Virus record (IMG/VR): IMGVR_UViG_3300013094_000012
Coordinates: 1 to 24,817 of that record
From: a virus
Strand: one strand, 5' to 3'
Length of the DNA: 24,817 bases
Positions 1 to 24,817 of this stretch are shown piece after piece (the stretch's first letter is position 1; each line of letters opens with the position of its first letter). The position numbers were made by a program, and so were the translations under genes. A model generated the notes under the pieces. It was not told the origin of the DNA, did no database searches, and saw only the letters and a program-made list of their open reading frames with translations.

Positions 1-123
1 ACCCATGCCTTTAGCGCGGCAAATAGTAGTGTGAGTATGGCCATGGTTACAGATTGAGATTTAAGGCGTTAATTACTTTCATCACATCGCCACTACTGAT
101 AAACATTTGCTCATTGTCAGCCC
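1..123. repeat. Terminal direct repeat, left copy (circle junction)
   Basis: These 123 bases are identical to 24695-24817, which shows that the sequence closes on itself as a 24,694-bp circle or has terminally redundant ends. The copy carries, on the minus strand, the first 14 codons of the 246-aa gene (bases 1-44, start ATG at 44-42) and the last part of the 67-aa gene. After circular closure the two genes are both intact and 2 bp apart, so the join breaks nothing. An assembly overlap of a circular molecule is the simplest reading; true terminal repeats of a linear genome are the alternative. Confidence 0.95.
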
Positions 124-250
124 AGCATATTAATGGGTTAACCTTGTTCAATACACTTCTAAGTTGTGTGTGTATAGATGGCAGACCCATTAGCTTTTGA
201 ATAAGCAAATCCTGATGTTCGGGCTTCATCTTTTTATACTGTAAATCCAT
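47..250 (-). CDS. Hypothetical 67-aa protein
   Basis: A small intact leftward ORF with an ATG at 250. The protein is predicted helical, with a lysine-rich start (YKKMKPEHQ) and no signal or membrane segment, so it is probably cytoplasmic. The sequence ISSGDVMKVINALNL near the end could be a short helix-turn-helix-like segment, but this is weak. It starts 3 bp after the pentapeptide gene ends and stops 2 bp before the 246-aa gene begins across the circle join, so it belongs to the early leftward operon starting at 2027. Its last 77 bases, including the stop codon, are duplicated at the right window edge. I recognise no family. Confidence 0.7.
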   Translation of the reverse strand: MDLQYKKMKPEHQDLLIQKLMGLPSIHTQLRSVLNKVNPLICWADNEQMFISSGDVMKVINALNLNL

Positions 251-253
251 GAC

Positions 254-1021
254 TTAGGCGTTGAGCAGGCTTTCAAATTCATCTATCCACTTCATGGTGA
301 GCTTTACTTTTGGGCTATTCTCGGGTGTCATGCCGGGGTCAATACCACGGAACCACATTTCTGCGGGTCTGCCACCATCGGGCGTTATGTGTGGCATCAA
401 TTCGTAGTCACACTGTCGTACTTTAGCTATAGTGCCTACCAGGCAGGCGCAATCACCGGTATATGCAGTGCCATTTATTTTTCCTTCAATGAGCGCATTT
501 TTAAGCCCCGCGATCTCATTTTTCGCCGGCAGTAGTATGGCCCACACATCATTTTTGCTGATGGCAAAAATGTGCTCCTGCCCATCTTTAACAATATTTT
601 CAACCGTTTTGTTGTCGAAGCTGCTGTTGTAGAAGCGGCTGTTGTCGAAGCTGCTGTTGTAGAAGCGGCTGTTGTAGAAGCGGCTGTTGTAGAAGCTGCT
701 GTTGTCGAAGCTGCTGTTGTAGAAGCGGCTGTTGTAGAAGCTGCTGTTGTAGAAGCGGCTGTTGTAGAAGCTGCTGTTGTAGAAGCTGCTGTTGTAGAAG
801 CTGCTGTTGTCGAAGCTGCTGTTGTAGAAGCGGCTGTTGTAGAAGCTGCTGTTGTCGAAGCTGACACCATCCAGTACATAGCCGGACAGGTCAACGCCTA
901 CTATCTTTTTCCCAGCATAAGCGGCCAGCATAGCCGTTACGGTGATCTCGGCAGTATTGTTCTCTACTTCGTGCGTAAAGAAGATACCGCCCTCAATGTT
1001 TTTGATCTCTATTTCTTTCAT
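254..1021 (-). CDS. Pentapeptide-repeat protein with phage-type C-terminal domain
   Basis: Residues 1-52 are a non-repetitive start. Residues 53-137 are 17 near-identical pentapeptides of the form [S/V][S/R]F[Y/D]N, with Phe at the central position of each coil, as expected for a right-handed quadrilateral beta-helix. Residues 138-255 are a separate domain with the patterns GDCACLVGTIA, RPAEMWFRGIDPG and MKWIDEFESLL, a combination I recall from phage and plasmid pentapeptide proteins. Pentapeptide proteins in other systems mimic DNA or act as surface scaffolds; the role here is unknown. No signal peptide is visible, so it is probably cytoplasmic. Third in the run of early genes from 2027. The coding DNA is a 15-bp minisatellite that can gain or lose units without a frameshift. 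Confidence 0.85.
   Translation of the reverse strand: MKEIEIKNIEGGIFFTHEVENNTAEITVTAMLAAYAGKKIVGVDLSGYVLDGVSFDNSSFYNSRFYNSSFDNSSFYNSSFYNSSFYNSRFYNSSFYNSRFYNSSFDNSSFYNSRFYNSRFYNSSFDNSRFYNSSFDNKTVENIVKDGQEHIFAISKNDVWAILLPAKNEIAGLKNALIEGKINGTAYTGDCACLVGTIAKVRQCDYELMPHITPDGGRPAEMWFRGIDPGMTPENSPKVKLTMKWIDEFESLLNA
611..865 (-). repeat. In-frame 15-bp minisatellite (17 units)
   Basis: Seventeen tandem 15-bp units encode the pentapeptides. Read on the minus strand the unit is KACAACAGCMGCTTC, and nearly all variation is at two bases: K is T or G (Tyr or Asp) and M is A or C (Ser or Arg). All other bases are almost constant. The opposite strand is also open because the period is a multiple of three; those reading frames are artefacts. 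Confidence 0.95.
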
Positions 1022-1041
1022 AACGGTTTTTATATATGTGG

Positions 1042-1254
1042 TTAAAAAATTTCGGCTTGTTTTGATTTTACTTCTTCTACACCGGTTCTTACCAACCCCT
1101 GCACCTCACTTTTCAGTCGCTGCAGCTTTACTTTCTTTGCCGGCTCGTTGTAGTTTTTTTTAAGGCCGCTTACAAATTCTTCCTCAGCTACAAACATGGC
1201 AGCTGTGCGGCTCAACAGGTGTTCGTACTTCTTTTGGTAGTCGGTTTGTGTCAT
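1042..1254 (-). CDS. Hypothetical 70-aa charged helical protein
   Basis: ATG at 1254, 11 bp after the 167-aa gene ends. The product is almost entirely predicted alpha-helix, rich in Lys and Glu, with heptad-like spacing in YEHLLSRTAAMFVAEEEFV and KLQRLKSEVQGLVRTGVEEV, so it could form a short coiled coil or helical hairpin. No membrane segment, signal peptide or known motif is visible. Its place between the 167-aa and pentapeptide genes, with short gaps on the same strand, makes it part of the early leftward operon. Function unknown. Confidence 0.65.
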   Translation of the reverse strand: MTQTDYQKKYEHLLSRTAAMFVAEEEFVSGLKKNYNEPAKKVKLQRLKSEVQGLVRTGVEEVKSKQAEIF

Positions 1255-1265
1255 AGCGGTAGTTT

Positions 1266-1769
1266 TTAGTCTGCGTACACCATTACTTCATACCTCTTCT
1301 TTGCCTGATCTGCCAGGTCGCACAGCTGCATGTACAGCCGCACCAGTTCTTTATCGGGCTGCAGCATGGTGCGCACGTCCAATACTTCCAGCGCTATTGC
1401 CAGGTATTCACATGAGGTGGCTATTATGCGCTTGCTGTACGGCTGCAAGCCTGCAAACTGCTCTGTACTGCAGCCTTTTGGGCTGAGGGCATCCTTACAC
1501 CGGCACAGCAGCTCTAAGCAGGTGCCGCTGTCTTTACCCTGCAGCTCGTTGGTGCTGCGTATTTTTATCACTGCTGCAGTATAGTCGCATACCATGTGAT
1601 ACAATAGGCTGGCATCTGCCTTGCGGGCCACCTCTTCATGGTCGTGCGGGTGCTTTTCGCTCTGCATCATTTCTGTGCGCACATCGTAAAAGCGCACCAT
1701 CTTGCCATAAGCGCCATTCTTAGTAATTGCAGACAGCGCAAGGTTTTTGGGAAAATTGTTTCTAAACAT
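1266..1769 (-). CDS. Hypothetical 167-aa helical, Cys-containing protein
   Basis: ATG at 1769 within an AT-rich stretch. The protein is mostly helical and carries several cysteines (around CDYTAAV, CLELLCRCKD, CSTEQ, CEYLA and CDLADQ). They are not spaced as a classical zinc finger. A basic N-terminus and a His/Asp/Glu run (EKHPHDHEEVARK) are visible, but I recognise no catalytic motif. No signal peptide or membrane helix. Second gene of the early leftward operon, 24 bp after the 77-aa gene. Function unknown; an early host-takeover or regulatory role would be a guess. Confidence 0.65.
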   Translation of the reverse strand: MFRNNFPKNLALSAITKNGAYGKMVRFYDVRTEMMQSEKHPHDHEEVARKADASLLYHMVCDYTAAVIKIRSTNELQGKDSGTCLELLCRCKDALSPKGCSTEQFAGLQPYSKRIIATSCEYLAIALEVLDVRTMLQPDKELVRLYMQLCDLADQAKKRYEVMVYAD

Positions 1770-1793
1770 AATATTTGATTTTAATGGTTATAA

Positions 1794-2027
1794 CTAATTG
1801 AATTTTATATAATTGACTAAATCCGGTCGGCCCAGCAGCTTGCCCAGGTGTATGGCTGTATCCCGGTTTAACGTTTTCTTGCGGGATTTGGCAGTTGGTT
1901 TGCATTGGTTAGTAATCCTCACAGTTTCCGGGGCATTGGCGATCAAACCTGCCCCGGAAAGGATAGCATCAATACGGCCCATGTACTGCCGCAAGTCGCT
2001 TGCCTCCTGTTCGGATAATATCAACAT
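1794..2027 (-). CDS. Hypothetical 77-aa protein, first gene of the early leftward operon
   Basis: ATG at 2027. A helical N-terminus (SEQEASDLRQYMGRIDAIL) is followed by a basic stretch (CKPTAKSRKKTLNRD) and a C-terminal helix-turn pattern (TAIHLGKLLGRPDLVNYIKF). The basic linker and this pattern suggest a small nucleic-acid-binding protein, but the helix-turn-helix is not clear. It is the first gene after the operator-controlled promoter at 2254-2286. Its leader of about 220 nt contains a terminator-like hairpin 30 bp before the start codon, so expression may depend on read-through or antitermination. No family recognised. Confidence 0.65.
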   Translation of the reverse strand: MLILSEQEASDLRQYMGRIDAILSGAGLIANAPETVRITNQCKPTAKSRKKTLNRDTAIHLGKLLGRPDLVNYIKFN

Positions 2028-2056
2028 AAATGCTTATCTTAGGCGGTTAAATGAAA

Positions 2057-2087
2057 AAACCACCCGATCGTTAAGACCGGATGGTTT
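2057..2087 (-). terminator. Intrinsic terminator or attenuator in the early leader
   Basis: Arms 2057-2069 and 2075-2087 pair over 13 bp with a 5-nt loop. In the leftward transcript the only two irregular pairs are G-U wobbles, while on the plus strand they would be mismatches. A run of six T follows on the minus strand. The hairpin therefore works for leftward RNA. It lies between the leftward promoter and the first early gene, the position of an attenuator. Confidence 0.75.
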
Positions 2088-2138
2088 CTAAAGCCTGTTG
2101 CACTTGCCATGCAAACTGGTGCCGCTTTTGGGAAAGCG

Positions 2139-2157
2139 CTGAGGCTGTGAACCTCAG
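2139..2157 (-). promoter_or_regulatory. Leader hairpin upstream of the attenuator
   Basis: Arms CTGAGG (2139-2144) and CCTCAG (2152-2157) with a 7-nt loop lie in the untranslated leader of the leftward early transcript, about 50 bp before the terminator-like hairpin. The rest of 2088-2233 holds no ORF that I would call. The hairpin may be part of a leader RNA fold; no known riboswitch class is recognised. Confidence 0.4.
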
Positions 2158-2233
2158 TATTTTTATGCGTACGTACTAATGTGCAATTTGTCATAGTTCC
2201 CAATTTTGGCACCCCTCAGTTACTGGCAAGTTT

Positions 2234-2276
2234 TGTAAAGGGCTTTGTAAAGGCAAATGTAAAGATATTCTTTACA
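2234..2276. promoter_or_regulatory. Operator site 1: three direct TGTAAAG units and one inverted unit
   Basis: TGTAAAG occurs at 2234, 2246 and 2258, and CTTTACA at 2270, all in an exact 12-bp register. The last two form a 19-bp palindrome with a 5-nt centre. The same layout recurs at 9594-9624 and 18781-18811. The site lies 32 bp before the HTH regulator gene and overlaps the leftward promoter, as expected for an autoregulated repressor operator. Confidence 0.85.
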
Positions 2277-2286
2277 TCTAAACAAA
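2254..2286 (-). promoter_or_regulatory. Leftward early promoter (Bacteroidota type)
   Basis: On the minus strand TTTG (2286-2283), a 21-nt spacer and TACATTTG (2261-2254) fit the Bacteroidota consensus TTTG-N19-21-TAnnTTTG. The operator palindrome fills the spacer and overlaps the -7 box, so a bound protein would block the promoter. It drives the genes from 2027 leftward. Confidence 0.7.
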
Positions 2287-2308
2287 TTTATTTTTACAAA
2301 CACACACT

Positions 2309-2677
2309 ATGACTGGTCCTGAACTAAGGGAAATTCTAAAATCTGAAAACGTAACACTCGCTGCTGTAGCGGATTTCACCCGTATTACCCGGCAGGCTCT
2401 TAACGAAAGGTTAAAAGCAAAAGAAGTGGGGTCTGAGTTCCTGAAAAAGGTGGCAGAATTTCTGAAAACCACCGATTTGGAGTTACTGCAACGGCCTGCA
2501 AAGCCCAAAAAAAAGGCGAAGACCGATATTACCGACATGGTTGTAATGGAAGATACCGTAGAGTATGGCTCGCCCGACTATAAACAGAAGTATTATAACT
2601 GCCTGGAAGAGTCTGCAAAGGTGAAAAACAGGCTTATAGAAGTGCTGGAAGAGAACAGATCACTACGCATGAAATAG
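2309..2677 (+). CDS. HTH transcriptional regulator, putative lysogeny repressor
   Basis: Residues 3-60 form a Cro/CI-like helix-turn-helix: the segment ENVTLAAVADFTRITRQALN is followed by LKAKEVGSEFLKKVAEFL. A basic linker (KPKKKAK) leads to a C-terminal helix (YKQKYYNCLEESAKVKNRLIEV), probably a coiled-coil for oligomerisation. This two-part form is common in Bacteroidota prophage regulators (recalled, not searched). It is one of only three full-length rightward genes and lies 32 bp from operator site 1, which favours autoregulation and control of the divergent early operon. The repeated 12-bp register of the operators suggests cooperative binding of several dimers. It might be an activator at site 3. 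The ATG at 2309 is chosen because it follows the AT-rich leader directly. Confidence 0.8.
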   Translation: MTGPELREILKSENVTLAAVADFTRITRQALNERLKAKEVGSEFLKKVAEFLKTTDLELLQRPAKPKKKAKTDITDMVVMEDTVEYGSPDYKQKYYNCLEESAKVKNRLIEVLEENRSLRMK

Positions 2678-2700
2678 TCACCCAAAAACCACACACACAT

Positions 2701-3276
2701 ATGAAGTACACACTTGTAATGGCCGTATTGGCGCTGATCTTCGTAAGCGCAAAGCCCACGCCCCCGGTGCATTATGAAACGGCAGGGCTGGTAAAAGAGG
2801 AATACAAATTGAACAGCGGTAGCCGCCCCGGTGGCGTAACGCGGCAGGTAGTAACGCTGAGCATACCGGCAGGCACTGAGTATGTCTATTACAGCGTGAC
2901 CACAAGCCCCAAAGGCCCGCTGCAAGACCTGGCACTACATACGCAACTGCATAAGCGCGTTACAGAGCAGGGGTTCAGCATGAGCGTAGCCAGCAGTATA
3001 CTCAATGAGCTGCTGGTACCGCAAGGGGATGGCGTGTGTGATGTTATTTTCTTAGATGGGGAAGGCGATGCACAGCGGTTTCTAAACAAACAGGATGGTT
3101 CAGTTACGTACATCGGCAATTACAATCGATTAAATGTATCAAAGGCCGTAGTTGGAATACCAATTCCTATATCTATACTACCAACAACTAAGTATCTGTG
3201 TATACGCAATCCGAGTGCGTTTAACGCTCAATTTGTGAGCGTAGAAGTAGTGGCAATCGTCAAGAAACTAAAGTGA
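2701..3276 (+). CDS. Secreted beta-rich protein of unknown function
   Basis: The first 17 residues are a signal peptide: a Lys near the start, a hydrophobic core (LVMAVLALIFV) and a likely SAK cleavage region without a lipobox Cys. The mature part is rich in beta-forming segments (RQVVTLSIPAGTEYVYYSV, KYLCIRNPSAF, FVSVEVVAIV), suggesting a beta-sandwich exported to the periplasm or cell surface. It starts 23 bp after the repressor gene and precedes the integrase on the same strand, the module expected to be expressed in the lysogen. This position suggests a lysogenic-conversion or superinfection-exclusion gene (inference). No family recognised. Confidence 0.7.
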   Translation: MKYTLVMAVLALIFVSAKPTPPVHYETAGLVKEEYKLNSGSRPGGVTRQVVTLSIPAGTEYVYYSVTTSPKGPLQDLALHTQLHKRVTEQGFSMSVASSILNELLVPQGDGVCDVIFLDGEGDAQRFLNKQDGSVTYIGNYNRLNVSKAVVGIPIPISILPTTKYLCIRNPSAFNAQFVSVEVVAIVKKLK

Positions 3277-3359
3277 AAAAGTGGACAAGATTATGGACAA
3301 AATCGGTGTTTTTCCGCTCCGCAGAATTTTAAGAAATGTAGTAAAATCAATGGTTTACG

Positions 3360-4664
3360 ATGATTGAGAAAAAGCAAATCAAATCTCCTCCTCGCTACAA
3401 AGGCCCGCAGGGCAATGTATTGGCGATCATTTTAAAAAACATGGACAGTAACATGGACATAGGACAGATGATCACGCCGCAATATCAGAACGCCACTTTA
3501 TCGGTAGAACATACCGGAAAGTGGCGTATTTGCTGGTATAACTACAATCCCGCTACGGGTGAGCTGGAACGAATACGGAAAACTTGTAAGCTGAACCTGA
3601 TAAAAGACCTGGCAGAGCGTAAGCGGGTGGCTGATAACTATATTTTCGGCATCAATGCTGCGCTAAAGAACGGGTTCAACTGGTTTCTATCACCGGAAGA
3701 GAATGCAAAGCGCACCGGCATTACTGATCTGCCAGCCATACAGGCGGCTATGCGCCCGGCTGCCACTGTGGTGGCGGCTGTAGAGCAGGCTTTGAAAATA
3801 CGGCTCATAGGCATTACCGGGCGGTCTGTGAGCAGCTACAGCAGTATAGTGCGTAGGTTTACCGAATTTCTTACCGAAAACGGCCAGGCGGGCATATCTG
3901 TGCAGGGCTTTACTACCGTGCATTATTACGAATACCTGTTCCATAAAGGCAAGCTGGGCCACGGCAATAAGAATACCAACGAAACAAACATTTTCCTACG
4001 CTCCATTTTTGAGATCATCCGCACTAAGCTAAAAATGCGGCCCGATAACCCGCTGGATGGCATAGACAAGCTGCCGGAAGCCGAAAGTCAGAAATTCCAG
4101 CCGCTGACTGCGGAGGAATTGAAAATAGTGGTACCGGCCCTCATTGAATACAATCCGCGTTTTTACCTGTTCTGTAAGTTCATACCGGATGAGTACATAA
4201 GGCCGCACCACATTGCCCGGTTAAAGTCGGGGTTCATTAACTACAGCACCGATGAGATAAGCCTCAGCGGTGACAGTACGAAGAGTAAGCGCGTTACGGC
4301 AAAGCAGCTGATGGGTGACCTAAAAAAATTGCTACTTGAAATGGGTTGCAACAAAGTGCCGGCCAACCACTACTTATTTTCTAATCTGCAGTTTGAGCCT
4401 GGCCCCAAACTTTACCCATCTTTAAGCAACCGTGCATCTGAAATATGGAAAGAAGTTATTATCGACAAGCTGGGTATCAACAAACAGATGTACGGGCTAA
4501 AGTATACCAGCGCCCAGTATTTTGTAAACAACAATGCCAATATTGATGTGTACTACCTGCGCCAGCAGATGGAACATAGCAGCGCCAGGCAAACAGAAAT
4601 ATACCTGCAAAAGAATGTAAAGAAGCGGATAAACGAGAAAGATGTAAAAACGCTCAAATTCTAA
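3360..4664 (+). CDS. int: Tyrosine recombinase / integrase
   Basis: Site-specific integrase of the Bacteroidota phage type, 434 aa. An N-terminal arm-binding region (about 1-125) is followed by a SAM-like core-binding domain (about 135-230) and the catalytic domain (about 245-425). Visible catalytic elements are Arg281 in YIRPHHIARL, a Lys near 308-310 in DSTKSKR, the box YGLKYTSA at 378-385, His406 in MEHSSARQ and nucleophile Tyr415 in TEIYLQ. The HxxR box is degenerate: Tyr and Lys stand where His and Arg are usual. Related Bacteroidota integrases often read YSLKHT there. It would integrate and excise the circle, probably at the tRNA fragment about 1 kb away (5706-5748). The ATG at 3360 is the only sensible start; a bidirectional terminator follows. 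Confidence 0.92.
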   Translation: MIEKKQIKSPPRYKGPQGNVLAIILKNMDSNMDIGQMITPQYQNATLSVEHTGKWRICWYNYNPATGELERIRKTCKLNLIKDLAERKRVADNYIFGINAALKNGFNWFLSPEENAKRTGITDLPAIQAAMRPAATVVAAVEQALKIRLIGITGRSVSSYSSIVRRFTEFLTENGQAGISVQGFTTVHYYEYLFHKGKLGHGNKNTNETNIFLRSIFEIIRTKLKMRPDNPLDGIDKLPEAESQKFQPLTAEELKIVVPALIEYNPRFYLFCKFIPDEYIRPHHIARLKSGFINYSTDEISLSGDSTKSKRVTAKQLMGDLKKLLLEMGCNKVPANHYLFSNLQFEPGPKLYPSLSNRASEIWKEVIIDKLGINKQMYGLKYTSAQYFVNNNANIDVYYLRQQMEHSSARQTEIYLQKNVKKRINEKDVKTLKF

Positions 4665-4668
4665 TAGC

Positions 4669-4711
4669 GAAACCCTGTAAATGCTGATTTTACAGGGTTT
4701 CTACGTTTTTT
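4669..4711. terminator. Bidirectional terminator after int
   Basis: A perfect 13-bp stem (4669-4681 with 4689-4701) with a 7-nt loop is followed on the plus strand by a T6 run at 4706-4711. It begins 5 bp after the integrase stop and separates int from the converging leftward operon. Confidence 0.85.
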
Positions 4712-4767
4712 AAAGAATTTTTTCAGCGTTTTTGCGGTGTTTTTTTGAAGTTTTTGCAACATTTTTT
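4706..4767. other. Helically phased T-tracts (curved DNA candidate)
   Basis: Six T-tracts of 5-7 bases lie at 4706-4711, 4718-4723, 4729-4733, 4740-4746, 4751-4755 and 4762-4767, with centres 10-12 bp apart. Such phasing with the helical repeat causes intrinsic bending. The stretch lies between the converging int and 73-aa genes; it could aid termination or recombination-complex assembly. Confidence 0.6.
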
Positions 4768-4988
4768 CAGTGCGCATCTATTACTTTTTCTGAAAATTTG
4801 CCGCATTTTTTGCAGATGTAGAAATGCTTCACGCTCTTCACTTCGCCGTTTGATAACATAGGCATCTGCGTATCCTGTAGCCCGTAGTCGTGCATGCAAT
4901 TGTTTTCCGGCAGCTTGCTGCTGTAGTCATAGTATGCCAGCCGGGTGATGGCTGCAGAGACAACGAGTACAATAAGGAATGTCCACAT
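4767..4988 (-). CDS. Small membrane protein with zinc-binding-like Cys/His set
   Basis: 73 aa. Residues 2-17 (WTFLIVLVVSAAITRL) form one membrane span. The rest carries Cys31 and His33 and a CKKC knuckle (Cys59, Cys62) in a pattern that resembles a small zinc ribbon. It is the last gene of the second leftward operon, 5 bp after the 115-aa gene, and its stop codon is at the edge of the phased T-tracts. The product is probably anchored in the inner or virion membrane, with the metal site on the C-terminal side. Function unknown. Confidence 0.65.
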   Translation of the reverse strand: MWTFLIVLVVSAAITRLAYYDYSSKLPENNCMHDYGLQDTQMPMLSNGEVKSVKHFYICKKCGKFSEKVIDAH

Positions 4989-4993
4989 AGGTG

Positions 4994-5341
4994 CTATTTG
5001 AAAATGTCAATTAATCGCTGAGGTATATCCCAGTCGGGGGCTGATTGGTTAAGGTACACTTGGCCCAGCTCGTTAAATTCTGACAAGAAAATGAGGTAGG
5101 CGTAAAAGTCGAAGTGGTGCAAAAACTTCCACCATTCTGTAAAAATATAAATGTCACCCTGGTATCGGTTCCATATGACGTGGTAACAGGTGATGTCCCT
5201 TTTACTGACTGTATCTGTTGACCGCCTTAGAGTAATATCTTCCGGAAGCGTGTCTGTGATACAGGCTATCAGCCTGGTGGGCATTGCACCCTTTAGCGGG
5301 TAAAATTCTATATCGCCTATCTTTTCCATACCAGCGCTCAT
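4994..5341 (-). CDS. Hypothetical 115-aa aromatic-rich protein
   Basis: No signal peptide or clear membrane segment. The middle is unusually rich in aromatics (YQGDIYIFTEWWKFLHHFDF) and the end has PDWDIPQRLIDIF. The start codon at 5341 overlaps the stop of the 97-aa gene as ATGA, so translation is probably coupled. I recognise no family. Its place in the ATPase-containing operon makes a structural, assembly or host-interaction role possible. Confidence 0.65.
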   Translation of the reverse strand: MSAGMEKIGDIEFYPLKGAMPTRLIACITDTLPEDITLRRSTDTVSKRDITCYHVIWNRYQGDIYIFTEWWKFLHHFDFYAYLIFLSEFNELGQVYLNQSAPDWDIPQRLIDIFK

Positions 5342-5631
5342 TTATCGAAAAAATCTTTAAACCCCTTAACAATGTTGTGCAGTGCGGCCTTACGGCGTTC
5401 CAGTAGGGTTGTGGCATCGGTTTCTACTTCGGTAACGTCTGCTTTGCCGGTGTTTACCATGTCGGTAAGCTCTTTGCGCAGCTCAGCTATTTTGTCGTTA
5501 TAGCGGGTTTCTATGGTCTTGAAACGGGCTACGTAGTTGCTTTCTACGCGGGTGAGCCAGCGGCCGTGGTTTGCCTGGTTGATGATGAGGCCAGCGCAGA
5601 CCAGTGTAAGAATGATGCAGTAAATCAACAT
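5338..5631 (-). CDS. Membrane-anchored coiled-coil protein
   Basis: 97 aa. One N-terminal span (IYCIILTLVCAGLIIN, residues 3-18) is followed by a long charged helix (ETRYNDKIAELRKELTDMV and onward) likely to form a coiled coil, and an amphipathic end (ALHNIVKGFKDFFDK). Single span plus coiled coil resembles small virion membrane proteins and i-spanin-like proteins; a spanin role is less likely because a better candidate is at 10113-10697. It is the first gene after the tRNA fragment, and its stop codon overlaps the next start as ATGA. Exact function unknown. Confidence 0.65.
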   Translation of the reverse strand: MLIYCIILTLVCAGLIINQANHGRWLTRVESNYVARFKTIETRYNDKIAELRKELTDMVNTGKADVTEVETDATTLLERRKAALHNIVKGFKDFFDK

Positions 5632-5705
5632 ATAGGTTGTTTTTTGTGGTTACTAAAAAAATGTGGCGTACTAACCGTTATACTACCACCCCGATTTTTT
5701 AATTA

Positions 5706-5748
5706 CGGGACAGATTGGAGTCGAACCAATACTTCCACAAATAATGTT
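5706..5748 (-). other. tRNA 3'-end fragment, candidate attP
   Basis: On the minus strand a canonical T-arm is present: stem ATTGG (5730-5726), loop TTCGACT, stem CCAAT (5718-5714). It is followed by a 7-base acceptor strand CTGTCCC (5713-5707) and a discriminator G (5706). No CCA is encoded. No matching 5' half (GGGACAG acceptor strand, D-arm) exists upstream, where the 128-aa gene ends. A lone tRNA 3' end on a circle with an integrase is the classic form of an attP that restores the host tRNA on integration. The tRNA identity is not readable. Confidence 0.7.
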
Positions 5749-5749
5749 A

Positions 5750-6136
5750 TTATGCTGTTACAGGTTCCTTTTTATCAGCTGCTTTCTTGGGCGCTGCATT
5801 TTTCTTGGCTGCTGGCTTACGTGCTGCAGTAGCTTTCTTTTCGGCTGTGGGTGCCGGTAGCGGTATGGTGCGTGTGGCATATTTTTCGGGATTTTGCTCT
5901 AACTCAGCCTCCCATTCCTTTTGCCGCTGTTCCCGTTCTGTGCGGTCGGTTTCCTGCATTTCTATGTAACGCTCGTTAATGTCGTTACCGCGCTTTGCTT
6001 CTTCCAGGCTTGCCCTGCGCAGCTTCTTTGCGGGGGTATCTGCAAGTCCATCCCATATGGCATAGATCAGGTAGCCCACAATAGTGGCGCACAGCAGGCA
6101 GAAAAGGACGAAGTACACTTTTTCTAACTTGGTCAT
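5750..6136 (-). CDS. Membrane-anchored protein with Lys/Ala-rich tail
   Basis: 128 aa. One span near the N-terminus (VYFVLFCLLCATIVGYLIYAI, about 7-27) is followed by a charged helix (EEAKRGNDINERYIEMQE and the following Glu/Arg-rich stretch) and a C-terminal tail rich in Lys, Ala and Pro (EKKATAARKPAAKKNAAPKK). The tail is like nucleic-acid-binding tails of histone-like proteins. A membrane anchor with a DNA-binding tail could link the packaged genome to an internal membrane, but this is inference. The gene ends two bases before the tRNA fragment. Depending on topology the tail could instead face the periplasm. Confidence 0.7.
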   Translation of the reverse strand: MTKLEKVYFVLFCLLCATIVGYLIYAIWDGLADTPAKKLRRASLEEAKRGNDINERYIEMQETDRTEREQRQKEWEAELEQNPEKYATRTIPLPAPTAEKKATAARKPAAKKNAAPKKAADKKEPVTA

Positions 6137-6165
6137 CGGTTTGTTTTTAAAGGTTATTGGAATAA

Positions 6166-6360
6166 TTACTTTTTATATTTTTTGTACTTGCCGCGCAGCA
6201 GGTGCGGGTTACTGCGTATCAGCTTGCGGCGCTTGTTCTGCCTGTTACGTGGGCGATGTGGCCTGCCTGAGGGCTGCATAACAATGGGTTCATACATCTG
6301 CCCCATACTGGTAAACAGGAATGCACCATATGCCAGCATTGTGCCCATGTAGCCCCTCAT
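6166..6360 (-). CDS. Small basic protein with hydrophobic N-terminus
   Basis: 64 aa. A short hydrophobic start (GTMLAYGAFLFTSMG) precedes a strongly basic half (PHRPRNRQNKRRKLIRSN, ending RGKYKKYKK). The ATG at 6360 overlaps the stop of the 114-aa gene as ATGA, indicating coupled translation. High positive charge suggests binding to DNA or acidic lipid heads, as in small virion proteins; not demonstrated. No family recognised. Confidence 0.6.
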   Translation of the reverse strand: MRGYMGTMLAYGAFLFTSMGQMYEPIVMQPSGRPHRPRNRQNKRRKLIRSNPHLLRGKYKKYKK

Positions 6361-6701
6361 CGCAGCCAGTTTTTTGCAGGTGACTTACCATACAGCTTGC
6401 GGCGGTGCTTGCCGGTATTCAGCAGGTAGCTGCCATATTCTTTAGGGCTGCAGCCACGATCAGCGCCGTAACGATGCAGCGGCGGTAACATCTTTTCCTC
6501 AAAGCCACCGCGCCTGTTTTGTGTGGGCTTATCGGCCGGGGCCTGTTTTGTAGGTGTTACAGTGCCAGCACCTTTGGCGGTACGTGCTGCTGATTGTTCC
6601 GGTTCCGGTGCATTCCCCTGTGGGGTGCCTACGGTTGAGATACCACTCATTGCCGCCATTGCTGCTATGCCTAAGCCGCCTAATACTTTCTTAATACCCA
6701 T
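6357..6701 (-). CDS. Hypothetical 114-aa protein with small-residue N-terminal helix
   Basis: The start (KKVLGGLGIAAMAAMSGIS) is a Gly/Ala/Met helix that could insert in or lie on a membrane. A Pro/Thr/Gln-rich linker follows, then a basic domain with KEYGSYLLNTGKHRRKLYG. The layout, a short hydrophobic start and a basic tail, repeats in the neighbouring 64-aa and 128-aa genes, suggesting a set of small membrane- or DNA-associated virion proteins. The start at 6701 is 3 bp after the 47-aa gene. Function unknown. Confidence 0.6.
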   Translation of the reverse strand: MGIKKVLGGLGIAAMAAMSGISTVGTPQGNAPEPEQSAARTAKGAGTVTPTKQAPADKPTQNRRGGFEEKMLPPLHRYGADRGCSPKEYGSYLLNTGKHRRKLYGKSPAKNWLR

Positions 6702-6704
6702 CGT

Positions 6705-6848
6705 TTACTTTTTAGGTTTTATGATAAATTTTGCCACCACTACCGGCAGCTTTTCGTTATTGCTTTTTGCGGTGTTGAAGGCCGCGAGATACTCATTTGG
6801 TGTGAGCATCCCGCCGCCTTTCAACTGGTAATATTTTACTGCTGCCAT
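6705..6848 (-). CDS. Hypothetical 47-aa protein
   Basis: A short ORF with ATG at 6848, fitting neatly between the 129-aa gene (2-bp gap) and the 114-aa gene (3-bp gap), so the tight spacing supports it. The translation begins MAAVKYYQLKGGGMLTPNEY and ends VVVAKFIIKPKK. No membrane span or known motif. Probably a soluble basic accessory protein. Function unknown. Confidence 0.6.
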   Translation of the reverse strand: MAAVKYYQLKGGGMLTPNEYLAAFNTAKSNNEKLPVVVAKFIIKPKK

Positions 6849-6850
6849 GC

Positions 6851-7240
6851 TCACAGCTCAGCTATACGGGTGAGTACATCGGCGCTGGTGTGGCCGTCAT
6901 ATTCCGGGGCTTTTTTCAGCACATCGGCAAAGGCTTTGCAGGTATCCCACTCGGCTGAGGGTATGTGGTAGGTGATCTGCTGCCCGGCACGTTTGCCTAT
7001 ACCCAGCAGGAACCACCCTTCGGCCACTGCTGTGCCATCGCTCTGCACATCGCTTATCCATACGGGCTTGAAAGTGCTTTTAGCCATCTTTTTTGCCAGC
7101 GCTATGAAATTGGCTATACGGTGCGCGTACAGCTCATTAAAACTGTGATAGCCATCATTTAATGTGCCTACCTGCAACCCCTTACCCCGAAGGCGGTTAA
7201 TGTCGTCTTGTAGCTCGTTGAGCGCGTCCTCTTGTGTCAT
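6851..7240 (-). CDS. Conserved phage-type protein (GYHSFNELYAHR ... DGHTSADVLTRI)
   Basis: 129 aa. I recall the segments DGYHSFNELYAHRIANFIAL, the central GWFLLGIGKRAGQQITYHIP and the C-terminal EYDGHTSADVLTRI from uncharacterised proteins spread among phages and prophages. The function of that family is not known to me. It is soluble, with an N-terminal helix (LNELQDDINRLRGKG). Located right after the ATPase gene (10-bp gap) in the same operon. Family resemblance is from memory and was not searched. Confidence 0.7.
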   Translation of the reverse strand: MTQEDALNELQDDINRLRGKGLQVGTLNDGYHSFNELYAHRIANFIALAKKMAKSTFKPVWISDVQSDGTAVAEGWFLLGIGKRAGQQITYHIPSAEWDTCKAFADVLKKAPEYDGHTSADVLTRIAEL

Positions 7241-7250
7241 AGTTTAAAAT

Positions 7251-7841
7251 TTAAGCCAGTTGTATGCGCTCACCGTAGTAGTGATCGCCGTTTTCATATC
7301 TTTCTGCTATACGCCTCTGTGCCGCCTGCAGCACCTTCGCTTTTGGTATCAGGTGTGCTTTGTGCCGGAACTCATCTACCTGGTGAAACAGTATAATATT
7401 GTTCGCCCACTTTAGAAGCCGTATAGGGATTTCGCTTGCACTGTGATAAATGAAGTATATCTCCACATTGTATTTCCTGCGTTGTTTTCCCAACTTCCGA
7501 AGGGCGGGAATAGGTTCATCTCCGTTGAACATTTGCTCTTTATATTCGCCCGCCTCATCCAGCACTATCATCCCATTTCTGTATTTCTTTGCGCATGCTG
7601 CCAAAAAAACATCGCAGGGTACCGTATCCGCATCTATGCACACTTTGCCGCCGCGGTAACTGGTTAGCGGTATAGCAGGCATACCTTTGAACGGGTTACC
7701 ATTAAGATCGATGCTCTCTACATATACCAGCACGTTTTTAAAGTGGGTTTCCTTTATCCGCTCATCAATAAACGTGCTTTTGCCTGTGCCATTAGTGCCA
7801 CAGACAATGTTCCATCGTGCATATTTATCGTTACCTACCAC
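7251..7841 (-). CDS. P-loop ATPase, putative genome-packaging ATPase (FtsK/HerA or A32-like)
   Basis: 196 aa. Walker A is GTNGTGKST (residues 15-23) and Walker B is MIVLDE (91-96), followed by AGEY. A further motif, IYFIYHSASEIP (128-139), stands where packaging ATPases and Zot-like proteins carry their sensor region, then WANNIILFHQ. Length and motif order are close to the packaging ATPases of PRD1- and PM2-type tailless viruses (about 200-230 aa), which power DNA entry at one capsid vertex. A Zot-like secretion ATPase is the alternative, but those usually have a membrane span, which is absent here. The start is GTG at 7841, 4 bp after the previous stop; no ATG lies nearby in frame. No terminase is present in the circle, supporting the packaging role. 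Confidence 0.75.
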   Translation of the reverse strand: MVGNDKYARWNIVCGTNGTGKSTFIDERIKETHFKNVLVYVESIDLNGNPFKGMPAIPLTSYRGGKVCIDADTVPCDVFLAACAKKYRNGMIVLDEAGEYKEQMFNGDEPIPALRKLGKQRRKYNVEIYFIYHSASEIPIRLLKWANNIILFHQVDEFRHKAHLIPKAKVLQAAQRRIAERYENGDHYYGERIQLA

Positions 7842-7845
7842 TTAG

Positions 7846-8097
7846 TTACTTTTTAATTTCTGGCCATTCCCACCAGCCTATTTGGCCTGCAATGAATTTC
7901 GATTTGTGCGGTACTGATCTGATAAAAGCTATTGGCCCTGAAAAGGCAGGTATCATTACATGCAGATCGGGGTAATTATCATCATTATTGACAATCGCCG
8001 GGTATTTCTCCGCAACCGGCACCCCTTCCAGCGAATCTTTTGTGGCGGGGAAAAAATGAACAATGCGCCCGCATGTAGGTTGAAAAAAATCGTTCAT
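7846..8097 (-). CDS. Small phage beta-barrel-like protein (GRIVHFFP ... GWWEWPE)
   Basis: 83 aa. The sequence opens with GRIVHFFP, continues with YPAIVNN and DLHVMIP, and ends IGWWEWPE. I recall this order (a GxIVHYFP start, a PAIV segment, a hydrophobic strand, a closing W-W-P) from many short phage proteins near structural or lysis genes, probably a small beta-barrel. Function in those phages is not established. It lies 2 bp after the 282-aa gene. The 246-aa protein at 23998-24738 has a similar segment. Confidence 0.65.
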   Translation of the reverse strand: MNDFFQPTCGRIVHFFPATKDSLEGVPVAEKYPAIVNNDDNYPDLHVMIPAFSGPIAFIRSVPHKSKFIAGQIGWWEWPEIKK

Positions 8098-8099
8098 CG

Positions 8100-8948
8100 T
8101 TAGTCCTTATTTATGGTTATACCCAGCCGGGCAAAGTCTGATTGTTTGCAGTCGAACGCGGCACAGAGCAGGTCTACTTCGTTATTCGCCGGTACGGCAA
8201 GTATCTTTTGCAGATCGTCCATGCTTGGTTTTTCCAGCTTCGGTTTACCCTCGCCCTTGCGGTCTTTTATGTAGTCGCCGCGCCTGTCTACCTTGTAGTA
8301 GCCATCTATGTACAGCATGTAGTTCTTACGCTCTATGGTGCTGCCTGCTGTGGCGGCTACAGCGCCCATCTTACCGGCATCGGCACGGCCTGCAGCATTG
8401 GCCTTATTGGTCTTGTTTATGGTAAATGCCTTTGTTGCCTGGTCGAACTTCATACCGCCATATACCAGCAGCAGCGGTATCCATGCAGGTACTTTTTCAA
8501 TGATGGTATCCATGTATGGCTCTAACGATATAAGCAGCCATTCGCGGCTCTCTTCATCGTACATGAAGGGGCTTTTATCATCAGTACCTGCCATCTTTGC
8601 AAAAAGCCAGGCACTGCCTTTTTCCTCCATTCTCAGGTAGGTGCGCAATGTCTTTTTCTTATACTCTTCGCTTAGTATAGCGGGCTTGCGGCCTTTGTCG
8701 CTTTCGCCTGGTTCCTCTTCAAGCTCGTCCGGTTCAAGGTCGTTTTCTTTAAATAACGGCTCGTCCGGGTTTACTGGTGGCGCATCGGGTGCAGGGCCGG
8801 GCGGCGGTGGCGGTATGTTATACTTTATAGGCCCATCGAATGGTGCAGGGCCACCCAGTGCCGGTGTAGTAGGCTTCTTTACCTCTTCGATAAATGAATT
8901 TAGGTCGGTGCTGCTGCCTGTGCTTATTGGCTCGTTATTGTCCGGCAT
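8100..8948 (-). CDS. Hypothetical 282-aa protein with Pro-rich N-terminus
   Basis: Residues 1-85 are disordered, first proline-rich (IPPPPPGPAPDAPP), then acidic (NDLEPDELEEEPGE). Residues 95-190 are a helical domain with one hydrophobic stretch (WIPLLLVYGGM) that may be a membrane or buried helix. The C-terminal part is charged and contains KNYMLYIDGYYKVDRRGDYI. The ATG at 8948 overlaps the end of the 114-aa gene by 14 bp. Together with the ATPase gene it could belong to a packaging or portal-vertex complex, but I recognise no domain. Confidence 0.65.
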   Translation of the reverse strand: MPDNNEPISTGSSTDLNSFIEEVKKPTTPALGGPAPFDGPIKYNIPPPPPGPAPDAPPVNPDEPLFKENDLEPDELEEEPGESDKGRKPAILSEEYKKKTLRTYLRMEEKGSAWLFAKMAGTDDKSPFMYDEESREWLLISLEPYMDTIIEKVPAWIPLLLVYGGMKFDQATKAFTINKTNKANAAGRADAGKMGAVAATAGSTIERKNYMLYIDGYYKVDRRGDYIKDRKGEGKPKLEKPSMDDLQKILAVPANNEVDLLCAAFDCKQSDFARLGITINKD

Positions 8949-9279
8949 TGAAGATCATATTTACAAGTGTGTGAACGTCTGACTGTGTTATATCGCGTAA
9001 ATAGATTTCGCGGATAAGCTCTAAGCGCGATTCCTCATTTCGGTGATATATGCCTATGGTTATGTTGCCGATGCTGCCCTCAGCGGTGATCACATATTGC
9101 TTGCCGGTCTTTTTCTGCAGATCAGCGAGGCCCTGTATCATGGCGCTGGCGGCTTTATTTATATTATCCTGCGTGGCAAACTCATTAACGAGCTTACCCA
9201 CTGCATTTTTCATCTTGGCTTTGTCGCCGCCTGCGCTGATCAATGGCGTTATCGCCATCATTATTTTTGCCATGTTCAT
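8935..9279 (-). CDS. Hypothetical 114-aa protein
   Basis: An N-terminal half of small and basic residues (MAKIMMAITPLISAGGDKAK) is followed by a predicted helix-strand domain with QYVITAEGSIGNITIGIYHR and a helical end (SDVHTLVNMIFNAGQ). No signal peptide or clear span. The ATG at 9279 is 2 bp after the winged-helix-like gene, and its last 14 bp overlap the next gene. Second gene of this operon. Function unknown. Confidence 0.65.
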   Translation of the reverse strand: MNMAKIMMAITPLISAGGDKAKMKNAVGKLVNEFATQDNINKAASAMIQGLADLQKKTGKQYVITAEGSIGNITIGIYHRNEESRLELIREIYLRDITQSDVHTLVNMIFNAGQ

Positions 9280-9281
9280 AG

Positions 9282-9527
9282 TCAGCTCTGTGTTTTACGT
9301 TTGTTTATAATGTAGCCGGTGGCGCGGCTTCTGCCTGCGCGTACCTGCTGGGTTATGATAACAGAATTTTCGGGGTTTACCCGCTGCAGCTCCCGGAGGA
9401 TAATACGCGCCGTCTTGGGTGTTATTGGCATATCTTCTGCTGTTAATTTTTTTATGAGCAAGCCAGCGGTAATGGGGTGCGTGGCTTGTTTCAGCATATC
9501 CCACACCTTAAACCGGATAACGCCCAT
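9282..9527 (-). CDS. Winged-helix-like DNA-binding protein, first gene of the second leftward operon
   Basis: 81 aa from ATG at 9527. The pattern IRFKVWDMLKQATHPITAGL, then KTARIILRELQRVN, then a strand pair with basic residues (VIITQQVRAGRSRATGYII) reads as a small winged helix: recognition helix followed by a beta wing. The frame remains open up to an ATG at 9710, but that start lies inside a terminator hairpin and upstream of the promoter and operator, so it cannot be used by this transcript. A TTG at 9575 is a possible alternative. As first gene under an operator it may control virion genes (inference). Confidence 0.65.
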   Translation of the reverse strand: MGVIRFKVWDMLKQATHPITAGLLIKKLTAEDMPITPKTARIILRELQRVNPENSVIITQQVRAGRSRATGYIINKRKTQS

Positions 9528-9593
9528 GCCTGTTGGGTTAATGCCTGCAGTGCTGCTTTTTTCGGCGGGTATCAATGGTGTATGTGTGTGATT

Positions 9594-9624
9594 TGTAAAG
9601 TCAAATGTAAAGAATTTCTTTACG
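9594..9624. promoter_or_regulatory. Operator site 2
   Basis: TGTAAAG at 9594 and 9606 and CTTTACG at 9618 repeat the 12-bp register of site 1, with the last two forming a palindrome around a 5-nt centre (one outer base differs from the full form). CAAATGTAAAG around the second unit is identical to site 1. It overlaps the promoter of the ATPase operon. Confidence 0.85.
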
Positions 9625-9632
9625 TAAACAAT
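9602..9632 (-). promoter_or_regulatory. Promoter of the second leftward operon
   Basis: On the minus strand ATTG (9632-9629), a 19-nt spacer and TACATTTG (9609-9602) match the Bacteroidota promoter form with one change in the -33 box. The -7 box is identical to the early promoter at 2254-2261, and the operator palindrome fills the spacer in the same way. Predicted transcripts start near 9595. Confidence 0.7.
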
Positions 9633-9679
9633 AATATTGTTGTTTTTTATAAAGATTATTGTTGTTTTTCGCAAACAAA

Positions 9680-9707
9680 ATACCCCTGCCTTACGGGGCA
9701 GGGGTAT
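9680..9707 (-). terminator. Leftward intrinsic terminator at the end of the virion/lysis block
   Basis: A perfect 11-bp GC-rich stem (9680-9690 with 9697-9707) and 6-nt loop are followed on the minus strand by TTTTG. It closes the transcript that ends with the 52-aa basic gene and insulates the operator-controlled promoter just downstream. Confidence 0.85.
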
Positions 9708-9761
9708 CATAGCGCGGCCACTGTTTGTATCAGGTATCAGCCGGGCGGATAAACGAGGTGG

Positions 9762-9920
9762 TTACTTTTTCCATGCTTCTTTTACGCAGGTCTGCCACTT
9801 TTTACCGGGGCTTTTCTTGCGGATGGCTTTTGCTTTCGCCATAGCTTTTTTCATGCGGGCTTTGTTTGCTGCCTTGCCTGCTGTCTTTTTTGGTGCTGCT
9901 TTTTTCTTAGCGGTTGCCAT
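9762..9920 (-). CDS. Lys/Ala-rich histone-like small protein
   Basis: 52 aa from ATG at 9920 to TAA at 9762-9764. The translation is dominated by Lys and Ala (MATAKKKAAPKKTAGKAANK, then ARMKKAMAKAKAIRKKSPGK) with a final helix KWQTCVKEAWKK. The composition matches DNA-condensing proteins such as histone H1-like tails and viral core proteins. It is the last gene before the terminator at 9680-9707. A role in compacting the genome in the virion is inferred. Its upstream sequence is a near copy of that of the next gene to the right. Confidence 0.7.
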   Translation of the reverse strand: MATAKKKAAPKKTAGKAANKARMKKAMAKAKAIRKKSPGKKWQTCVKEAWKK

Positions 9921-9943
9921 TGTGTAATTATTAAGGGATGAAC
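9921..9943 (-). repeat. 23-bp intergenic repeat, copy 1
   Basis: A 23-bp segment directly upstream of the 52-aa start is identical to 10103-10125 upstream of the 51-aa start. It includes the end of one gene's context and the ribosome entry region of the next, so the two small genes share the same translation start environment. Confidence 0.8.
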
Positions 9944-9944
9944 A

Positions 9945-10100
9945 TTACATTTTATAGAACACCACCATTGATGTTTTACTATCTTTAAAAGAGGCCGCTT
10001 TTGCCTTGGCTTGTTTTTCAGTAAGCCCTTGAGCTATTAACGTCCTTTTTGTTGATTTGAAATAAAGCCTTACAACTTTATATCTGTCTTGCGCTGCCAT
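9945..10100 (-). CDS. Small basic 51-aa phage-type protein
   Basis: ATG at 10100, stop TAA at 9945-9947. The sequence runs RYKVVRLYFKSTKRTLIAQG, then LTEKQAKAKAASFKDSKT. The form YKVVR-x-(F/Y)-S-x-R-x-I-x-GLT-x-x-(E/K)A recalls small accessory proteins of microviruses and other phages that I know only as uncharacterised. It is basic and soluble. It starts 12 bp after the spanin-like gene ends, and the intervening repeat recurs before the next gene. Family resemblance is from memory. Confidence 0.65.
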   Translation of the reverse strand: MAAQDRYKVVRLYFKSTKRTLIAQGLTEKQAKAKAASFKDSKTSMVVFYKM

Positions 10101-10102
10101 TG

Positions 10103-10125
10103 TGTGTAATTATTAAGGGATGAAC
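10103..10125 (-). repeat. 23-bp intergenic repeat, copy 2
   Basis: Identical to 9921-9943. This copy contains the last codons and the stop of the spanin-like gene (10113), so the repeat probably arose by duplication of a gene end plus the following translation start region. Confidence 0.8.
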
Positions 10126-10697
10126 TTAAAAAATTTGAGTGTGCGTATCACCACTTCCAGTACCAGAAATGCAATAACACAGATCACGGTTATTTTCAGC
10201 CATAGCGGCCACTTGCTTTTCACCAGCTTGTCGTAGGTGATTACTGAAGCATCGCTGCTTTCGGCTGTGGTGGATCTGCTGAGGTGTGCTATACTGTCGG
10301 TCTGCGCGGTGGTCACTTCGGTGAGCATGGCTATAACGGCCCTGAGGCTATCATCGCGGCAATCTATGGTAATGCGCCCGGCAGTATCCACGGTTACTGT
10401 ACTGTGCAGGTTCCCGTTACCGGCTGTGAAGCTGTGGGCGGTATGGGTGGCCGTGAGCTGCCCGGCGCTGAATGTCTGCGATACATCGTATGCAGGCAGG
10501 GTAATAACCGTATCATGTATGCGCACCGTTTCCTTTACTATATGATCATGCACAGCCGTATCGTGTACAAATACCTTCAGGGTATCGTGTACAGCGGTAG
10601 TGCTGGTAATGGTGTGCTTTGTGCTTACGCAGCCAGTGTGCAGGAGCAGGAGGCAGGAGGCAGATAGCGCGAGTAATAAATTCCGTAGTGCTTTCAT
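10113..10697 (-). CDS. Putative unimolecular spanin (lipoprotein with C-terminal span)
   Basis: 194 aa. The N-terminus is a lipoprotein-like signal (hydrophobic 7-19, then LHTGC with Cys23; the -3 residue is His, tolerable only under the loose Bacteroidota lipobox). The centre is a Thr/His/Asp-rich region predicted to be beta-structured (VHDTLKVFVHDTAVHDHIV). Residues about 163-184 (WPLWLKITVICVIAFLVLEV) form a transmembrane helix with a basic end. An outer-membrane lipid anchor plus an inner-membrane C-terminal span is the defining layout of u-spanins such as T1 gp11, which fuse the two membranes at lysis. It follows the holin-like gene by 3 bp, which supports a lysis role. Confidence 0.65.
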   Translation of the reverse strand: MKALRNLLLALSASCLLLLHTGCVSTKHTITSTTAVHDTLKVFVHDTAVHDHIVKETVRIHDTVITLPAYDVSQTFSAGQLTATHTAHSFTAGNGNLHSTVTVDTAGRITIDCRDDSLRAVIAMLTEVTTAQTDSIAHLSRSTTAESSDASVITYDKLVKSKWPLWLKITVICVIAFLVLEVVIRTLKFFKFIP

Positions 10698-10700
10698 GGC

Positions 10701-10970
10701 TTATTGATGTGATTGTGTAAACTGCTTGATGAGGTCTTTACATTCCTGCATCATCTGCGTGTTGTTATCAATGATCTGCATCATCTTGCAGCGATCATCG
10801 GCCATGTAGGCTTCCAGCTTGTCGTTAAGTGCCTGGTTGGCGGTTTCGCTGGCTTTGTGCTGCTGGTTGAACCATATAACGGCAAAAACGAGCAGGGTAA
10901 CTACCGGCCCCTGGTTGATGAGGTTGGCGATACTAAGGCCGGGCAATATTTGTAAGATGAGCTGGTGCAT
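10701..10970 (-). CDS. Holin-like protein (BhlA/UviB-like layout)
   Basis: 89 aa. One span at about 20-36 follows a short N-terminus (NQGPVVTLLVFAVIWFNQQ). A charged helix continues to the end (KLEAYMADDRCKMMQIIDNN and onward). One span, the QGP start and the long C-terminal helix match the BhlA/UviB holin-like family as I remember it. Holins permeabilise the inner membrane to release or activate the endolysin. The spanin-like gene is next and the lysozyme is three genes upstream on the same strand. A virion membrane protein is the alternative. Confidence 0.6.
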   Translation of the reverse strand: MHQLILQILPGLSIANLINQGPVVTLLVFAVIWFNQQHKASETANQALNDKLEAYMADDRCKMMQIIDNNTQMMQECKDLIKQFTQSHQ

Positions 10971-11003
10971 GCGTTTTAGTTTTCAGTTATCAGTTATCAG
11001 CTG

Positions 11004-11123
11004 TCAGGCGCTGAAAGATTTATTTATCAGGTTGGTTGTACTGCCGTTGCCTGCGTATACCACTATGGCATACCAGGCAGCGGCTATAACGGCCAGCAAT
11101 ACTATGAGCCATACGTACCGCAT
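11004..11123 (-). CDS. 39-aa single-span membrane protein
   Basis: ATG at 11123-11121 overlaps the stop of the upstream gene as TAATG. The translation begins RYVWLIVLLAVIAAAWYAIV and ends NLINKSFSA: one membrane helix with a short basic start, then a polar tail. Overlap with the neighbouring stop codon supports real translation. Probably a small virion or lysis membrane protein. No family recognised. Confidence 0.65.
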   Translation of the reverse strand: MRYVWLIVLLAVIAAAWYAIVVYAGNGSTTNLINKSFSA

Positions 11124-11560
11124 TAGCCCAGCGATAATATGCCGCTGGTAGCCATAGGCTTAGCAGGCGCTTTACCTAATACGGTTACAGGGCTGGTGAG
11201 CACGGGTGTTTTTGCCGCTATGCTTACAAAGCCACCGGCAGGCTTGCCTGTTGTGGGCGCTGGTGTGGGCTTGCCTGCAGCCGGTGTAGCTACGGGCAAT
11301 GTTACCGTAGTGCTGCCACTGGGTGTGGTAGTGGTGGTGGTAGCTGCAATGGTTGTTACTCCACTGGGCGATGTAGGCGGCGCCGCAAAAGGCGAACCAG
11401 TGGCGCTGCCGGTGGCTGTGCCTGTAGTGGTAGTGCTGCCGGGTGTGCCGGTGCCCGTGGTGGTAGTGCCGGGAGCTGGTGTGCCGTACTTGGTATAGAG
11501 CCAGTAAATGCCTGCTGCCGCAATGATGGCCACGCCGATGTAGATGTAGGTCTTTTTCAT
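11123..11560 (-). CDS. Single-span protein with Thr/Pro/Gly-rich tail
   Basis: 145 aa. After MKKTYIYIGVAIIAAAGIYW (one span, residues 4-22) the rest is low-complexity: Thr, Gly, Pro, Ala and Ser, with runs such as TTTTGTGTPGSTTTTGT. The end (KTPVLTSPVTVLGKAPAK) is beta-like. The charge pattern predicts a cytoplasmic N-terminus and an exported tail. Tails of this kind act as flexible spacers, so this could be a membrane-to-capsid linker in a virion with an internal membrane (inference). Start and stop codons overlap both neighbours as TAATG. Confidence 0.7.
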   Translation of the reverse strand: MKKTYIYIGVAIIAAAGIYWLYTKYGTPAPGTTTTGTGTPGSTTTTGTATGSATGSPFAAPPTSPSGVTTIAATTTTTTPSGSTTVTLPVATPAAGKPTPAPTTGKPAGGFVSIAAKTPVLTSPVTVLGKAPAKPMATSGILSLG

Positions 11561-11853
11561 TATGCTAATGTTTGTACGGTTGTTTCAAATTGGTTAAAAG
11601 ATGCCTGGCTTTGATTAAAGAGCGCATCCCATATGCTTGGGTCTCCGCCTGCTACTGCAGTAGTGCCGGAAGTGGGTGTACTTCCCACCGATCCCGGAGG
11701 ATAATACGCGCCCGCACTGTTTCCCGCTCCCTGATTGCCTGCCCCTGCCGCCTGCCCCTGTGTCTTGCCATGTGCTACAGAAAGGTGCATGATCACCATA
11801 ACGATAACCAGTATGCCCAGTGCGTAGAGTATGATCTTCATTGTCTTGCTCAT
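11560..11853 (-). CDS. Single-span small virion-type membrane protein
   Basis: 97 aa. Residues 6-24 (KIILYALGILVIVMVIMHLS) form one span, followed by a Gly/Ala/Ser linker and a polar end with DPSIWDALFNQSQASFNQFE. The ATG at 11853 overlaps, as ATGA, the stop of the alternative (-1) frame of the lysozyme gene, not the stop of the lysozyme frame itself. That is good evidence that the alternative frame is translated. Function unknown, likely structural. Confidence 0.7.
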   Translation of the reverse strand: MSKTMKIILYALGILVIVMVIMHLSVAHGKTQGQAAGAGNQGAGNSAGAYYPPGSVGSTPTSGTTAVAGGDPSIWDALFNQSQASFNQFETTVQTLA

Positions 11854-11987
11854 CTTTTCAGCTTTATTATGGTAAAAATTATTATTGCTATCAGTAACAG
11901 TATCAGCAGGCTGGTGACAAGGGTGCTGTTATTCTTCACCCAGTCGGCTATATGCGGGAAAAATCCGCTTAGCTTGTCTGCTGTTTG
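11850..11987 (-). other. -1 frame extension of the lysozyme: transmembrane tail
   Basis: In the -1 frame relative to the lysozyme, from CAA at 11987-11985, 45 codons stay open to TGA at 11852-11850. They encode a polar linker (QTADKLSGFFPHIADWVKNN) and a strong membrane helix (STLVTSLLILLLIAIIIFTI). No ATG exists in this segment. The frame would be reached by -1 slippage on the T9 run at 11988-11996, by a one-base homopolymer error in the sequence, or as a separate 29-aa gene from GTG at 11939. Its TGA overlaps the next gene's ATG. Confidence 0.6.
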
Positions 11988-12484
11988 AAAAAAAAAGACG
12001 GTGTCCACGGGGTGTCAGAAAATGCCACCTCAAAGTCCTGCCGGTTTACGCGCTGGTTGGTAGGGCTGTGTATATCCCAGTTGGCAGCGAGGTATGTTTG
12101 TACACTGTCGGCATCGTAGCTGTTAGCCAGCAGGCCCGCGCGCAGATTGCTGCTTGCGTAGGCGCTGGCACCATGGCCCCAAATAAAGTGCGCTACAGCC
12201 AGCATGGCATTATAGTCGTAGCCTGCATTTTGCAGCTCCGTTACATACTGGTCTATATCCAGCGTGTCGTAGTCGTTATTAAACAGCTGCTGCACCTGTG
12301 CATCGCTTATGCTGTCGCCTATGCTTAGGTTATCGCCCGGCTCTACCAGGTGACCTATACCCACTGTGGCAAGCCCCTTGATATCGGCATATACCACATT
12401 GCGCTTACCCTCCCGCATATCGCAGTAAGGATAGAATACGTCCTTAAAATCTGTGTCTGTGCCCTGATAATTTACCGTTGCCAT
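11969..12484 (-). CDS. Phage lysozyme (GH24, T4-like) ending at a slippery T9 run
   Basis: 171 aa. The catalytic set of T4-type lysozymes is present with exact spacing: Glu25, Asp34 (9 later) and Thr40 (6 later) in REGKRNVVYADIKGLATVGI, followed by GH. It cleaves the N-acetylmuramic acid to N-acetylglucosamine bond of peptidoglycan. No signal peptide is visible. The zero frame ends PSFFFKQQTS. The codons TTT TTT TTC there form the heptamer T-TTT-TTC, a classic -1 slippery pattern, and the -1 frame adds a membrane anchor. A soluble endolysin and a membrane-bound virion lysozyme could both be made. It lies between the peptidoglycan-binding protein and the holin-like gene. Confidence 0.88.
   Translation of the reverse strand: MATVNYQGTDTDFKDVFYPYCDMREGKRNVVYADIKGLATVGIGHLVEPGDNLSIGDSISDAQVQQLFNNDYDTLDIDQYVTELQNAGYDYNAMLAVAHFIWGHGASAYASSNLRAGLLANSYDADSVQTYLAANWDIHSPTNQRVNRQDFEVAFSDTPWTPSFFFKQQTS
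11988..11996 (-). promoter_or_regulatory. Slippery homopolymer, candidate -1 frameshift site
   Basis: Nine consecutive T on the minus strand near the 3' end of the lysozyme gene. In the lysozyme frame the heptamer T-TTT-TTC allows both tRNAs to re-pair after a one-base slip. The run is also a place where sequencing errors occur. Confidence 0.55.
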
Positions 12485-12495
12485 TGTATAAAAAG

Positions 12496-13047
12496 TTATT
12501 GTGTGAATTGTACATATTGTGTGCTGGCATCTGTACTTGTTGCCGCTACAGGCGCAGCCGGTGCCGCCTGGTTGCTGCTACCATAATTGAGCGTGCCCGC
12601 CACATTGCTTACCGTGCAGCTGATTTGCGATAGGTAGGGCATATCGGCATCGGTATAGTAGCCCCATGCGGTGAGCAGGTTTATATAATAGTCGCCGTAA
12701 GTGCTGAGCAGTGCATTATTGGTATCTGTACCGAAAACGCCATCTACCGTAAGGTTAAGTGTGCTGTCAAAGGCATTGAGCATAGTTTGCAGCTCCTTTA
12801 CTTCAGGGCCGGTGCTGCCCTGGCTCAGCTGCAGGCAGGCATTGAGGTTACCGGCTGTGTAGCCGGTATACCCGCCGCCGGTGCTCTTGGTGCCCACTAC
12901 ATTGTTTGCGGTGGTCTTGGCCGGCAGCAGCTTGCCTTTTGCCTTGCCTTTAAACAAAGCCTTTATAGCAGGCATGTTGATAACGACAATAAGGCCCAGC
13001 AATACTGCCACCCCTACCCACAGCCATATTTTTGCCTTGCTGCTCAT
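12496..13047 (-). CDS. Membrane-anchored peptidoglycan-binding protein
   Basis: 183 aa. One span at 7-24 (IWLWVGVAVLLGLIVVIN) follows a basic start. After a basic linker, residues about 70-117 form a PG_binding_1 domain: LQLSQGSTGPEVKELQTML, then VDGVFGTDTNNALL, with the characteristic G-x-x-G-x-x-V-x-x-L-Q and VDGxFGxxT patterns. The C-terminal part is Ala/Pro/Ser-rich. It would bind the cell wall from a membrane, as expected of a virion entry protein or a wall-targeted lysis factor working with the lysozyme 11 bp downstream. The start overlaps the previous stop as TAATG. Confidence 0.85.
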   Translation of the reverse strand: MSSKAKIWLWVGVAVLLGLIVVINMPAIKALFKGKAKGKLLPAKTTANNVVGTKSTGGGYTGYTAGNLNACLQLSQGSTGPEVKELQTMLNAFDSTLNLTVDGVFGTDTNNALLSTYGDYYINLLTAWGYYTDADMPYLSQISCTVSNVAGTLNYGSSNQAAPAAPVAATSTDASTQYVQFTQ

Positions 13048-13187
13048 TATCCGAAAATGCTTTTTGCCATGAAAAATATAATGATGGCGAACACGAACAC
13101 GGCCAGCAGCTTTATCATGCTGGTGTTGTCTATGCTTACCGTTACGGTAACGCCAAGGTTGGTCGGGGTGGTGGTTGAAGTATCCAT
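13047..13187 (-). CDS. 46-aa single-span membrane protein
   Basis: ATG at 13187; TAA overlaps the next ATG as TAATG. A polar Thr-rich start (MDTSTTTPTNLGVTVTVSID) is followed by one membrane helix (LLAVFVFAIIIFFMAKSIFG) at the end, so it is tail-anchored, unlike most neighbours. Its MDT start resembles that of the 51-aa protein at 13815-13970, which has the same layout. Probably a small virion membrane protein. Confidence 0.65.
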   Translation of the reverse strand: MDTSTTTPTNLGVTVTVSIDNTSMIKLLAVFVFAIIIFFMAKSIFG

Positions 13188-13197
13188 TGTGGTGTTA

Positions 13198-13815
13198 TTA
13201 TGTGTAAATGATGCCCATTATTGTTGCATTAGCCGGCACGTTCATAAATACCGGGAAGCTGCTGTCCGTAACACCATCAAAGCGGGTGCGTGTTTTGGCC
13301 GGGAGTAAAAAATATTGTGCGCTATTGCCCAGGTTGTAGTATACATCTACCGTACTGATCACATCCATATACAGGCCTGTATACGCCTCAAATGATACTG
13401 CCGCCTGTATAGAACCGAAGTTGATGATGGGCAATACATTAGGAGTACCTCCTACTGAATAAACCGATATTTTTGACAGCAGGTTGCCTACCTGTTTCAC
13501 CTGAGTTGCTATCTCTGCCAGTAATACCTCGTTATCGAATGCGTACTGGCCCATGATGCTGACCATGGTGGGATAGTCTCCTACGACTTGCGGTGTCTGA
13601 TCCTGCGAATTGTCCGGGATATACTGAAAGTCAGACCACAGGGTTTCCGGCATTACCGGTTGGCTATCCCACTCACTGAAAAAGTGTAAAGACATGGTAC
13701 CGAGACCATCGTTCCATTTAGGATACAAAGAGGCAATGCGGTAAGGGTGCGGAAATCCGCTACCATTATCTATGGCTATTACGCCCGGTAATGTGCTATC
13801 AAATATGACGATCAT
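13198..13815 (-). CDS. Beta-rich 205-aa protein, possible minor capsid or vertex protein
   Basis: No signal peptide or membrane span. The sequence is rich in beta-forming, Gly/Pro/Asn-punctuated segments (LPIINFGSIQAAVSFEAYTG, MDVISTVDVYYNL, FLLPAKTRTRF) with one central helix (NEVLLAEIATQVKQVGNLLS). Apart from the 196-aa protein at 16886-17476 it is one of the few non-membrane, beta-rich proteins in the structural block. That makes it a second capsid-type candidate: penton, spike base, or partner in a two-protein single-jelly-roll shell. This is inference from composition only. The ATG overlaps the previous stop as TAATG. Confidence 0.6.
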   Translation of the reverse strand: MIVIFDSTLPGVIAIDNGSGFPHPYRIASLYPKWNDGLGTMSLHFFSEWDSQPVMPETLWSDFQYIPDNSQDQTPQVVGDYPTMVSIMGQYAFDNEVLLAEIATQVKQVGNLLSKISVYSVGGTPNVLPIINFGSIQAAVSFEAYTGLYMDVISTVDVYYNLGNSAQYFLLPAKTRTRFDGVTDSSFPVFMNVPANATIMGIIYT

Positions 13816-13970
13816 TATTTACAGATCATTTGCAGTAAGAAAATAACCAGCAAAAACAGTATTACCGCCACCAGGTACTTACCTGCTGACATTAATAAGT
13901 TGCCGTGACCATTGCAGCCACATGGCGTTGTTATCTGTGCTGCAGTGCTTAATGAAGTATCTGTGTCCAT
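13815..13970 (-). CDS. 51-aa tail-anchored membrane protein
   Basis: The ATG at 13970 is chosen because it lies 7 bp after the upstream stop and gives an MDTDTSLST start like the paralogous-looking 46-aa protein. An upstream ATG at 14012 would add 14 residues and overlap the previous gene. A Cys/Gly segment (ITTPCGCNGHGN) precedes the C-terminal span (YLVAVILFLLVIFLLQMICK). Probably a virion membrane protein. Stop overlaps the next ATG. Confidence 0.6.
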   Translation of the reverse strand: MDTDTSLSTAAQITTPCGCNGHGNLLMSAGKYLVAVILFLLVIFLLQMICK

Positions 13971-13977
13971 AGTATTA

Positions 13978-14463
13978 TTATTGAAGTCCGAGTGTTGCGA
14001 AGCGGTTGGCAAGGCTGGTTTGGTCTTGCTCGAACTGGCTGTCGATTGTGTTGCTTTGGGCGGCTATGATCACCGGCAGGCTTTGGTTATTTGCCTGGCT
14101 GTAGTAGTTAGCGTTCCAGTAATTGTAGGCGCTGATAAGCTGCGCATCGGTTAGGCCCAGCAGCGTAGTGTACAATGTCTTTTGCCGGAAACAGAAAGTG
14201 CAGGTGCAGTCGGTATATATACCGTCTATCAGCTCTTTTGGGTCATAATTGGCATTACCTCCCGGCTTTGCGGCTGGCCCTGCCAGGTATGCAGCCTTAG
14301 TTACCTGGCTGGTAACGATGTAGGCCACCAAAAAGGCTATGCCCGAAGCTATCAGCACGAACTGCCAGCCCTTGCCCGCTTTGAGCAGCATATAGGCTAC
14401 CGCACCGGCCAGTATAGCCGGTACGGATAGGTCTATCGTATTTTTAACTGTCTTGGTCAGCAT
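13978..14463 (-). CDS. Two-span membrane protein
   Basis: 161 aa. Two adjacent hydrophobic helices (SVPAILAGAVAYMLLKAG at 13-30 and WQFVLIASGIAFLVAYIVTS at 33-52) form a hairpin. The remaining 110 residues are soluble, with a CTCTFC cluster and a helical end (TDAQLISAYNYWNANYYSQ). The Cys cluster could bind metal or form disulfides. Such a hairpin plus globular domain fits a virion membrane or DNA-delivery protein. It starts 3 bp after the 37-aa gene. No family recognised. Confidence 0.65.
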   Translation of the reverse strand: MLTKTVKNTIDLSVPAILAGAVAYMLLKAGKGWQFVLIASGIAFLVAYIVTSQVTKAAYLAGPAAKPGGNANYDPKELIDGIYTDCTCTFCFRQKTLYTTLLGLTDAQLISAYNYWNANYYSQANNQSLPVIIAAQSNTIDSQFEQDQTSLANRFATLGLQ

Positions 14464-14466
14464 TGT

Positions 14467-14580
14467 TTAAGGTGTTTTAGGCAGTTTGTTTACCACCGTT
14501 ACTGCATACAGGTAATTGAGCAGTGCGCCGAACATGAGCAGCACTATGAGCCAAAACCACCATTTTTGCCACAGCTTCAT
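14467..14580 (-). CDS. 37-aa single-span protein (KWWFW family, copy 1)
   Basis: ATG at 14580 overlaps the stop of the next gene upstream as TAATG. The start MKLWQKWWFWLIVLLMFGAL is nearly the same as that of the 57-aa protein encoded directly upstream, so the two are tandem paralogs. One membrane helix with a basic, tryptophan-rich interface, then a short polar tail. Likely a small virion membrane protein. Confidence 0.65.
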   Translation of the reverse strand: MKLWQKWWFWLIVLLMFGALLNYLYAVTVVNKLPKTP

Positions 14581-14753
14581 TAACCGAGCGTTTGTGTGGT
14601 TTGCGCTGTTGCTGCCGGAGCGGCTGCCCCTGCTGTGCCTGGCGTTACCGTCTTAGGCGGTGTTACCGGTGCCTTAGGCTGGGTGAAGTACCATATTGCC
14701 GCTATAGCTACTACGACTATCAGCCAGAACCACCATTTTTTCAGAAGTTTCAT
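14580..14753 (-). CDS. 57-aa single-span protein (KWWFW family, copy 2)
   Basis: ATG at 14753, stop TAA overlapping the next ATG. The start MKLLKKWWFWLIVVVAIAAI shares KWWFWLIV with its neighbour. After the span comes a Pro/Thr/Ala-rich tail (QPKAPVTPPKTVTPGTAG) of the flexible type seen in the 145-aa and 145-residue neighbours. Charge distribution predicts an inside N-terminus and exported tail. Confidence 0.65.
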   Translation of the reverse strand: MKLLKKWWFWLIVVVAIAAIWYFTQPKAPVTPPKTVTPGTAGAAAPAATAQTTQTLG

Positions 14754-14799
14754 ACTCTGTGTTTTTTGTGTGTATAATGAAAAATTGTAAGTCTATTTT

Positions 14800-15642
14800 T
14801 TAAACCAGTCCTACCACCGCTACTGCTGCCCCCACCCCTGCCACTGCATCGCTTACTATCTTATTCAGATCATTGGCCGGTGCTACACCTGCAGGCCATA
14901 CCATAGACCTGGCACAGCGGTAGAAGTATATGAGGTTGGCGCTTGGCGCTATAATGGTGCTGCCATCTTCGGCTACTGCTGTTATTTGGCTGTTGATCTC
15001 CGGCCCCCATGTGTTAGATGGCGCGGGCAGTAATGCTTTCGATGTTACGCCCTTTGGCAGTCCCCACACTATTGGTGTCGGGTCGAAATTGGTTTGCGGG
15101 AAACCTGCAGCTATACGGCAATTCTGATAAAAATTATTTATGGCGCTTTCCCTTGCATTCACCGCGCTGCCCTGTGTGTTGGCGCGTATATAGCTGCATG
15201 CCTGCCATGCTACTTTGTTGGCTGCAGTGAGGTAGAGCAGGTGCATGCTGTATATATCGTTATGCACATTGCTGTCTTTATTGCACATGATGGCCCACCA
15301 CTGGTTATACAGGGTCTGTGCCTGTGCCAGGCTGCCGCCATTGGTTGCCAGCTCAACGATAAAAGCCTTCACCCACATGGTAAAGCCATTCTGAGTAAGC
15401 AGTGTATTGGTGCTGGGCGTACCTATGCTGCCTACAAGGCCCACGGTTGTAGTATCTGTGCCGGTTTGCGCACCTATCTGCGCGGTCTTGGCATCTATCA
15501 GTTTCATACCCGGCACAGGTGTACCGCCGTTTGCGGTGGTGCTGCCGGGTACGGCAGGGTATTCTTTACGGTAATAGAGATAACCGGCTATCCCTAAGCC
15601 AGCTACCAGTATTGCAATAAGAATGATATTCCCTGTTTTCAT
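14800..15642 (-). CDS. Single-span 280-aa protein, probable virion component
   Basis: Residues 5-24 (NIILIAILVAGLGIAGYLYY) are one membrane span followed by a Gly/Pro/Thr linker. The large remainder is a helical, Trp- and Asn-rich domain (TLYNQWWAIMCNKDSNVHND, HLLYLTAANKVAWQACSYI) with several Cys, and a Gly/Ala/Val end (DAVAGVGAAVAVVGLV) that could be a second membrane-seeking segment. It is the largest protein of the structural block. No catalytic motif is visible. A spike-anchoring or entry role is possible but not shown. Confidence 0.65.
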   Translation of the reverse strand: MKTGNIILIAILVAGLGIAGYLYYRKEYPAVPGSTTANGGTPVPGMKLIDAKTAQIGAQTGTDTTTVGLVGSIGTPSTNTLLTQNGFTMWVKAFIVELATNGGSLAQAQTLYNQWWAIMCNKDSNVHNDIYSMHLLYLTAANKVAWQACSYIRANTQGSAVNARESAINNFYQNCRIAAGFPQTNFDPTPIVWGLPKGVTSKALLPAPSNTWGPEINSQITAVAEDGSTIIAPSANLIYFYRCARSMVWPAGVAPANDLNKIVSDAVAGVGAAVAVVGLV

Positions 15643-15651
15643 AAAAGTATT

Positions 15652-16089
15652 TTATACAAATGATACATCGCTGCCATCGCCTGCCAGTAAGCCGCCATCA
15701 GCGTTTGTAAGGTCTACACCGCCCGCATCCGTTGCTCCGCTGTAGTCGCCTGCAGTATAGTCGGTGTCCTGTAGGTTAGGGTCGGTGGTAGTGTTGCTGC
15801 CGCCGCCAAAGGCATTGGTGAGGCCCGTAACCAGCCCGGTAACGGCGTTGAGCCCTGCCGGTAACCAGCTCAGGTTACTGCTGCTGCCGCTTGCCTGTGT
15901 ACTGCCACTGCTGCTGCCGCTTGTCTGTGTACTGCTGCTGCCGCTGCCGCCTGCCGCCTGGTTACTGCCACCTGCACTGCCTGCCGCCTGCGCACTGCTG
16001 CTGCCTGCTGCCGGTACCATCATTTTATAGATGATAAAGGCCACTATGGCTATGCCGATGATGATAAAAAGGGTGGTGTACTTTTTCAA
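15652..16089 (-). CDS. Single-span protein with Ser/Gly/Gln low-complexity linker (TTG start)
   Basis: The chosen start is TTG at 16089, 5 bp after the previous stop, giving a 145-residue product beginning (M)KKYTTLFIIIGIAIVAFII. It has the same Lys-rich start and span as its neighbours. A GTG at 16158 would add 23 residues lying wholly over the upstream gene, which is less likely. No ATG is available. After the span there are repeats of SGSSS with Q/T, then an acidic Gly/Asp end (LTNADGGLLAGDGSDVSFV). Probably a linker-type virion membrane protein. Confidence 0.65.
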   Translation of the reverse strand: MKKYTTLFIIIGIAIVAFIIYKMMVPAAGSSSAQAAGSAGGSNQAAGGSGSSSTQTSGSSSGSTQASGSSSNLSWLPAGLNAVTGLVTGLTNAFGGGSNTTTDPNLQDTDYTAGDYSGATDAGGVDLTNADGGLLAGDGSDVSFV

Positions 16090-16094
16090 GGCGC

Positions 16095-16466
16095 TTATTT
16101 TTTGAAGATCAGAAAGAGGATGACCAGGACAAACAAGGCAAGGCCGATGTATACCCACGTCATATTAGTAGCCGTGATTCCGAGAATACCTGAACCATTG
16201 GGCTGCACGATCTGCGTTTGCGGTGTTTTATTAACTGCGTTGATCACGGCCGCACCGCCGGTAAGTATCTTACCTGCATTGTTGAAAACGGTGCTCCAAT
16301 CGAAGCCGCCGCCTGTGCCGCTGGTATCTACTGCTGCAGTACCACTGCTTACGGGCTGGCCCGTGGTAGGGTCGGTAGCCGGTTCCGTAGTGCCACCGCC
16401 TATGCCATCGGCACTGGTGCTGGCAAACTGCCCGAGTAACCCGCTTAAATCTGTAGATGCTGACAT
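16095..16466 (-). CDS. 123-aa tail-anchored membrane protein
   Basis: A polar Ser/Thr/Gly-rich start (TDLSGLLGQFASTSADGIGG) and a short amphipathic helix (DWSTVFNNAGKILTGGAAVI) lead to a C-terminal span (WVYIGLALFVLVILFLIF) ending in KK. The span is at the opposite end from most neighbours, so the main domain probably faces the cytoplasm or particle interior. Six bp follow the 112-aa gene. Function unknown; virion membrane component likely. Confidence 0.65.
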   Translation of the reverse strand: MSASTDLSGLLGQFASTSADGIGGGTTEPATDPTTGQPVSSGTAAVDTSGTGGGFDWSTVFNNAGKILTGGAAVINAVNKTPQTQIVQPNGSGILGITATNMTWVYIGLALFVLVILFLIFKK

Positions 16467-16472
16467 GGTGTA

Positions 16473-16811
16473 TTAGTTTATGGCGGTTGTCCAGTTTTGC
16501 ATTTGTGCGTCCTTTGGTATGCTCAGCATCAGCTGCTGTATAAAGTGGCCCTGGTTAGGGCTGGCATCATACTGCTTGTCTATGAAACGCTCCATACTGT
16601 TTTGCGATGGAACTGTTTTCTCCGAGCCGGGGCTAAGGTTTGGGTAGCCTTCAAAATTCTGCTTGATGTACTTGTAAGCCTGCGTAGGATTGCGCGATAC
16701 AAAAAAGCTGATCACGTTCTTAGGGTCAGCCCTCAGAAAGTCTGACAGCTCCTGTGCCGTGTACATGCCGCCTACGTGCGAATTTTGGTTTGGTGATGCT
16801 CCGTATCCCAT
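16473..16811 (-). CDS. Hypothetical 112-aa soluble protein
   Basis: No signal or membrane segment. Mixed helical content (AQELSDFLRADPKNVISFFV, ERFIDKQYDASPNQGHFIQQ) with Asn/Gln/Pro-rich ends. It is the first gene after the terminator that follows the capsid candidate, and it heads a long run of overlapping membrane-protein genes. A scaffold or assembly function is possible but unproved. I recognise no family. Confidence 0.65.
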   Translation of the reverse strand: MGYGASPNQNSHVGGMYTAQELSDFLRADPKNVISFFVSRNPTQAYKYIKQNFEGYPNLSPGSEKTVPSQNSMERFIDKQYDASPNQGHFIQQLMLSIPKDAQMQNWTTAIN

Positions 16812-16825
16812 GATTGTATGGTATT

Positions 16826-16859
16826 AAAAAAGGGGCGAGGCTGCGGGCCTGCCCCTTTT
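16826..16859 (-). terminator. Terminator after the capsid candidate
   Basis: Outer stem 16828-16836 with 16851-16859 and an inner 4-bp stem (AGGC 16838-16841 with GCCT 16847-16850), separated by one bulged base. T-rich sequence follows on the minus strand. It would end or weaken leftward transcription between the 196-aa gene and the 112-aa gene. Confidence 0.75.
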
Positions 16860-16885
16860 GTTATAAAGATGTGTGTGTGCTTTGC

Positions 16886-17476
16886 TTAGTTCAGTTCGCT
16901 GATCTCCGCTACATCGGTCAGACCACCTATACCCCAGTTCATTACGAAGCTGTTGCTCAGGCCGATACCTGTAATGTACATGTAGAAGTTCTTGGTAGTG
17001 ATCCACTCCTGGTCGCGTATTTCCAGTACGTTGTCATACGTACCACCGCTGTTGGTGCGGTATGGTGTCAGCGGTATTTCCTGTGGGTTCAGTATGCCGT
17101 TAGGCGCTACCTCACCAAAAAACAGGGAGCCGGTAAAGTCTGCCACCTGGTTAGTAGTGATACGCACATATTTCAGGTGCATACCTACCAGTGATATATA
17201 GTTCTTAAAGTCTGCATACCCTGCAGCGTTACCCGTACCGTTTACGGTTGAGGTCAGTATTACGTGCTGCTGATCAGGCACCGTTACAGCGCGCTGTGCG
17301 GCAATCAATCCAGGGCAAGGGCCGGGAAATATGGCGATGTTACCAGCGATACCGGTACCATCTACCGTGAAGGTCATTTTAAATTCGCCCAACGGGCTTA
17401 TTTTATTTTTCAGCTTCTTTGTAGTGGTAGTGCCGCTGTTATTGTTGCTGCCTGAGGTATTGCCTGGTTGACGCAT
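16886..17476 (-). CDS. Candidate major capsid protein (beta-rich, 196 aa)
   Basis: No membrane span or signal. After a disordered start (NTSGSNNNSGTTTTKK) the chain is a series of beta segments broken by Gly, Asn and Pro (FKMTFTVDGTGIAGNIAIF, HVILTSTVNGTGNAAG, ISLVGMHLKYVRITTN, DFTGSLFFGEVAPNG, NFYMYITGIGL). This is typical of jelly-roll folds. The length fits a single jelly roll better than a double one (usually 250-400 aa). The gene is alone between two terminators, as expected for a product needed in large excess. Capsid identity is inferred from these features and the lack of any other candidate; a secreted beta-sandwich is the main alternative. Confidence 0.55.
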   Translation of the reverse strand: MRQPGNTSGSNNNSGTTTTKKLKNKISPLGEFKMTFTVDGTGIAGNIAIFPGPCPGLIAAQRAVTVPDQQHVILTSTVNGTGNAAGYADFKNYISLVGMHLKYVRITTNQVADFTGSLFFGEVAPNGILNPQEIPLTPYRTNSGGTYDNVLEIRDQEWITTKNFYMYITGIGLSNSFVMNWGIGGLTDVAEISELN

Positions 17477-17521
17477 AAAAAAACGATTTTGCTGTGATGC
17501 TTTTTAGCTTGTTTGTGATGT

Positions 17522-17553
17522 CAAAGATGCTATCAGCGGCAAGGCGTTTCCAA
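17522..17553 (-). promoter_or_regulatory. Possible promoter of the capsid candidate
   Basis: On the minus strand TTGG, a 20-nt spacer and CATCTTTG (17529-17522) resemble the Bacteroidota promoter with one mismatch in each box. The position, between the terminator at 17587-17612 and the gene start, makes a promoter necessary if the terminator is efficient. Confidence 0.45.
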
Positions 17554-17586
17554 TAGATGTTACCATTCTACCACAGGTACGGGCAT

Positions 17587-17612
17587 AAAAAAAGCCCCGC
17601 AATTGCAGGGCT
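17587..17612 (-). terminator. Terminator after the lipoprotein gene
   Basis: Arms AGCCC (17593-17597) and GGGCT (17608-17612) extend through a wobble pair (leftward RNA) and GC/AT pairs to a small loop. Seven T follow on the minus strand (17593-17587). It separates the lipoprotein gene from the capsid candidate. Confidence 0.75.
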
Positions 17613-17645
17613 GTAAAGGTTTTCAGAAAACCGTAAAATAAATGC

Positions 17646-18161
17646 TTACAAAGCAGGCGCACTCAGTGCCGCCATACATTCGTTATAGTTTTTCCAGTTG
17701 GTAGCAGGGTGCGCTTTGCGCTGGGCGCTGCTGATCGCCACTATTTTTAACTCTAAAGATGATGGTGGATTATTTGATCCATCAGTATACTGTAAATTGA
17801 TCAGTACATTATCTAAAGAATATCCATAACTAAGCGTGTATGACGGATTTGAAAAAAAAGTGTACGGCATCGCAGCCCATGAGCCGGAGCTATTTGTAAA
17901 AAATACTTCTACTGTTCCGGTAGCTACAATATCTGCCGTTATATCATTGTCTGAAATATTGCAATAGGAAACAGAGGATGTATTAAAACCCCAGTTAGCT
18001 GGTGTTAGTGTAGCTGTGCTGGCCACAACATTGGCATTACCATTCGTGCCATTAGTCCCGTTAGTCCCTGCTGGTCCCGCATCACCTTTGTCCCCTTTTA
18101 CGCATCCCGTAAATGCAGCCATCAAGAGGCCTGCGGCGATTGTTAACATTGTTTTTTTCAT
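17646..18161 (-). CDS. Surface lipoprotein with short collagen-like segment
   Basis: 171 aa. Signal peptide with a lipobox FTGC (Cys20). Residues 23-43 are Gly-X-Y triplets (GDKGDAGPAGTNGTNGTNGN), a collagen-like stalk. The remaining 125 residues are beta-rich (VEVFFTNSSGSWAAMPYTFF, LELKIVAIS) and form a possible globular head. Collagen-like lipoproteins of this plan are common in Bacteroidota genomes. In a virus it may be a moron altering the host surface, or an acquired receptor-masking protein (inference). It appears to have its own promoter and terminator, and it lies between the 120-aa gene and the capsid candidate. Confidence 0.8.
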   Translation of the reverse strand: MKKTMLTIAAGLLMAAFTGCVKGDKGDAGPAGTNGTNGTNGNANVVASTATLTPANWGFNTSSVSYCNISDNDITADIVATGTVEVFFTNSSGSWAAMPYTFFSNPSYTLSYGYSLDNVLINLQYTDGSNNPPSSLELKIVAISSAQRKAHPATNWKNYNECMAALSAPAL

Positions 18162-18201
18162 CTGTTTTGTTTTTGGTTTTTGGTTAAGAAAATAGACACA
18201 G

Positions 18202-18232
18202 CAATGATAATTTATAAATGATTAACTACAAA
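18202..18232 (-). promoter_or_regulatory. Promoter of the lipoprotein gene
   Basis: TTTG (18232-18229), a 19-nt spacer and TATCATTG (18209-18202) match the Bacteroidota form with one change in the -7 box. It overlaps the 3' end of the 120-aa gene and lies 41 bp before the lipoprotein start. Confidence 0.55.
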
Positions 18233-18588
18233 GCATGTGCCGCCTTTATTCGCATATATATTTCGCCCAGCTTATTCACCTGGTCTATGGCGTTGCCTTT
18301 GAGCCGGTAGAGCAGGAACTCTGTAACATCATACAGGCGTATGCCGTGGGTGTAGCACATCATTACAAAAAGGATGATCTGCTTCTCTTCGTCCGGGTAC
18401 GTACAGTCTTCGGTGTTTACCGCTGCATAATCCCACAGCTCGTTTTGCCGTTCCAGCAAATCTTCTTCGTAGTCGTCCAGCTCCTGCTCTGTGGTTACAT
18501 CGTCAGGAACCAACGATATTTTTTTACCTTTTGCGGCTGTGCTGGCCGCTGTCTTGGTTTTTTTGTCCGTCTTCTTTGTTGTTAGCAT
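18226..18588 (-). CDS. Hypothetical 120-aa protein, first gene of the virion/lysis block
   Basis: A basic Lys/Thr/Ala-rich start (TTKKTDKKTKTAASTAAKGK) is followed by a very acidic stretch (TTEQELDDYEEDLLERQNEL) and a helical domain (IILFVMMCYTHGIRLYDVTE, FLLYRLKGNAIDQVNKLGEI). Soluble and probably DNA- or protein-binding, judging by the basic tail. It is the first gene downstream of the third control region (18589-18906), so it could be a late regulator or scaffold. No family recognised. Confidence 0.65.
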   Translation of the reverse strand: MLTTKKTDKKTKTAASTAAKGKKISLVPDDVTTEQELDDYEEDLLERQNELWDYAAVNTEDCTYPDEEKQIILFVMMCYTHGIRLYDVTEFLLYRLKGNAIDQVNKLGEIYMRIKAAHAL

Positions 18589-18710
18589 AACAAATTTTTT
18601 AAACAGTTAATAATTGGGCCGGTCGCTGCTAACAACACCAATGGAGTACATTGGAAGACGTAGGTACTTACAACCACTCGCCGGCTTATTTTTAATTCAG
18701 TCTTGATTTT

Positions 18711-18738
18711 GGATTGCTCCAGGTATTGTTAGCAATCC
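18711..18738. promoter_or_regulatory. 8-bp inverted repeat at the late start site
   Basis: GGATTGCT (18711-18718) and AGCAATCC (18731-18738) with a 12-nt centre lie just downstream of the -7 box of the putative late promoter, over the expected start of the transcript. It could be a second regulator-binding site or a 5' RNA hairpin. Confidence 0.5.
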
Positions 18739-18766
18739 AAAAGTAGAAGAAATTTTATACTGCAAA
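18738..18766 (-). promoter_or_regulatory. Putative promoter of the virion/lysis block
   Basis: TACTTTTG (18745-18738) fits the -7 consensus TAnnTTTG; a TTTG (18766-18763) lies 17 nt upstream, shorter than usual. A second, weaker -7-like sequence (TATTTTTTG) lies closer to the operator. Region 18589-18906 holds no gene; its content is this promoter, the inverted repeat and operator site 3. Confidence 0.5.
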
Positions 18767-18780
18767 AAATAATATTTTCA

Positions 18781-18811
18781 TGTAAAGTGTTATGTAAAGC
18801 TATACTTTACA
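18781..18811. promoter_or_regulatory. Operator site 3
   Basis: TGTAAAG at 18781 and 18793 and CTTTACA at 18805, again in a 12-bp register with a 19-bp palindrome. Unlike sites 1 and 2 it does not overlap the best -7 box but lies upstream of the putative late promoter, a position typical of an activator site. Confidence 0.8.
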
Positions 18812-18906
18812 ATTTTGCGCCCATTTTTCTTGTTTTAAACCGTAAAACCCTTTATTTAACAACAAAAGCGTTGTTTTTTAACGTATTAATTTTTAACATT
18901 TTCTTA

Positions 18907-19350
18907 CTACATAAACCCCTCATCCCTCAGGCTTATGTGCCCCTCATCCGTGATGATGATGTGATCTGCCAGCTTTATGCCCAGCGTAGCCATACCGGCG
19001 CTTACCTGCTCTGTGGTGCGCAGATCGGCGCTAGACGGTTTCAGCTTGCCGCTGGGGTGGTTGTGTGCCAGTATGATGCTGGCGCTGGCACACTTGGCCG
19101 CTACAGTGGCTATAATGCGTATGTCGCATATGGCCTTGTCCATGCCGCCTATGCCCAGCCGGTACCAGCCCTGCAGCCGGTTGCCGCAACACAGGCTCAG
19201 CATCAGCATTTCTTCGCGCCACAGCAGTGTGTTTTTGGCACATATGCTGCGAACCACAGCAGCTGCAGCATCGCCGCTTTCTATCAATGGGCATTGTGAT
19301 CGTTTTCCTCCTTTATACTTCACGGTTACATCTATTCTTGGATAAGGCAA
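18907..19350 (-). CDS. radC: RadC-family JAB/MPN-domain protein
   Basis: 147 aa. The JAMM metalloprotease-like zinc motif is visible: HNHPSGKLKPSSAD, with the two His and the Asp of HxHPSG-x(6-8)-D, preceded by ASASIILA. The C-terminal ADHIIITDEGHISLRDEG is also typical of RadC. It is shorter than chromosomal RadC (about 220-230 aa) because the N-terminal helix-hairpin-helix part is absent, as in many Bacteroidota mobile-element copies. The cellular role of RadC is unsettled; despite its name a repair role is doubtful. The frame has no ATG: TTG at 19350 is the first usable start, with an in-frame stop 24 bp further upstream. Confidence 0.88.
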   Translation of the reverse strand: MPYPRIDVTVKYKGGKRSQCPLIESGDAAAAVVRSICAKNTLLWREEMLMLSLCCGNRLQGWYRLGIGGMDKAICDIRIIATVAAKCASASIILAHNHPSGKLKPSSADLRTTEQVSAGMATLGIKLADHIIITDEGHISLRDEGFM

Positions 19351-19408
19351 GAACTGGGCTTTTAAGTGACGTTATACTTTCCTGTTTTCATGGAGAAAGG
19401 TAATGTCA

Positions 19409-19536
19409 CCCCGGACAACTGAAACGGAGGTGCAACGCTTCGAATACAGCCATGTGGAGCAAACCACCGTCCGGGGCGATTTCCGTTATAATGAGGAAAC
19501 CTAACCTGTGGAGGTGGCTGTATTCGAAGCGTTGCA
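19409..19536. repeat. 22-bp perfect inverted repeat with crossing stems
   Basis: Arms 19431-19452 and 19515-19536 are perfectly complementary over 22 bp with a 62-nt spacer. Two further complementary pairs cross this stem: CCCCGGAC (19409-19416) with GTCCGGGG (19469-19476), and AACGGA (19423-19428) with TCCGTT (19482-19487). Stems that cross in this way suggest either alternative folds or a pseudoknot. No coding frame here is convincing. A recombination or resolution site, single-strand origin or structured RNA are possible. Confidence 0.7.
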
Positions 19537-19603
19537 GGGCAAATATAGTATCAGGTATTATTGCGTGTATACGGTAAATGAAATATAATTTGGTAATGAT
19601 ATA

Positions 19604-19635
19604 TTTGGTTGTACCGAAAATTAGTTGTATATTTG
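19604..19635 (+). promoter_or_regulatory. Perfect Bacteroidota promoter inside the IS remnant
   Basis: TTTG (19604-19607), a 20-nt spacer and TATATTTG (19628-19635) match the consensus at every fixed base. It drives the truncated transposase frame starting at 19655, and supports the assignment of the window to Bacteroidota. Confidence 0.85.
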
Positions 19636-19654
19636 TGTTATCAAACCACACAAA

Positions 19655-19825
19655 ATGACACAAGCAACAACCAAAATAACTTTCAACACCTTTACTGATA
19701 TGATTGCAGTGTTACCAAATGATGCTGCTTGTCGTGTGTACTTAGAGAATAAGTTATGGAATGATGGGGTTCCTACCTGTCCGCATTGTGGTTTGATTGA
19801 TGCTACACGCGCTCGTATGTTATAA
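19655..19825 (+). pseudogene. Transposase N-terminal fragment (IS1595/ISXO2-like)
   Basis: 56 residues from ATG at 19655. The segment FNTFTDMIAVLPNDAACRVY, then LENKLWNDGVPTCPHCG, is the zinc-ribbon start of ISXO2/IS1595 transposases, with CPHC at 42-45. The frame then runs into a stop after ATRARML. The second Cys pair and the whole DDE/N catalytic domain are missing, so the product cannot transpose. It could in principle still bind the element's ends and act as an inhibitor of related transposases (inference). An upstream ATG at 19625 lies within the promoter and was not used. Confidence 0.88.
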
Positions 19826-19866
19826 ACATCGGTACACTAAAATATATCATTACCTATAATTTAACA

Positions 19867-20145
19867 CTATAATTCTTTGTTTACTTCTTTGAATTTTTGA
19901 TTGAACAAAGACAGCGGATAACCCATTGTAGCCATCAATGTGCCGCCCTCTGTGCCCTCAGGTGTGCTGAGGAAAACATGAATGCTTTTACCAAACCTTT
20001 TTTCACCGGTCATGTACAAAAACGCATCGCGCTGCCGCTGGTGCCTGGCTACTTTGGTAACGGTGACAATAAGCCCCGGCACCAGCGTACTTTCGTACTG
20101 CTTACCGATCATCTCTGCGAACGGCTGAATAATCTGTTTTTTCAT
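19867..20145 (-). CDS. Hypothetical 92-aa basic protein next to the iterons
   Basis: ATG at 20145. A helical start (KKQIIQPFAEMIGKQYESTL) precedes strands (VPGLIVTVTKVARHQRQRDA, FLYMTGEKRFGKSIHVFL) rich in Arg, Lys and His. No membrane segment. It lies directly left of the 3-2-2-3 iteron array, so its promoter must lie in or near the array, and it could be an iteron-binding replication or control protein (inference from position and charge). The stop is 5 bp from the IS target duplication, so the insertion left the gene whole. No family recognised. Confidence 0.65.
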   Translation of the reverse strand: MKKQIIQPFAEMIGKQYESTLVPGLIVTVTKVARHQRQRDAFLYMTGEKRFGKSIHVFLSTPEGTEGGTLMATMGYPLSLFNQKFKEVNKEL

Positions 20146-20202
20146 AATCTATGTGTGTTTTACTGGTTTTTGTGTAAAAAGTGCGGTAAGGCTGTTTTCG
20201 TC

Positions 20203-20399
20203 ATTACAATTATTACAGACATTACAACGTTGATTTTCAATTACTTAGAGCGTAATAATCCTATTTTCACTTTATTACAATTATTACAACTGATTTTTTC
20301 TAATGCACTTTTGTAATAATTGTAATAATCCATTTTAAAATTATTACACTACTCAAATCCTTTACTGTATTGGTTTGTAATAATTGTAATAATTGTAAT
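20203..20399. repeat. Symmetric 9-bp iteron array, candidate replication origin
   Basis: Iterons of consensus ATTACAATT lie in four groups. Three tandem units at 20203-20229 and two at 20274-20291 point one way. Two at 20309-20326 and three at 20373-20399 read AATTGTAAT, the opposite way. The groups are mirror-symmetric about base 20300-20301. The whole region 20146-20439 is AT-rich and holds no other gene. It lies at the 3' end of the primase-helicase gene. Iterons, AT-richness and a neighbouring helicase are the usual marks of an origin. Confidence 0.8.
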
Positions 20400-20439
20400 A
20401 ATTTTTTAGAGTTGGTAAATAAATAGGTAGTTTAAAGTA

Positions 20440-22983
20440 CTAGAAGGGCAAATCGGCTGTTGTTTCAGCTGCTGCAGTAACATCTTTTTCGTCTGTGCCG
20501 GCCGCTGGTTTGTAGGGCCTGCCAAATGGCTGCAGCTCGGCATTTTTCGGGTCGGTATCGGTAAAGTCTTTTCTGTGAAATTCGTAGTAGGCACCGTGGA
20601 ATATCTTAGGTTCCAGGTAGCTTTCTTTTCCCTCATCGCCCAGCGTTCTTACGGTGCGCTCTGCACGCACCGGGTACACGCCACGGGCACATGGTTTGGT
20701 TTTGTACCCCATTTCCTTTAATGTGGTTATTACATAGCGCTTGTCACTCTTTTTGAGAATATCAGTTGCTAAGCCCTCAGCCGAAATACGAAACATTTCC
20801 GCGTCGCACATATCAAACATTTCCTGTAGCTCCGTACGTATGCGCTTTTCCATATTCGACATGCTGTTATTTTTCACATCTACCAGCGCCTGTGTGTGCA
20901 GCAGCGGTGTGGCAAACCAGTGGCGCTCTTCGTCTTTGCTGGCCATGGTTCGCTTTTCCAGGTAGTGCAGGAATGCGGGTATCTCATCTACCAGCTTTTC
21001 AAGAAACTTGGGTATGGTGCGCTTCAATGGCGGCACTTTGTGTATCCAAAACCTGATCTCTTCTTTATCTATGCGTATAAAGTCCTCTACGTGGTTACTG
21101 TTCAGTATGAACTTTGCAAAAAAGCGGAGTATCACCTGATCCTTACCCTTGCTGTTGAGCACTATTTTTTGTGCAGTGCTGAGGCGTTTTATTTTATTGA
21201 TCACCTTGCCATTGTCCACTTTGGTTTCATCTACCGAGATGAACAGCTTACCGGCCCAGTGGGCGTTAAAGTCGGCTTCTATGTCCTCATTGCCTATGCT
21301 TATGGCATTGTCGCTAAACAGGGCTTCTATCCAGTTGATAAAGGTGGTCTTACCGCTCTGCCGCTCCCGGCTCACAAAGCACAGTATGGGCAGCATCTGT
21401 AAGGGGTTTTTATAAGCCAGCGTTATATAGTCGAGGCCCAGCTCATAGCGTGGTATGCTGGTCACAATGCCGTCACGGTCGGTATAGGTCACTACCTCTT
21501 CGCTAAACAGGTGCTTTATAAATTCTATGGTCAGCTCACAGTCGCCGTCTTCGGGTTCGTGCCTAAAGGGCTGGTATAGATTGTAGCAGTTGTTTATTAC
21601 CTGCTGGTAGTTGCCGTGGTCGGGCATTACACAGGGAGCATCGTATTTTTTTATGTACTGTATAAACTGCTTTCCGTGGTCGTCTATAATGGTGCCCTTC
21701 ATGCGGCCTACCAGCGTCTTTACTATCTTTTCAGTCTTGCTGTTGCTGGTGGGTATCATCACATACTTGTAGTAGTCATTGCCCATGCGTATGTAGTCGT
21801 TGGCGCTGCCTGGCATTTCCACATCACACTTGCCCTCTGCCTCGTTGTAGCGGTACTGTGTGCCGTTAAACTTAAAGTGTGGCAGGGCTTTGAGGTCGGC
21901 ACGGCGCTCACTGTGGAATAGAAAGAACTGCGTAACATCGTCAAGGAAAAAGTATTTGCGTATGCGGCTCAGGTTGTGCTGTATGTTCACCAGCACCCGG
22001 TAAGTACCCGTAACTATGCCACCCTTTACCAGCTTTGAAAAGTCGCCAAACTCAGCGGCTATCTGTGCGCCACGGTCGGGAAACTGGCACAGCAGATCGT
22101 CAAGGCCCTTCGGGTTCCCTTCCAGGTCTTCGCTGTTGATGTGGGCAAAGTAGCGCTGCACATCAGGAAACTTGCTGAGGGCGGTAAAAAAGTTGCTTAT
22201 GGTGTCAAAAAAGTTGCTGGGCCGGTGGTACAGGTCGGTATCTTCTTTCAGCTCACTGGTGGTAAGGCTGCGGCAGTCGCCATCGGTAAGCCATATAGCG
22301 TTCTCTACCTCGCATACCAATATCAGCTTTTGTATGTCGGCATGCAGCTCGTCTGTGTCCTTATCGCGCAGGCAGGTGATGGATGGCACACCCACCACAT
22401 CTATACGACCCATATCGCCCTTGAATGCCTTAAATGCACCCTCGGTAATGAACAGATCGCGCACCTGCACATCGGGCGGCAGGCGCTTACCGGGATTGGC
22501 GGCTTTCCACTCGCGGCAGGCATCATACTTAGCTACCAGGCCGGGCGGGAAGAAAGGGCGCGTAGGCTCACCCTTTGGTATGTGGTACTTCTGCACCTTG
22601 CCATCTTTGTTTACCCGCTCCGGGTACAGGCGTATGATCTTGTATACCTTATCAGCCGCTTTTATGGTGTGCCCGCTACGCTGTGCATCTTTGTGCGTCC
22701 ATATCTTGCAGCGGTCGAGGGTGTACATGAAAATATCTATGCCCTGTGTGCCCTCTGTAAATATGGGGTATGGCTTCAATACCTCGTTGCCCTGGTTGGG
22801 GCCGCTCTGCACCTCCGTTTCCCGTATCAGTATGGTATTGTGCTCCGGTGTTACGCCCAGCAGCTGCATGCGCTTTTCAAAGTAGCTCTGCTCCGGTACC
22901 AGCTGCAGTGCAGCTATTTCCGGCTGTGGTGGATCTGCAATGGTTTCGCCAAATTCATTATTAAGTATCTTTTTATTAGGCAT
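20440..22983 (-). CDS. Primase-helicase (toprim-like plus DUF5906/SF3-type helicase)
   Basis: 847 aa, the largest gene. Residues about 60-250 form a toprim-like (DUF3854-type) primase region with FITEGAFKA at 178-186 and the acidic WLTDGD at 231-236. Residues about 520-650 are a DUF5906-type helicase: Walker A-like SRERQSGKT (538-546), Walker B FISVDE (581-586) and a sensor Asn in FILNSN. The Walker A lacks the usual first Gly (Arg stands in its place), a deviation I note in a gene that otherwise looks intact. The C-terminal 180 residues look like a winged-helix DNA-binding end. It would unwind and prime replication from the adjacent iteron region. No polymerase is encoded, so host polymerase III is probably used. 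Confidence 0.85.
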   Translation of the reverse strand: MPNKKILNNEFGETIADPPQPEIAALQLVPEQSYFEKRMQLLGVTPEHNTILIRETEVQSGPNQGNEVLKPYPIFTEGTQGIDIFMYTLDRCKIWTHKDAQRSGHTIKAADKVYKIIRLYPERVNKDGKVQKYHIPKGEPTRPFFPPGLVAKYDACREWKAANPGKRLPPDVQVRDLFITEGAFKAFKGDMGRIDVVGVPSITCLRDKDTDELHADIQKLILVCEVENAIWLTDGDCRSLTTSELKEDTDLYHRPSNFFDTISNFFTALSKFPDVQRYFAHINSEDLEGNPKGLDDLLCQFPDRGAQIAAEFGDFSKLVKGGIVTGTYRVLVNIQHNLSRIRKYFFLDDVTQFFLFHSERRADLKALPHFKFNGTQYRYNEAEGKCDVEMPGSANDYIRMGNDYYKYVMIPTSNSKTEKIVKTLVGRMKGTIIDDHGKQFIQYIKKYDAPCVMPDHGNYQQVINNCYNLYQPFRHEPEDGDCELTIEFIKHLFSEEVVTYTDRDGIVTSIPRYELGLDYITLAYKNPLQMLPILCFVSRERQSGKTTFINWIEALFSDNAISIGNEDIEADFNAHWAGKLFISVDETKVDNGKVINKIKRLSTAQKIVLNSKGKDQVILRFFAKFILNSNHVEDFIRIDKEEIRFWIHKVPPLKRTIPKFLEKLVDEIPAFLHYLEKRTMASKDEERHWFATPLLHTQALVDVKNNSMSNMEKRIRTELQEMFDMCDAEMFRISAEGLATDILKKSDKRYVITTLKEMGYKTKPCARGVYPVRAERTVRTLGDEGKESYLEPKIFHGAYYEFHRKDFTDTDPKNAELQPFGRPYKPAAGTDEKDVTAAAETTADLPF

Positions 22984-23020
22984 GTGCTGTGGGGAGTAAG
23001 TGTGTGGTGATCAGTAATAG

Positions 23021-23503
23021 TTATAAATGGCTGGGCCTGCCGGTAGTGCTGAGCACTTTGTACTTTATTACCCATACCCACGGGTTTGCATCCCAGCTTT
23101 CGCGGCCATTGATAGCGCACCAAAGCTCCTGAAAACGGCTGTAAGCAATACCATTATCCGGCAGTAAAGAAGCCCCTTCCGCTACAGCATCTGCACCACT
23201 TATATCGTGCAGGCGTTCTTTGTCTACGTTTTCCACTTCCAGCCATATGCGGGCATGCTCTTTGCGTAGAAATATAGATGGCTTCCACTTCGCATCAACA
23301 ATAAAATCACGGCTTACATAATCAGCCCTAAATACAATGCTGTCTGAGTTGCATTTTTGCGCGAACGTTTCCCGCACATACAGAATATCGCCTTTTACAA
23401 CATCTTCCCATCGGTTATTTACCCGCCTGGTCTGCGTTTTACGGCCTTCCAGTACGGCTTCTACCATATTGGTGCTCATTAATATCGGTATCTCTCTTTT
23501 CAT
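23021..23503 (-). CDS. ASCH-domain protein, phage type
   Basis: 160 aa. The sequence has the characteristic phage ASCH pattern: MVEAVLEGRKTQTRR, GDILYVRETFA, WKPSIFLRKEHARIWLEVEN, ERLHDISGADAVAEG, FQELWCAING and SWDANPWVWVIKY. ASCH domains share the PUA-like fold and bind RNA or modified nucleosides; some are RNases or amidohydrolases. The role in phages is unknown, perhaps in RNA handling or host takeover. The ATG at 23503 overlaps the preceding stop as ATGA, and the primase-helicase starts 37 bp downstream, so it belongs to the replication unit. Confidence 0.88.
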   Translation of the reverse strand: MKREIPILMSTNMVEAVLEGRKTQTRRVNNRWEDVVKGDILYVRETFAQKCNSDSIVFRADYVSRDFIVDAKWKPSIFLRKEHARIWLEVENVDKERLHDISGADAVAEGASLLPDNGIAYSRFQELWCAINGRESWDANPWVWVIKYKVLSTTGRPSHL

Positions 23504-23721
23504 TTGTTACGATTGAAAAAGCGAATAATTTCTACTATTGCCACATAAGCTACCAGGGCCCAGCTGAGCAATGATGCCGCGATCGTGATTATTACTATCC
23601 CGGTATTTACGGCAGGGTGGTTCACCATTCCATTGATCTTGTCGCTGTTCTTTTTCATAAACAGCGCTACTATAAAGAAGGCGATCACCACGCCCCAGGT
23701 GTATACAGATAAGAAGCTCAT
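23500..23721 (-). CDS. Two-span small membrane protein
   Basis: 73 aa. Two spans, SVYTWGVVIAFFIVALFM at 5-22 and GIVIITIAASLLSWALVAYV at 41-60, are linked by a polar turn (KKNSDKINGMVNHPAVN). The end is basic (FFNRNK). Stop and next start overlap (ATGA), so it is co-translated with the ASCH gene. In phages, early two-span proteins may be superinfection-exclusion or membrane-attachment factors for replication; not distinguishable here. Confidence 0.65.
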   Translation of the reverse strand: MSFLSVYTWGVVIAFFIVALFMKKNSDKINGMVNHPAVNTGIVIITIAASLLSWALVAYVAIVEIIRFFNRNK

Positions 23722-23787
23722 CGGCGGTAATAGTTATCGTGTGAAAAATTTCCGGTCGTGGCCGGCATGGTTATAATATTGGATAAG

Positions 23788-23820
23788 AAAAAAAAGGGCG
23801 GCAGCGTTATACCGCCGCCC
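23788..23820 (-). terminator. Terminator after the 246-aa gene
   Basis: A 7-bp all-GC stem GGGCGGC (23796-23802) with GCCGCCC (23814-23820) and an 11-nt loop is followed on the minus strand by eight T. It separates the early genes that cross the join from the replication genes, so either partial read-through or a further promoter must serve the latter. Confidence 0.85.
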
Positions 23821-23854
23821 TGTGTTCTGTAAAGCATACCGGGAATATCGCTTA

Positions 23855-23955
23855 CGTATCGCGCCCGGTTTTACCACTGTGCCATCCTCAAATTACCCGA
23901 TTGGCGCGGGCGGGGGCCGTAATGGCAGTTAGGATGCAGTTACCTCACTGATACG
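23855..23955. repeat. Nested inverted repeats in a non-coding region
   Basis: Three nested pairs share one centre: CGTATC/GATACG (23855-23860, 23950-23955), CATCCT/AGGATG (23883-23888, 23931-23936) and ATTAC/GTAAT (23892-23896, 23919-23923), around a GC-rich core. Region 23722-23997 has no gene. The leftward transcript of the 246-aa gene runs through it before the terminator, so it may be a folded 3' RNA or a DNA cruciform. It does not match a tRNA. Confidence 0.5.
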
Positions 23956-23997
23956 AACAATACCTAGTTATATCTCGCAATAACCCCCTGTCATTTC

Positions 23998-24738
23998 TTA
24001 GGCCGTAGCAGTGGTAGTGTCTGCTGCTGCAGGCGCTGCCGGTGCCTGTGAGGCGTTAAACTCTGCAACCAGTGCAGCGCACAGATCGTCAGTGCTGGCG
24101 AAAATCTCGCTGTCGCTGTACACGCCTATTACATTACCCGTGCTGTCGCTCAGATCATTTTCTACGGTGCCTTTTGCGGCATCCGTACGTACATCGGTTA
24201 CTGTTCCGGTAACGATGGCATTCTCTTTCAGTGCGAAGCCTGGCTGCTGCAGGTTCATCTTGGTACTGGTGTTCATTTTACTGTTGGTTTTGGGTGAAGA
24301 AAAAGCGGTTGAGTTCTGTGTTTGTGCGTTGCCCAGGTAATCCCAGCCGGTGCCCTTGCCTGCATCGGCAATGTTTGGCACGTTGCGGCGGAAGAGCACG
24401 GGTATCTGTGTGTTTTCCAGCAGTATGCTGAGGTTCAGCGTACCATCGGGGTTAATACTGGTAACGGTGGCGGGGAGCTGTGCGCTGTTGGGTGCTTCCG
24501 GCTCTGCGCCATTGGTTACGTACTTTACTACCTGGCCCATGTAGTTGTTTATCTTGGGCGCTGCTGTCGTTGCCGTTTCTACGGCGGCTGTGTTTGTGTC
24601 CATTTCGGGAGCTTTATTTTTAGTGGGTGAAAAAACGGTGTCTATGGCTTCATGTACTTCATCGGCAGTTACCGGGGGTATCTTGCCACCGGTAACCCAT
24701 GCCTTTAGCGCGGCAAATAGTAGTGTGAGTATGGCCAT
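23998..24738 (-). CDS. Hypothetical 246-aa protein with small beta domain
   Basis: An amphipathic start (AILTLLFAALKAWVTGG) that may touch the membrane is followed by a Thr/Ala-rich linker. About residues 66-135 carry a beta segment: GQVVKYVTNGAEPEAPNS, then LPATVTSINPDGTLNLSIL and TGWDYLG. It resembles the small phage barrel of the 83-aa protein at 7846-8097. A second beta-like part (ENAIVTGTVTDVRTDAAKGT) and an Ala/Pro/Thr end follow. It may be a structural or wall-associated protein, although it sits with early genes. Across the circle join it follows the 67-aa gene by 2 bp, and its first 44 bases are repeated at the window start. Confidence 0.7.
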   Translation of the reverse strand: MAILTLLFAALKAWVTGGKIPPVTADEVHEAIDTVFSPTKNKAPEMDTNTAAVETATTAAPKINNYMGQVVKYVTNGAEPEAPNSAQLPATVTSINPDGTLNLSILLENTQIPVLFRRNVPNIADAGKGTGWDYLGNAQTQNSTAFSSPKTNSKMNTSTKMNLQQPGFALKENAIVTGTVTDVRTDAAKGTVENDLSDSTGNVIGVYSDSEIFASTDDLCAALVAEFNASQAPAAPAAADTTTATA

Positions 24739-24817
24739 GGTTACAGATTGAGATTTAAGGCGTTAATTACTTTCATCACATCGCCACTACTGATAAACAT
24801 TTGCTCATTGTCAGCCC
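24695..24817. repeat. Terminal direct repeat, right copy
   Basis: Identical to 1-123. It contains the true 5' end of the 246-aa gene and, at 24741-24817 on the minus strand, only the last codons of the 67-aa gene, whose complete copy is at 47-250. Confidence 0.95.

Follow-up and report, generated by a model that had tools for sequence, protein, structure and literature searches.

The window discussed here is an entire IMG/VR virus record, 24,817 bases long and of the linear class, and its minus strand encodes a T4-type (GH24) lysozyme whose last codons, ACC CCG TGG ACA CCG TCT TTT TTT TTC AAA CAG CAG ACA AGC TAA, contain a run of nine T at which a ribosome may leave the lysozyme frame and continue into a membrane anchor (Table 1). 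The enzyme matches the Pfam family Phage_lysozyme (PF00959, E=2e-10), falls into the PHROG category endolysin, and matches phage lysozymes in the PDB by sequence and T4-type lysozymes by predicted fold, the latter being among the best fold matches of its structure model. In addition, E25-D34-T40 have the spacing of the T4 lysozyme triad and are invariant in the three viruses compared (the window, L121 and L143). Five sense codons, AAA CAG CAG ACA AGC, separate the T9 run from the 0-frame TAA, rather than the ten that an earlier note on this DNA had counted, and since residues 151-171 are disordered in the structure model, the slip site lies beyond the catalytic, folded domain as modelled and both the soluble and the anchored lysozyme should be active. 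The gene upstream encodes a peptidoglycan-binding protein (PG_binding_1) that is also found in L143 (6.8e-6) and L121 (2.2e-3).

Table 1. Features of the window at and around the lysozyme junction, with the two other genes used in comparisons.
Feature	Positions	Strand	Remarks
GH24 (T4-type) lysozyme, 0-frame product	11969..12484	-	171 aa; Pfam PF00959, PHROG and PDB
-1 frame, stop to stop	11850..12014	-	adds FFFQTADKLSGFFPHIADWVKNNSTLVTSLLILLLIAIIIFTIIKLKR when read from the slip site
Slippery site TTTTTTTTTC (T9 then C)	11987..11996	-	T_TTT_TTT and T_TTT_TTC, both in the codon phase of the lysozyme
Downstream RNA structure that may stimulate frameshifting	11931..11987	-	different fold from the L121/L143 hairpin
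Next gene, 97 aa, N-terminal TM	11560..11853	-	ATG overlaps the -1-frame TGA (ATGA)
N-terminally anchored peptidoglycan-binding protein (PG_binding_1), upstream of lysozyme	12496..13047	-	Pfam PF01471 6.7e-6 and synteny
Small P-loop ATPase, probable packaging ATPase, GTG start	7251..7841	-	2.3e-53 to L121
Putative major capsid protein, 196 aa, predicted beta-rich	16886..17476	-	synteny and weak similarity; 3.2e-21 to L121

The T9 run (11996..11988 on the minus strand) is the sole homopolymer of at least nine in the whole 24,817-nt window, and because a first-order Markov simulation expects about 0.7 A/T runs of such length there, it is unremarkable when taken alone. The in-frame T_TTT_TTC that the earlier note had pointed to near the lysozyme end is indeed present, together with T_TTT_TTT. 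The -1 frame runs 48 codons past the slip point without a stop (45 had been given), or 54 if the count starts at the upstream stop at 12017..12015, and FFFQTADKLSGFFPHIADWVKNNSTLVTSLLILLLIAIIIFTIIKLKR, the segment gained by slipping, consists of a short linker, one transmembrane (TM) helix and a basic end, giving a frameshift product of 211 aa. The linker and the clear TM helix described in the earlier note are confirmed, with a mean Kyte-Doolittle value of 3.2 over 19 residues; by this hydropathy prediction, a membrane anchor is present on the frameshift product. Equally, the TGA of the -1 frame (11852..11850) does overlap the ATG of the next gene as AGATGAGC at 11853..11850, and the same ATGA overlap is kept in L121 and L143. 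The statement that this frame has no ATG also stands, whereas its two GTG codons, at 12008 and 11939, had gone unmentioned.

The relatives that allow this junction to be judged came from bacterial genomes. No structural relatives came from peptide-pattern scans with the lysozyme, ATPase, capsid candidates and primase, whether run on viral contigs, phages or genome contigs (the P-loop pattern matches were tailed-phage terminases and were rejected). A tblastn search against 50,697 phage records found none either, and a profile built from the lysozyme alignment added no further members when run on viral contigs. A primase match in Flexithrix dorotheae (L003) provided a Bacteroidia genome as the starting point, and L003 itself was rejected as a structural relative, being a prophage-like region whose candidate capsid protein and protease are of another kind. 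Six-frame searches of the class Bacteroidia, and then of its orders and families, using the window's P-loop ATPase as the marker together with growing ATPase alignments, yielded about 60 related loci in genomes of the class to which Flexithrix belongs. Many of these loci, like the window, contain series of short genes whose products have a TM helix at the N or C terminus, and together the loci form a wide group of viruses in Bacteroidia genomes that has been little described.

Two of these loci, L121 and L143, complete a comparative set of three sequences, and both come from one metagenome-type genome bin, L121 being G1399 contig 525 and L143 being contig 191 of the same genome. At least 12 genes of L121 match the window, including the integrase, the ATPase (2.3e-53), the lysozyme (1.8e-57), the primase (8.4e-98) and the putative capsid protein (3.2e-21). 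The window's lysozyme is 51-52% identical to its counterparts in L121 and L143. The two differ from each other at 28 of the 90 bases in the 30 codons ahead of the junction, and they are therefore two distinct viruses. Both lysozymes terminate 8 codons past the homologous point and have the homologous TM segment in the -1 frame: the 0 frame of L121 ends with TPWEPGFILPSPSN before its stop, and the TM homologue is found in the -1 frame at 9547..9729 (2.3e-8), where the TGA again overlaps the next ATG, while in L143 the 0 frame ends with TPWQPGFTLPSRSN and the -1 frame with GFYFAVTEQLTDWFPAAADFIKEHSMAVTITLMILILAILFYFFYIKKQKL. When read through the slip, the products of the window, L121 and L143 would be 211, 216 and 216 aa, and they align without gaps across the junction, where the three read TPWTPSFFFQTADKLSGFFP / TPWEPGFYFAVSEQLNGWFP / TPWQPGFYFAVTEQLTDWFP. 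An in-phase X_XXY_YYZ heptamer is found where the overlap starts in all three viruses; at the homologous site in L121 (9577-9583) and L143 (5491-5497) it is G_GGT_TTT, in the context CCG GGT TTT. Comparison of the junction in relatives, which the earlier note had proposed, thus finds the frame break and a slippery heptamer kept, and the same frame relation with a different slip sequence is more than chance and supports the proposal of that note that frameshifting gives a membrane-anchored lysozyme. L121 alone has another in-phase GGGTTTT about 28 bases upstream of the conserved one (about 9549-9555), and a slip there would also enter the -1 frame.

For ALTERNATIVES, a misread T10, transcriptional slippage and a separate membrane gene were weighed against frameshifting. 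If the record contained an error of sequencing or assembly, or if an indel had recently inactivated the gene, the true gene would have ten T and encode one continuous lysozyme-TM protein. The homopolymer speaks for this, as do the many relatives with continuous C-terminal TM enzymes; however, the same break occurs at the same place in L121 and L143, at G_GGT_TTT and without a homopolymer, and the -1 frame is intact and under coding constraint. A misread run is scarcely credible on these grounds, and with regard to the ten T in one continuous frame that the earlier note had named as its refutation, the relatives exclude this for the family, in which the break is real. Nine T are also long enough for slippage by bacterial RNA polymerase, and one added U in the mRNA would lead to read-through into the anchor and yield the identical protein. 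Transcriptional slippage as a class has been reviewed (PMC5009743), and it could add to ribosomal slipping in the window virus, but the window is the only one of the three with a homopolymer as long as about nine where the shift occurs. L121 and L143 have only GGGTTTT, at which such slippage cannot work, so it cannot be the mechanism across the family, and this explanation is highly improbable.

The evidence that the -1 frame is itself coding comes from the two closest sequences. Between L121 and L143, identity in the -1 frame is 2 of 9 residues before the slip site and 19 of 24 after it, with 6 of 9 residues identical in the 0 frame before the slip site, and past the 0-frame TAA the nucleotide differences fall 12/9/24 at codon positions 1/2/3 of the -1 frame, a third-position bias which argues that this frame is translated. 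Translation of this frame could, of course, also come from a small membrane gene of its own, holin-like for instance, that overlaps the lysozyme and is started either at one of the GTG codons (12008 or 11939) or through reinitiation past the TAA. The GTG at 12008 is in phase, small overlapping TM genes are common in the related loci, and the two GTG codons of the window and the GTG and internal ATG codons in the -1 frame of L143 leave room for initiation in those two viruses. Moreover, the window's ATPase gene has an apparent GTG start (7841) behind an A-rich leader, so GTG starts are probably in use in this virus. Against such a gene, the GTG of the window (0-frame CCG TGG) is GTG in L143 but CTG in L121, where the 0-frame codon is CCC, and L121 contains no ATG, GTG or TTG in the -1 frame ahead of the TM segment; the A-rich upstream regions at the window GTG codons are poor (scores of -2.6 and -2.9, versus a mean of 2.7 for 37 window starts); and the point from which the -1 frames resemble each other is the slip site rather than the GTG. 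I consider a separate gene very unlikely, and the earlier note's other counter-case, a separate start codon for the membrane segment in relatives, is answered by L121. The combination is also rare, since among 1,227 genes scanned in 59 related loci a start-less -1 TM extension together with an in-phase heptamer was found only in the L121 lysozyme, the L143 lysozyme having the heptamer but with start-like codons; many genes in these loci precede a -1-frame TM gene that possesses a start of its own. The window itself came up in a comparable scan.

A stimulatory RNA structure downstream is one mark of programmed -1 ribosomal frameshifting, and candidates can be found at the junctions compared here. 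In L121 and L143, hairpins begin 2-5 nt past the heptamer, are conserved at the same place, and by energy rank in the top ~1% for stability among the 60-nt tiles of their contigs (~6% by z). The window has a different fold that is not homologous to the hairpin of the relatives and is ordinary in energy, with a z of -3.1 for the 66 nt that begin at the slip site and, among tiles, a z of -2.7 that places it in the top 3% by z and only the top 19% by energy. As for the heptamers, mammalian ribosomes shift on G_GGU_UUU more readily than on most other -1 heptamers, and in E. coli both U_UUU_UUA and U_UUU_UUU slipped less than A_AAA_AAG (PMC5009743).

Because the products are ungapped, the similarity begins at the slip site, L121 is start-less, hairpins follow the heptamers of L121 and L143 and the arrangement is rare in the scan, the lysozyme junction is read as FRAMESHIFTING. 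By sequence comparison, the frame break, the slip site, the coding in the -1 frame and the anchor are conserved, and conserved programmed -1 ribosomal frameshifting that would anchor a lysozyme is strongly supported. Most ribosomes would stop at the 0-frame TAA and release a soluble GH24 lysozyme of ~171 aa, and a fraction would slip back one base at T_TTT_TT[T/C] in the window, or at G_GGT_TTT in the two relatives, probably aided by the downstream RNA structure, and read ~48 further codons to append the short linker and C-terminal TM helix of an anchored form of ~211 aa. The anchored lysozyme would most likely reside in the viral membrane as an entry lysin and the soluble one would act in lysis; I give this explanation, with a slip-made anchored form beside a soluble enzyme, a probability of about 0.85, and it is the efficiency of slipping, the virion location and the division of labour between the two forms that I infer. 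Retention of the 0-frame stop was also considered as a sign of selection for two products and dropped, since synonymous resampling found it to be not above chance given the -1-frame protein (P 0.54, window). Selection for the soluble product would be indicated by the frame break being kept at all, not by the stop.

Most known cases of programmed frameshifting in DNA phages concern the tail chaperones and capsid proteins of tailed phages. The mechanism proposed here is of a known kind, since in lambda G/GT, gene 10 of T3/T7 and the capsid extension of phage A2 a fixed share of ribosomes likewise undergoes programmed -1 frameshifting near the 3' end of a structural gene and adds a C-terminal domain (PMC5009743), but those are tail chaperones or capsid proteins of tailed phages, whereas the window would have a membrane anchor added to a lysozyme and has no recognised tail genes. 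Lysins are named among frameshift genes in the PRFect paper, which cites a lactococcal phage lysin (PMC10885494), a lytic enzyme whose product, as cited there, may involve overlapping frames as in the window; a soluble and anchored pair or a membrane virus would be features of the window and are not ones seen for the lactococcal lysin in that citation. A likeness in outcome is seen in the Ebola virus glycoprotein, where recoding near the gene end also decides between a soluble and a membrane-bound form (PMC5009743), but there it is the polymerase of an animal RNA virus that slips and not the ribosome in a phage-infected cell. The open-licence literature yielded no account of a phage lysozyme that gains a membrane anchor by frameshifting, which is not proof of novelty, and a conserved slip that sets how much lysozyme is soluble and how much is membrane-anchored would be a new use of recoding. 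If true, one gene in a compact genome would serve both entry and exit, and the junction would offer a ready reporter for frameshifting in Bacteroidota; gene callers, on the other hand, will overlook the anchor and annotate a plain endolysin.

The role of the anchored form can be approached through the cell-wall enzymes of related viruses. PRD1 has a virion-associated muramidase, P15, that also serves lysis (PMC6356626), and FLiP has a structural lytic transglycosylase, P14, to which a part in entry is ascribed (PMC7654751); these are cell-wall enzymes in the particles of tailless membrane-containing phages, for which no frameshift is mentioned. By analogy with P15 and P14, entry would fall to the anchored lysozyme, and the soluble form would act as the endolysin. 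A survey of cell-wall enzymes in the related loci comprised 26 entries, two of which are the same L121 lysozyme, and placed the TM segment N-terminally in 10 and C-terminally in one continuous frame in another 10 (L077, L079, L080, L087, L089, L133, L135-L137 and L139); three had no clear terminal TM (one fragment, one borderline N-terminal case and one without), and the other entries are the L121 and L143 lysozymes. The enzymes belong to unrelated families by Pfam (GH108 with PG_binding_3, glucosaminidase, M15 and DUF2272), with M23-like enzymes recognised by eye, and since most carry a TM segment, the anchor is a recurring feature that is acquired by N-terminal fusion, by C-terminal fusion or by frameshift, which agrees with a soluble enzyme for lysis and an anchored one in the virion. 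The GH108 enzyme of L098 has no TM, and no shifted anchor was found there in any frame. L137 contains tandem GH108-type enzymes (9896-10663 and 11061-11873), each with a C-terminal TM. In L120, 5807-6304 was initially taken as a soluble lysozyme and has no Pfam match.

Should the frameshift be real, the anchored form might still serve lysis rather than entry, as a membrane-held endolysin that is released or activated when the cell is opened. Held or membrane-tethered endolysins do exist, namely those of the signal-anchor-release (SAR) type, and weak holin-like and spanin-like candidates lie just downstream of the lysozyme region (10701..10970 and 10113..10697), but the anchor here is C-terminal, versus N-terminal in SAR endolysins, and the neighbours of the gene encode structural membrane proteins, while related loci often have another anchored cell-wall enzyme in its stead, so that a role in lysis seems rather unlikely. 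Extending the preferred reading, in which the anchored lysozyme acts at entry, the frameshift may be a dosage switch in membrane-protein-rich Bacteroidota viruses, supplying soluble endolysin for exit and a fixed anchored fraction in the virion membrane for entry, with distant relatives achieving the anchor by continuous genes; for this wider proposal the balance is even.

Gene content suggests that the virus is tailless and membrane-containing, a view drawn from genes only, as the AlphaFold2 model of the putative capsid protein is of low confidence (pLDDT 51), too poor to help, and its fold matches were dismissed as meaningless for that reason. Among membrane-containing phages, FLiP (Finnlakeviridae) has a 9.2 kb genome and no packaging ATPase (PMC7654751), whereas the record studied here is 24.8 kb and contains a P-loop ATPase that the related loci share, so that the window does not match that family in these respects.

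Several other genes merit a brief mention. The large DUF5906 primase-helicase of the window (20440..22983) is 30% identical to one in the Flexithrix prophage-like region L003, which is of another kind, and this similarity suggests an exchange of replication genes between virus groups. An ATPase closely similar to that of the window (2e-15) occurs in L085 (G1256:C31, 9775..10368) without recognisable virion genes, next to an apparent CRISPR-like repeat array toward the contig end. Anchored proteins of several loci (L013 8198..7719, L014 14813..15295 and L011 9063..8608) contain an annexin-like motif, AMKGxGTDE, with Pfam Annexin E-values of 0.0013 to 0.044 for proteins of this type, which do not reach the Pfam cut-off. 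Finally, the window encodes at 254..1021 a pentapeptide-repeat protein with many SFYNSRFYNS-type units (Pfam Pentapeptide_3, 2e-13).
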